Shown here piece by piece: positions 1-64,000 of a stretch of DNA of 64,000 nt. Position numbers and translations under genes: made by a program. Source of the DNA: Bryum argenteum (Eukaryota > Streptophyta > Bryopsida > Bryales > Bryaceae); contig CM073326.1 of NCBI GenBank assembly GCA_037043015.1, forward strand, positions 9,990,345-10,054,344, in the 5' to 3' direction. Position 1 is the first letter of the stretch. The number at the start of each line of letters is the position of its first letter. The notes under the pieces are model-generated. The model made no database searches. It was not told where the DNA came from and was given only the letters and a program-made list of their open reading frames with translations.

Positions 1-1350
1 TGGACAACCAAATCGTTGCTGGGTGAGATCACTTTGCAGTCAAGCTGACTGTGTAGGTTACCTGTTGGAACTGCTCAAAAGACACTGCTCCCCCTTCTGT
101 CTTTTTTTTAACACCCTAAACGATGAGTTCGTGTTAGTCCCTTTCCAAAGCAAAGCAAGCCCATGGAACAGTTTTGGTTACGTATGCGTTTTTTACGACT
201 TCTAAATAGAAGAAGCGCTCTCACTGGCATGAATAGAGTGTTTGTTCAATCTATTCTTGAAGGCGATGCGTGAAAGACTCTCTACCAATGATGAAGAGCT
301 TCAACTATCACGTACTTATCTTTTATCAATCGGGAAAGCACACCACCTATGACTTTTGTTTTCATGCCCATCTTAAGGTAGACTGCTCAAAATTGACGGA
401 GTACTTTAAATGACCCACTAGGGTAGAACTTCACATCAAGTATGTGATAGCTTTGAAGGCTGATTTCTAACGTTCTCAATGAGAACATTTTAAACTGCTC
501 CATGTTAGAAAAAACACCCACTAATTACAACTTGAAATTTTCATAACAAATACTAGAAGGGTTCAGAAAATTATGATTTCAGTATGTACAACCTTCTACT
601 TACTTTGCCCATGCACACAATTTGACCCTGGCATCCCTAACTTCACTACAAATTTGCCATGCTGAGATTTGCGCACCATACCTTGTGCGCAAATTGAGGC
701 TTTTGTTCAACAGTTTGATGCATAACTTCGTACTTCAAGAGAGAATATTATTCATTTTCTACAACAGTGCGTAACCTGCAGAGCCTGAGGAAGCAAAAGT
801 GGGATCTAGTCACAAGGAATATGTTGTTATCTACAATGGAATTGAAAGGCTCGAGAATGGTCCCTAGTGACACGTCTCAAAAATGTTGTTTGTTACTTGT
901 GAGGTGTCAAATATTCCTCAATTTTTAATGAGACAATTCTTTGCACAATGGAAGTTGTGGACAACCATGATATTTCTTGATTTTTTCCAAGTTTTTTGGT
1001 TGTCGTTGAAGATATTTTTTGGGCATTTGGCACCTAGTGAATTTTCTCTTAGTATTTTGTATCCACTACTATCATGGAACCATGTGAGAATCCTTCGGGT
1101 TTACGTTATGTTGAATGTATCACCCAAAAATATCTTTGTGATATGGAATTGCTTACTAATCTTGAGTGGTGTATAAGATGAATGAATGGAATTTTTTTAC
1201 TTGTAAATATGAAAGTGTCAACGTGTAAAGTTCAAACATTAGTAGAAATTATGACTTGGTGACTACAACTATAATAGTTTTACTATTTGTACTTAGGTGA
1301 GTTTAGAACAATCTTAGCTGTCGTGGACGAGTCGTAGAGAAATGTTTTTT
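1..1350. other. No gene recognised (intergenic)
   Basis: I see no open frame with recognisable protein content, no RNA gene and no clear repeat border here. The short frames present, the longest about 97 codons at 883-1176, have AT-biased composition and no family resemblance. Confidence 0.6.
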
Positions 1351-1676
1351 ACTACACAAGAGTTGTTGATTAGTGTTACAAATGCCAATTGTGAACAATA
1401 ACACTAAATGGCACATGTCACTATCATTTTGCTACATTAGTCTTGAGAACTTTACACTGAATGTGAGAGCATGCAAAGTTAGTTTCTTGCAAGTAGAAGA
1501 GTTTATTGGAACCAGTACAATTGGTGACTGGAAGTAAAGGCAAGAAGCATTGTTTGATTGCAAAGGTGGCCCAAAGTGAACACGAACCTCAAAAGAGTTG
1601 AGAACTAGTGTAATGGATAACCTTTCGCAAAAAATGTTAATCTTCACGTGACTCTAACCAACAACTCTTGTATAGT
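1351..1676. mobile_element. MITE-like element, family A, copy 1
   Basis: The ends form a terminal inverted repeat of about 23 bp. The left end (1351-1373) contains ACAAGAGTTGTTGATTAG, and the reverse complement of the right end (1654-1676) contains ACAAGAGTTGTTGGTTAG, with two mismatches over the whole repeat. The roughly 326-bp body has no coding capacity. A related copy in the opposite orientation lies at about 60,879-61,173: the segment 1550-1620, reverse-complemented, resembles 60,940-61,010. I could not identify a clear target-site duplication. It is most likely a non-autonomous DNA transposon. Confidence 0.55.
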
Positions 1677-4315
1677 GAACAAAACACCTCTACTTTTTTG
1701 AGGTTAAAATTCTGAATGCAAGTGTAGCATATTATTAAATTTATTATAAGTCTCTCAAGCGGTCCCCACATGATATATAACCCCCAAGGTTCGTCATTTG
1801 GACTTTTGGTCAAGCTCACACTCACTTATTCTATATCTTACAAAGTTAAAACTCTTTTAGGACAATAACTTCCCCCTCTCTTTCCAACAAGACCATAATA
1901 GACTCCATATATTTGTGTCCCAAACCAAGAACGTAACCTAAACACAAACAACTCCATCTTTCTCTTGTTATCCATCAAAAAAATCATACATAAATATCAC
2001 AAATGTGCCGTGCATTTCACTCAACTTAAGTTCATTGTGATAATCATCATCCATATTCACATAGTGAAGGACAATGGTAGAATCTTGACGAATTTGCCAT
2101 ATTGCTTCTAAAACACATATGATCTCATGAGTGATTGGGATTCCAAATCTGAGTAAACATTGTACCTGCAAAAGTCAAGTACAGAATCTAACAACTTAGA
2201 ATACTACATTCAATGTTACTCGGTACTAGTTTTATTATTGCCTTCCTTAATAGTATTATTTTATTAGAGAGTTTTCTCTCCTAGATCATTGGCACCCATC
2301 CATGTGGCCAAGGGTGCCGATTTTGGAGATTGTGCAAAGTATATGTATGAGATTGGACCAATCGAAATCATTAATTTTGGATTTACCTTGAATTAGTTGA
2401 CGAATGTTGGACAAGGAATCATTAAACATCACTTCCCACCATGGGTATATCAGTAGTCGAGCTTGTAAGCTATAATGTACCTCTTGCTTGGATGCTCATA
2501 GTGTGCGATTTCTCGTCTTGGGTGGATTTTGAGCACGCTACCTTATTGTAGGTGTTCACACAAACAATGTGCATAGGTCTCATGCTGATGGAAAATGGCG
2601 TTAACTCACACCGACCTTTTTTTGATGAATTCGATCATGTAGGAAGCTAGCACCCCTCAAATCTAATTAGAATCCTTTGGTAGCAATTACTCACCATTCT
2701 GATATGGGCATGATGATGTTTTCAACGCACTTAATCCTTATACGTCAAAACTCCCACAAAAGAAAAATTGTCCTCGAACGTGAACGTGCCTTGTCTTCTA
2801 AGAGTGAACCTCTCAAGTTTTGGCACGCTCTAAGCAAGACCCAATTGACCACTTGACAAATGCTCGCAAGTGAGCGAAAACGAATCTAGCCCATAAGTAA
2901 CCAACCCCAATGGCGAAGAAGCCAACAAAACGGCAGACATGATGATGCCCACTAAATAATTATCATTCCGATTTCACACAAACTTAATTGGTTAACCGAT
3001 TATTTTATGCAAGGAATGAAGCCCCGAGTGGTCAGCACAAGTACCTAGAGCATTTGAGCCCATGTGAAATGCCATGTGAATGGGAGGACAAAGGGAAGAG
3101 GAGGAATCGAAGCCCCCTTCGTAGAAGGGGCCCGCCCCCCCACATCCTTATCCATTCACATTCGGGGACCCCACATGCACCCCCATTTGCTTCCACTGTA
3201 GTTTGTCACAACTTATTTGCTACATGCATGCAGTCCACCCCCCTTGGAATGTTTCCGCATCATTGGGGGACCTTTTAGACTTGTTTTAGAGGCCAGTTTT
3301 GAACGACCATTGTCAAAAAGCCTCCTCATAAAGGTCTATATTATTTTATTGGAAAAGATTGCTAACACCGTCTCTTGGAATGAACCCAATGCATTTGTAC
3401 GTCGAGCGGACGGAAGGGGATGCATCTTATTTAGGGACTTTTTACATCGGGAGTTGAGCTTATCAAATCTCCGATCCGTCCATTCTCCTAGTACTTGATG
3501 CCAATCCTCGCTTTGAGCTCTTTTGTTCTTATGTGCCAAAATGAGATAAAATCCGATTTACTCCACCCAAGTCTTGAACCTAAATGGCGGATAATTGGGC
3601 TACGAGCATTTCTTGGGGGCAAGGGAAGGGGAGGGGTAAAGAGCCCCCTAAATTTTTAATGCCAAGGAGTAAGCTCTTAGAGTAACTTGGGGCCACAAGC
3701 TCCATTTTTGAATTCAAAAATATCAACTACAGTCGTGTGGGGGGAGGGGGTCCAAATCGAAAATTTCAAGGATTGTGAAGAAAAAACCCCATTGGCTGAT
3801 GGGGCTCCGAGAAACGCTGGTAGCACTCATTTAAGGGTGCCCCCAAATGGCTTGAAGTCGTGCACAAAGTAGAGAATTTAAATCATCAATATCTAAGCTA
3901 TATTCCCATGAGTATAGCCATTTGTACACGAGAAATGGAGGCCATAAGAGGCTATATGAAGCTTTATTTTGAATAAACGACATTCTTTCTCTCAATTCTC
4001 AATATGTATATGGTTACTAATTCATGCTTTAGAAATTGATTGAGTAATATATTAATTGGCTCAAAGAAAACTATGAGAAATCTAGGAAATATAAAAGTAA
4101 AGTGACCGATTATTATTATTTTAGTTATTTTTCAGAATTTTGAAATTGCTAAAGCTACTTTCCACTTTATTCTAGTTATAAACAAACATCAGTACTAAAG
4201 ATGGAACTTTCAATTCTTCAGTACATTTTCACAGATAATATAAGTTCTGCTAAAGTGGCCTTTTTGAAGGTACGGCATAGAAAAATGAGATCCTGATGAC
4301 TTTATTGGAGATGGT
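1677..4315. other. No gene recognised; TE-like GC-rich patch near 3.05-3.87 kb
   Basis: This stretch has no convincing gene. The part from about 3050 to 3870 is richer in G and C, with runs such as GGGGACCCC and a hairpin at about 3114-3130 (CCCCTTC, loop GTA, GAAGGGG). It looks like decayed transposon or LTR sequence, but no borders or protein domains are visible. Confidence 0.5.
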
Positions 4316-4605
4316 ACAATAAGGTGTTCAATAATGGCTCAATTTTCTTATTGGAAAATTTATAGGGATGTTAAGCAATTTTTGTGCATAGGGAAAATTA
4401 GTAGAAGGACAGAGCAAGTGGAATCATCATTTTTGGACTCTTCTACAAGGAGTTATGAATTTTTGAAGTTGGAATTATAGATGTTTTCTCAAAGGATGCT
4501 CTAAAGTGACACCCTATAAGGTTTGTTGTGAGTACATGGTAGTGTTGTATGGGGAAGCTATTATGTGCCTATGAGTGAAAATTACTAAAGCTCCATCACA
4601 TGACC
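4316..4605 (+). repeat. Direct repeat, copy 1 (partner at 5837-6135)
   Basis: About 290 bp is repeated in the same orientation at 5837-6135. Both copies share the stretches GAGCAAGTGGAA, AAAGTGACACCCTATAA, GTACATGGTA and GAAAATTACTA in the same order and spacing, with substitutions throughout. The pair brackets the TTAA element at 4879-5463. It is non-coding and of unknown origin. Confidence 0.6.
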
Positions 4606-4878
4606 TGCTCTATTATAGACCACTCTACTATTATATAATAACGTAATTATTCATAATGTGGTTAGTTTTTTTCATCCTACATGTCTTTTGATAGATTATT
4701 TTTTAGAAAGCTAATGATATCGCAATGTTGTAAAAGAGTATCATATAGATTGTTTTGAGTAGAATAGATCGAGAAATTAAAAAAAAATAAAACTCTCTCT
4801 TGAGTGGTTATTTTTGTGACACTTTCAAAAAAAAAATTGCCTTCCTAAAACAAAAAAGTAGACTAGGACGTCCAGGGT

Positions 4879-5463
4879 TTAATCCCTAACTTTCCTTAAA
4901 AACCGAAACGGTCTTTTGATGTTTTGGGCAGCCTTAGTTTCTTAGTAAAAATGAATATTTTTGAGATATTTTTTGGAATTGTGTGAGTTACATTGCAAAG
5001 TAGGTGCGGCAAAAATTGCAAAGTCAAATTCCAATTTTTGAGTCTTTTAGGACGATCCTTGGGTTGCGAGCCGAGATGGGGCAGCTCAAATAAGTAACCT
5101 TTTTGAAATCTTTTTTTGGAACATGTTCATTACTAAATCACTACTCAAATTTCAAAGTGACTCAAGTCAAAAAGTTTACCAATTTTACAAGGGCAACCTC
5201 CAAAAATTTCAAAACCAATCTTCGCAATGCCCAAAAAAACTTGGGAGACAAACTTTGAATGTTATAATCTCTCAAATGGTAAACATCCAACGGTCAATTT
5301 TTTGAACAGTGATCAAGCATATTCTTAGGTACAAGATCTTACGGTTGGGAGTCTTAAAAAAGGAGAAGAAATTGGTCCACACCCCCACGAATGCTTAGAA
5401 GTGGAGAATCGCAGTTTTGAGTTTTCAAGCTCCCAAAAAACACAAAGGAAATTTAGGGGTTAA
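4879..5463. mobile_element. TTAA-bounded MITE-like element (CCCCTAAA family), copy 1
   Basis: The element begins TTAATCCCTAACTTTCCTT and ends with the complement of TTAACCCCTAAATTTCCTT, giving imperfect terminal inverted repeats, with TTAA at each edge. Internal sequence (AAAAAGTTTACCAATTTTACAAGGGC; RAGATCTTACGGTT) is shared with the longer copy at 57,660-58,607, and part of it with the short copy at 6933-7133. TTAA target sites with C-rich termini are the pattern of piggyBac-type elements, but no transposase is present, so the superfamily is an inference. Confidence 0.5.
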
Positions 5464-5836
5464 TTGAACAAGACGTTTAGAGGTTATGTGACCAAGAACC
5501 AACATAATACCACCCTCAACACAGTAGCAACTTTTTTGTTTTCCTTTGATAAACATTGGTTGTCACAAAAGGCATTGGTAGCAAGGTTAGGGTGATTCAG
5601 AAACATGCAAACCTGAAGATTACTTACAAATTCACTTCAATTCAGATGATCAACAAAACCTCAAAAGGTAAGTACAAAAGAAAATGTAAGTAGAAGATCC
5701 TTGACACAAGAATGAAATAATTCGTGTACTCTAATGACCCATGATTGGAACTCAACACAAAGGCATTAGCTTAAAAAAAAGAAAAAGAAAAAAAAAGAAC
5801 AAAACTAGAGTCCCACTTGCCGAGAGAAGAAAATGC

Positions 5837-6135
5837 TCTATGGTAAGGTGTCCTATAATGGCGCAATTTTCAGCACAGAAAATCTACAGGAATGTTGCCG
5901 GTGCAAGTAATTTCTGTGCATGGGGAAAATTAGTAGAAAACTAGAGCAAGTGGAACCATCATTTTTCGACTCTTTTACAGTAAGTAATGAATTTTTAAAG
6001 ATGGAAATATAGGTGTTCTTAAAATGGTGCCCTAAAGTGACACCCTATAATCTTTGCAGTGTGTACATGGTAATGTTGTATGGAGAAGCTATTATGTACG
6101 TGACAGTGAAAATTACTAGGGCTCCATTTTCGGCA
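5837..6135 (+). repeat. Direct repeat, copy 2 (partner at 4316-4605)
   Basis: This is the second copy of the roughly 290-bp repeat described at 4316-4605, in the same orientation, with the matching landmarks in the same order. Divergence is moderate, so the duplication is not recent. No coding potential is evident in either copy. Confidence 0.6.
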
Positions 6136-6449
6136 CTGTGCCATTTTTGGCTGCTCTACCATATACATCAACACATTGAAGATCCTAAACGAAACTGTTC
6201 CTGCTTCAGAAGACAGGATACAAAAACTTACAAAAAGCAACTTATGTATTAAAAATGGGAGTTCTATAAAGCCTAAATCAAAATGTGCTCATGATAAGTC
6301 TAAGCTCCCTTAGCTCCGAAAAAAAGTTAGCATTACCACCTGCTCGTCTACAATGTATGCAAGTACTAGATTCTAAACCGCAACATGAATGAGAGATCAA
6401 AATGCAATGCAATAAGAATAAGGTGGCACCCAAATGTTGATATCCACTA

Positions 6450-6570
6450 CCCTGAGAGGGTTTAGTAGTCCTCCACCACTGTTGTTATGTCCTAAGGACA
6501 TACCATCAATGTGTTCACCACCCTGAGAGGGGTTAGTAGTCCTACACCACTGTTGTTATGTCCTATGGGC
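6450..6570 (+). repeat. 71-bp-period tandem repeat beside the PGK stop codon
   Basis: A 50-bp block containing CCCTGAGAGGG, TTAGTAGTCCT and CACCACTGTTGTTATGTCCT occurs at 6450-6499 and again at 6521-6570. The second copy ends just downstream of the PGK stop, so it lies in the presumed 3' UTR of PGK. A role in 3'-end formation cannot be judged from sequence alone. Confidence 0.65.
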
Positions 6571-6576
6571 AGCCCA

Positions 6577-9500
6577 CTAGTTTGTAGTAGAAGGGCCGGA
6601 AGAAAGCCATTTTTGATAGCCGTACGCCTCACCATTTGCAATGAGGGCTTTGACGGTGGGCAGGCCGAAGGGGTCGGCCTCCTCCAGCACCTTCAACACC
6701 GTGCCTCCGCCCGTGAACATGTAGTACTTGGGACTGTCCAAAGCCGCATGATACAACCCCGGATGCAAACTATTCCAAATCAACATGGCCAATGTCAGCA
6801 TAAGAGAAGGAAAAATGAACCAGAGGCAAAAAACAATCATGTGGACTTACCATCAAGCTAATGTCAGCTTGTAACAAAGATTTTGGGGACCCGAGCAAAA
6901 AAAAAGAATTTTGTGGATTTGGCATGAAGAAGCTAACCCCTAAAGATCCAAGAAAACCAAAATGGCTTTTCGGGGTTCTCGCCGGGAGTGAAATCAACCA
7001 ACTTTGACCATTTTACGATCCTACGGTTGGAATTTCTAAATGATACTTAGATTGAGCTTTATTTGACCTGAAGTAAGCAAAGGTCATTTTCTGTAATTTC
7101 AGCAATTTTGAATCAAGGACTTTTAGAGGCTAATGTCAGCATGCTTCCTGTATAAACAGGGATTTTTACATGCACATCATCTCACAGTAACAAATGGGCC
7201 CTTGACCAGACTCTCGATTGATAGTAACAAATATGTGCAATACAAGTTACTGAGTTTAGTTTGTGAATGGTATTAGGAAGTTGCTAGTCAAAAACATTCT
7301 TACTTGTTTAGTACAATCTCTATATGAAATGAATCCTCTCATCTAGAATATTCATGTTCACTCAACATATTCTTGAATAATCACTCACACGTTTCTGTAC
7401 CACATCATCATCCACAGAATGTGCAATAATAATCCACAAACAAAAAACTGTAGTTTCGTTTTGTGACGTAGAGATCCAAGTAAAAATTTTCTTTCACTTG
7501 TTCTCTGCAATCTTCTTATGAAATGATCGGCTGCTGCCAAACAATAGTGAGGTTTTTGTTTTTGAGGAAGAGAGAGAGAGAGAAACGGACCTTTTAAACT
7601 CCTGGAGAGTATCACCACCACCGAAGAATTTCTGAGCAGTGCGATTGCGATCAATGGTTTCGTCCATCTTGCTAGTCCCGTGCCAGAACGACGGCATCAA
7701 GCCCATCACGGCGTTCACGAAGATGGTTTTCGCAGAGTCCAGACCGTCGTGCACTTCTGGAGCATCGAATGATGCCGGGTCTACGTCCACTATGAACTCA
7801 TACTCCTGCCCTGCCTTGAAATCCTACACACAAAAAAGTACACGAACATTCTTCAGGATGAACGAATATTCCTTAACATCGTTGATCGAACCCACACTCA
7901 ACAAATTATCAGTGATGGACACCCATTGTGTAACAAGTTCAAAGTCTATAGATGTATATTCACCAACAATTCGGATATTACGAAAAACCAATTCATTCAT
8001 AACATGGGAAGGCATCAGAATTAAATACCTTGACGTGAAGAGTTCGGAACTTTCCTTCAATGCGGCCTTCCAGTGTATCCGACTCCACCACGTAGGGTAG
8101 CTCGAGAACTTTGCCCTCATTCTTGTCGAGCTCCACAAGCTCTTTCGCTAATGCGATGTCCGACTCCTGCACGAAATAGTTGAATATAAGCTAGATGATT
8201 CTTACCTAGTTGTTTAATTTAAACTAAAATCGTTGCTGCATTCCAATATCAATAAATGATAGAGGTACTCCATTCAAGCACTATCATACTTTGGTCAACT
8301 GCATGTGTACTTGTTCTATCCAGAACTATCCAGAACAAGAAGGTAGATGGTGGGTCTTCAATTTTGCACGACAAACTAAAACCTTGGCTGCATCCAATGT
8401 CAGTAAACGATCGAGGTATTGCAATCAAGCACCATCATGTAATACTGTATCGCATGCATACTTGTGTGTTGTTCTGCTTATGACTCATTTAAATGATAGA
8501 TATTGATATCCACAATGAGATAGATGGTGTTTGATTTCATAAAGACATTCAAATCTTTGGCTGTGAATACTGATAAGTGGTTTGAAATGGAGCTGACCTC
8601 GACGCCCTTGATTTTGACACCGTACTTGGCACACAGGAAGGTGTTGTAGATGAGGCCGCCGAGGATGAGATGATCCACTCGTTTGTAGATGGCAGTGAGC
8701 GGCCCAATTTTGGTGTCATACTTGGCACCCGCAACGATGGCTACGAATGGCCTCTTCGGTTCCAACACTGCTCTCACATTCGAAAGCTCATCCTGCAAAT
8801 AACCTCAACATTTGCAATTCGTGAAAAGATAATAACATCAGATATTAGTCTAAAGGTAATATAGTCTGCCCAGGAGGACGTATATTTTTCAATCTGCATC
8901 CATTCGTGTAAAGATTCAGCAGACTTACATGTTTTATAATAAGAAGCTGTGTGCTTTCCTTGATGATGAGTGAATGAAAAACTCATTCTATGTATGTGTA
9001 CTTGACTACCCTACTTGATAAACCAGTTTGATGGAAAGCGTATTCTCATTGAAGAGAATTGTATTTCAGTGAAAACAACATTGGTTTTCAAAAAACATTG
9101 GAATCATCACAGAAGTGAGTATGTTAGACTTAGAATCTCAAAACAATAATGAAGCATTTGACAATCAATTGTTGTATGATGTGTGGGTAGTAAAACACTA
9201 TGCAGCAACATCTCACAAAATATACATATCACACTATATACTATAAATGGAATCAATTGGAACATAGGTCATAAGTTTAATACCTATTTGTTTATTTGTT
9301 AACACATTCAAGTACAAAATGAGTTGATGTTGATTAGAAACTCTTAGCACACTTGTTGTTTGCTTTACACAATCGGAGGAATAAAGAGTTTCAAAGATCA
9401 GATTACCTGCATGCAAAGGCCTGCGAACGAGGGTAGATACTTGGTAACATGGTAGGTGGAGGTATGCGCTTGCCATGAACCGAAGGCATCATTCACATAA

Positions 9501-12039
9501 ACATCAGCAAGTCCAGCTAATTGCACTGCAAGGCGCTCCATCTTCTCACCCTTGTCTTCTTCTCCCTATACCAAAAAAAAATTGGCCATGTTGGTTGATT
9601 CCAAAAAAAAAATTAAAGAAAAAAAAAAAAAAAAACCTCACATAGAAAAATTGGTCAAGATATTAGCAATTATGATTTTAGCTCACTCTAAATCCTTGCA
9701 CACTACCTAGAGTTCATGAGAAACCATGTACTCATGGAATATAATTCTTTAAGTTTAAGGTGATGTGCTAAAGACCCCACTCGTTATGTTTATTTTCAAC
9801 CACAAAAATATGAAAACTCTCAACATTAGTTTGAAAGAAATCTTGCTCTGTGTACATTTGCACAAAATTTACCTTTGTTGTTAACATGATGCTTGAATCC
9901 TCGGCTACAATATCAACTCCATTTTTTTGTAAACTAACGAGATGCTCAAAAAAGGGGAGGGAGTATAAGATGAAAGAATTTAGGTATTTTTTTGAGGAGA
10001 GGAACGTACGGCGAACCAACGAGTGTTGGGCAAGTAGATGCCGCCGATTTTGCGAGCGCGCAAGTCATGAATGAGCCAGTTGATGGAAGTATCGACATCT
10101 TCGATGCCCTTGCCTTCTTTGTCGAACACATGGAACTTGGGGATGGCGAACTTGATGCGTAGCTTGCGCTGCAAGTATCCCACCACTGCGTCCACGGCGT
10201 CGTCTTGCTTCACTGTTAGTGTTTTTGTTTTCTTGTCGTAGGGACGCCCTACGTGAGTCATTATTATCAGCCTGTGATCATGCAACATCACACATTTATC
10301 ATTAGTATTATTATTCTTATTCAAGTTTCACGTTTGATTGCATCATTCACTCTATGTTAGACTGTATCCATGCATGGAAATTAGTTGAGTGACTATCTAG
10401 TGAATATGTATCTCTAGTTACTTAAGAGGAGATTCATTTTTGAACATGCTCAATAATGGCTCAAGTTTAAGAATGAAGTTAGTTGTGCATGCAAACAATT
10501 TTGTGAGAATTGCAAAGTAGTAGACTATTAGATATACTAGAATTATAAGTTTCCGATTGTTATGAATTTTTGAAGTTAGACTTGTACTATGTGTTTTTGA
10601 ACTTGAAAGTTTCAAAATGTTTATTCCGAGTAAACCTCCAACACTATTATGTACTTCCGAAGGTGGGCCATTTGGTATTGTGCTTATTTTGAGCACTATA
10701 CCTTGAGTTCGTCACCTCAGTCACAATTACCAACATAGATTATTCTTTATTCAATTAGTCTAATATATTGCTCTAGTCTTGAAATTTATTGTTTTGATGT
10801 TTCCCGAAAAACCTTGGAAGTGTCAAGACCAAGAAGACTTCAAAGATTTTAATTTTTGACATGCAATCCTTGGTAGGAGATATCCACTTTTGTTCCTCAT
10901 TTATTGAAAATATTCCTATCATCATTACGTTCTATTAACAAGCTCAAAGTTGATAAACTTGGTTGGACATGTTGGTTCAAGAAACACTCACCTACCACCA
11001 CGTTCAATGATATTGTACATAGTTGCCAATGTGACATCAATCCGATATTGATCCAATATTTTCCCTGTCATCACATAGAGTTTTCCTATCACTTCAAGTA
11101 TACTTGATTGACTTTACTTATCCTTGACTAAATATTAAACTCTCTACATGAACATGATGAAATTGAAGCATATCCAAGAGTTGGGGCACTAAGGATTAGG
11201 AAAAACACTTAGGGCTCAATCACTCGTGAATGTGGCAAGTCTTATTCATTGGCTTCCAAAGTTTACGTAGAAATGAATATTTGTTCAAAATTGTTTCTTG
11301 TAATCTTGAACTACCACTATGGCCTACCCAATTATGTTGAGAAATTGTATGAATACGTTGAAATCCCCTCAAGGAAAGTGGCATGGCTATAATTTATTAC
11401 ACACTTGATAGAACAAAAACTACTCCTCGTCATGATAAAAGTAACCCCTACTCTCTTCTCTAAAAGATTTGTAACAGTTGAAACTAAAAACAAGGTTGGT
11501 AATTCACCTCCAAAATACAAACCACTGTTTCTTTTTATTGTTCCAACCAATGTAATACACTGTCGTTCATTTAGTGTGAACCTCATACTCATCTCAGTAA
11601 AGAAAAAGACATAAACAGATGATGGATTACAAAGCAAGATGTCGACATAAAAAGAAACACTACGTTACTACCATCTATGTAACTTAAGACTAGAATAATT
11701 TGTGCTACCATCTATGTAACTTAAGACAAGAATAATTTGTGATCACCTCAGACTAAGCACACAAACACCCAGCCATTCCACACAAAGACTACTAATGTTT
11801 GTAATAAGATTTGAAGGATTGGCACTTTTGCAATAGAAATGTGGGTGGGAGGGACCTTTTTTGACGACATTGTGGTCGACGCGGAGCAGGACGACCTTGT
11901 CCTCGAGATCGGCGTGTTGCAGCAGCGGCAGGCGCGCGTCCAGCGGCTCCCGATCGTCATGCTCGTGATCATCCACCATGTACCCCACTCGCAACCCGTT
12001 CCCGTTCCCATCCTTGCCACTCTTCAAATACGGACCCAT
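6577..12039 (-). CDS. PGK: Phosphoglycerate kinase, divergent type (8 coding exons, 478 aa)
   Basis: Phosphoglycerate kinase interconverts 1,3-bisphosphoglycerate + ADP and 3-phosphoglycerate + ATP in glycolysis. Coding exons read on the minus strand are 12039-11856, 11064-10992, 10271-10010, 9565-9407, 8792-8598, 8166-8029, 7823-7591 and 6769-6577. All have GT-AG borders and join in frame to 478 codons. Visible motifs are LRVDHNVV (residues 52-59, substrate side), MTHVGRP (90-96), DVYVNDAFG (194-202), [10 protein letters not shown] with both lysines (247-256), VNAVMG (about 373-378), GGGDT (405-409) and a final GGGTVLKVL. It is longer than the usual ~400 residues, and motifs such as NTRWF and HNVVKKG differ from the classical plant enzyme, so it is a distinct PGK subfamily. 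The start is the first ATG after a CAG acceptor. No obvious transit peptide is seen, so a cytosolic location is likely. A 5'-UTR exon probably ends at 12611 (donor GTAAGT). Confidence 0.9.
6933..7133. mobile_element. Short TTAA-family element in the last PGK intron
   Basis: This 201-bp deletion derivative begins CTAACCCCTAAAGATCCAAG and ends in an imperfect inverted copy, with CTAA at both edges. It keeps the family's internal motif TCCTACGGTTGG. It sits within the intron between PGK exons 7 and 8 (7590-6770) and does not touch the splice sites. Confidence 0.45.
8219..8470 (+). repeat. Diverged tandem duplication inside a PGK intron
   Basis: A segment of about 110-125 bp is duplicated inside or beside the intron between PGK exons 5 and 6. 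One copy starts near 8219 (AAACTAAAATCGTTGCTGCAT) and the other near 8363 (AAACTAAAACCTTGGCTGCAT). Both continue with a RTAAAYGATMGAGG motif and a run ending near CATGYGTACTTGT. It is non-coding. Confidence 0.5.
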
Positions 12040-12610
12040 CCCTGCCAAAACAGTATTCTCATCAGTCACACAAGCATACCACCAATCACTCCAATTCGGG
12101 GAACTACACTCACTCAGGATGCTTTGTATTCGAAAAAAAAGGCTTTAAATCTATCGAGGGCTCGTTGAGTAGACCACGTAACGAAAATCTGCCAATCCGA
12201 GCTAGTGACATCAACCATTCAGTGACTGAACCTCAAATTCTAGGGTCGCAGCGACATCAGAAGCTACACCCAAATCATCTCAGAGGTCAATTGCGACACA
12301 GATACTCTTTGGTGGCAATTGTGCTTAACAATAGACACGATCCTGCTGCTGATCCCTCTGATTTTAGGCCTGCTGCCGATCACTTTGTTTCGAATCCTGT
12401 TGCCGATCACTCTGTTACTAGAAGTAAGCATAACATGGGAGTTTGTTAAGAACCATTCCTGCAACTTCTACTTCTAGGGCTCTCAAAGACGATCACTGTA
12501 AAAAACAGAGACTCAAACTCGCAACTGTACCTGATCAAACGGGAGAGAGATTTTTTGTAACATTCTAATATACGAGAAACGAAACCAGAATGTCAATTGC
12601 GAAGACTTAC

Positions 12611-12988
12611 CAGTGATCTTGACGAGTAAGAGCAACGATCGAAAGCTAGCTTGATGGGAAATTCAAATGATAATTGAGTAAGAGAGATGGCTTCTGGGCC
12701 GATCGGAGCGATCAAAAGTCTTATGGAGCTCGAGATCTTCGTCCCCACGCAATAGGAAAATGGCGCGGTCGCGGTTTCGCGCGCGGTTGCTTGGTTGCAG
12801 CCTTGGAAGGAGGGCGTTTCCCTCTGATGATGAGGCAAAGTTTGTAAGAGCAGATTCGTGGGACAGTGCTCCGCGTTTTTGGTTGTGCCTGCTCAGCAAG
12901 GGAGGGGTGCCAAATTTAGGGTATTGAGTACCGAAGGGTTTGGAGCAGGGGTTTAGGGTTTAGTGGGGTTTTGCAGATTTGAGTGGCT
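12611..12988. promoter_or_regulatory. Bidirectional promoter / 5'-UTR interval of PGK (-) and C1D (+)
   Basis: The probable PGK 5'-UTR exon ends at 12611 on the minus strand and the C1D start codon is at 12989 on the plus strand, so both transcripts must start within about 380 bp. The interval is richer in G and C than its surroundings. A telo-box (TTAGGGTTT) lies at 12953-12961, typical of plant genes for ribosome and translation functions. No TATA box is evident, and I cannot place the transcription starts. Confidence 0.6.
12953..12961 (+). promoter_or_regulatory. Telo-box (TTAGGGTTT) upstream of C1D
   Basis: The sequence GGGTTTAGGGTTTAG carries the plant telo-box 28-36 bp before the C1D start codon. 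In plants this motif is common near the transcription start of genes for ribosome biogenesis and translation, which fits an rRNA-processing cofactor. Confidence 0.45.
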
Positions 12989-14377
12989 ATGGTGGACGCA
13001 GCGATCCCTGCCGTGGTGCAGCGGAATGTTGCGCAGCTAGAGATTGCCATGTCCGACTTGCAGCGGCACATCCGATTGCTCATTTCACCGGATTCGCAAA
13101 AAGCTGTCGCGTTGCTTTCCGCCGCGGAGCGTGCCTCTTATTTCTTGGCCATTGCCAAAGCCACCAACGCCCTTTTCTGCTGTAAGCGCTCTCACTCTCT
13201 CCTCGATAGGGTTTTGATTCCACTCATCCAATTTCCGATTAGTCTGCTAAGAATCATAATCTGGTATCGGAAAACGCAAGATTGGTTTGGACGAATTTCG
13301 ATCGTTCTTCGATTGAAAAGCAGCGTTATATAACGCGTGGTATGTGGATATGCAGTGCAGTTGCGGACTACGGGTCAATCACCTGAAAAACACAACGTCA
13401 AATCTGAATTGGTACATACCTACAATGAATCCTTTTTGATGATAACGTTGCTGATCCTGAACTGGCCTTCTTACCAGCAGTTCTGTTTTGATGATTGCAG
13501 GAAAGAGTGAGCGTTTATCATGACAAAGTTGCTCATGCTATAGACAGAAATACAGGTAAACCACGCATTGAGTTTCGCCAATGTTTCTCGTTTGCTCTTG
13601 ATTTATGTACTCTTTCTTATCACTCCTTTGCGTGTTGTGCAGCACCAAGCAGACCAACATCCTCCATCAATGTGCCAGCAGCTAATAGGTTCATCGAACA
13701 CGCAATTCCAGATCTGTCGGAAGGTAATTTCTTCGTTTTCAATTCTCATTCTATGGCTCTGAAACCTTCTCGCATTTCTCTTAAGCTTTTCACATAGGGA
13801 ATTGTCCCGCTTCCAAATCCATTACGTGGAAGTGACAAGTGAACACAAGATGCAACATTTCCGAACCTTTGAAATTCATACTTGTTCCAGCAAATATGTT
13901 GGATTTTGACCTCAGTGATCAAACTGGCTGGAATGGATTCTCATCTTACAAACTCGCAAGCTTACCCTTAATCATGAAACGTCGTGTGCTCAGACAGCAC
14001 AGATCTCATGATGATAGGATCATGTTTGTACATGTTCCGGCAAGGATGACCTCAATTTTCAGTTTAGTAATCAAATTAGCCGGAATGGATCCCCATCTTA
14101 CATTTTCGCAAGCTTCAAAGTGAATTATGAAATACTGTGGGCTCAGTTAGCATATTTGGGTGTTCGTAATGCAGAACAAAAGCAGCAAGTTCGGGAGGTT
14201 GGCAAGAGGGGATCGAAACGGAGCATGACGTGGGTTCGGAACCCGAATGAGAGCAGCAGCAATAAGCAATCGGTCATGGAAGCAGCAGCAGCGTTTCTTG
14301 CCGAGGCTGCCAAGGATCTGGTTCCTGTAGCTGGAACGACTGGTCCCATAGCTCCTTCTACCACCTCCGACAATTAA
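12989..14377 (+). CDS. C1D: C1D / Rrp47 (Lrp1)-like nuclear exosome cofactor (5 exons, 195 aa)
   Basis: The exons are 12989-13181, 13356-13411, 13501-13555, 13643-13723 and 14175-14377, all with GT-AG introns and continuous frame. The product begins as a helical Sas10/C1D-type domain (QRNVAQLEIAMSDLQRHIR, then KATNALFCLQLRTTGQ), followed by HNVKSEL, ERVSVYHDKV, a short Pro/Ser linker and AANRFIEHAIPDLS, which is the typical C1D order. The basic C-terminal tail (GKRGSKRSMTWVRNP) is followed by an Ala-rich helix. Known C1D/Rrp47 proteins bind the exosome ribonuclease Rrp6 and structured RNA and act in nucleolar rRNA and snoRNA 3' processing. The ATG at 12989 was chosen because the upstream GTG-initiated extension adds nothing conserved. 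The last intron contains a diverged internal duplication (about 13,870-13,960 and 14,020-14,120). Confidence 0.85.
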
Positions 14378-14754
14378 CGTTGGTCTGTCTGTTTTGTTAG
14401 CATCAGAAACCTTCCATGAATGCTTGGACAGTAAGTTCATGAAGCATCCATACACTTTAGGTGAGAAAAGCCTCGTAGAATTGATTTTTGTCATAGAAAA
14501 TGGCACCACTTGTACAATACATTTAAAAGAACGTGGTTATTGCGAGTCCATCCCTTTAGAGAGAGTCCAGTTTGTGTACTCTGCCCTTTTTATAAAGCTT
14601 AGAATCAGTGATGGACTTGAATGTGACCATCTATGTTAGGTCACGTTCCTTTTCGGGTCAGAGAACACTTGCCGTTGATGCTCACTGAACAAGAGGAGGC
14701 AATATCGGTGATTTGGTTTATAAACCGCATGATACACCTTGTTAACATCAGCAA
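14378..14754 (+). other. C1D 3' flank / intergenic, no gene seen
   Basis: This interval holds the presumed C1D 3' UTR and the spacer before the tRNA gene. I see no other feature. Confidence 0.5.
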
Positions 14755-14826
14755 GTCGTTGTAGTATAGTGGTAAGTATTCCCGCCTGTCACGCGGGTGA
14801 CCCGGGTTCGATCCCCGGCAGCGGCG
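14755..14826 (+). tRNA. trnD-GUC: tRNA-Asp (anticodon GTC)
   Basis: The 72-nt sequence folds as a standard tRNA. The acceptor stem GTCGTTG pairs with CAGCGGC with two G:U pairs, the anticodon stem CCCGC/GCGGG encloses the loop CTGTCAC with anticodon GTC at 14788-14790, and the T arm contains GGTTCGATCC (box B). The internal promoter A box (TAGTATAGTGG) is intact, and a TTTT tract at 14836-14839 can end Pol III transcription. No CCA is encoded, as expected for a nuclear gene. The 3' end GGCAGCGGCG plus CCA matches the primer-binding site of the retrotransposon at 43,913-57,270. Confidence 0.96.
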
Positions 14827-14835
14827 CGCACTCCA

Positions 14836-14839
14836 TTTT
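14836..14839 (+). terminator. Pol III T-run terminator of tRNA-Asp
   Basis: A TTTT run lies 10 bp after the mature tRNA end, the usual RNA polymerase III stop signal. Confidence 0.6.
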
Positions 14840-15237
14840 GTTTGCATAACGGTTTCTTGGAAGACTATTTTGTCTTCTGCAAGCTATTTTGTCGTTGAAA
14901 TCGCACGCAGCACATTTGGCAGGTTTGACAGCTCGATTAAAAGTGCAGAATGTGCCCTGGGGCAGAAGGAGGGTAGGACTCATAAAGAAATAACACAACA
15001 CATCATATCATTGCTTGTTTTATTCAACACAATCATGATTTGGACCATCCGTATTAAAACAATCTGAAAGCAATTTTATCTCAGCACTCAATCATGATTT
15101 CGACCATTCGAATCAAATCAAAACAATTGTTAAAGCAGATTCATGCTACTTTACTTCGATTGAGGCCTTTCAGCTTTCGAGAAATACACCTACCGAGGCT
15201 AAAAACAAACTATGCTACTCTATTCTAATGATGCTAC

Positions 15238-16831
15238 TCAACTTTGATTGAGGATTTCCTTCAGTACGCTTTGGAGAAATACTCGTGCCGAGGCCACATT
15301 GGGCACATTAAGTTGAATTGTGCAATTTGTCATGTTTCCGTGAAATATCGTGCTACCAAGATTTCCTGTATTCGAGAAGTTGAAATTCGGACGTGTACCT
15401 CCGCAATAAGATTCTTTTTTCTCAACGAGGTTTGATATCTCATTAAGCACGGAAGACCAAAAGTCATCTTCATCTGGATCGGTTAACGATGAGACTTGCG
15501 TATTCGCTCGCACCACTAAGTTAGTGGAATTGAATTTTCCTGGTAGAACTTCCTCATGCGAAGAGGAACTTCCTGGTTGAACTTCCTCATGCGAGAGGAA
15601 CTTCCTGGTTGAACTTCCTCATGCGAAGAGCATGGCACTTTAGAAGGTCCTGCCACCAATTGAGGAGCTCCTTGCATCACATGGAAAGCTCCTGGCATGA
15701 CATGAGAAGAGCTCGGAATCAGCTCAGAAACTCCTTTTATCACATGAGGGCTTGGCACTGCCTGAGAAGCTTCAAACACACCAATTGATTGAGGACTGAC
15801 ACCTAAATTTAGAGGAGAACTTTCTTGAAGCCGCCTGAATCGATCTTGCTCAAATTTGAGCGCTGCGTCCCACGACACATCCCCTCCAGTTCCGGGAACA
15901 ACACTTGCTACATTCTGTAATGCACGCATAAAGATACCATTGCAATCCACGTCATAGCACATGTACCCTTCTCTGGACGTATGGCCAGTCATCCGCATCC
16001 CGATCTCAGGTGGAACTCCCATAGCGTTGAAGCGGCATATTGTTGTGATCCGTGCACTCTTATTTGTGTAGTTTCCATGGTACGTACCTGGAAGAGCGTC
16101 GATCATCATCCTCAACCACTTGGCTATCGTCTTCATCCCCACCCGTTGCTTCGAGTACCATAGACCAGGTTGCTTCAAACTATTTCCATCGATTGGACGT
16201 AAGAAAAAAGGACGCGGACCAGAATCTCCATGTGTCCATTTCGGTGTATGAGACATGCATGTCTCGAAGGTTTCGACAACATCTTCATGATTGCACATCA
16301 CTGTCCGTCGCCTTTTTTCTGGCTGACAGTGACGCAAATCTACCTTATGATTTTTTGACTCGCCTTCTTCGAATCTAACATATCGCCTGTTAATTCTGTC
16401 TTCGCATATCGTAAAATCACTCTCGCAAATGTTGTACAACTCAGTTTGAACCCGGACGCAGAAATTGTGCACTACATAGTAAGCTACTCGGAGAATGCAA
16501 CCACGACGATCAAGTCTATCGAGGAGCGGTGAGCTTAGAAGTTGGAGGCCCATATATCTCTTAAGTGGAGCAGTGATTTTTCGCTTACACACCAGCTTTT
16601 ATGGAACACTTCACTGAGATCAAACACGATACACACACTTTCTTGAAACGAGGATCCTCGAGGATATTGAATTGCTCCGCCTTATTCATAGAACGCGAAG
16701 CATCGTTCTCAAGTTTCCCCCGTATTATGCGGCCGATTGCTATGGTAGGCAGTCCTAAAAGCGCCACAGGACCCAAAAGCGATCTGGCCTCATTTGTAGA
16801 TTGTGAAGATACAGATGCACCTCATTTGTAG
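15238..16831 (-). pseudogene. Crypton/KIAA1958-like (DUF3504-type) tyrosine recombinase, frameshifted
   Basis: Read on the minus strand, three frames follow one another: about 16831-16585, 16592-15516 and a third from upstream of 15516 to 15238. Together they resemble eukaryotic DUF3504/KIAA1958-type tyrosine recombinases related to Crypton transposons. The landmarks in order are ILEDPRF, ITAPL, LLSSPLLDRL, an Arg in CVRVQTE (candidate first catalytic Arg), a SKNHKVDLRH strand, PFFLRPIDG, LWYSKQRVGMKT, NKSARITTI (second Arg box), GVPPEIGMRMTGHTS (box with His) and a following Tyr in MCYD. The C-terminal part has FHGNMTNCTIQLNV, typical of this family's tail. The frame breaks at 16585-16592 and again within a 33-bp tandem repeat at 15549-15631. 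It is probably a decayed gene or transposon; a functional spliced form is less likely. Confidence 0.7.
15549..15631 (-). repeat. 33-bp tandem repeat in the recombinase ORF
   Basis: The unit starting CTTCCTCATGCGA occurs at 15549-15581 (33 bp), 15582-15613 (32 bp, one A fewer in GCGAAGAGG) and partially at 15614-15631. On the coding strand it encodes repeated SSHEEV.PG. The one-base difference shifts the frame of everything downstream. Confidence 0.85.
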
Positions 16832-16862
16832 ATTGTGAAGATACAGATGTACCTCATTTGTA
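16788..16862 (-). repeat. 32-bp tandem repeat (2.3 copies)
   Basis: A 32-bp unit beginning CCTCATTTGTAGATTGTGAA is repeated twice with one visible difference, followed by a partial third copy. It lies just upstream, in coding sense, of the recombinase core, in a linker-like region. Confidence 0.8.
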
Positions 16863-17059
16863 TATAACGCATTTGGGTCAAATCTTACTTAGCACTTTGG
16901 AATTTTGCATAAAATTCACAAATGCGAATTACATGTTGCAAATTTTTGCAATCCTCCCGAAAACCTATTTCGAATGTGGTCATAATTTTATTTTGAATTT
17001 ACTAGTGCTAAAAATAGGTCAGATCTCTTAAGGTGGCGCTTTTAGGACACTCTACCTTA

Positions 17060-17524
17060 TTAAGGGCGTCGCCAGACTACCGGCAGTGAGTAGGCCGCAG
17101 CGATTGGCGAACAGGAGAGCGGCAATACCACACCACAGGCAATTTCGGCAGAGGCAACGTGACCTGTCTTGCCAGCTCGCATCTGAAAACTACCGGCATC
17201 AAATCTGTTTCTTCCCCACCGTTCCATGTACAGAGCCTTTCGAGGACCACCTCTTGCTAATTCACTCACTTCATCCTCGTCTAGCTACCGGAATTCTCTC
17301 TTGAGCATTCAACTTCTTTGTCGAACCTCTCAATGTGTAGATTCTCTTCACTTTCAATCTCAACATCCAATTCTGATGAGAACATTTCTACTGCTTGGTG
17401 GCTAAAATCCCGGGTACTGTCAAGCAGCCAATCAGGATCACCATGATCAGACACACCTGAGAAATCGTGATTATTATCACAGACAAAGCAATTTTTATCC
17501 GGGTGCTCTTCTCGTGATGGCTTA
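17060..17524 (-). pseudogene. Probable N-terminal part of the tyrosine recombinase locus
   Basis: Two minus-strand open stretches lie between the recombinase core and the copia insertion. One (about 17522-17287) is acidic and contains DKNCFVCDNNHD and DPDWLLDSTRDF. The other (17269-17060) contains ALYMERWGRNRFDAG, resembling the helical N-terminal arm of DUF3504 recombinases. Across the copia insertion the first frame continues open into about 24,610-24,640 if one TSD copy is ignored. Assignment to the same gene is an inference from position, strand and composition. Confidence 0.4.
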
Positions 17525-17536
17525 TCGTATGCACAC

Positions 17537-17820
17537 TATTAGGACAAAAGCTAAGAGTAAAGTTTAAGAAGTAAGCAAAGTACTAAACCAAGGGTGCAAG
17601 CAAAGAAGTGAGGAGAGCAAGGCTCTCCTCTAATTTATATGTGTAAAAGGAACAGTAGTTATCTCTAGTGAAAACTTGTATAATCACATGTGACCACACC
17701 TTTATTATCCAGATAACTACAACTAAACCATCCGTTTACTATCCGTGTTTTACTAAGCGTTAATTCCAAGGTTAGAAAGTTTTTAGGTCGTATCACTACA
17801 ACATAGGTTGTATCACAACA
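17537..17820 (-). repeat. Copia 3' LTR (284 bp)
   Basis: This is the left LTR; on the minus strand it begins TGTTGTGATACAACC. Its far end reads TA instead of TG on the plus strand, a terminal-dinucleotide mutation relative to the partner LTR. Confidence 0.9.
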
Positions 17821-17911
17821 CTCCTCCCCGACCAAGGAACGCTTCATTAAAAACTCTTCTTGAAGTAAAACCCAATGGGAAACCTCCAAGATAGAGAAAA
17901 GAGTGCGCCTT

Positions 17912-19099
17912 TTACAGAAGGTCTTGGAGAGGGCGCATTCCGGCCTTATGTACCAACTCGCGGTGTTTGTATGCCGGTAGAGCCTTAGTCAGCATATCCG
18001 CGATGTTCTTTGTGGATTCAATTTTGGTGATGTTCTTTCCTGATATGTGTCCACAAGATCTTGCATATACCCGAATAAAATTGAATTGATGTGCTTCACT
18101 CAATCAGCTTTGATGAAGCCACTGGAGACTTGGGCTACAGCTGCGGCATTGTCTTCGAAGATCACAGTGGGGCTGCGGAATCCTGTAACCTGCATTGATC
18201 ATAGATTTTCCTTACCATTGTTCTTAGCCATACTGCTTCCCATGCAGCTTCGTGGAGGGCGAGAAGTTCTGCGTGGTTGGTGGAGGTGGCCGTTACCGAT
18301 TGCTTGACTGACTTCGACCAGTTTGGCCCCCCGTTCTTTAAGAAGATGTAGCCGGTTTGAGATTTGCCATTGGTCTCATCCGTCCGGAACCTGGAGTCGG
18401 CGTATCTTACTATCTTTGCATCTGCAGATTTGGTGAAGTACAAACCCAAGTCTTCTGTGCCACGAAGATACCTTAGCAAATGTTTGATGTAAGCCCAATG
18501 TCGTTGAGTAGGCTTCTTGCTGTGGCGTGTCAAAACGCTGGTTGCAAATGAGATGTCCGGGCGAGTGTGGGTGGCGAGGGATAGGAGCGCGCCAACCGCT
18601 GCGAGGTACTTGGGTTTATCCACGTCTTCCTCCTCCTCCTCGCACGGGCGGTATGGGTCCTCGCTAGTCTTGCTGCGCGCCTGCGCCCGATCATTGGTGC
18701 TGAGGTCCGATTTGCATCAGCCATGTCCAAGTTCTGAAGAAGCTTGCGAGTGTAGGATTCTTGGTGGAGCAGTATGCTACAATCTGGGAAGTGCTGTATC
18801 TGCAGGCCTAAGCAATATGTGGTCTTGCGTAACAACTTGATCTCAAACTGGCTTTTTAGCAAGTTCTCAACATGATTGCATTCAGTTGTTGTCCCTATAA
18901 TGTTGATTCATCAACGTAAACAACAAGAATTGCATAACCGGGGGGTGTGCATAGCTCAAAAATGCATGGAAGTGTTAGGTCACAGGAAAAACCTTTTTTA
19001 GTGAGGAATTGGCGAAGGTGGTGATACCACGATCTGTCGGCTTGTTTCAGGCCGTATAGAGCCTTGCGGAGATGGATTCCGACAAAGTGATCGGGAGCT
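17912..19099 (-). pseudogene. Copia reverse transcriptase C-terminal half and RNase H
   Basis: On the minus strand this continues the RT interrupted by the solo LTR: ALYGLKQADRSWYHHL, then the catalytic box reading YVDE instead of YVDD (18907-18918), soon followed by a stop. LLKSQFEIK, YCLGLQI and YTRKLLQ follow, then the copia RNase H region with YADSRFRTD, TGYIF, SVTATSTNHAELLAL and TKNIADMLTKALP. The altered catalytic Asp and the stop codons show it is dead. Confidence 0.85.
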
Positions 19100-20621
19100 T
19101 GTCGCGACCCTAATTACTCCGACACATTTTTTTCTTAGTGAGCCTTACTTGGTAGCAGAATCCCGGCTCACGTAGTTGGTAGCAACCGGCCACGACTTTG
19201 CTAACACTTGCATGTGCCCCACACACACAATGTTAGCACCATTTTAAGTCAAGGTGTCCAACCCACCTTGACTCCATAACTCATTATCCGGTACTCATTA
19301 CCCGGAACTCCCACCAACACATGGGCATGCCAACCCGGAACTCCCACCAACACATGGGCATACCACTTGATGGCACGGGGCGGCCTTCCACAAATGTCCA
19401 AGCTCCCAAGGGTGCTACTAATCACCCCCGGAGCTAACCGCCCTTATCCATTGTCCAACTTCCCACTAGTCCCCTTCCACTCTTGTTTCTCACCCAATTC
19501 GGGACTTTGCCGGAAATCCTCCCGGAATCCGGCACTAGTTTTCCCGGGGACTAGTTTGGAGCGGGACTCTTTCCAACCCAATGTTTCGGGATGCTCAAGA
19601 GCATCCCACAATGCCCAAGATGTGGGAGTGAGGCTTCCTTTCCATGCCTCACCTTCTTGAGCCATTCCCGGTCACCCCCGGGAACCGGCACTACTTATCA
19701 CGGGGACTAACTTGGAGAGGGACACTTCCCAACCCCATGTTTAGAGAGGCTCCAAAGCACTCTCTACTTTCCACAAGGTGAGGGAGTGAGGCCCCATCCC
19801 AAGCCTCACCCCTTGGAGCCATCCCGGCTCCTCAAGGCACCATGTGCAAGTGAGGAGGGAGACCACCCCTCCTCATAGTACTCTCTGGAGTCTTCGGTAG
19901 GCCCCCCCCCCTCTTGTGTTGAGGAGCCTTCCGTGACACACTTTTGTTTTGGAAGACCACCCGTTTTTGCCTTAGTCTCAAAAACGGGCCGTATCTTCTT
20001 CTCGGGCTAACTTGTAGCTCAGTTATCCAAATGGGACGTGCGAGCCCATTTTCGACATCTAATCTTTGGGTAGATGTCGATAGACTCCTCACTTGTCCCA
20101 ATCAAAGCTTCTATGTGGGAGCTATGCTCCTCTGAACATTCGGGAGTCCCGGGAGGCAGCAGTCCCGGAGTCCCGAAGTCCCGATGTTTTGGAGAGCCAT
20201 ATCTCCCAAAGCATTGCTTTCCTCCTCACGAGCCTTAGCATTTTGGAAAGCTCTTGTCTAGAGCTTTCCAAAGACATGTAACATGCCGCCATCCAAGAAG
20301 GGCGACATTTTGAGTCCCGAAAGGTAACACTCCCAAGTCCCGGAGTGTCCCGGAACGCGCTCCAAATTTGGAGAGCCATATCTCATGACTCACAGCTCCA
20401 AATTGCGCGTTCTTTGGACCTATGGGTGCGTGCTTGAACAAGGTTTCCAACGATGTAAAGCACACCACCAAATTTGTCCCGAACACGACGCCATTGCGTG
20501 CTGTTTGCTCGGGACTCCCCTTAGTCACTTCACCTTGTCTCTTGCCAAGCCCGGGACGTCACTCCCGGGGTCCTCTTGGCTCACCACGGTGTTCGGGCAT
20601 CCTTTGGAAAGGGATGTGACA
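19100..20621. mobile_element. Solo LTR (1522 bp) nested in the copia RT, TSD gagct
   Basis: The insert begins TGTCGCGACC, ends GATGTGACA and is flanked by gagct at 19095-19099 and 20622-20626. Removing it and one TSD copy restores continuity of the copia RT between VAAL and the ALYGLKQAD block. It has TG...CA ends with short inverted termini (TGTCRC/GYGACA) and no protein domains, so a solo LTR is most likely; a small non-autonomous LTR element is possible. The parent family is not recognised. Confidence 0.85.
19300..19365 (+). repeat. 33-bp tandem duplication inside the solo LTR
   Basis: The unit ACCCGGAACTCCCACCAACA followed by CATGGGCATRCCA occurs twice in tandem with a single G/A difference. 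Confidence 0.85.
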
Positions 20622-21986
20622 GAGCTGCAACTGGGACCGTGGGAAGAAAATCCGGAGGTGGTTTGATGAAGATAATCTCCTCGAGCTCGCCATAGAGATT
20701 TGTTGTAACAACATCCAGGAATTGCGTAGCAAGGGAGAGTTCAACTGCAAGAGCAAGTGGATACCTGAAGGATGTGCAATCTATCACTGGAGAGTAGGTT
20801 TGATGATAATCAATCCCGAGGTGTTGATTGAATCCTTGTGCCACACAACGGACCTTGTATCGAACGATCTCGCCGTGCTCATTCCTCTTGCGGGTGAAAA
20901 CCCGCTTGTATCCAATGGGACGAGTTGATAAGTTGGTGTGCAGTTGGCCAAAGGCGCCATGTTTGCGGAGGGAGTCATACTCTGCTGTTAGTGCACTTGC
21001 CAGTCGGGCCAATCTGGTATGGTCTTGGCTTGGTCAAGGGTGGTGGTTTCAGGGTCTAGGTTGAGAAGATTGCTGACGAAGGTTGAAACGTTGGAGATGG
21101 GGCATTCGGGTTCCATGTATTGAGATTCAGAGGTGGCAGGTTCCTTGGATAGTCGGAGAGACTTGGCTGGTCGTGGGGTTGATTTTGGTTGCGGGGGTAA
21201 TCGCTTCTTGGGAAGGGGTGGGTTTCCGGATCCTCGGATTGGAATGCGAAGGATACGAGGGCTAGTTTCAAAGCTATCCTGGATCTGTTGGGCTAAGGTT
21301 TGAAGGTGGAGAAGTTTCTTAACTTCAGTTTTGGCGATTGCCGTGCGTGGAGCGGGGTTCATGGAGAGAGACTCGATGGCACGGAAGGTGAGAGGAGCAA
21401 AACTGGAGGAAAACTGAAGTTTTGGAAAGACGGTCTCTATAAATCTGCAAATTTCAAAACGGGCCTTGTGTAGAGTGCCATTGCGGGGGTCTATGAACCT
21501 GATGATGCTGGAAGAATCGAAGCCTACATATAATCCTTCTAGGCGATGGGTACTAATGGTGCGGATTCGAGGTTCAGGTGCCGGTATCCAAAGCTGGCAT
21601 TCAAAGACACGGAGATGACGGATATTGGGTACACATCGAGATACTAGTTTGAGAGATGTTTGGGTATTGAGCAGAGTGGGTCTGAATCGGAGAAGGGTAG
21701 CAGCATGAAGAACGACATCACTCCACATAGAGGCAGGGAGGTTAGCATGGATTAGGAGGGGGCGGGTGATCAACTGGATTTTCTTAATGTATGCTTCAGC
21801 TAATCCATTCAGGGAATGCTTGTAAGGAGCAGAATACGTGAGATCAATCTCTGAGACGGTACAATAGTCTTCGAATGCATCGGATCTAAACTCCTGGGCA
21901 TTATCCATTCTAAGTGTCTTGATGGGCTTATCCGGGAAGTGCTTGCGGAATCTAATGAACATCGCGAGGAGTCTTGGGAATGCCAT
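20622..21986 (-). pseudogene. Copia integrase and N-terminal reverse transcriptase
   Basis: The minus-strand frame from 21986 has the integrase core: MDNAQEF with the second catalytic Asp, and HSLNGLAEAYIKK with the catalytic Glu. It continues into the integrase C-terminal region (GLYVGFDSSSIIRF; FETSPRI). The frame then changes at about 21,012-20,988 to the RT start (YDSLRKHGAFGQL, GYKRVFTRKRNEHGE, KVRCVAQGFNQHLGIDY, TYSPVID), which stops at the solo LTR. The first integrase Asp is in an upstream, broken stretch. Confidence 0.85.
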
Positions 21987-22508
21987 GTTCCGGGTGCTAA
22001 GGAGAGATAGTTCTGCATGGCTTCCAGAGGCATCAACTAAAACAAGAAAATAGGCAAACTGACTTGAGACGGAGTTAATGAGTCCGCAGATGTCATCTTG
22101 TAATCGTTCCAGTGGTTGAGGCTGGGCTGTAGGTAGCGTCTACTGTGATGGGTGCTTCGAGTACTTGCCTTGTATACATGCGGTGCAGTCTTTGACCTTG
22201 GTTGCATCACTTGGGCTGAGAGTGTGGCCGGTGAGGACCGGTATCATGCGGCGCAGAAGGGTCGTGCCCGGGTGCCTCAGTCGACGTTGCCATATTTGGG
22301 CCTTAGGTAGTGCCGTTATATGATAGGAACGCAGCTCTGTAGTCGGAGAGATTCGTATCTCATACAGTCCGGAAGGTCAAGCAGGAATCTTCGTGATGGT
22401 TTTAGTGCCCACTTGTAGTGTCATGTGTTCATCATCATTTTCCAAAATTGTGGAAATGTGGGTCCCATTGGAGGCTGGGAGCGCACATCCCGAATTCCCG
22501 ATAGCTGA

Positions 22509-22817
22509 TCAGGCTTCGGGGGGCGTCCGGTGCATACATCGCCTTATTATACACGAGCGGGAACTCCCGGGCAATACTATCATTGCCCGGCCCTCCCGGA
22601 ACTTGAAGTTCCGACTTCCGGCAATGGTGAGTATTTCACACTCTTGCCAGGGTCCGCACAAACAAGATGAATAAAAGAATTCGGGTTTCCGAAGTATTGT
22701 ATGAGTTGATCCGCTATTTAAGAGTGTCTTGTCTAATGACATTGAATGTCCAGGGGAAAGGACAATGAAATTTTCTGGATCTACTTCATTGAATGAGGGT
22801 GCATCGAGAGAGTGCAC
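22509..22817 (-). pseudogene. Copia aspartic protease remnant with Asp to Asn change
   Basis: The minus-strand sequence contains LLNSGSTHTIL where copia proteases normally have a D-S-G catalytic triad (at about 22,707-22,721). The catalytic aspartate therefore reads as asparagine. The stretch ends in frame disruptions before integrase. Confidence 0.65.
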
Positions 22818-22859
22818 TTCCCTCTTCCCCTCTTTCAGCTTTTGAAGCTCCTGGAAAAT

Positions 22860-23890
22860 TTCGACCCAATAGCGTAGGGTTCGGCACTCGCGCGCGTAGT
22901 GCCCTATACGACCACACTTGTGACAAGCCCTTCTAGACGACTCGGAACGGGAACATCGACTAGACTGACCTGATGGTCGATCGTAACGATCATAAGGCTC
23001 ACAACGGTCCTGGTAATACCGTTGGTAATCACGGCGATCGTCACGGCGGTCAGTCTGTCGGTCATCACGGTAGTCACAGTACTCGCTGTCGCGATGGTAG
23101 TAGTCGCGGTTGCTTGAGTAGCGGTTGTCCCGGCCTCAGCCATGTCCTCTGCCGCCGCGTAGGGGTCGTCGTGCGGCCTCGGTATTGTTGGCTTCTACGA
23201 CTTTTGTTGCTGGCGTGGTGGAGGAAACCGGAGCAGCTTCTGGCAGAGTTGGAGTAGCAGAGGTTGTGATGACGGGTTCGGTCGTATAGATCTCCCGCGC
23301 CGGCCGAGATTCTGCATTCCTCACAAGCAAGAGCTGCTGCTTCTCTGCCATCAACAAGTTAGACATGAGCTCATAGTGAGTAGTAAATCGCGTGTTGCGA
23401 TACTGCTGGGCAAGAATAGCTGTTGCAGGTGGAAAAGTAGAAAAGGTCTTGTCGATGAGGTCAACGTCGGTGATGCGTTCGCCACACAGTCGGAGTTGAG
23501 CAGATAAACAGTGGAGGTCGGAGTTGAAGTCATGGATGGAAGGGAAGTCCATAATACGAAGGTTCACCCATTTGCTCCGGGCTTGAGGAAGCAGCAAGTT
23601 TTGGTGATGTTCGAAGCGTGCTTGGATTTGAGACCACAGGCTCGCCGCGTCCGAAATTTTCTTGTACTGTTGGCGTAGTGAGGTCTCCATGTGACGGCGT
23701 AAGATCATTAACGCTTGTTGGCGCTTGGATTTTGGCATCCCTTCGCCGTGGCTCGGTACAAGGCACCATCAGGTTCTTCCGCGCTAAGGTAGGTGTGAAC
23801 GTCGCTTGTCCATTCCAGAAAATTGTTGCCGTCTACTGCGAGAGCGTCAAAAAGCAGAGCTTGGGTACGAGACTCATGTGCGGTAATCAT
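22860..23890 (-). pseudogene. Copia Gag with CCHC zinc knuckle
   Basis: The start is at the ATG at 23890 (MITAHESRTQALLFD, then NNFLEWTSDVHTYL), typical of the copia gag N-terminus. A frameshift near 23,745 moves into the UBN2-like gag core (QQALMILRRHMETSLRQQY, LWSQIQARFEHH, LRLCGERITDVDLIDKT). After an Arg/Asp-rich linker, the zinc knuckle CHKCGRIGHYAREC lies near 22,885-22,925. The gag assignment is secure; the ORF is broken. Confidence 0.8.
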
Positions 23891-24320
23891 GTTGGCGCAA
23901 ATGCTGAGCACCTGCGACAAAGATGACGAAAATAGAAAAAGGGAAAAAATAACAGAAAAGAAAAACGTCGCTGGCTGGGAGCAGTAGCGGCGAAGGTCGC
24001 CTGCGCTGGTGGGCTGGCCGGGAGCGGCAGTCTCCGGAACGCTCGAGCCTGCGGGGTAGCAGACATGGTCTGCCACGCAACAGGTAGGGCCTGCACGGCA
24101 GCAGGCATGCTTTGGAGCCTGAGGTCTTGCAGGGCCGCAGCAGAGCGGCTTGCTGCTGGCTCGTCAAAATACACCAGAAATGCAAGCGGCCCTGTTAAGT
24201 AAAAATGAAAGAAACAGTAACTATTCTTCTCTCAGGTGTCACCTCGAAAAAGAAAGAGAAAATAGTCACAATCAGCAATGAAGGCAAAACTAAATAATAG
24301 AGCAAAGCATGCTTATAACG

Positions 24321-24604
24321 TGTTATAACAAAAGCTAAGAGCAAAGCTTAAGAAGTAAGCAAAGTACTAAACCAAGGGTGCAAGCAAAGAAGTGAGAAGA
24401 GCAAGGCTCTCGTCTAGTTTATATGTGTAAAAGGAACAATACTTATCTCTAGTGAAAACTTGTGTAATCACATGTGGCTACACCTTTATTATCCAAATAA
24501 CTACAACTAAACTATCCGTTTACTATCCGTGTTTTACTAGGCGTTAATTCCAAGGTTAGAAAGTTTTTAGGTCGTATCACTACAACCTAGGTTGTATCAC
24601 AACA
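24321..24604 (-). repeat. Copia 5' LTR (284 bp)
   Basis: This is the right LTR, with TG...CA ends in minus orientation. The adjoining internal sequence (CGTTATAAGCATGC) is the expected PBS position but is too degenerate to assign a primer tRNA. Confidence 0.9.
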
Positions 24605-24609
24605 CACAC

Positions 24610-25530
24610 ACACCCGGATACATGCGGCTGCGGTTCGAGATCTGATCCATGCCGAGCCTACAACTCGACTCTGAAATATATGCTATGATCAAAAGCTCAA
24701 ATAACTCTTGAGAAACTATATCACAACTTTATGCAGTGTCGAACTCTTGAGGAACTATGTCACAATGTCATGAGAGTGATATGCGAGTGAGTAACTACGA
24801 CACATCGATTTGGGAGTGTCGAGATGTAACGCGGCCTTTCACTTGTCGCCAATTGGGATAATTTGAATTTGGATTGATTCGAAAGTTACCGCCAAAACGT
24901 CTGTGATCACGCACAAGCACAAATGCGCCACGTGCGCTTTCAAAGCTTGAGAACGGGCCGGATGCGGAAGATTCTAGTACTTACAAGCCTTGTTTGTACC
25001 AAAATTTGGGAAGTTTTTGAACCCTTAGAGCACGCCCACCTCGTCTCGCCGGGCCGGGAAAGTTAGGGATGGCGTGGCCTAGCAAAGTGACCAGTGTTCG
25101 TGAGGATTTTTGGCAAAGTAGGTAATTTTCTATTTTTTTCACACGCAATTGGTAATTTTTTATGGTCATTCGGTTGTGACTGCAACTAAGGTAAACCATC
25201 CAGTTCATATCCTTTAAAAACAAAAATCATTTTGGTTGTATTTCGTTAATGTTTCTACACTGAACGGCCAAAAATCCGGCATACACAATTTTGAGTCAAC
25301 ACAAGCAATAAAATCAAAATCAGCAGGAATAAAAAATCATAATTAGCTACTATGAAAAAATTAAACTTATCTTTGGCAAGATTTGAATCTGGCCTAACCC
25401 TTCCCGTTTGAAGGCCAAGGATTCCCCTGCATTAATTCTGATGAAGTAAGATTTGGTAGAAATAACTCAAAAGAGATTGCAAAGTACAACTTTGAGGAAA
25501 AAATATGAAGTGCAGCAGGAAGAATCAAGT
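24610..25530. other. No gene recognised; possible upstream remnant of the recombinase locus
   Basis: The first 30-50 bp may continue the open frame at 17,522 across the copia insertion. Beyond this I see no supported feature. Confidence 0.35.
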
Positions 25531-25534
25531 GAAC

Positions 25535-27095
25535 TCACCATTTTCACCAATTTGGAAGGAGTGTTCAGCAAGATATTTTTCTGGGTGTGAGATTAGATAC
25601 CTCCATTTTGCACTATTCTTCCACAAGTCCATAGCATCAACCAAAATATGATCATAATCATCTTGTGGGCCTTCTAATGCAACTCTTAAAATGACATCAA
25701 GGTTTTTTGTACTTAACCTATTTCAATGTTTTGTTTTAATGATATTTTGAATTGAAAAAGCTCTTTCGCAAGTAGTTGTACTTACACATTGGCATCTTGC
25801 TATATCAGCTAACAAGAGAATATCTGCGTATTTCACTTGCAAAGGTTCATTCCAAGTTACCATAGCCCAAAGGTCCAAAAAAGTTTTGTTGTTTTAATCT
25901 AAACTAGCTTGCAATTTGAAATTAAATAACTCTCTTCTACAAGCATCTGAATCAACAAGGAGGAAAAGTATTTTACCCTCCAAATTTTTTTAAACACCAT
26001 ATTACTTCAAAAGAAACTCCAACTAAGTAACACTCCATGAGTTTGAAACCAACTCTCTTTAAAAGCATGTTAGAAGGATTTAAAACACTAAAAACATAGG
26101 TGATATCATTGTCACTAAATCTCTCTTATAAAGTCCTACATACAGCTCCAGCATACACTTTTTAGAAAGCAAGAGCTTTTTCTAAATCAACACGTGTTTT
26201 ATCTCTAATCACGTCTATAGAATGAAATTTAGCCCATCTAATTTCACTAGACAACCTCATAAGATATCCATTAGGTGGGCCAAAAGTTGGAATGATGTGG
26301 TAACTACTACTTTCATTGAAAGTGCATTAGTTCAAATCTGGATTCTCTATAGCATACAACATACGAATGCTTTCAACTTCGGTCCTTACTATTAAACCAA
26401 GTGTTGCCACATCAATATACTTATGTTGAAAGATCTTTCATAATATGAACAAACCACAAAGGAAATCCGCCAAAAAATACAAAATGTAAATAAAAGACCT
26501 CAATTTTTAAGACAATCAAATGATTGTGCCATCATTTTTTTCTTTTGGCACATCTTGAAGAAAACGTGAACTCATTAAAAAAAATCACACAAAGTGAGCA
26601 TCCATCGGTACCAAAAGCAACACACTTCAAAAAGTTCAAGCCCTATTCTTTCATAAATTTCAACAACTTTTAAAAAATCTCTTTCGCATCATTTCTACCA
26701 TTTGCAATCTCAAGCACAGACAAAAACCAACTTACAGGCATCCCTTCCTCTACAAATGTGGCAAATACCACAACATGCCCAGTGGTACTTACATCAGTTG
26801 AGTTATCAATCATTAATAAAAAAAATTGAATCTCTAATTCTATCCAAAAAAAAATTCTGAATTACATTTGACATAGAAAAGATCATTTCTGCACAAGACT
26901 TTTCATCACATGTAATAAAGACTTTTCATTATATTGGACTTGGCACTTAAGAACAACTTGTAAAGAGATGAAAATTTGTTAAGGTAATTGTCTCTTTAGC
27001 TAAGAAATAAGCAAATCTAAATAAACTCATCAAAGCATCTTCCATGTTGTAATGATTTTTTTCAACTATTTTGTTCATTACTTTCTCACTTTAAT
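25535..27095 (-). pseudogene. hAT-family transposase relic (ZNF862/TTF-type), multiple stops
   Basis: Read on the minus strand in several frames, the order of blocks matches a hAT transposase. AYFLAKETI (about 27,000) is followed by MIDNSTDVSTTGHVVVFATF (catalytic DxSTD-like block, about 26,770-26,830), VEEGMPVSWFLSVLEI, GLNFLKCVAFGTDG, and finally the C-terminal dimerisation block ADIARCQC...TTCERAFSIQN with RLSTKNLDVILRVALEGP (25,680-25,810). Numerous stops and frameshifts are present. The N-terminal TTF zinc finger and terminal repeats were not found; sequence upstream of about 27,100 looks unrelated. Confidence 0.75.
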
Positions 27096-27516
27096 GGAAA
27101 CGGTTCACGCTTGCCAAAGTTGCTTTCTAGAATATTTAATTTATTTTATTCCTATTCTAATTTCCTAATTGGAACATTTAGACCAAATCTTTCGGTTCCG
27201 AGGAAATCCATGACCTTGGGTGGAATTTTGCCTAAATGCCTCCGCTTTGATCAATTTTATTCTAATTTGGTAATTTTGATTGGTGTCAATGTACTTATGG
27301 CATGCTTCAGGTATATTTTTTATGCTTTCACTATTATTCATAGTTTAGCACATTTGCATTATAATTGCTTGGATACCTTCTATCTAAATAATCAAGGAAT
27401 TTGTTAAACCATGCGGATAAATTAGTGGATGAACGCATATTCATCCGGTGGAGCGGATAAAGCTTTTGTTCTAATTACTCCGAATTAGATCAGGCATCAG
27501 AGGGTTAGTTAGGTTT

Positions 27517-27816
27517 TTGGGGTGTGAGTTTTTTGGCAGGAAGGAGAGAGCGTATCAAGATGTCGGTGAAAGCCTTCGGAAGCAGCTCGCAGACACGGCG
27601 AGACTAGCTTATCAGGGGGTCGGTGAATGCCTCCAGAAGCAGCTCGTGCGACGGGATAACGTAAAAACAGAATCGGCACCGCCAGTGCCGATCCAGAAGA
27701 AGGGAGGTCGAAGGGCCGACGGCGACCGCAATATCGATATCGGCGCTGACAACAGCAGCAGAACGAGGAACATCAGCAAGATCGGATCGGAGCGCGAGAG
27801 CCGAAGGAAGATCTAG
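27517..27816 (+). other. GC-rich ORF with internal peptide repeat, function unknown
   Basis: A 99-codon frame lies in a GC-rich island (27.5-28.1 kb) inside AT-rich DNA. Its N-terminal half has a duplicated motif, AYQ-VGE-L-KQL (residues about 11-23 and 31-43), matching a DNA duplication of about 60 bp. The rest is Arg/Asp/Ser-rich. I recognise no family. It may be a fragment of a retroelement leader or LTR rather than a gene; alternative frames are also open because of GC content. Confidence 0.2.
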
Positions 27817-28149
27817 CAATCGGGATGGAGACGACATCAACGACGACTAACGCCGAAAGAAGATTCAGCTATCGGGAAAGAAGCGACACCGCCGGCATCG
27901 ACCAGAGCCGACGGCAACACCAACAGGACGAAGGAAGTCGATGCCAGCAGCAGCAGGACGAGGTATGCCGGCGTCGGTGCAGGAGAGTATCGGCAACGAC
28001 ATAGAGACGGGGATCGGAGGTGCGCCAACGGTGACAGCAGTAAAGGAGCCGGTCCGCCGACATCGACACCAACGGCGATCGCAATACCAAAGCACTAGTA
28101 CCGCGAGAGCTCTTCCCCCTCACTTCCAAATTCTTTCTTACATTACGCT

Positions 28150-30435
28150 CGTGTTGTGTTGAGGTGACATTTAACGTAGTGGTTCAGTGGTTGATGTTCA
28201 GGTGACATGTAACGGTGGTTTGTCTACCAAAAACCATGTAGTTGGTTGTCATGTAATTGTATTTAACAGTTTAATTAATCGTAATTTGCATGTGGAATGG
28301 TATTTGTGATTGAGGGTCGATGTTGCTCTTGTTTATCATACTGAAGTCGATTGTGTTGTGTTGAAATCAGAACCGGGTAGAAATCGCGCGGAAGCGCTGC
28401 CCAAAAAGTTTCTATCTAATCTAATTTGTGTCTAGGCTAGGAATTGCATATTTAATTACCCGTTATCCCTTATGTGATAATTGTGTTGCATGAAAACTAA
28501 GAAGAAAAGATTTCAATATAAGATAGATGTGGGTATGAATTTGAATGATGTGCTGAAATTATAAAGAGAATTCAAAAAGACATTTCTTGAAAGGCTAGTT
28601 TCTATTGCCCTCGATCCTCACGGCCCAACTCGTGGCTTTAATATCAGATAACTGGAATTAAGGCTCACATCTAACTTCTTGTGTTCTTATAACATGTTAT
28701 GGTCCTGGAAAGCTGAAAGTTTACTATTTACTGAACCAACCTTAACAATCACATTTCTAGCCTGCTTTTCTCCACACACTTTACAAAACACCATACCCGG
28801 ATCTGAATTAAACTCAATCCACTGAAATTGACTACATTATGCATCCTTCCAAGCTAGTCTTGTTGACTCAACTTGTGTTAGTTATTTGTTAGGTGAATGT
28901 GAAGTGTTTTGTGATGGGAAATTTGATATGTCTAGATTCTATTCATTTTTCAAAAGCTTATCCCTCATAATTCTCTGCTTTTTAGCCATATTCTTCCTTA
29001 TTTTCATCTGAACTCAAAGGAAAATGAACACGCAATGAAGATTTTATCTTACACAACCGAAATGGACTGTAACAGCAAATACTAATAAAAAGCAATAATG
29101 CATCTCTTGTAACAATGTCAAACATTTACTTGCTTTACAATTCACACCAAATACCAAGCAAACATTCCAAAATTCATTCTTCGAGCATACAGTGCAAAAA
29201 TCATGCAAACACTTCAAGTGACAATCAAATTCTCTAAAGACCATTCAATCATTACATATATAATGCAATGATATTTATTCATAAAGTAGAAACCAAAAAA
29301 CCTTACAGATTTTGGTTATCTTGTTATCAAGCTCGGAGCAATAAGAACTTCCGAGGTTTGTAAAACAAATGAAACAAATACATCAACAACATAGAGGTTA
29401 TAAATTAAGTGCATAAGAGAATAACAATCACAAAAGCTATCAATTACAAATTGCAAAACGAAAGGCCTGAGATTAAGATTTTTACGATGGAACAAACAGG
29501 CAAGCAGATTTAGTAACTTGCTAACTCAAATTTAAACCTAACTCGAAATAAGTCCGTGAGTGTTTCTGCAAACAAAGAAGATATTGGTACCACAAAAAAC
29601 ATTGAAGAGAAAAGGACTGACAACCTCGATAGTCACAAAATGCTCGTAGGTAGCCGTAATAACCTTTTGCAACACAAATTTCCTCATGACAAAAAAACTT
29701 TGAAAACAAGACTTGCACTAGGCTTGAAGACAGACATACCTTAATATCACCTCATTCAAATCCCCACTCCATCAAATCTGTGAAAGCGACCTCGACTACA
29801 ATTTCTATCATTATTCCGGCGCTCTGAAAAATAAGATTGAGATAGTGGTCGCAAAGGTTTGTGTAGCCGAAAGTTAAAGTTTCGGGGAATCGGAATATTA
29901 GCCTCGGCACAAATTTACACTCATCTTCTTCTTCACTTTCACCTCTCGGTCCTATCTTATCCAAAAATCTAAAATTTTATTTTATATTTTTTGTTCTTCA
30001 CATTTATATAACACATTGGCGCGTTTATGAAATGAAATCATAATTAAGCATTCTATTAAGATATCTCTGCATTGCCTGTAGAAGATAAATAACAAACAAA
30101 TTTAAGTAATAAAAAAGTGAATGAAAAAATACAAAATACCAACTTAATTTCTCAAAAATCTTATAGTCACAATTTATGCAATGTAAGAAGTTTGCTCCTA
30201 TTTCTACAAAAGTTTTTGTAGAATACATGTTACAAGTAATTTTAAGTAGTTTGCTAAAAATAGCTCTCTTTTGTTTTAAGTCTGAGAAAAACGTATGAGA
30301 AGACCTCTTCAAGTGTGATCGAAGTGTATTCCTTTCATCAACTTCGAAAATAATTCGTTTCTATTTCATCGATGTTCCATTCTCGTACGTTTCACATTCT
30401 TTTGAAAAGAAGAAATGAAAGTTCGTCTGCAAAGA
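28150..30435. other. No gene recognised (AT-rich)
   Basis: I see only short AT-biased frames and no repeat border or RNA gene. A short GC-rich stretch at about 28,375-28,410 (AACCGGGTAGAAATCGCGCG) could be a remnant of a retroelement end but cannot be assigned. Confidence 0.55.
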
Positions 30436-30439
30436 GATG

Positions 30440-30900
30440 TTATAGTTAGTACATCACTTGGTGCATGTCTTTCACTACTTTATTTTTCTTCGACCCTTCA
30501 AAAAACTCGTTGACAATAGATTGCAATTCAAAGATATGCTTGCACGTAGATACTTTATTGGTGCAATTGGAATAATATGTTTTCAAGTACACACTGTAAC
30601 GAAGAATGAAAGAAGGAAGAAGAGACAATATCTAATACAACAGAAGTACAAATTTTATTAGTAACTCTGTTATTAAAATTCTATTACAAATTCTAGTACT
30701 AATATAAAAATAAATTACATTATATCTTGGTTTCTGCTATTCCCTCATGTCAAGGCTGGGCCAATCGTATTAAGAAAGAACCGAATGAGTCCGTAGGGAT
30801 ATGTAATGGATTGTATTAATCCCCAGCGTCAAGGTTGAGCCAATCTCATAGAGAAAGGACCGAACGAGTCCGCAGGGATATTTAATGATTTTGTACCAAT
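30440..30900. repeat. Duplicated segment, copy 1 (partner 31,214-31,790)
   Basis: Two blocks are shared with 31,214-31,790. One (30,478-30,614) encodes on the minus strand a peptide with VYLKTYYSNCTN and VSTCKHIFELQSIV. The other is non-coding, with CTAATACAACAGA and a 74-bp subrepeat containing ACCGAATGAGTCCGTAGGGA, present twice here. The block order differs between the copies (coding then non-coding here, reversed in the partner), so it was a rearranged tandem array rather than a simple duplication. Confidence 0.65.
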
Positions 30901-31213
30901 CTCTGCTCTGTATCACATTTCTTCATATCTTTGCTTAAAAATGACAATTTTAAGGGAATACTAAACATTTATTGAAATGTTGTTCTTTCCATTTCCTTTT
31001 GTTTTTTAGAATCTCCACGGATTTCTCCCACGTAAAAAATCTGAAAGAATTTCAGGAATTATAAAAAGTTTAGAAAACCTTTCATACGTAATGACTTTAT
31101 AATATGTGAATAATTTCTTAATGAAAAAAAAGATTATAGTAAAAAACGTGATAATTGAATGATTACTCAAATAATATTATAAAATCATAAATTCAATCAC
31201 TAAATATCGTCAT

Positions 31214-31790
31214 ATCTAATACAACAGATCCACGAACTGTATTAGTAGATCTTTTATTAAAATTATCTTACAAATTCTATTACTAATATAAAAATAAATT
31301 ACACTATATGTTGGTTTTTGTTAATCTCCACGTCAAGGTTGAACCAATCTCCTTAAGAAAGAACCGAATGAGTCCGTAGGGATATATAATGGATTGTATT
31401 AATTTCCGCCATTTATTGCTCCTCCATAGAAACACCCTCCATTGATACATCCATTTGAGATGAAACTGTGATGTCAATATTTTTTGTCTCCGAGATCATA
31501 CGTAATATATTTTCCACCAATTTATTTATCTTCGGCTCTTCAAAAAACTCCCTGACAATAGATTGCAGTCGAAGGATGTCCTTGCACGTAGACACTATAT
31601 TGGTGCAATTGCAATAGTATGTTTTCAAGTACACACCGTAACAAAGAATGAAAGAAATCTTACTTTTCACATGGAATACGAGTTGTTCTTTCTCAATCAC
31701 CTTCAATATGTTCATTGGAGTTTGTTGATAAACTTTGTATAGCATCTCTCCTCCTTTCAATCTATGACAGTTAGTTTTCTGCGAAGCTGA
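31214..31790. repeat. Duplicated segment, copy 2
   Basis: The non-coding block (31,214-31,402) with one 74-bp subrepeat is followed by the coding-like block at 31,522-31,657. Identity to copy 1 is roughly 80% by eye. Confidence 0.65.
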
Positions 31791-31793
31791 CAA
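31413..31793 (-). CDS. Hypothetical ORF, 126 codons, conserved with a decayed copy at 30.4-30.6 kb
   Basis: The frame contains ISFILCYGVYLKTYYCNCTN, then IVSTCKDILRLQSIVREFFE and KLVENILRMI. The related minus-strand frame at 30,446-30,628 preserves about 35 residues with mostly conservative changes, suggesting past coding function. No family is recognised. It could be part of an unrecognised mobile element or a single exon. It has no signal peptide or clear membrane segment. Confidence 0.3.
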   Translation of the reverse strand: MSASQKTNCHRLKGGEMLYKVYQQTPMNILKVIEKEQLVFHVKSKISFILCYGVYLKTYYCNCTNIVSTCKDILRLQSIVREFFEEPKINKLVENILRMISETKNIDITVSSQMDVSMEGVSMEEQ

Positions 31794-32879
31794 GAGCTCT
31801 TACGCCTCCATCCACGAGACATCCCTTACCCACCGTCGCCGTCGCGAGCCGGTAGCCGCGAGCCGCCGTACCTAGTCGCTGTCGCGACTGCCGCGGGCCG
31901 CTGCCTTGCCCGACAGTCCCTGGTCGTCTGCTCTTCGCTTATTGACGCTCTGCAGTGCTGCTCCGAAGGCCCTTCCGGGATTGCATGTTCATCCTGCCAA
32001 ATTGCAGAAGTTGTGGGATAGAGGCTTGCAGGTGCATAATATTTGTATTCATTGTTTTTGTAGAGATGCACTCAAATTTAATTGTGAAGCGGTGAAGACT
32101 CAGCACTTGACTGTTATTTTATTTTTTGAATCGTATATATTAGAGTGACGTCTCATGTGGGAAGACTGCAAATTCTGTGAGATATATGGTTTCGTAATTT
32201 AAAATAATGATGATGCAAGGTTTAAGATTATGCAATGCGGTTGGGTTTTATTATTATGTTAATAAAATGACAATTAAAGATAGCATAGAATAGGATATTG
32301 TAACGTGTAATAGATAAAAATAGATTCTATTGCATTAGTCAAAGATTGCAGACTTCTTTGTTTTTGTCTCGTTTTGTTTACATTTTATTTAACATGTTTT
32401 GTTTTGCTTATTTTTTATTTAATATACAATGAGTTAAGTTTAGTTTAAAGTTTAACCCCTAAACGTCTCTGATGTCGAAAAACGACATTCTGGATGAGGC
32501 CGGAGATGTTTAAACGGCTGCCATTTTTTTATCTCGTCTTTGCTTCATCCGGTTGTTTTTCGAGGTTACTGCAGATCAAATGTAGTTTTCTATGGGATAG
32601 TTTCCATTACCGATAATAAGAATCGTAATTTTGGAATGATTTTGAAAGCGAGGAGGTTTTTGTTTTGTTTCACCCACTTGCAAATTTTGTCCAAAATTTT
32701 TTACCGCACTGATTGATTTGAAAGCAGCAAAGATTTAGTCTTTGAAATGAGGAAAGAAATTGTCTTTGCTTCTTGACGATTTACTTCAACAAAAAGGTGA
32801 TTTTCGAAAGATAGATTTATATAAAGAATTACTACGCCGAGTTATTAACAACTCTATTTTTTACGCGCCGCAAGATTAC
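31794..32879. other. No gene recognised; short GC-rich patch 31.80-31.99 kb
   Basis: A GC-rich patch (CCGTCGCCGTCGCGAGCC) is followed by AT-rich DNA. Near 32,452 the motif TTAACCCCTAAA followed by a self-complementary GTCGAAAAACGAC resembles the left end of the TTAA-type repeats seen elsewhere in the window. Confidence 0.4.
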
Positions 32880-33441
32880 TCGAGACTCCCAAGATTACGC
32901 GACCTCCAAGATTAACTTCAAACCCCAAGAAACACTGAGACCCCACAAGAAACACTGTGACCTCCAAAAAAACCAGATCCCAAGAAAAACTCGGCACTCC
33001 ACGCAAAAATTCCGAGACCGTGACAAGAATCTGAAACCCAAGACAAACCAGACCCCAAGAATAACTCTGGGACCTTCAAGACTAACTTGTGACCTAAGAT
33101 TAACTGTGACTCCCAAGATTAACTTGACCTCCAAGACTAACTTCGAACCCCAAGAAACATCACACCCCCTAAGAAACACTTGGGATCTTTAATAAACACT
33201 TCTGACCTCCAAGAAAAAACTGCAGACGCCCAAGAAAAACTCGAGACGCCCTTCTAAGAACTTTAATTCCAAATCATCTGGAACCACGAAGTACTCACTT
33301 GGGATCCCCAAGTAATAACTTGGGACCCATAAGTACTAACTTGGGACCCCCAAGTACAAACTTGGAACTCCCTAATAATAAGTTGGGATCCTCAAGTACG
33401 AACTTGGGACCCCAAGTAATAACTTGAGACCCCCAAGTATA
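32880..33441. repeat. Degenerate minisatellite of about 20-24 bp units
   Basis: Many imperfect tandem units occur, in two zones. The first (about 32,880-33,250) is built on CCCAAGAWWAACT-like units. The second (33,290-33,441) is more regular, with units such as ACTTGGGACCCCCAAGTA that are themselves near-palindromes, so each could form a hairpin. Long frames on the minus strand through it (repeating GPKLVL) arise from the repeat itself. Confidence 0.8.
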
Positions 33442-35415
33442 ATTATTTAAAATTACTACTGAGAAAGTTAAATTACTTGCCGTAAAAGTCCGAAGTGGGC
33501 AGACAGAGGCCATGGAAAGCATCCTCTACCACATTCTCTTTTTTCTAGGAAGTTATGTCTTGACACGCTTCTTTATTATTTAATCGACAGACTTTTATTT
33601 AATACTTATAAGATTTTCGATTTATGTAAAAGATTGACATTTCTTACACTTTTTTTTTTTCCTCTTTTCCTTATAAAACGCATGACCGTGTTTCTTCTTT
33701 TTCCAAAGACACAATATCCAAAGTTAGAAGGCGGTCTCCAATAGAGGAATAAATTTTGACCTATGCATCATTCTGAAGTCTTTGTGAAGCGATAAAATTC
33801 CAAAATTATATTTGTTTCCGGCTTTATCTTTCTTACTTTGAGACTTAAAATTTTGTGGTTTACTTTTTTTGGAGTGCGAATTTTGATCAAGGTGTATTTC
33901 TTCAAATACCCCAGAAGTAGGGTTTGCCCCTCTATTTTCAACCCCCAAATCTCGTTGTTTTTGAAATGGATGGAGACCCAAAAAAATTCAAAAGTACACT
34001 TAAATTGACATGCTTATAATTTAGTTATCTTTGAAGCGGATCTCACGGTTAGAATTCTCATATTTGACTCCTATTCATTTCTATTGTGATTTTAGTTTTT
34101 GAAGATTTTTTGCAACATTTCAGCGTTTTGACCCCCAAGGAAGTTTAGAGGTTAAGAATGAACATAAATAAGATATTGAATAAGCTAGGGATTAGGGTTT
34201 AAATGAAACTAAACTTGAATCAAATTCAATTCACTTAGAGTTATATTTTTTTGCTTTAAGTTAACTATAAATTTGATTTAAAAAATTGTATTTTTTTAAA
34301 TACTACATAACATGTAAAAAACGAGAATATCGATATCATTTTGATTTGACACAATGATAAAGAGATAAGACATATTGATTGTTTTTAAAGGTTTGACTTC
34401 AATGCTTAAGAATTATTATCGGAAAATCTTTGAGCCTATTTGCGTCTGAATTTATATTGAAAGACAGCAACAGATGAGTCATCACCCGTGGGGGTATAAG
34501 GTTAATAGAAAATAACCTTTTCTTGAACTTGTAATCTCATAACCTCAATTTGAGCCGCATCCTAATCATCTTTGCGAAGTGCATATACACAAAAAGAATT
34601 ATTTGACAACAATTCATAAACTAATATATCAAAATTTATATTTTTTGGGAGTTTACAAAAATTAATATATAAACAATCATTATACAAAAGAAAAAAGCAA
34701 TATGAATAAAATTCATATACTTCAGCAAACATGTTTTAAGTAAAAACAGAGATATTGCATTGTTTAAAAAAAAAGTTTATTAATTTTTCAATCAAATAAG
34801 TAGTATTGTTATGAATTAAATAAGATAATGGGTTGAAACTCATACCATTTACTTTTAAAGAATATGCAAGAATTTGCACTACTTTCTTGATGATGAAGAA
34901 CCGGTATGAGACACATTTATACTTCGATTTGTCAATGCCCGTTAACATCTGCTGCCGATAGCAGAACGAGAATTAACTACAAGTTATTTTTTTTTAAATT
35001 TTTGTTCGCTTTTTTATTCCTAATTCTTGTATTTTTCTTCGCCTCTTCACTACGGTTCAATATTTTGACTTTCTGTTTGCTTATGTGATTTTTTTGCAAA
35101 GTGAGTGAAGTACAATTTGGCTTCCAGCGATGAGAAAGAGTAATTAGTCATTATTTCGACGATGTGCAAACATTTTGTAAATGTTTTGAACGAGGAGAGA
35201 GAAAGTACACTTGAAATGCACGTGTAGGAAGAATTAAACCTGTTAAGAATTCAAACCTTTTAATTTAAACCTTTTAGGAATTTTGAAGAAAAGCACGAGC
35301 AAATTCGAAACGATTATTTTTCAAAATCGCCGGTTTTCGGGCCGTAGTTATTTCAAATTCTCTAATCTCCATTTGTAAAATTTATGATGCTATTGTAAGA
35401 CATGACTCTCATCAA

Positions 35416-35454
<39 letters not shown>

Positions 35455-37915
35455 TGTAATGTTAAATGCTTATCATCTATAAAAAAGATTATGACGGCTC
35501 TACATATTTTTTGGGATCACGTAAGCAGTGATAACGTAAATGAGTACGTTAAAATTGCAAATTCTAACCTTGGAGTGTTTCAAGTGATTAGGAATTACCA
35601 TTGCAGAGATTTTCGGAAAAAGGTATTTTACGCACTTTACAAAACAAAATGTTTTGTATATACTAGAAATGTTTAGATTTATTGATTGCTCATATTCGAA
35701 ATGAACCTAACAATGCATTTAACCACTTAAAAGGCAAAAATTTCTATGTTTTTCGTAGAAGAAATTGGATTTGATTATCAAAAAATTGCAAAATTTTAAA
35801 TAGTTAAGTATTAGGTTACTTTCCCAAGTGCGGTTTTCGATGCACGAGACGAATAACACTCAGGATAATCAGAGAATAGTGTAAATTTGTAGCATCTTTC
35901 GAAAAATTTAGAGTACTTATTAAAATATTATTAAAATCATCATATGATTTTTTATAATAACATGCGTCATAGTTTTTAAATTAAATATAAACTTTTGATC
36001 ACATAATTTTTTTGTGATGGTGTCTTGAACTATAATTTCTTTTTTACATGTTAGAGTAGTCATTTGTTAATATTTAGCAACCACAGTGAGAATGAGAAAG
36101 TTTTAATATTTTACCTTTAAAAACGAAAACGAAAAAGTGACGCTCATACATCTGCAAATGTAAGATACACTTGGAAATGCAAGATCCATGCACTTTACAC
36201 ATCCTGCAACTTGTACAGAAGAAACTTTTATTTGTATAATGTTGAATTCACAAAATGTAGAAGAATTTGAGTTTCTAGCAATCGGTATATACTATATTGC
36301 TGCAACAATATGTGTTAGATATATGTAATTCAAAGTTTTTTACTCTGAAAAAACGCCCAAGTCAAGTTGTGATATCGACGTCCGAAGACTTCTACAACAT
36401 GAAAGAGTTTTACTGCGTAGTTTTGTAAGTCGTATGTAACTTTAAATAAATGTTTTGAAATGTTCGCGCAATCTAACAGGGTGTTGTAAATTATAGTGAT
36501 AAATTAAAAGTATTAAGATTATATAAACATTTCAGAGAATTTCATATGCTTATCGTATTGGAGCCTTTCTCAAAAAAAGTTTGAAGGTTTTTAAGGATGT
36601 AAAGATGAAAAGATTTCATTGCTCAATAAATTCCATAAAATTATCATTCAAATTGCTTTTAAAAATTTTAAAAAATAGGTGGAGAATCTTAAGACATTTT
36701 AATTTCTGACTTGATAGACTTCAAATAATTTTTGTTAAATCATATTCAAAGATTTAAAGTATAATAAGAAAGAGAAATTTTTTTATTCTTTTAAAAGTGT
36801 ATAAATTGGGCAGCTATCTGCAAATTCATCTCCATAGCCAATTTGCGCCATTCATTCTTGTTGTTATTAAATTTATTTAATAATTTGAATTTTATATTCT
36901 CCAACTCAATAAGACTGAGTTTATAGAAGAAAGGATAATATATATGAGATAAGCATGTTCGAAAATTTTGCGCTCAGTTTTATTAGCGCTGCAGTTTACA
37001 TGCACGTTATATCCAGAACAAAATATTTGCTTTAAAAGCCTTTCTATCATACTCTCAATACTTACAACTTTTAAACAATTTACATTTTTTTAACAAAAAA
37101 GATAACTCTGATCACTGTACTTTCTCTCGTGACTTGCATTAAAAATCACATCTTTAACCTTATAAAGACTATCTTTTAATATGAAAACCAATAAACGATC
37201 TCTCGAGTAACGCATTGCCAAAGAAAAAGAAAAAAAAAAAAAAATAATGAAAAAAACCAAAATTGTGCATAGAGGGACAGACCCTAATGACAAGCTTAGG
37301 CGTATTGTAGGTCTCCTAAATGTTTTGATAGTTCATGAAAACGCGAAGTTTGTAGGCACACACTTGCTCGAAGTGCTATTCAAACGGTTTAGATTTACAT
37401 TAGTCAGTAGGAGTGACGATGCGCGCGATAATTTTTTGTACTGGCGTAGCTTGCAGGTCATTGGTTGCATAAGAGAGAAGAGAAGTAACATACAACAGTC
37501 TCACGGGAAGGTCAGACTTCTTCTTGTACTTCCATTCGATCAGACTCGCTGAGCTCAGGAAGACCCATACATGGCTGCATACAGCTTTGTTTGCATCATG
37601 AAGGCTGAATAAGAGCCGCTTCACACGAGGGCCAAACCATTGATGGGACCAGTTCACGGCCAAATCTTCTTATATCATTAGGCCAAGTCTTGTAACTGAC
37701 CGGAATGACTGTAAACGGGAAGTTAAGGCGAATTTTATGAACTTATATTATAATGGGTGGGAGACAAGATATGACACGACCCGCGCTTCAAAAGTTGAGA
37801 AATACAAGAATAGAAGGCTAATCTATGGCGTAGAGGCTATCTCATGATTTTAATACATGATCATTATTTCACTTAAATATTGTAACATAAAGAAATCAGA
37901 AGCATGGAATGTAGC
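33442..37915. other. No gene recognised (AT-rich, includes a T-tract)
   Basis: There are long AT-rich stretches with only short frames lacking family resemblance. A homopolymer of about 34 T lies at 35,419-35,452. The 101-codon plus frame at 37,247-37,552 follows an A-run and is not recognisable. Confidence 0.55.
35419..35452 (+). repeat. Poly(T) tract, about 34 nt
   Basis: This is an uninterrupted T homopolymer. It could be the poly(A) tail of a minus-strand retroposed sequence, but nothing recognisable lies on either side. Confidence 0.8.
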
Positions 37916-37926
37916 TAATAATATGA

Positions 37927-38034
37927 ATTGGCCCATGGCCTTGTATTTCCTTTTTAGTAATTGGGCCCAAGGACTGGGGAGTTTTTTGGCCCTCACTTCA
38001 TTAATTGTTAAATGTGTTCTCAAATGGCCCATGG
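37927..38034 (+). promoter_or_regulatory. Site-II (TGGGCC/GGCCCA) cluster upstream of EF-P
   Basis: Three site-II-like motifs, TTGGCCCATGG, TTGGGCCCAAGG and ATGGCCCATGG, lie at about 37,929, 37,960 and 38,024, some 330-440 bp before the EF-P start codon. In plants such elements bind TCP factors and are frequent in promoters of mitochondrial and ribosomal protein genes, which fits an organellar translation factor. Confidence 0.5.
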
Positions 38035-38367
38035 AGCCAATTGGACTCAAATGTGAGTAAATTGGCTTGGAGATTTCTTGGACTCAGACTCCCCATGTAA
38101 ACCATGCAAAGTGTCCCGAAGTCATTGCTGAATAAAATTTGAACACAACAGAAGCGGGGAACAGATAAATGAAACAATTTCAAATAAATTGTGAAACTAC
38201 TTTCATCCCCACTTTCAACACCACAGAGTTCATCCACCGAATTCTGTCGACTCTCTCCATTCCGAAACCCTCACAGCTTCTCCGATAGCTCTTGATCGCC
38301 ATCGCCATCTGCATGTGGACGATCAAGTAAACCTGCAATCAAATTCGGGCGATGTGCAGCTAACAAG

Positions 38368-40449
38368 ATGATTCAGCGCACTAGATCGCTAGCGCGCACT
38401 CTTCAGCAGATTGTGCAACAATCGGAGGTTTCTCGATCATCGCATTTGCACTCATGGCGGACGCTTTGGGGCTCCACCCAATTCGGAACTATTCCTAAGG
38501 AGCTTAAGGAAGAATCAATCTGGAGCCAGCGCCAGCAAGTTCGACATGCCAAAGTCAATGGGTCCGAGGTCAATTACACTTACACAAACTTTTTCTCCTT
38601 CTGTAATTCAGCCGAATTTTTGAACATGGAAGTTCAACTGAAGTTTATTGAGAATCGAATATGATGTGGTGCGCATCTAGGTTAAGCAAGGGAACGTCAT
38701 CGAGAGGAAAGGTGAGTTTCTGGAGGAAGGGGTTGAGGGTTTAAGGAATTAGGGTTTGGGTTCCGTAGAAGAGTTCGGCATAGCAGGTGCTTCTCTTCAA
38801 GATTGGGCGGAATGTTTTTTCACTACATCCGAACATGCATTTTGATGCTTTAGTTCCTGAGCATGGCTGATCAGCGGAGCTTGTTGCTTTTCGGTGAATC
38901 TTTACAGGACGTATTTACCAGGTATAACACCACTTTCTTCATAATGTTTTCATGGATATGGAAATTTTTATGGTTCTAGAACTTCCTTCTACTGTTTAGT
39001 TTAGAAGCAGTTCTGTTGAAAAATGTGTTGAAGCTTTTTGCGCCTTGACGACTAGGTACTCAAAACACAACATACGCAACAAGGTCGAGGTGGAGCGACC
39101 ATCCAGGTGGAGCTCCGGGATGTGCAGAGTGGGCTGAAATTGACTGAGAGGTTTCGAACATCGGAATCTATCGAAAGTATGCAATCTCACAAGTCATTTT
39201 TAACATCCTAAGAATCACTTGCATTCCTATTAGTCCATTATTTACTGTATTTTTCACTTTCCGTTTTCTGTCAAAAAATGTCCCACTTCAATGTCACGTC
39301 TGTTATGCAGGAGTATTTGTGGACGAGAAGCCCTACACTTTTTTGTACATGGAAGATACCAGTGTTGTTTTGATGGAGTAAGTTTCAAAACTATCGTGGG
39401 CCCTTAATCTGTATAAGCTACTTAATGTGATAAAATGGTTCAATGGCCGATCCACTCATGTCATTCTAACTTCGTGGTCGCTACATGCAGACCGAAAAGC
39501 TTTGAGCAATTAGAGCTCTCGAAGGACATGCTGGGCAGTGGAGTGGCTTACTTATCAGGTACATTTGAAATTCTTCATGGTTTCTATGAAGTGCAACAAG
39601 CTCCTTGTTATCATTAAGCGGACCTGCTGTACTATGGTGTCTTTCGCTTTGAATGTTTGATTTTGGAGACATTGCAAGCTTATGGATTTGATGAACAGAT
39701 GGTATGGAGGTGATGGTTCAGCAGTATAACGGGCAGCCGTTCTCTGCGACGGTTCCACCGAAAGTCACCTGCACTGTTTCAGAAGCTGAACCATATTTCA
39801 AAGGCCAATCTGCGACACCTACGTGAGTAACTGGAAAATTTGTGAACATGAGCATCCTTCTCAATTGGTTAAGGTTTCTTAGCGTCTACGAAATAGTTTC
39901 TAGATTCTAAACCGTCACCCACGAGTTTTATCGATACAAGGAGCTGATCTTTGACTGCTAATTCCTGCTACAGATATAAGCGCATCGTACTGGAGAATGG
40001 CCAGACTATTCTGGTAAATTTCATGATTTGGCTTCTTCACGAGTTTGCTTTTTGACAAGATTGTAGCGTGATGATTTCTCTCGGTCTTTACTGAGTTCGT
40101 TACATTATCTTATATGATTATTTTGCAAATAGGACATGTTCGTTGAAGAGTAGGTTCATCTGTCTAGAAAATTGAGTTTGTGCTTGTTCTATATTTGCAG
40201 GCACCGTCGTTCATTACCGCAGGAGATCGGGTGGTCATTGATACGGCAGAGAATGCCTACGTTACTAGGTGCGTTTCATATTTGATTGCGTATTTTTTCA
40301 TATCAAGAGAATTGCATGAGATACGAGTACTGTTTCAAGGATTATGTACTTCAAATCATACAAGTTTCTCTACAATAATTGCTCCGAATGGTTGTGAGGA
40401 GTTGATCTGTTTTTTTTATGCTTTTTGTGTGAGCAGAGAAAAGAAGTAG
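38368..40449 (+). CDS. EFP: Mitochondrial-type translation elongation factor P (10 exons, 248 aa)
   Basis: EF-P binds the ribosome next to the P-site tRNA and relieves stalling at polyproline. Exons are 38368-38568, 38681-38711, 38908-38921 (14 nt), 39056-39176, 39311-39377, 39491-39558, 39699-39822, 39974-40013, 40201-40268 and 40437-40449; all introns are GT-AG and the joined frame is 249 codons with stop. An Arg/Ser-rich N-terminus (MIQRTRSLARTLQQ) looks like a mitochondrial transit peptide. The KOW-like domain I includes NVIERKGRIYQVLK and the tip loop QGRGGATIQVELRD with Arg93 at the modified-residue position. The OB domains follow (SFEQLELSKDMLG, EVMVQQYNGQPFSATVP) and the C-terminal domain ends with NGQTILAPSFITAGDRVVID. 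All three EF-P domains are present. A degraded copy lies at 63.15-63.53 kb. Confidence 0.92.
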
Positions 40450-40689
40450 CGAGCAAATTTCGCAGGAATTGCGCACTTTCTAGATACAGGAGAGTCTTCT
40501 GTTTGACAGAAGATCGATTTCATTACGCATATCTACATTGCCGTAGTCGACTTGTAAGTTGGGCTATGTCATTTTTCGAAGGAGTGCGTAGCCGCAAAAG
40601 AGATAAGTGGAATTAACTCACTTTTTTGAATGGTGTGTAGAATGGACGTTGAATTGATTATAGTTTTGACACCTTACTAGAAGCAGAAA

Positions 40690-41060
40690 TAAATAACGTT
40701 TGGAGAGGTAGTGCGTCCCTCAAGTGCAATTATTGGCCCCTTTCTCATTCAAATCATGGAGGGGTTTGGGAATTTGGTGCACATGATGAAAGCTTCGAGA
40801 CTCTGTCACTAAAATATCATGTCATTACCAATACTTTATATGTGTTTGAGTACATTACCAAACTCTTCAGGTGTAAACAACAACTTCATAGTTGATTCTT
40901 TCGGAATGCCCTAAACTCTTTTTGTGTAAGATGTAGCTATATCATGTATCTTTATTTCTATGTAGAAGATATCACTTAGGTTACAAATAATGATTACTAC
41001 TCCTTACAACTCATTATTTATCAAAAATATCTCAAAAACCAGCATCCCTATTATAAACAT
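40690..41060 (+). repeat. EF-P 3' flank duplicated at 63.69-64.0 kb
   Basis: Sequence downstream of EF-P, with landmarks such as AACTTCATAGTTG, GCCCTAAACTCT and ACTCCTTACAACT, is found in the same order after the EF-P pseudogene at 63,700-64,000. It shows the duplication extended beyond the gene. Confidence 0.7.
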
Positions 41061-41190
41061 AGAGGAAATACTAGGGATTTATTTCCTCTTGTTGAAGCGT
41101 ATGCTCTTCCCTATCTAGTCCTTCTGTGTTGGAGAGAGATCATCTTCAATCTGTTTTGGAAAAATTCATCTCTAGGCTGCTTCAAGGGAT

Positions 41191-41258
41191 ATTACCTACA
41201 ATCCCGTACCTACATTACCTACAATCCCGTACCTACATTACCTACAATCCCGTGCCTG
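41191..41258 (+). repeat. 23-bp tandem repeat (about 3 copies)
   Basis: The unit ATTACCTACAATCCCGTACC + TAC is repeated three times with a single change in the last copy. It lies in spacer DNA between EF-P and the small minus-strand gene. Confidence 0.9.
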
Positions 41259-41458
41259 AGGGAGATCCTCTCCAATCAAGGACACTAACATACCCATATG
41301 TCCTCCGCGCACCGTTGGGTACTCTGGTGAGCGGCGTTGTTATCTTGACCATTTCTTCAAGAGATTGCTAAATCTAATGTCAATACTTGCATCTTTTCCA
41401 TAAATGTGAGATGGCTTTTGAGTTTCATCATGCACAACTTCCTTCATTGGCCTGTACT

Positions 41459-41815
41459 CTAGGCCTGACATCTCACAGCTGCAAAGGCGGCGTTGCACGC
41501 CCATCTCCACAGAGACCAGGGCTTACGAGCCTCTTTGTCCACAACCAATTTGCCCTCCACAGATTCCTTCACAATGATACGCTCGTAGTCGCAACAGATA
41601 TCCGAGTTGATTGTCACCTTCAAACGATTCTCTTGTGCAGCATGCTTAGTCTCTACCACATAATCTTGGAATGTCCAGCTGAGGCAATGCTTCAGAGTAT
41701 GTCGACTGCCGGATTTCACCACTCCTACTGGTATGAACCCGTTTCTGGTAGACAGCTTGATCTCCAGATCGCACTTTGTCTTGTTCTCGATTACTGTCTT
41801 AAGTTCCTCCTCCAT
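41459..41815 (-). CDS. Small protein of unknown function (118 aa), duplicated family
   Basis: The frame starts at the ATG at 41815, three bases after an intron-like acceptor (TTATCAG), which suggests an upstream non-coding exon. Blocks include ENKTKCDLEIKLSTRNGF, VVKSGSRHTLKHCLSWTFQD and INSDICCDYERIIVKESVEG. I do not recognise the family. It has no signal peptide or membrane segment, and the mixed polar composition suggests a beta-rich soluble domain. A second, broken copy at 62,170-62,453 conserves DICCDYERIIVKESVEGKLV, which supports real coding history. It is convergent with EF-P, 1.0 kb away. Confidence 0.6.
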   Translation of the reverse strand: MEEELKTVIENKTKCDLEIKLSTRNGFIPVGVVKSGSRHTLKHCLSWTFQDYVVETKHAAQENRLKVTINSDICCDYERIIVKESVEGKLVVDKEARKPWSLWRWACNAAFAAVRCQA

Positions 41816-42724
41816 TTCCTGATAATATCAAGATACAGTATTTCACTTCGTCAATTGTGCACAACTTAGTCAGAGATAAGATCATCTTAGCATGTGGATA
41901 ACTAGAAGCTTGGCTATAAAGGCGGACTAGCTGACTGATCAGATATACTATTCGACCGAAGAATGAAACATGAACGCGATGGTTGATGAAGCAAGAGTTG
42001 TAAGGAATGTGAGCTTAGTGGCGACTGGCAAATAAATCGAAGACTGATAGAGCTGAATACATTCAAAGGAGAGCATACTGGGGGAACGAACCTGAATCGA
42101 AGCAAGCTTGAAGTCGGAGCGTGTGCCATAGAGAGGGGAGGAGCGGGAACTGAAGGTATGGTTATGGTTGGACCTTGTTGTGGGTTCAATACGTAATGAC
42201 CGACCTAAAGGTCGGTGACCCGACTGGCAGGCAGACTTAAAGTCAATCTTTCGGAAGACTTCGTTAATGCCCGGAAAATTGGGAATTTGCTCAAACTCAG
42301 GAAGTTGAGGGAATTTGCTCAAGCTGAGAAATTTTCCAGGGAGCGTTGCCTCAACTTCTCTCAGACGGTCCCTCTAAAATTTGGGATCTTATCAAGCTCC
42401 GCTGATGCTCGACAGGCTCGGCCATGCGAAAACGGCTACACGATTCCCAACTTCAAACCCCAAGAGAGAATCTCGAGAGCACTGGAAAGATTCTCGTGAA
42501 GCGAGATACTGTTCGTTTACGACTTGGTGATACCATTTGAGGTTGAAACTTTTTGCTAGTTGTAGAGTTTTCTCATATCTTTCTGACAAGACTTTTTATG
42601 TTTCATAATTCCTCATACATCGGGAGATATTCACACTCAAAGTTTGAAAACACTATTGGGGCATGTTGAAATCTGTCCAAAAGTGGGGTAATCTGAAAAC
42701 TTGCCAAAAAAAATCAATGTAACC
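41816..42724. other. Upstream region of the small gene; no other gene
   Basis: This probably holds the promoter and 5' exon of the minus-strand small gene. A short internal repeat (GGGAATTTGCTCAA twice, 42,280-42,325) is visible. No protein family is evident. Confidence 0.4.
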
Positions 42725-43912
42725 TGTAACCCCTAAATGTGCCGAATGTTGAAAAAGGACATCTTGGATGGAAGGCGACAACTTTGGAGACTAACTACTT
42801 CATTTGGAGTTTGTTTTAGATGAAATTACTCGAAATAGTTCCCAAATCGAGTCTAGTTTGGGTGATAAAAATTGCACACCTATTCAAGAAAGTATGAATT
42901 TATAGCATGCACTTTAGTGAAGGAAGCTCTTTTTTTTGGGTGTTCAAATATAAGGCTTATTTTACAATTACAAGCCAATTATGTGAAATCCAATCTAGTT
43001 TTTTCATGATTTTTTTTTTTTTTTTTTTTTGCATAAGTATGATTTGAAGATAAAATCCAACAACTTTGTGCTTGGAAGATTTTCCATTTGAATATTTTTT
43101 GGTATTGAATTTGCAATGATGTTTTTGTACTGAACTTCTTAAAAAATATACATGGTTTCAGAGTAGCTGTTTCTCCTTCATCCACAATTGAATTTTAATT
43201 TCGTTTGTTGGATTGGACTCTTTTATGACTCTGCTTATAGTGGTAGAAACCTTAAACTCATCCAAGGTATGAGAGACATGGAATGCATTACAACGCAAGG
43301 AATCTCGAGGCAATCTTCACCATTATAAGGCTATTATTTGAGCCAAAAAAAATCTTTCGATGAATTTTTTTTGAGCAAGATTTTGTTGAGATGAAAGCGA
43401 ACACTTTGTAGTTGGTGATTTTTACTTGCGAGAAGTCTATTGAAAGCATTTTAATGTCAAAGTGAAAATATTGAGATTTTGTGATATGTTTAGGGTCCTA
43501 ATACGTTATGATCTTGCAATCTATGAGGCCTTGTGACTCAAAAGTTGACCCATATGATGTACAATATGTCTACTACAAGTTTGTATGGGTGAGAAATCTG
43601 TAAAACTTCCCTTTATTTCTATTTGTGACACTTTTTTTGAGAATTTGTCACTTTTGCTACAAATGAGTCAAACCATTTAGAGGTTAACCCTTAAATGCCC
43701 AAGCAAGCCCGAGGAGCTTGATTCCAACAGAATCTTCCCTGTAGCTCTCACTGTACTCAACTTTTCACTTATATTTTGATGTCAAACTGGTCACCTTCTT
43801 CTCATGCATTGAAAAAGTGAGATTTGACAATTCGAATCACAATTTGTATGAGTGATTTTGTGCTTTGAAAGGATTATGGTAGGTAGGTTGGGGTGGTACA
43901 TAACCTTGTAGG
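42725..43912. mobile_element. Possible left part of a TTAA-type element split by the LTR retrotransposon
   Basis: The sequence starts GTAACCCCTAAATGTGCC. After the retrotransposon, the segment 57,276-57,416 ends GGGCGTTTAAGGGTTAA, whose complement begins TTAACCCTTAAACGCCC. The two ends thus form imperfect inverted repeats around about 1.33 kb of split sequence. Internal motifs (AAAAATTGCACACCT; GTATGAATTTATAGCATGC) are repeated at 57,540-57,600. No coding sequence is seen. Confidence 0.35.
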
Positions 43913-44882
43913 TGTAAAGCGTTTTTCAATGGGTTAAAAGAAACCCAAGAAATGTAGATAGGGGAGTTCTTTGTCGGGAGAGTCTAAGTCGGTCAAAGTT
44001 ATGCGATTATGGTCACGAATAGAAGATAAATCAATAATGATTTAAAAATAATTACAAGATCTCATTCTTTATTCACTAACACCTTCTTTCAAATGTATAT
44101 TTCCGGTTTTAAGTATTCATGTGTTCAGAACAACCCAAGCATACACACAAGTATACTTATTTCTAACTCCACACGAGTAATATGTTTCACAATTAATGTT
44201 ACTTCAAATTACTTTCTCCACTATTTCACACATTCCCAATTATGAGATCATAGTCTTATGTACTCCAAAACAATCTCAAGGATACATCCACACATATTTG
44301 CTTTAATTCTCATGTAAACAATTAGATTTACAATTTATCCACAAAGCTTTCAACTTCTTTTCTCACGATATTTATACTTCTAATTTCAACACAAACAATT
44401 GGTTTGGAATTTCTTATTATTCTCATCAAGGTTTACAATTTCCAAACTTCTTCTCCAATTTATTCAACATTCATGGTTCCAATTTTATAGTTTATTATTA
44501 CTTGATTATTCATCAAGTGTTATTTATATATTTCATACTTTGTTGTTAAAACAACAATTTGTTTTACAAACTTCTTCACAACTCGAAACTCAATCTTCAC
44601 AATTCACAAACTCACACTTCTTCTGAGTGCGGGATACACATTTCACTCTTATGTGTTCAAAGGAAAATAACCACTTCTCTCCCTACTTATGATTCTCAAA
44701 TTTTAGACTTACAACCTTTCATTTGCTCATGCCTTTTCATTAGCTACCTTTTGGCTTATTCTCCATTCCAATCTTATTTGAACTCTTATTCACACTTAAA
44801 ATGGAAAAGGCAGACGAAAATGAACTTTTACTCATGCGAAAAGTCAAAAGATAGACTCAAAATGAAAAAGAAGTGTGTGACA
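43913..44882 (-). repeat. 3' LTR (970 bp)
   Basis: Begins TGTCACACACTTC and ends CGCTTTACA in minus orientation. A TATATAAATAAC stretch (about 44,520-44,532) may be the LTR promoter TATA box. Small frames inside are identical in both LTRs and are not genes. Confidence 0.95.
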
Positions 44883-44885
44883 TAG

Positions 44886-44896
44886 CCCTCTCCTCT
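44886..44896 (-). other. Polypurine tract of the Ty3-type element
   Basis: On the minus strand AGAGGAGAGGG followed by CTA precedes the 3' LTR, the expected place for the plus-strand primer. Confidence 0.7.
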
Positions 44897-44945
44897 ATGT
44901 GTTTGCGTCCCCGCAAACATGAACACATAAAAAGCTAAAAAAAAT

Positions 44946-47498
44946 CTAACGATGGCGCCTATCACTAGAAGATGCTCCACTCCTACGATCCATGCGCTCC
45001 AATGCTCTACTGATCGCTGAATCCGTAGCCACGAGCTGGGGGTTGTCATGACGCTGCTGCTGCAAGAACCGCTGAATGGGCCGCATCCGGAGGTTGCCAA
45101 ACTCATTTATCATGGTGAGATGTGCACCAATGATAAAGTGAGTCAAGCACATAGCCTCCAAAACTCGGTTAACCCGAGTACACTGGTACTGAAGCTTGAG
45201 AGTTAGCCAAAACTCTGGGTGATCAACTGTATGGGGTATAACTCCATCATTGCGAACGTCCACATCCATCCATACTCCAAAATCAATGCACCATTTTGCA
45301 AGGATTTTGCAAAACACAGCAGCTCTGTAACATACTGGATCCTGGCAATGTTGGTGTTGAGCCCAAAACGCTGAATAGGAATCGTAACACTCCTGAGGAG
45401 TTCTCTTCAGTCCCGGAATCAAAGGCCAGTTGTACTCAATGGAGTTGAGAGTAGCACTGGGATTCCATCTGTTCCTCCTTGGACAGTTACAAAATCGAGG
45501 ATCTTCCCTCACAGCTACTGGTGGGCTTCGAGTCCAATACTGCGACTCCTGTCTATAGACGATATCGGCGGGGGTGAGCTCCACTCGGGATTGACCATAG
45601 TCTTGGAGGATCCATGCAATTGCCTCCCATGTTGGTATGGGCTGCTCACCGGCGTGATTGAACAAGGCCTCATAATTTCCCTGATACGCAGGCAAGCTGT
45701 GGGGCGGAGAATTCGGAGCAGGAGGATGAATGTCTTCCTGGACTATAGTCTGTTGCTGCTGCAGTTCGAATTGCAATTCGGAGATGGTCTGTTGCTCCGC
45801 TGCCAATTGTCGTTGAGCCACCTCGACTTGCCGTTGGCTCTTCTGTAGTTCACCCCTCAGCCGCTGAAGTTCGCCGGTGGCATCCGGAACCCTAATCGGT
45901 GCCTGGCTGTCCTCAATCTGGCGTTGCAGCCCCGCAATCACGCGGCGGGCTTCACCGAGGTCGCTACGCAGCTCGTCTATAGTCTCTTGCTGATGCCGAT
46001 TGTCCACAAGCTGACGCTGAGTATTTGCGAGGTCTGCTTGAAGTTGGTCTATGGTCCTCTGCAACTCCCGATTGACCTCCTCCAACTGAGGTTGCAAGAC
46101 TATAGTCTGTGATGGATTGCGTTGCTGAGCCTGGGCCAGCTCAACCTCGAGCCGGGCTATAGTCTGCTGTTGACTGCGATACTTCTCCAACAGAGCGGTG
46201 TGGTCTATCTTCTGATGGCTCAGCTTCTCTTTTAATCCGTGGAGGGCCTCCACCGCATCCTGCTTCTCTTGCCGTACTCCCCCAACCTCGTTCCTCAACT
46301 GCTCGATCATCGCCCTGTTGCTTGTCTTTTCACTCTGTAGCTCATTCTCCCATCGTGCTACCTGCGATTGCAGGGTTTTTATCAAACTCTGCTGTTCTTC
46401 GTGGAGTCTTGCTGTCCTGGCTCGAGCCTCATCTAACATTTCGTCCTTCCGCTGGGCTGCCTTTGTCATTCCATCACGCACAACCTCGTTGTCGACTATA
46501 GTCTTTCTCAGGCCAGCAATCCTCTGTTGCTGCGCACTTATCATCTCCGCTTGCTGATCAGCTTGGGCAAGAATGTCCTGGAGTCTATCTTCCAACTCGG
46601 TCACCTTCAAAGCCTCAGTGGCAACCCTGTTTTCAAGCTCCTCCCTCTCCTGATCGGTTAGCCTGGCCTCCTGAGGTATGGCTCTCTTCTTCTTCGATGG
46701 TTGCTTTGCTGGCTCTGCACGCATGACTATAGGCTCGGTGACAGCGCGCTGCCGTTTGGGTGCCGGCTGGTCCCTGCTGCTACCTCCCAGGCTGGTGGAA
46801 ACTGGTGCTGGTGGTGGATGCCTCAAGGCTTCTGTGCACATCATGCTGAGATACACTTGAAATATGTGATTCTGAGGCAGTGTGCCAGGTTTTGCCCAGA
46901 TCAAGCGTTTCATCCCTTCTTCAATCACCTTGGTCCAATCCAGTCGAGCACCTCCCCATGCTGCTACCGCCATACGGGTGAGTTCGGGTCTCATGGCAAT
47001 CGGATTTTCTTCAAATGCAAACATGGTGTTGATGAAGATTAACCAATCTTGCCAAGGCTGGACAGCTTCTTCTATGCACCAGGCGCTCCCATCATATGAG
47101 GAGAAACCTCTCGTGAAGATGACCTTTGCTTCATCTCGAGTCATCTGTTTGATCATGCTGGCTTGCATTCCTCCTTCAGGTCCCGGAATGTGCAACGCTC
47201 TGCTGATAACCTCGGATGTGATCAGCACAGGGCGTCCTTCGATCGAGCCGCTCAGCCTCCCTCGATTGACTATAGTCATGATGAACGGCAGCAGATAACT
47301 CTCATTCGGCCATGGTCTTGAACTCCCTTCTTCAATGAAAGTCCATAGTCCTGCTCTCCTCAAATTCTCCATGTTATGCCGCCATAAGGTGGTCCCCTTG
47401 ACTTCTTTCGGCATAACCGTCTTCTTGCCCTTGTCAGCACCGTCTATAGTCTTGGCCGTTTCGGTGATGGTTAAGGCTGGCCCTGCTCGATTCTTCAT
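44946..47498 (-). CDS. Extra ORF of the Ty3-type element: coiled-coil protein, 850 aa
   Basis: An intact sense-strand ORF lies between integrase and the 3' LTR. Residues about 20-240 form a globular domain (LRRAGLWTFIEEG, SYLLPFIMTIVNRGRLSG, VLITSEVISRALHIPGP, AAWGGARLDW) reminiscent of the putative plant-transposon domain found in ORFs of some plant Ty3 elements. A basic linker with KRQR and KKKR follows and could be a nuclear signal. Residues about 280-600 are a long Gln/Glu/Leu-rich coiled coil with recurring TI--L units. The C-terminal about 200 residues are Trp/Cys/Tyr-rich (WNPSATLNSIEYNWPLIPGL; FCKILAKWCIDFGVWMDVD) and end in an Arg/Ser tail. The ATG at 47498 is chosen; a GTG precedes it directly. 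Function is unknown. The palindrome GACTATAGTC occurs repeatedly within it, often encoding TIV or TID. Confidence 0.8.
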   Translation of the reverse strand: MKNRAGPALTITETAKTIDGADKGKKTVMPKEVKGTTLWRHNMENLRRAGLWTFIEEGSSRPWPNESYLLPFIMTIVNRGRLSGSIEGRPVLITSEVISRALHIPGPEGGMQASMIKQMTRDEAKVIFTRGFSSYDGSAWCIEEAVQPWQDWLIFINTMFAFEENPIAMRPELTRMAVAAWGGARLDWTKVIEEGMKRLIWAKPGTLPQNHIFQVYLSMMCTEALRHPPPAPVSTSLGGSSRDQPAPKRQRAVTEPIVMRAEPAKQPSKKKRAIPQEARLTDQEREELENRVATEALKVTELEDRLQDILAQADQQAEMISAQQQRIAGLRKTIVDNEVVRDGMTKAAQRKDEMLDEARARTARLHEEQQSLIKTLQSQVARWENELQSEKTSNRAMIEQLRNEVGGVRQEKQDAVEALHGLKEKLSHQKIDHTALLEKYRSQQQTIARLEVELAQAQQRNPSQTIVLQPQLEEVNRELQRTIDQLQADLANTQRQLVDNRHQQETIDELRSDLGEARRVIAGLQRQIEDSQAPIRVPDATGELQRLRGELQKSQRQVEVAQRQLAAEQQTISELQFELQQQQTIVQEDIHPPAPNSPPHSLPAYQGNYEALFNHAGEQPIPTWEAIAWILQDYGQSRVELTPADIVYRQESQYWTRSPPVAVREDPRFCNCPRRNRWNPSATLNSIEYNWPLIPGLKRTPQECYDSYSAFWAQHQHCQDPVCYRAAVFCKILAKWCIDFGVWMDVDVRNDGVIPHTVDHPEFWLTLKLQYQCTRVNRVLEAMCLTHFIIGAHLTMINEFGNLRMRPIQRFLQQQRHDNPQLVATDSAISRALERMDRRSGASSSDRRHR

Positions 47499-49176
47499 CA
47501 CAGACTATAGTCAGCTTTGTGAATCTCAACTGGTATTTTTTTCATCATTTTTTTTCATTCCTTCACATGTTCAGGCTATAGTCTCTGGTTACTCCCCTTA
47601 ATCCGGTAGGTGCTCATGTTACAATTATCTTCTTGATGACAACAAATTCCAGTTTTTAATTTTCATCATCCGTTTCAGAATTCTTCCTTGTTGTTAACTA
47701 ATTCGGATCATACCAGAGGTGCAGGTGGTGGTGTTGGGGCAGCCGATGGTGGTGCTGACTTTGCCGGTGTTGTGGGTGGATTCACCCCTTTCTTCACTTT
47801 TGGCGGCATCTTGTCTGGTTATCTCAATCCGGACTATGGTCTCTCCTTTGCGATTCTTCCGATCTGCTCGTGATTCGACTATAGTCTTTTAGCATCATGC
47901 AGATCCAGCAAGGAAGTCAGGAGCAAGCTTGTTTGTCTATAGTCTTTTCATTTTATTGGTGTACTTTAATCTCCAATTCCTCCCAGCAGATCATATGTAC
48001 AGACTATAGCCTTGCATTGATCTTAATCTATATACGAGGTTCGTTGCAAGTCTGGCTTTTCCATGCTTATGTGTATCATCCTTGAAAGAGAAGTAAATCG
48101 TCCAAATATTGGTTTGATACATACTTAGCTTATTCGGGATCTTGGTGCAGGTCTGTTGAGTCCTCTCTTTCAGCCGCTTCTGTTTGTCTTCAGGCTGCCT
48201 GGATTGACCGACAATTCTAGACTATAGTCTCTTTTTTTTTTCGAAATTGCTTCTGCACGTGATCACCAGCAGGTTTGAATGAAGATTACATCATCAAAGT
48301 CAGCAGAGCTTGACTATAGTCTTATCTTCTTGATATTCATTTTGCACAGGTTCCTTCTTGATTTCTGCTTATTTTCGGTTCTCATAATTTTTCCTTCACA
48401 TATCCAATTCGTTTCGGACCTCACAGGAACGACTATAGTCATTGATCTGGCCTGTCTTCTGACTATGGACTGATTGTTATGCTCTACTTCTGTTGATAAC
48501 CCTCACCAGCGTTTTTAACGGTGAGACCTCGTATCCGTTGCGACCTAATTCTGCTTCACCACTCAGGTTCCTTTACTTCCTTAATTGCAACTCTGATTTC
48601 CTTCATCGTTTTCCATATATCATGTTGCTTTTAGGTTAACAATCTTCAGAACGTTCATGATCGGGTTTGAAAGCAAAGAGAGTTTCTGTCTTACAAACTG
48701 AATTTCTTCAACTGGTGTAGAACCTGATGCTCCTGCTCTTGGCCGTTTGTTGCATGCTCCCTTCTGCAGCTTCGATAGCTCGATCCCTTCCACCAGACTA
48801 TAGTCTTCCTCGTTTTCACTTCTGCGACCACGTCTTGGCTGAGTTCTCGTCACCCCTGATCAGCTTGCCCGAAGTGGCTCTGTGTACCACAATCCTGACT
48901 ATAGTCTTTTTACTCACTCATTTGCCCTTGGTTATGGCAGAAGCTCTCTCTCTCCACTGATTCTCACTCACCACGTCTCAATGCTCGAAGGAAACGAACT
49001 TGTGAAAACAGAAAATGGAAGAAGGTGGAGCTGCTGGTTGCAAGAAGTGCCATAACCGCCTGCAACTGCTTTCCCATGGTGTCTCCTCACCAGACAGACT
49101 ATAGTCATTTCACTAATGCCATGACTACTCATGATGGCCATGCAGATTCGTCATCCATTTTTTTAAGACTATAGTC
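45551..49176. repeat. Array of the 10-bp palindrome GACTATAGTC
   Basis: Exact copies start at 45741, 46098, 46494, 47268, 47503, 47877, 48220, 48312, 48431, 48796, 48897, 49097 and 49167. Near copies start at 45551, 45593, 45975, 46155, 46725, 47341, 47442, 47574, 47832, 47935, 48002 and 48461. Spacing is irregular (70-800 bp). Chance expectation is far below one exact copy in 3.6 kb. Copies span both the 850-codon ORF and the non-coding spacer upstream of it. In the LTRs and gag-pol I noticed only partial matches (for example TCCATAGTCT near 53,047). Confidence 0.9.
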
Positions 49177-49620
49177 GATTTTTTTAAAGGCTTCCACCCC
49201 CTTGGTTAATAATGATTAACTGTACTGATTCGCCATTTTCAATCCCTTTAATAATTTAATGATAGGCCTTTTTATTCATTCTAATCTTACTAATATGATA
49301 GAATATAGTATAGAATACTAGAATTTAGTATTGTTATGCTTGTATGTTTTGATTTAGAATTTAATGTAAGCCTTGCAAAAAGGTTGATAATTCACTGTTT
49401 TTGCCAATTTCTCTTAGTGTTTTCAATCATATCTTCTAGCTTTCTTTTAAAATTCTAGATTAAAGATTTTCCGCTTATACGTATATTTTCATGGATTCAT
49501 GAAGTAATTTGGATATTGTATGACACTTGTTCCTCTAATCCATATTAATTTGAATTATATATTAAGTATATATTTCTTGAATCTAAGTGAATATATTTAT
49601 TTTTAAATTGCATGCCTCCC
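47513..49620 (-). other. Spacer between integrase and the extra ORF, with exon-like fragments
   Basis: There is no long ORF. Two minus-strand stretches look exon-like. About 48,848-48,700 encodes TQPRRGRRSENEEDYSL and NKRPRAGASGS, preceded by an AG (GATCAG) and ending before a GTAAGA. The second, 47,812-47,713, starts MPPKVKKGVNPPTTPAKSAP and runs into a GTATGA donor-like site. They may be 5' exons spliced to the 850-codon ORF, adding basic, Pro-rich sequence. This is an inference from splice-like signals only. Confidence 0.3.
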
Positions 49621-49645
49621 CCCCCATTTAGCATAAAACTTGTCC

Positions 49646-52600
49646 TCAAGTTTGATATAACTTAAGGCGATTTCCATTGTAGCGTGTGGGGTGAATATTG
49701 CCTTGTAAATCTTGCAGGTCCATAGAACCATTTGCATAATCTTTATAAATTTTGTATGGACCAAACCACCGCATTACGAATTTCCCTGGAAATTTTTGAA
49801 AACGACTATCATATAATAATACCAAATCTCCAACTTTGAGTTCTTTGGGTTTAAGTTTGCTATCGTAATAGCTTTTGCGCCTATTTTGGATTGATGCCAT
49901 ATGTAAATAAGCTTGGGCTCTTTTTTCGTCCAATTGTTCTAACTCATAACACCTGTGTTTTAAGGATTCGACATCGTCCAATCTATTGTCAATCGCTATA
50001 CGTAATGATTGAATTTCGAATTCAATCGGCAGAATGGCCTCTTGACCATAAACTAGTTGAAATGGAGTATGTTTTGTGGTTACTTTGTATGCCGTGCGAT
50101 AAGCCCATAGGGCATCAAAAACCCTTTCATCCCAATCCATATTGGATCCTTGAACGGTTTTAGTAATTATTTTACACAAAATACCATTAGTCTTCTCGGT
50201 CTGTCCATTGGCTCTTGGGTGATATGGTGTTGACTTCCTATGTTTGATGAAATATTTATTTAATAAATTCTCAATGATCATGTTCACAAAATGGGTGCCT
50301 CTATCACTTACAAGTTCTTTGGGGCATCCAAAGCGAATAATTATATTTCCATAGAGAAATTTAGCAACGGTTTCCGCATCATCTGTTTTCGTTGGCATGG
50401 CTTCTGCCCACTTTGTTACATACTCCGTAGCAATCAATATATATCGACACCTTCCTTGTCTACTTGGAGGTTTGATTGGTCCTACAAAGTCAATTCCCCA
50501 CTTTTCAAAGGGAATTTGTGCCAAGATTGGATGTAAGGGCATAGCCGAACTAGTTGTTGGTTTACCAACTCGTTGGCATGGATCACATTTCTTCACGTAT
50601 TCTGCTGCATCTTTGAATAAAGTTGGCCATCAATAGCCCGAATTTAAGGCTTTTGTTGCAGTTACAAATCCTGCAAAATGGCCTCCGCAGTTTGAATCAT
50701 GGCATGCTTCCAAAATTGATGGAACTTCACTTGGATTTATGCATCGCCTTAAAATGCCATCTTTTCCTTTCTTATACAACACTTCTCCTATCATGGTACA
50801 AGGAGCCGCTTTGTAAATTAATCTATCTCTTTGTTTAGAAGTATATTCTATTGGAATACTTCCATTTTGCAAATAATGAATAATTTCGGCATATTCAAAA
50901 GGGATCACATCTACTTCGAATAGTTGCGCATCCGGTAGCTCATCATTTATTGGTTCCAGATTCACTTCATTGGACATACGTGATAAATGATCAGCATTTA
51001 AGTGGCATTTTCCGGGTCGCACTTGTATAACAAAATTAAATTCTTGTAATAAGAGTACCCATCTTGCAATTCGACCACTAAGTTGTGGTTTATTTATCAT
51101 GTATTTAAGCGCATCATGATCAACATGAAAGGTAAATTTGTAACCCAATAAATAATGTCTATATTTTTGTACGGAGAATATCATTCCCAATGCTTCTCTT
51201 TCGGTGACCGAATAATTTCGTTCCGCCGCATTTAATTGTCTACTTGCGAAGTATATTGGGTGGTCTCTTCCCTTTTCGTCCTTTTGACTTAATATACTTC
51301 CAATAGCCATGTTGGAAGCATCCACGTACACTTCAAAGTCTTTGTCCCAATTTGGGGAGACTAAAATTGGTGCACTTATTAATTTTTGTTTCAAAGTATT
51401 AAATGCTTTTACGCAAGTTGGTGTCCATACCGGAGTGGTTTCACTTTTCCTCAAGAGGTGCGTTAATGGCAAGGCAATATCGGCGTACTTATAAATGTAT
51501 CGTCTATAATAGCCCACATGGCCTAGAAAACCTTTGACTTCCGAAACCGTATTTGGTGGTGGTAAATTAGCAATTATTGCTACTTTATCTGGGTCGGTTG
51601 CCATGCCTTCCTTGGATACAATATGGCCAAGTAATTTTCCAAATGGAACTATGAATTGTGATTTTGCCGCATTTATAGATATACCATATATGTTGCATTG
51701 TTGAAAACACTTGGATAGTCGATCTGCATGATCTTCTTTTGAACTAAACACACAAAAATCGTCAAGGAAAATTTCCATGAATTTTCTTAAGTACTTTTGG
51801 AAGGCTGTAGTCATAGCCCTTTGAAATGTGGCTGGCGCATTGCATAAGCCAAATGGCATTTTATTATATGCAAACGTACCCCAATCTGTTGTAAAAGTTG
51901 TAAGTGGTCTATGTTCTTTGGCAATTTGGACTTGATTGTATCCAGGAAATCCATCAAGGAATGAATACGTCTCATGTCCGGCCACACTATCCAACAATGT
52001 ATCCGTAAATGGTAAAGGAAAATGGTCCTTCTTTGTTGCAGCATTTAACTTCCGGAAATCTTGGCAAATTCGTAGTTTCCCATTTTTCTTTGGAACCACG
52101 ACTATCGGTGAAACCCATTCACTATATGGAACCGGATATATAAATCCACATTCCAATAATTTGTCTATCTCTTCTTTGACCATGAGTGAATATTTTGGAT
52201 TCATACGATATTGCCTTTGTCGGATTGGCTTCGTATTTTCTTCTAAAATTATTCTATGCTCACAAATTTCTGGTGGAATACCTCTAAGATCTTTGTATGT
52301 CCATGCAAAGCTCTTTTTGTTTTCGATGAAGAATTTGTGCCAAGTTGTAAATTCTTGTGAAGTTAATTCTTCATATACTTTTATTACTTGGGGTTCTTCC
52401 TCGGTTCCTAAATTCATATCTTGGCAATTTAATTTCAAAGAGCCAAGTTGAGTAGGAACTTGATCTGTTTCACTTGAAATCTCTTCACTTTCTTCAAAAT
52501 CCGAAGTGGAATTAGATTCACTTATGGATTCGAATTGCGTTTGTATATTAAACACAGGTGAATTTTCCCATGATAAAATGGCTTCATCGGAATCATCAGA

Positions 52601-55588
52601 ATCTTGAAATGGAGTGAAATATTCACCCATTCCTATATTTTTATATGACATATTTTTCCTTGAGATTTTAGAGATGGGTGCATCAATCTCATAGCCTGAA
52701 GAGTCTTCTATTTCCGAAGTGAATTCACTTTCATTTGTTTGAGTTTCTCCTCTATAAATAGTAGGATACATAGGCAAAGTAATCTTCTCTTTGCCCTTGC
52801 CAATTGTAATGGTTCCTTTTCCCCAATCGTCTTTTGCCTTTGCTAAATATAGCCAAGGTCTTCCCAACAATATTGGGTAAGATGAAATCGTATCGATTAT
52901 TTTAAATATGATATAATCGATTTTAAACGACATGCCGCCAATGATAGTCAAGATTTGTTTTAAAACTCCCAAAGGTTTTACTCGATTTTGGTCGGCCATA
53001 CGCAACATAATAGGAGTTGGTACCATAGTTGTTAACCCAATTTCGTCCATAGTCTCTTTGCTCATGAGGTTAACACTAGATCCTCCATCAATTTGTACAT
53101 TTTCAATAAATGATCCGTCTATCATTACGTCTATAGTTGGTGCCCCCGGATCTAAGGAAATATCATGCACTTCTCCTTCTATGATTTGTTTGCGAATTAA
53201 TGAATGACTTAGTTCGCTTCGGCACTTAGGAGATATAGCTAATAATTGGCGCATTGAAATGATTGGTTGTATTTTATCCAAATTTTCTAATAGGCTATAT
53301 GGTTTCAAGCCTATAGCTAATCTCATTGTCCGGTTTCGCCTCTTTGTATTTGCCTTAGAATATTTTATATTAGTTTTAGCAAAGGTGACTTTTGGAGGTG
53401 GTGATTGTATAGGTAAAGTTTGTGGAAGTTCTATAGGTAATGATATTTGATCCGGCACATCTTTGGGTAGAGATGTAGTTGTTGGGCTTGGCACCACAAC
53501 ATTTGGTACCATATTTTCTTGGTCTTCATCCGGACTGTCCGATTTTGTTTCCAAAGGGTTTTTCTCCGGAAGTTTAATTGTACTTCTTGTTCCTACTCGA
53601 TTAACACATATTTCTTGTGTTATATGATTGACTTCTTTTGATGGTTCATTAATCTCTGTAAGTTTCACCGTGCTTCCTTTCACCCAATCTCTTTCCGAAG
53701 GAGCAAATATGGGAGCTGGTGCCATGCACTCCTCTGCTCGATGACCAGATTTCCGACATCTTCCGCATTGAGGAACATAACCTTCTTCTTTCTTTGCATT
53801 TGGACATTCATTGGCGTAATGGCCAAATTCACCACAACGAAAACATATCAAATGTTTGCCTTTTTGCGGTGGTCCATATCTATGTGTTTGTGGGTTGGAG
53901 GGTGGTCCGTTCCAAACCGGTGGTTGATTATAGGTGTCGTTCCACCTTGGTCTATTATCATTTGGTTTATACGGCGGTCCCACATTCGGTCGTGTGAATG
54001 GTCTTTTATTTGGATTATTAATCCAAGGTCTATTATCATTTACTTGATTTACAGGTTTCCCATGAAGATGCCAACATTGGTCTATGGGATGCTTTCCTCC
54101 ACAATGACCGCATCTTGGTGCTTGATTTGATGGTGAAGGACATTCATCTTTCCTATGTCCATAACCATTGCAATTTGTACACCACACATTTGATCTTACA
54201 TCCGTCGGAATCGTCTTCTTATTTTTATTTGAAATCATATTCACTTTCAACTCTGTGAGTTGTTTAGCTAAGTCCATTACCATTTCTTCCGTTCTATTCA
54301 TAGGTGGCGCATTGGCTACCGAGGTAGTTGTTTTCACGGCAATTGATTCAACTGATGGCCTTGTGCCATATTGAGCCATCGCCGGTGTTATTCTCGGTTG
54401 CGGTTTGCTGGTGGGAATTAAAGGTGTATCTACATATGGTAAATAATCTTCATCTACTCTTGCTTCTTCCCATGACTTAGCCGTATTATAAGCTGTTGCT
54501 AAATTTGCTGGTCTTCTTTCTTTCACAAACATTTTTAACTCTGGCGGGTATAATCCTCCAACAAATATACTTGTGAGAAATGAATCTGGCATATTATGGT
54601 TGGTCCACCTTGTCAAAAGGTCGTCCATTCTTCCATGAAAAGAATCCACACTTTCTCCAAGTCCCATTTTTATATTCTTCAACCGTTCCCTTAAGCTTTC
54701 TGTGAATCCCAATGGCCTATATTGATTTACGAAAGCGTCTCGTAAAGCTTCCCATGTATCCAAATCTGCTTGTCGTCCATACCAAGCAAATGCTGCTCCA
54801 TCCAATGATATGGGAAAAGTAGTCACGTAATCTTCTTCGGGCAATTTATTAGCCACGCATACGGCTATAAACCTCGCAACATGTAAATCGGGATCTAATC
54901 CCGGTCTTCCATTAAAAAGTGGGAATTGTGCAATATTCCATGGTCTTGGATTCGCCATTGTATTGTTCTTAATTTCTCTTTGCTTGGTTGTACTAATTAA
55001 CTCTTCAACTTCGAGTTCTTCTTCTTCTTCTTCTTCTTCTAAATTTGATGAAGTTTCGATTTGATCCTCGTTGAAACTAGGAAAGAATTGGCCGGTAGAA
55101 ATTTCTATGTGTGGTGGAGAAATAGGATTCTCCAAATCGGAATCTCCTGATTTTAACAATTGTTCCAACCTTTCACGAACGGTTTGGCTTTGTTGACTCC
55201 AATTCTCCTCTAAGTATTCTACAACCGGATTACTAAAATGAATTTCCTTGGGTTGCGAAAATAGATATTCAACCGGTGATGTGTTTGTCAAAGAACTGCT
55301 CGAAGCTTGACCTTGTTCAAAGGTTACTTCAGGTAAGGATACGTCTTCGCTTTCTTCACGTAGTACGCTTGGTCTATTAATTTCAACTGATTTTTTCTTT
55401 TATCTTGATTCTTGATCAAAAGAATGTAGTTCCGTCAAGGTTCCAAGTTCGGGACTAGAAGGTCTTGCAATCCCCGATAGTCTTGGAGTGTTTGGTATTG
55501 TCTTTCGACTTCTAGATTTCACTCGATCTTCTCTCTGGATTTTCTACAATGCCCGTTTTAGAATGGCTTCATTTCTATCTTGCGACAT
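49646..55588 (-). pseudogene. gag-pol: Ty3-type Gag-Pol polyprotein, one frame with three stop codons
   Basis: A single reading frame runs from ATG 55588 to 49646, broken by TAG at 55546-55544, TAA at 55402-55400 and TGA at 50632-50630. After an acidic stretch, the gag core (MANPRPWNIAQFPLFNGRPG; WEALRDAFVNQYRP) is followed by four CCHC-like knuckles (about 54,190-53,720). The protease has QIDGGSSVNLM (53,079-53,090). RT has KNGKLRICQDFRKLNAATKK, FAYNKMPFGLCNAP and the catalytic FLDD (51,758-51,769). RNase H shows YVDASNMAIGSILSQ and HVDHDALKYMI. Integrase has the His/Cys zinc motif ending CDPC, then WGIDFVGP, SDRGTHF and ANGQTEKTNG carrying the D, D and E. All catalytic residues look intact. 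The product may need readthrough, or this copy may be mobilised in trans. Confidence 0.92.
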
Positions 55589-55654
55589 TAAATTTGTTTC
55601 TTGAATTCATTATTGATTTTGTCTTCAAGCTTCTTGTAGTTTTATAATTTCTTG

Positions 55655-56149
55655 TTAAGGACATACTAGTCCAAATGATATACACATAGGGTGTTTTTCA
55701 TCTCTGCATTCAAAGTCGGGAATAAAAGGTGTTGCTCTTGGATCGATTTGATCGTATGTAAATGCATACAACTTCCTCGCAATTCGAGTTCCGTGCCAAC
55801 CTCCGTAATATATAGGAAGACTTTGATCTGTTACAACTTTTAATTTGCCGTATTGGCTGAGCAAATATAATAAAGGTAATTCCACCAACAAGTCTTCTCC
55901 TTTTGCAAAGAAGGTCTTATAATATTTTCCTCCTTCCCAAACTTTGCTCAAAATAACTCTTTTGATGTCAATGGGCAATTGCTCAATCCTTTCTTTCAAT
56001 TCTTGATGAACTTTATTATTTCCAGTTATTTGGAAACCTTTTCCAAAGTATGCGTTTCGGTATAATCTATGTAACGCTAAAAATAAATATGGTCCAGAAA
56101 AATTATCTTCAATTACTTCTGGAGTTTCCCATGGAAACACATACTTCAT
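55655..56149 (-). CDS. Leader ORF upstream of gag, 164 aa, unknown
   Basis: An ATG-initiated ORF lies between the PBS and gag, in the same frame as gag-pol but closed by TAA before the gag ATG. Blocks include WETPEVIEDNFSGPYLFLAL, YFGKGFQITGNNKVHQELKE, RVILSKVWEGGKYYKTFF, then YYGGWHGTRIARKLYAF and a C-terminal DFECRDEKHPMCISF. No family is recognised. Some Tat-lineage elements such as Ogre carry an ORF before gag, so an accessory role is plausible. Confidence 0.6.
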   Translation of the reverse strand: MKYVFPWETPEVIEDNFSGPYLFLALHRLYRNAYFGKGFQITGNNKVHQELKERIEQLPIDIKRVILSKVWEGGKYYKTFFAKGEDLLVELPLLYLLSQYGKLKVVTDQSLPIYYGGWHGTRIARKLYAFTYDQIDPRATPFIPDFECRDEKHPMCISFGLVCP

Positions 56150-56280
56150 AGTTTCTCATTCAAAATTTCTTTTGATAATTTGAAGTCAAAATTGAATAAT
56201 TTCAATTATTCAAACTTTGGGAATAATTTAATTCTCATTATTTCTTCTTCTATTTCATAATCACCTTCAACCAGGACTCT

Positions 56281-56297
56281 CCCGGGCAGCGGCGCCA
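56281..56297 (-). other. Primer-binding site, tRNA-Asp type
   Basis: Three bases inside the 5' LTR the minus strand reads TGGCGCCGCTGCC, complementary to the 3' end (with CCA) of the tRNA-Asp at 14755-14826 over 13 nt, with four of the next five bases also matching. Confidence 0.85.
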
Positions 56298-56300
56298 AAA

Positions 56301-57270
56301 TGTAAAGCGTTTTTCAATGGATTAAAAGAAACCCAAGAAATGTAGATAGGGGAGTTCTTTGTCGGGAGAGTCTAAGTCGGTCAAAGTTATGCGATTATGG
56401 TCACGAATAGAAGATAAATCAATAATGATTTAAAAATAATTACAAGATCTCATTCTTTATTCACTAACACCTTCTTTCAAATGTATATTTCCGGTTTTAA
56501 GTATTCATGTGTTCAGAACAACCCAAGCATACACACAAGTATACTTATTTCTAACTCCACACGAGTAATATGTTTCACAATTAATGTTACTTCAAATTAC
56601 TTTCTCCACTATTTCACACATTCCCAATTATGAGATCATAGTCTTATGTACTCCAAAACAATCTCAAGGATACATCCACACATATTTGCTTTAATTCTCA
56701 TGTAAACAATTAGATTTACAATTTATCCACAAAGCTTTCAACTTCTTTTCTCACGATATTTATACTTCTAATTTCAACACAAACAATTGGTTTGGAATTT
56801 CTTATTATTCTCATCAAGGTTTACAATTTCCAAACTTCTTCTCCAATTTATTCAACATTCATGGTTCCAATTTTATAGTTTATTATTACTTGATTATTCA
56901 TCAAGTGTTATTTATATATTTCATACTTTGTTGTTAAAACAACAATTTGTTTTACAAACTTCTTCACAACTCGAAACTCAATCTTCACAATTCACAAACT
57001 CACACTTCTTCTGAGTGCGGGATACACATTTCACTCTTATGTGTTCAAAGGAAAATAACCACTTCTCTCCCTACTTATGATTCTCAAATTTTAGACTTAC
57101 AACCTTTCATTTGCTCATGCCTTTTCATTAGCTACCTTTTGGCTTATTCTCCATTCCAATCTTATTTGAACTCTTATTCACACTTAAAATGGAAAAGGCA
57201 GACGAAAATGAACTTTTACTCATGCGAAAAGTCAAAAGATAGACTCAAAATGAAAAAGAAGTGTGTGACA
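56301..57270 (-). repeat. 5' LTR (970 bp)
   Basis: By eye it is identical to the 3' LTR except at 56321 (A here, G at 43933). It has the same TG...CA ends and the same TATA-like stretch at about 56,908-56,920. Confidence 0.95.
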
Positions 57271-57275
57271 GTAGG

Positions 57276-57659
57276 AGGTTGCAAGCTCATCATTGATTGG
57301 TTCATTCACAATGCCCAAGTTCAAAAAGTGCACTATTCATGATGCCTAAGTCCAAAAGTTGTTGTGATCCAATTTTGGGATGCCCATTTCAGACCCCATG
57401 GGCGTTTAAGGGTTAAATGTCCCAAGTGTCAAAAAACAATATTTTGAATGAAGGCTCGTAACTTTGAAGAGCCATGACATCTTTATCCGGAGTCTATTTT
57501 TGACAAAATCACTTTTGTTGGGTCATAGATTAAGTCTAGTTTGTGTGATGAAAATTGCACACTTGTAGAAAAAAGTATGCTTTATAGCATGCGCTTTAGG
57601 GAAGACTATTTTTGTTTTTGGGTTTCAAATATTAGGCATATTTTATCATCTCAAACCAA
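57276..57659. repeat. Right flank of the retrotransposon; dispersed TTAA-type repeat
   Basis: The first 140 bp completes the element split at 43,912. From about 57,413 a second unit begins (GGGTTAAATGTCCC) and shares GAAAATTGCACACTT and TATAGCATGC with 42,860-42,910. It is non-coding. Confidence 0.4.
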
Positions 57660-58607
57660 TTAACCCCTAAAAATCCAGGAAAACCGATTCGGTTTTCTGA
57701 GATTTCGGGCAGCTCATTTTAAGCATATAAATTGATATTTTTTCCTAAGATTTTTATTGGGTGCTCCCCATACAATAATGTGTATGTGGTAAAATTTTCA
57801 AAGTCAAATTTTAATTTTATAACCTTCACCTAAAAATTTTAGGTTTCAAGTCCAAAACGGGCAGTTTAAAATTTTTTTTTTATTTTTTATTTTTTTTTAA
57901 TTTTTTTTTTAGAAATATGTTCATTACCAAATTACTATTCAAATTCCAGAGTGCCCGAAGTCAAAAAGTTTACCAATTTTACAAGGGCAGCCTCCAAAAC
58001 TTTCAAAAATAATCTTCACAATTTCTAGTAATTTTACAATTTTTCCTTTCAAAAATTGCCAAAATTCGAGATTTTGGATTTTTTTTAAGATTATTTTTTC
58101 GAAATTCACATTATCATAAATGCACCTTCTTACCGTCGAGATTTTTCTCAAACTAAATATATCATACGTGGTACTTGTTTTACTATATGGTTGTTTTTAG
58201 ACCTTCTTTCATAAAATATTTTACATTAAGGTCAAAAAGTGGAATTGGTCTCTAAAATTTTGCATGAGCATACCCAACTTGATTACCTACATGAAAAAAA
58301 ATGAGGAAAAAAATATTTGGAATAACAATCATCAAGTTGCCCTCGGCACCATTTAGACAATGCCTCTCACGCAGCGGCAAAAAAAAGTGGTGGTCAAACT
58401 TTGATTGTTATGATCTCACGAATGACAAACATCCAACGGTTGAAATTTTGACCAGTCCTTTGTATACAAGTCAAGTACAAGATCTTACGGTTCAAAGTCT
58501 AAAACTGGAAAAAAAAGCTTCTCCATTTCCCCATTTCCCAACGAAGGTGAAAAATGGCAGTTTTTGGTTCTGGAGGTCGAGGAAACCCCTGGATTTTTAG
58601 GGGTTAA
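57660..58607. mobile_element. TTAA-bounded MITE-like element, longest copy (948 bp)
   Basis: The first 20 bases, TTAACCCCTAAAAATCCAGG, are repeated perfectly as an inverted copy at the right end (58,588-58,607), so TTAA bounds both sides. Internal motifs match the copies at 4879-5463 and 6933-7133. The perfect termini suggest it is younger than the others. It has no transposase; the 99-codon plus frame at 58,301-58,600 runs into the right TIR and is not a gene. Confidence 0.65.
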
Positions 58608-60878
58608 GTTATACCAAAAATAGTTTTTATTTATTTTTTAGTTTTTTAATGAAGTATAATATTGAGATGAATCTCAATTTTTTGTAACCGGATGTTTTTT
58701 GATCTTAATAATTCTAGTATATAGATTGCTTTGATGTTTCCCGGATGAAAAATTGAAATTAACATGGTTTTTGAGAAGTTGTATTACATTCATCCATTAT
58801 TGGATTTAAACTTCATTGTTTGAGTTGAACTCAGATTTATAAAGTCTAGTTCTTGTGATAAAAATATTTTCTTAATCCGAATGTGAGGAAGATACAATGA
58901 CGAACAAAACCGAGTACATTTCTGACTCACTTCCATTCAAAAAATCATATCATGAGTGTAAGTGGGCAAAACTCAAAAGTGTCCAAATCAAAGTTGTAGT
59001 ACATAATGTATTACACAATGATAAAAAGTTTGAAGTGGAGTTGAATTGTGGTTTGGAAGATATTGAATGTCAAAGTAGAGTATGTCTTATACTCAGTTTT
59101 GTTCAAGATTGGTAAAAGATCTTTCAAAATTTACACAATTTGGAATGAAGCCAATTTTTTTTTGGTGTTGCCTTTATGGTAATGTTAACCATCATCTTGA
59201 ACATGTATATGCCTTTCATCAATGAAAATCAACCTTTGTGCACTTGAGATAAATCTCAAACTGTGGAAAAATACATGTTTTTTGTGAGAATGACATTTGA
59301 TAATCCTTTGTAGAATTGATAGCATGGGATATTAGTGGACATCACGAGTGACTTACATAAAACAGTATTGGCCATTATTGCATATATTTCATTTTGTATT
59401 TGAAATTTTTAGTATTTAATAAAAATCCTTTCTAAGCTTGATTATCAATATTGGAATGATGTGATGTTTTTTTATTTGACCTTATTAATGTTACAATACT
59501 AATCAATGGGAGCTCTCCATCCACCACTTTGATTTCACTTACTTGCGTTTTGATGAAGTCGTATCATAAAATACTCAATGCTCCATTTTGCCTCTTCTTT
59601 TATTTTAATACCAAAAATAGTTTTAAAATGCATGATCTCACTATTTGGATTTCCAATTCAATATTCTTCACATGCCTTTTTCTAATGTCAGAGATTGGCC
59701 GTTGCATTTGAATTTCAGTACTTAAATACCTCCACGTTAACATTTAAGCATTTCTATAGATATTTCTATAGGATGCTTGCGGACAAATGTCAAAGTCAAT
59801 CAACTCTACAGTCGGGTGACAGAGACTGGACCTGGAAAGGAGGCTTCGAGTGGTAAATGGCGACACGAGTGTTGGAATGTATCTCATGGGTACCTTCAAA
59901 GCTTCATCCTAGTGCAATGATCACATCAGCTTGGTGATAATTGCACTACTTCTCCACTTCCACTACGGAAAACGAGTAGTCGAGTAGGTGTAACGAATAC
60001 TTTATTGGCTATCACCTCAACGAGGCTTGCAGGCTACCTCACTTCTTCTGACGGACCAGATTTTCCGCTATCGTGCAAGCCATCATCTAATTTTCTCCGA
60101 AACTCGCAGACATTGGGACTGTCGGGGTTCCATCGGAGAATACTCGTCAACGAGCTCGCCGACACTAAAACACACAGTGCCGACTTTATTGGTACCCTAC
60201 ATTCGCAGGAGGTGCACACAATTGCAGACGATTAGTAGAGTAGTGCAGACGATTAGTAGACTGTTGCAGACGAATAGTTGACGATTGCATCGATATCACC
60301 TCTGTAACTGTATATCCAAATCGCCTTCAAACAGCTCTTCAACAATCTTTTGATAGTCACTCTCCTCGGCGATTTGCTCCCTCCCCTCTCAAGATAATCA
60401 GCTTCATGCTTTGCTTAAGGTTCGTTTTTGAATCTCAAATTTTCGACGGACGGGAGCTTTGTTGAGATGGTGGCTGCATGAGTATGTTACTACTCTCAGA
60501 GATTGTGAAGTCTTGTGAGATTGTAAAGTCTGTGAGATTGTGGACTCCAGCACAATGGAATCTGCAGCTCGTTCGTAATCATTCATACTAGCGCTCGATC
60601 GAAGTGCGATTTTGCGGAGGACATGGATGGAGAGACCTCGTTCTACAGCTGATTAAGTTGATTGACTAGTGCATGGACCTTGGAATTTTAGTGATCATTC
60701 ACTAGCATTCACTATGTATGTGATACAAACTTGTACATATAGCACATTCTTCATTATAATGACAAGGGGAAAGATGTGGAGTTTTTATCATCTTCTCCAC
60801 AAGAATACCTCATTTCATTTAGTCCTTCAGGGACGAGACGAAAAAAAAAAAACACTTGATTGAAACTCCATAATTTCC
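58608..60878. other. No gene recognised
   Basis: There are only short frames without family resemblance. A short tandem of GCAGACGATTAGTAGA-like units (three copies) lies at about 60,223-60,280. Confidence 0.5.
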
Positions 60879-61173
60879 ACTACAGAAGAGTTGTTGATTG
60901 ATGTTACGTAAAAATTAGCGCTCTTTATCAACGGTATCCCAATACACTATTCCTCAACTCTTTTGAGATTAGTGTCCACTTTGGGCTGACTTTGCAATCA
61001 ACGCTTATAGTCTTTTCTTCAAGCCAAGAAATTCTTTCACTCGCAAGAAAATTTGCATGATTGCTCTCACTTTTAGTGTTATGTTTTAAAGATTAGTGTT
61101 GTAACACTGATGATTTGTGACATTAAGTGTTATGGTTTGCAATTAACGTTTGTAACATTAATCGACAACCTGA
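60879..61173. mobile_element. MITE-like element, family A, copy 2
   Basis: The left end has AGAGTTGTTGATTGATGTTA, and the complement of the right end has CAGGTTGTCGATTAATGTTA. It is related to 1351-1676 but in the opposite orientation and more diverged. Confidence 0.4.
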
Positions 61174-61782
61174 GACCAACAAAGGCTTCCATTGAAAGTG
61201 TTTCAATCAAAGAAGGTTGCCTTGCTATGGTTGACAAACATTGTGATACTGAAATAAATGCTTTTATACCCGTTTAACTATCAATAGAGAACAGTTTGCC
61301 TTCATTTTGTAATCATTGTCAGTGTCGGTACCGACATACCGTGTTGGTTCCAACAAAATGCTTTCCTAGAAATATTCGACGGAGCTACAGTGTCGACAAT
61401 TAAAGACTTCGACTGACGGTACTGTGCTATGAAGCTATACTGCCTATACTACCTATGAAGCTATACTGCCGACAGTTTCAACAATGTAGTCAGTAACTAT
61501 CAATGAGATGAATTTTATTAATTCCTACAGCAAGCAGTTCTACAACCAGAGGCTCTCTTTTCTAGAGCAAAAACAGGGTCTAGATGCCTGACTTATTCAG
61601 TTCTTTCGATTCCTATGTAGCTCAATTGAAGTCCATGGGATGCTGCTACTCTCCAGTAGCCGAAAGATTCTGAGCACTTGAGTACTTCATATATTAAGAT
61701 AATTTATTGACCCCCCTAAACGGCTTCATTACCCTGGAGCCCTGCGAAACCGTTGCATTCTCATGATGGCCACAGAGATCAG

Positions 61783-62163
61783 AACCTCAATTGCGTTAAA
61801 ATAGCACTATTCCATGTGCCATTTTAGCGGAGCTAAAGTGCCATTTTACAAGCATATTTTTGAATTGAAGTTCAAAAGTATTTATGCCTACAAAATGGCA
61901 TGTTTATTAATATCACACATGTACTCTGTAATATCACCAAAAATTCTGTAATATCACCAAAACTTCCATAATATCACACATTTTTTATGGTTTTTGACCT
62001 TTGGACACAGTAAAAGGGCAATATTTCAGAACGGCCGTTCAGAAATATTTATTATGTCAAAACTTGACAAAAACTCGACAAAAACCAGCATCATTTTTTT
62101 CATTTTAAGCACCCAAAAAGCGCCATTTTAGCGGAATAACGCCATTTTAACGGAATTGAGGTT
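61783..62163. mobile_element. MITE-like element (381 bp) with long TIR, possible TSD tcag
   Basis: The left end AACCTCAATTGCGTTAAAAT and the complement of the right end AACCTCAATTCCGTTAAAAT match, and similarity continues for about 30 bp. The flanks are tcag at 61,779-61,782 and 62,164-62,167. Sub-repeats CCATTTTAGCGG occur near both ends. It lies directly beside the broken copy of the small unknown gene. No coding capacity is seen. Confidence 0.6.
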
Positions 62164-62169
62164 TCAGGG

Positions 62170-62453
62170 CTTTGGGGCCTCTTTTCCACAACCAATTTTC
62201 CCTCCACAGATTCCTTCACAATGATACGCTCATAGTCGCAGCAGATATCCGAGTTGAGTAAAAGCTGTTTCGACCAATTCTCTTCTGTACCATACTTAGG
62301 CTGTACCACATAGTCTTCGAATCTGCTTCATGAGTCGACTGCATGCCCTGTTTCACCTCAGCTTTCGGTACTTCCATTCCTTCTGCACACCATGATAATA
62401 ACGAGATCGTCCTAGGTCTTGTTTTCAACGATAGTCTTCAGCTTCTTCTCCAT
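62170..62453 (-). pseudogene. Broken second copy of the 118-aa unknown gene
   Basis: The ATG at 62453 follows the same TGTCAG acceptor-like sequence as the intact copy. Codon 14 is TAG (62,414-62,412), and several indels follow before NSDICCDYERIIVKESVEGK reappears in another frame. The 3' end is next to the MITE at 61,783-62,163. Confidence 0.7.
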
Positions 62454-63149
62454 TTCCTGACATATCAAAGTTTGTTAAGTTTCCCATGTCGTACAAAAGT
62501 TTCCTATGCCCCGGCGATAATGACCGATTGAATTCGTATTTTGAATGCAATCTTGGATCGATTTTGTGACACTCCGTGCGCAACAGTCCGAGCAAGATCT
62601 ACAGGTTACGTCAAGACACGCGAGCTAGGTTTGTCTGAAGTGATTGCTAGACGAGTGGCATCCATCGAAGAAAGCTAGCACTCACTGAGTCTACTACTGA
62701 CAAGACTGCTAATGATCGAACCGGAACAAGCAAGACAAGCAAGCTGAACAGAGAGGACAATGGAGATTGAGTAACACTTACAACATGGGAATCGAGTTGC
62801 AGAGGCAGCTTGCTGATACTGAAACTGAAGCAGGAGTAGCAAAAATGCACCATAGTCGACTGGTATTTATTGGCAACCTGTAGGCCTACCGACATCGAAT
62901 CATCATCCGTAACTTCATCAGGTGACCCATGGATGAAGTGGATGAATAGAGCAAGTGAGAACAAGGAGTGCCTGTAGCACCTTCGATCGATGGATGAGAA
63001 GTACTGTGAACGAGGGTCGATTGGTAGATGAAGTTAGACCACCCGGTGTTTCTCACCGAAATTCTCCGCCTCTACCATCATATAAGCTAACTGCAAAAAC
63101 AAACACATAATCATAATGATCAATGCTACATTTGACTACCTCTAGCTTG

Positions 63150-63531
63150 GAAGTAGTACAGAAGAGTGGGCTGAAACTGACAGAGAGGTTTCGTCGATCG
63201 AAAGTATGCATCCTCACAAATCCTCTAGTGATTTTTAAGATGCTATGAATGTATCCGGTTCCGGTTTGTTTTTGAAAATTTCACTCAAATGTCTCATCTG
63301 TGATGCAGGAGTGTTCGTGGACGAGAAGCCCCACACTTTCTTGCACCAGTGTTGTTTTGATGGAGTAAGCTTCTCGGTCCTATATCTGTACAAGCTATTT
63401 AATATGATGAAGTGGTTATCGACATTATGTCTGCTCCACCTATGTTATTCTAACTTCTTGGTCGTGAGCTACATGCAGACAAAAAAGCTGAGGAATTATA
63501 ACTGCCGAAGGACATGATGGCTTACTTGTCA
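63150..63531 (+). pseudogene. EF-P pseudogene (remnants of exons 4-6)
   Basis: Segments similar to EF-P exon 4 (GTGGGCTGAAACTGACAGAG), exon 5 (TTCGTGGACGAGAAGCCC) and exon 6 (GAAGGACATGATGGCTTACT) occur in order with intron positions retained (donors at about 63,206 and 63,367). Deletions remove part of each exon and shift the frame. Exons 1-3 and 7-10 are not visible. Because the introns are retained it is a DNA-level duplicate, not a retrocopy. Confidence 0.8.
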
Positions 63532-63689
63532 GGTACATTCGAACTTCTTGACTGCAACAAGCTCGTTGTTATCATAAAACGGACCTGCTGTATTGTCTTT
63601 TGCGTAATCGTGATATTGAGTGTATTTGCATCATTTTGATTCTGGTCATGTAAATGGGACAATGCAAACTCATGGAACTCATTCAAGGG

Positions 63690-64000
63690 ATTTGGTATCT
63701 GATGAATGCTCTGAGACTGATGCTGAAATATAATGTCATCACCAATACTTCATATATGTGTGTTTTGAGTACATCACCAATCACTTCCGGTGTAAACGAA
63801 AACTTCATAGTTGGTTATTTGAGATGCTCTAAACTCTCTAAACTCTACTTGACTGTTTAATACAACTATACCATGCATCTTCATGTTTGCACAAAAGATA
63901 TAACTTAAATTTACACATACTAGATACTACTTCTTACAACTTACTGTTCAACTAAAATAACTTCTAAGATCATGGTATCATACCATATAAATATAGAGAA
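63690..64000 (+). repeat. Duplicated EF-P 3' flank (copy 2)
   Basis: It matches 40,690-41,060 in order and orientation, with landmarks AATGTCATCACCAATACTT, GGTGTAAACGAAAACTTCAT and TACTACTTCTTACAACT. The duplication runs off the end of the window. Confidence 0.7.

Follow-up and report, generated by a model that had tools for sequence, protein, structure and literature searches.

A clade-specific directional motif array between pol and the 3′ LTR of a Bryum argenteum Ty3/gypsy retrotransposon, with the element's own ORF2 product as candidate reader

Several transposable elements provide points of comparison for dense arrays of short DNA words. The VANDAL elements of Arabidopsis, which are Mutator-like transposons, carry motifs reported as YAGTATTAY for VANC21 and AGTTGTCC/AC for VANC6 (PMC5735166, PMC10398659). 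Athila/Tat-type elements contain 3′ additional ORFs whose origin and functions are called unknown, and similarity to Transposase_32 (PF20167) is reported for the 3′aORF of sunflower Athila (PMC11728184). The gypsy element holds a cluster of 12 Su(Hw) sites flanked by AT-rich DNA (PMC2374998), and Retand elements commonly have tandem repeats between pol and the 3′ LTR (PMC11963269). Among the papers listed, at the level of titles and abstract beginnings, no array of the kind reported here came up for LTR retrotransposons, and GACTATAGTC appears only in papers unrelated by title.

The array lies in a 64,000-nucleotide stretch of the Bryum argenteum genome (the window), within an element that is assigned to the Ty3/gypsy LTR retrotransposons by its LTR pair, its TG..CA ends, a 5-bp target-site duplication (GTAGG on both sides) and the order gag-RT-RNaseH-INT. 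The preliminary description of this DNA had called the element young, and its two LTRs indeed differ at only 1 of 970 bases (99.9% identity). The primer binding site is presumably of the tRNA-Asp type. The gag-pol ORF ends at an in-frame TGA in the window copy only, the corresponding position being a sense codon in 16 of the 17 copies aligned, of which the window's is one. The array region, composed of an extra ORF (ORF2) and a spacer, lies between integrase and the 3′ LTR (Table 1).

Within 45400-49300, GACTATAGTC occurs at 13 exact sites, at 22 when one mismatch is allowed and at 26 when two are allowed. Outside this interval, the 64 kb contains no site with up to one mismatch and 22 with up to two, in keeping with the preliminary description, which had noted a dense array and only partial matches elsewhere. 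No site with up to one mismatch falls in the window's pol or LTRs. When 45551-49176 was shuffled 1,000 times with dinucleotides preserved, the mean was 0.001 exact sites and the maximum 1. TRF reports nothing in this interval, which agrees with the earlier view that the array is not a simple tandem satellite; nor is there a TRF row for a Retand-type tandem array (three or more copies, pol to 3′ LTR).

Table 1. Features of the element and its motif array (window coordinates).
Feature	Position	Strand	Remarks
Whole Ty3/gypsy LTR retrotransposon, 13.4 kb	43913..57270	(-)	sense strand = window minus; LTR pair by self-BLAST, termini, target-site duplication
3′ LTR	43913..44882	(-)	99.9% identical to 5′ LTR
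Polypurine tract AGAGGAGAGGGC	44883..44896	(-)	precedes 3′ LTR; sequence directly
ORF2, 851 codons	44946..47501	(-)	proposed trans-acting factor
Non-coding spacer, integrase to ORF2	47502..49645	(-)	13/22 sites with up to one mismatch
Integrase ORF	49646..50596	(-)	Pfam rve; no motif sites
gag-pol ORF (gag, zinc knuckle, RT, RNase H)	50630..55291	(-)	Pfam
Primer binding site region TGGCGCCGCTGCCC	56271..56300	(-)	complementary to tRNA 3′ end; sequence directly
5′ LTR	56301..57270	(-)	self-BLAST pair
Oriented motif array, 13 exact and 9 one-mismatch sites	45593..49176	(-)	sense: A-rich, GACTATAG, T/A/C, C
Exact site	45741..45750	(-)	
Exact site	46098..46107	(-)	
Exact site	46494..46503	(-)	
Exact site	47268..47277	(-)	
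Exact site, immediately upstream of ORF2 start	47503..47512	(-)	exact in 4/5 close copies (window included); stretch missing in fifth
Exact site	47877..47886	(-)	
Exact site	48220..48229	(-)	
Exact site	48312..48321	(-)	
Exact site	48431..48440	(-)	
Exact site	48796..48805	(-)	
Exact site	48897..48906	(-)	exact in 5/5 close copies (window included) despite differing flanks
Exact site	49097..49106	(-)	
Exact site	49167..49176	(-)	
One-mismatch site	45593..45602	(-)	
Eight further one-mismatch sites	starts 45975, 46155, 46725, 47442, 47574, 47832, 47935, 48002	(-)	

The motif had been described as a palindrome, and this holds in part: a dyad core is present, but the site is directional and hence no simple dyad. 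On the sense strand of 11 representative copies, half-sites retaining only the left half outnumber those retaining only the right by 37:2 (ORF2) and 35:7 (spacer), and variants at position 9 outnumber those at position 2 by 29:2 and 24:2. Across 19 related copies, position 9 is often changed (to A or C) and the mirror change at position 2 is rare (48:1, 23:3). On this asymmetry we reject RNA-RNA pairing of palindromes (dimer linkage), since pairing would treat changes at position 9 and at its mirror position 2 alike. The A-rich 5′ flank of the motif persists after correction for base composition, and beyond a few A's the flanks of different sites have no extended similarity; compensation by the A-tract for a degenerate right half was rejected (p 0.21). 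The CTATAG core reaches 4.74 per kb in the spacer, 3.27 in ORF2 and 0.25 in the fetched part of pol. Close spacing is rare, with gaps under 20 bases in 0 of 187 cases (9% expected) and gaps under 40 bases in 8 of them (18.5% expected), and the spacings have no clear helical phasing (10.5-bp R 0.12 vs ~0.07 random). That the sites keep one direction with respect to the transcript is a feature that an RNA-level role would explain at least equally well.

The exact motif is found 360 times in the 258.8 Mb genome vs 138 for a reversed control word, and so is not equally frequent throughout. Of the first 50 exact sites listed, which cover 32.4 Mb of contig C1, 35 belong to family copies and 15 stand alone, a number outside the family that resembles background at the reversed-word rate. 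The 33 merged stretches related to the element include 16 with both ORF2 and integrase matches (C1:38632482 was left out, its integrase match of 27% being spurious). All 16 of these copies carry the array, each with 10-31 sites with up to one mismatch, where the reversed word reaches 0-2 and a second control word 0-3, although same-clade copies are related and counts over them are not independent. Neither outcome named as refuting in the preliminary description, an array lacking in other members or a motif of equal frequency throughout the genome, was thus observed. At the same threshold, the other stretches range more widely. Only 3 sites are present in one with a near-complete ORF2 (residues 24-851; C1:12314057), and 2 in each of the pair covering ORF2 385-850 (C3:24909500 and C3:25174116). 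Six that match only the 3′ end of ORF2, some with an LTR, have 0-1, most of the array region being missing from them as fetched (C4:1946000, C1:3770000, C1:9542014, C1:38009000, C1:38632482, C2:19799000), and the eight remaining partial stretches have 2-23. An alternative word, CCGGGGATAAC, which ranked top in two family stretches, was discarded because it stems from a different element, a nested one that has inverted pairs.

Between family members, the array persists at positions that are partly non-homologous. Spacer sites fall outside any alignable block in 13 of 13 cases in C1:19618673, 14 of 17 in C1:15427554 and 5 of 5 in C9, and the ORF2 sites homologous to window sites are a minority in C9 (2 of 9) and C10 (3 of 8) but a majority in C2:3771018 (6 of 9) and C1:19618673 (3 of 3). 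In close copies, many sites are altered by point substitution inside aligned flanks, and in the C4 copy a replaced block brings an extra site. Divergence of the motif columns is lower than that of their surroundings, at 4.2% in the spacer (flanks 10.8%, rest 8.2%) and 1.6% in ORF2 (flanks 10.3%, rest 7.4%), in a test that takes columns with a site in at least one copy and is thus somewhat biased toward conservation. The word could in principle have been spread without selection by tandem expansion or insertion of mini-sequences, as the repeats of Retand, those of a distant relative in the same genome (L061) and the extra C4 site might suggest. The conservation of motif columns above flanks contradicts such an artefact, and the lack of tandem repeats, the dissimilar flanks and the point substitutions also speak against it; we consider it very improbable.

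The sites in ORF2 had been thought to sit in one codon phase. This phase is preferred (8 of 9 window sites with up to one mismatch; 55/8/2 of 65 ORF2 sites over 12 copies) but is not absolute; in one of the three phases an in-frame TAG falls inside the motif. The preference, together with the location of many ORF2 sites in a coiled coil, is what would be expected if the motif were a by-product of coiled-coil heptads (T-I-V/D, E-L). This explanation is contradicted because the spacer holds sites, and indeed more than half of them (13 of 22 in the window, 136 of 204 in 11 representatives), conserved above their flanks. Furthermore, codon choice is skewed beyond usage, the TI dipeptide being coded ACT-ATA in 65 of 112 cases where codon use in the remainder of these ORFs would predict ~7%, and the word of a sister clade, GTCNANTNGAC, occurs in all three frames (5/9/4 in L060). 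We therefore give a protein-level repeat almost no credence. The partly non-homologous positions, the conserved spacer columns and the ACT-ATA bias instead uphold a constraint at the level of the nucleic acid, which the preliminary description had placed in the DNA. Selection on the arrays is well supported, and they are almost certainly selected recognition arrays.

Dense arrays of other words, GTCNANTNGAC and CGARTTG, are present in two sister clades whose ORF2 proteins are related to the window's. There are 35, 14 and 10 GTCNANTNGAC sites in three sister elements, and none in 16 of 16 window-clade copies or in 2 of 2 third-clade copies. The last of these elements, L056, has no array by exact words, and its 10 sites emerge with the degenerate dyad; it lacks an integrase among the matches listed nearby and was placed by its ORF2, 68% identical to that of L060. 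CGARTTG is found 23 and 20 times on the sense strand of the third clade, represented here by two copies that are 93% identical to each other, and 0-3 times elsewhere, including window-clade copies. Conversely, GACTATAG occurs 1/0/1 and 0/0 times in the five sisters. Spacer sites in sister arrays number 17 and 4 vs shuffle maxima of 1, and in a further case 7 in 977 bases vs a shuffle mean of 0.23 and a maximum of 3. The integrases adjoining four of the sisters are 77% (L057, L060) and 70-71% (L058, L059) identical to the window's. A dyad core is clear in two of the three clade motifs (GAC..GTC and GTC..GAC). The second clade shows a less marked direction (26:9, both regions combined). The third-clade motif prefers one frame in L058 (13 of 18), and inside ORF2 the motif of this clade partly equals the coiled-coil codon pair Glu-Leu. 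An element-encoded reader, which the preliminary description had raised as a possibility, gains indirect support from this change of motif among related elements whose ORF2 proteins are themselves related.

The ORF2 protein comprises a Transposase_32-like N-terminal region (~40-230), a coiled coil (~280-590) and a conserved Cys-rich C-terminal region (~605-840). The window's own ORF2 does not reach the PF20167 cut-off and has no match to this family, and a relative, P0002, matches below the cut-off (E 3.8e-4); the cut-off is passed in the same genome by sister-clade ORF2 (L058 and three others of eight matches). AlphaFold models of ORF2 and of its C-terminal part are weak, match no PDB entry at E ≤ 0.001 and thus reveal no DNA-binding domain. 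The same motif is kept across window-clade ORF2 proteins down to ~40% identical; such persistence is also compatible with a conserved host factor as reader.

On sequence evidence, we favor, at a probability of about 0.5, a clade-specific directional recognition array that is kept in cis in the pol-to-3′ LTR region and probably read by the element's own ORF2 product, a choice of reader that we hold at even odds. The target, we infer, is DNA and not RNA. An array read in the sense transcript, where a host RNA-binding protein, ORF2 or the Gag nucleocapsid would recognize it and so make packaging, export or translation selective, appears unlikely, even though the single direction of coding and non-coding sites, the surviving A-rich flank and the site-free LTRs fit it. 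Predicted folding also leaves the sites more accessible in sense RNA than in antisense RNA (4.4 vs 5.2 kcal/mol, p 1e-5), for which the A-rich sense strand may account, but replacing the flanks by shuffled ones makes the sites no less accessible in sense RNA (103 of 204 lower, p 0.16). Moreover, the clear dyad cores suit double-stranded DNA and fit single-stranded RNA poorly, and the window's pol, also transcribed, has no site with up to one mismatch. Recruitment of a host DNA-binding protein of activator or insulator type, different for each clade, has a precedent in the Su(Hw) cluster of gypsy and would explain a motif constant among ORF2 proteins less than 50% identical. We find this improbable, because three unrelated words in three clades of one lineage are easier for a fast-evolving element-encoded reader, and the window motif, among the first 50 sites listed, looks like background outside family copies.

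If the ORF2 product is the reader, it would bind integrated DNA at many sites simultaneously, with its Transposase_32-like N-terminal region, a long coiled coil for multimerization and the conserved C-terminal region, and would thereby mark its own clade exclusively. Such marking could allow escape from silencing or activation of the element's own transcription, as VANC does on VANDAL transposons; we consider a chromatin or anti-silencing role somewhat less likely than not. That VANC-like self-recognition evolved independently in LTR retrotransposons, word and ORF2 reader diverging together so that each clade marks only itself (for anti-silencing, activation or selective packaging), we place a little short of even. 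If ORF2 does read the arrays, the function of Transposase_32-type additional ORFs would become directly testable, with three cognate protein/word pairs in a single genome as built-in specificity controls. It would also add new sequence-specific readers for words of 7-11 bp and would bear on how LTR retrotransposons with extra ORFs survive silencing.

Compared with known systems, the Bryum arrays most resemble VANC/VANDAL in being dense and in using a short motif that changes from one element family to a related one; the VANDAL reader is element-encoded and fast-evolving (PMC5735166, PMC10398659). However, VANDAL is reported as a DNA transposon with motifs in non-coding tandem repeats, whereas here the carrier is an LTR retrotransposon and the putative binding sites are dispersed singly, also in coding DNA, and mostly in one direction. 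VANC has DUF1985/DUF287, and neither appears at E ≤ 5 among the listed Pfam matches of the 6 of 14 related ORF2 proteins scanned, with HMMER filters dropping weak matches. Retand differs in having tandem arrays and an antisense TRP28 ORF, where the Bryum elements have a sense ORF and dispersed words of 7-11 bp. Drosophila gypsy is another Ty3/gypsy element with clustered sites, its insulator grouping some dozen protein sites with AT-rich flanks (PMC2374998) much like the candidate sites of the window array; the insulator, by the same account in its available parts, spans 340 bp of the 5′ UTR, has a host-encoded reader and is reported without clade-specific words, unlike the 3.6 kb over ORF2 and spacer found here. 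The available parts of the account of Athila/Tat 3′ additional ORFs (PMC11728184) describe no motif array, and the window ORF2 does not reach the PF20167 cut-off; those ORFs nevertheless share with ORF2 a sense orientation between pol and the 3′ LTR and, through the sister clades, the Transposase_32 match.

Within the window, 13 exact copies of the 10-mer GACTATAGTC all lie inside 45741-49176, and allowing one mismatch yields 22 sites in 45593-49176 and none in the rest of the 64 kb; in 1000 shuffles, the maximum was one exact site. Tandem Repeats Finder called no repeat in the array region. In the carrier, a Ty3/gypsy element, the array extends over only the spacer and ORF2, the additional ORF between integrase and 3' LTR. 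The insertion is young, since its LTRs differ at 1 of 970 bases and have TG..CA ends, and a 5-bp target-site duplication (GTAGG) is present. In the window copy, an in-frame TGA at 50630-50632 separates gag-RT-RNaseH from integrase, a position occupied by a sense codon in 16 of 17 aligned copies (window included). Elsewhere, the window contains a 358-aa ORF (15516-16592) with a weak, below cut-off match (E 4.8e-5) to DUF3504, a mark of Crypton-type elements, and degenerate tandem-repeat arrays with 18-24-base units (32717-33439).

Features of the carrier element and a tRNA gene in the window
Feature	Position	Strand	Source
3' LTR	43913-44882	-	LTR pair comparison
ORF2, 851 codons	47501-44946	-	
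Polypurine tract	after ORF2, before 3' LTR	-	
Non-coding spacer, 2.1 kb	between integrase and ORF2	-	
Integrase	50596-49646	-	
gag, zinc knuckle, RT, RNase H	55291-50630	-	
5' LTR	56301-57270	-	LTR pair comparison
tRNA gene	14755-14826	+	Rfam, 58.2 bits

The element's own genome (258.8 Mb) contains 360 exact GACTATAGTC sites vs 138 for the reversed word. Family copies were collected from it by DNA and protein searches, whose counts are lower bounds, and merged into 33 stretches, four of them without an ORF2 match (two of these also without an integrase match). At up to one mismatch, 10-31 sites occur in every one of the 16 stretches with ORF2 and a real integrase match, where the reversed word has 0-2 and a second control word 0-3. 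The other 17 comprise three with much of ORF2 (only 2-3 sites each), six matching the ORF2 end alone, some with LTR (0-1), and eight partial ones (2-23). When the window is compared with diverged copies, most of the spacer cannot be aligned, yet sites are still present: those outside aligned blocks number 8/13 in the copy on contig C10, 11/17 on C7, 14/17 at C1:15427554, 13/13 at C1:19618673 and 5/5 on C9. Within ORF2, sites homologous to window sites number 2/9 (C9), 3/8 (C10), 2/7 (C7), 6/9 (C2:3771018) and 3/3 (C1:19618673), and 8/10 and 9/9 in two close copies. Since site positions are thus partly non-homologous, array sites turn over while their density is maintained. Three copies (C10:5192486-5199910, C7:10755603-10763208 and C1:32350500-32354500) have additional DNA from the LTR match to the ORF2 end, which itself bears GACTATAGTC sites.

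Sequence comparison gives good support for selection acting on the nucleic acid at array sites. When five close copies are aligned, differences per comparison in the spacer are 4.2% in motif columns, 10.8% in 20-base flanks and 8.2% in the remainder; in ORF2, the corresponding values are 1.6%, 10.3% and 7.4%. Moreover, Thr-Ile is encoded as ACT-ATA in 65 of 112 cases in 12 copies, vs ~7% expected from codon usage in the remainder of these ORFs (ACT 143/473 Thr, ATA 92/406 Ile). Neighbouring sites avoid close spacing, gaps below 20 bases numbering 0/187 (9% expected) and those below 40 bases 8/187 (18.5% expected).

The preliminary description called the site dyad-symmetric, which is half right because half-sites are one-sided and an A-rich side lies upstream: the core, CTATAG, is a dyad, but the whole site is directional. 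Counted from this core on the sense strand of 11 representative copies, left-only GA outnumbers right-only TC by 37 to 2 in ORF2 and by 35 to 7 in the spacer. The A-rich side is upstream in 50/52 and 98/111 cases (baselines 0.69 and 0.72), exceeding base composition, and the working consensus in the window clade is an A-rich stretch, GACTATAG, T/A/C and C. CTATAG density per kb is 3.27 in ORF2 and 4.74 in the spacer, vs 0.25 over the portion of pol that was fetched. Because the direction is constant, the main rival to a reader of integrated DNA is one that recognizes the array at the RNA level.

Protein searching with ORF2 as the query recovered relatives that share 34-48% identity over the C-terminal region; according to an integrase search, many of them lie in elements whose integrase is 77-79% or ~70% identical to the window's. 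Five such sister stretches (L056-L060) were fetched. GTCNANTNGAC occurs 35, 14 and 10 times in L060, L057 and L056 (second clade; shuffle maxima 1), while sense CGARTTG occurs 23 and 20 times in L058 and L059 (third clade; antisense 2 and 3, shuffle maxima 4 and 3), which are 93% identical and counted as one lineage. Adjoining integrases are 77% identical to the window's for L057 and L060, 71% for L058 and 70% for L059; L056, with no integrase match among those listed nearby, was grouped with L060 via ORF2 (68% over 707 residues). Both words are found in coding and non-coding parts (non-coding GTCNANTNGAC: 17 in L060, 4 in L057; non-coding CGARTTG: 7 in 977 bases of L058). The words are exclusive to clades, the 16 window-clade copies having no GTCNANTNGAC and 0-3 sense CGARTTG, and the sister stretches 0 or 1 GACTATAG each. 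Direction is weaker in the second clade than in the window clade (purine-left-only vs pyrimidine-right-only 12:4 non-coding, 14:5 in ORF2).

Genome-wide, GTCAAATNGAC has 1058 matches vs 209 reversed, and GTCGANTNGAC 1827 vs 1036. Among the matches listed, from the start of C1, clusters of these words adjoin further ORF2 relatives, including C1:11038084-11041724 (10/12 GTCAAATNGAC oriented with the ORF) and C1:2922509-2925762 (11 sites, both searches combined), and many copies are isolated. Also among these matches, C1:6143603-6143712, C1:10997508-10997617 and C1:11046192-11046301 each pack 3-4 GTCAAATNGAC sites into ~110 bases and perhaps represent second-clade LTRs or solo LTRs. In a more distant element (L061, 1-3451; C10:13556900-13560350; integrase 52%), the DNA separating pol from the LTR contains tandem repeats with units of 19, 41 and 55 bases in place of dispersed words, and no ORF2-like frame was seen in the 3.45 kb fetched. 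A different repeat, at C1:9579500-9580200 (L054) and C1:975553-976481, bears inverted GTTATCCCCGG/CCGGGGATAAC pairs, often in steps of 43-49 bases, and these may be subterminal repeats belonging to a DNA transposon; CCGGGGATAAC has 884 matches in the genome vs 114 reversed.

Three parts make up ORF2: an N-terminal region whose structure prediction has fair to high confidence, with blocks at 73-93 pLDDT, then a coiled coil, and lastly a C-terminal region that is conserved and includes invariant Cys and His residues. The N-terminal region probably belongs with Transposase_32 (PF20167), because third-clade ORF2 exceeds the cut-off in L058 and three others of eight matches, the related protein P0002 scores E 3.8e-4, and N-terminal parts can be aligned across clades (window-L060, E 1e-12; L060-L058, E 5e-10). 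In PMC11728184, PF20167 is tied to an Athila 3' additional ORF. Predicted-structure comparison identified no DNA-binding fold in ORF2.

The words change between clades along with ORF2, are dense under selection and are spaced, and the window-clade word is concentrated in the element. Such traits would be the footprint expected of a self-recognition system. Since they fit one, and since the nearest precedent is VANC/VANDAL, we consider it most likely that ORF2 reads its own clade's word on integrated DNA; a host-encoded reader of the array ranks third, after the RNA-level one. Within the literature that our search covered, no LTR retrotransposon was found to be described as carrying an array of dispersed, directional words specific to its clade. 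Should ORF2 prove to be the reader, this would be a previously undescribed form of VANC-type system.
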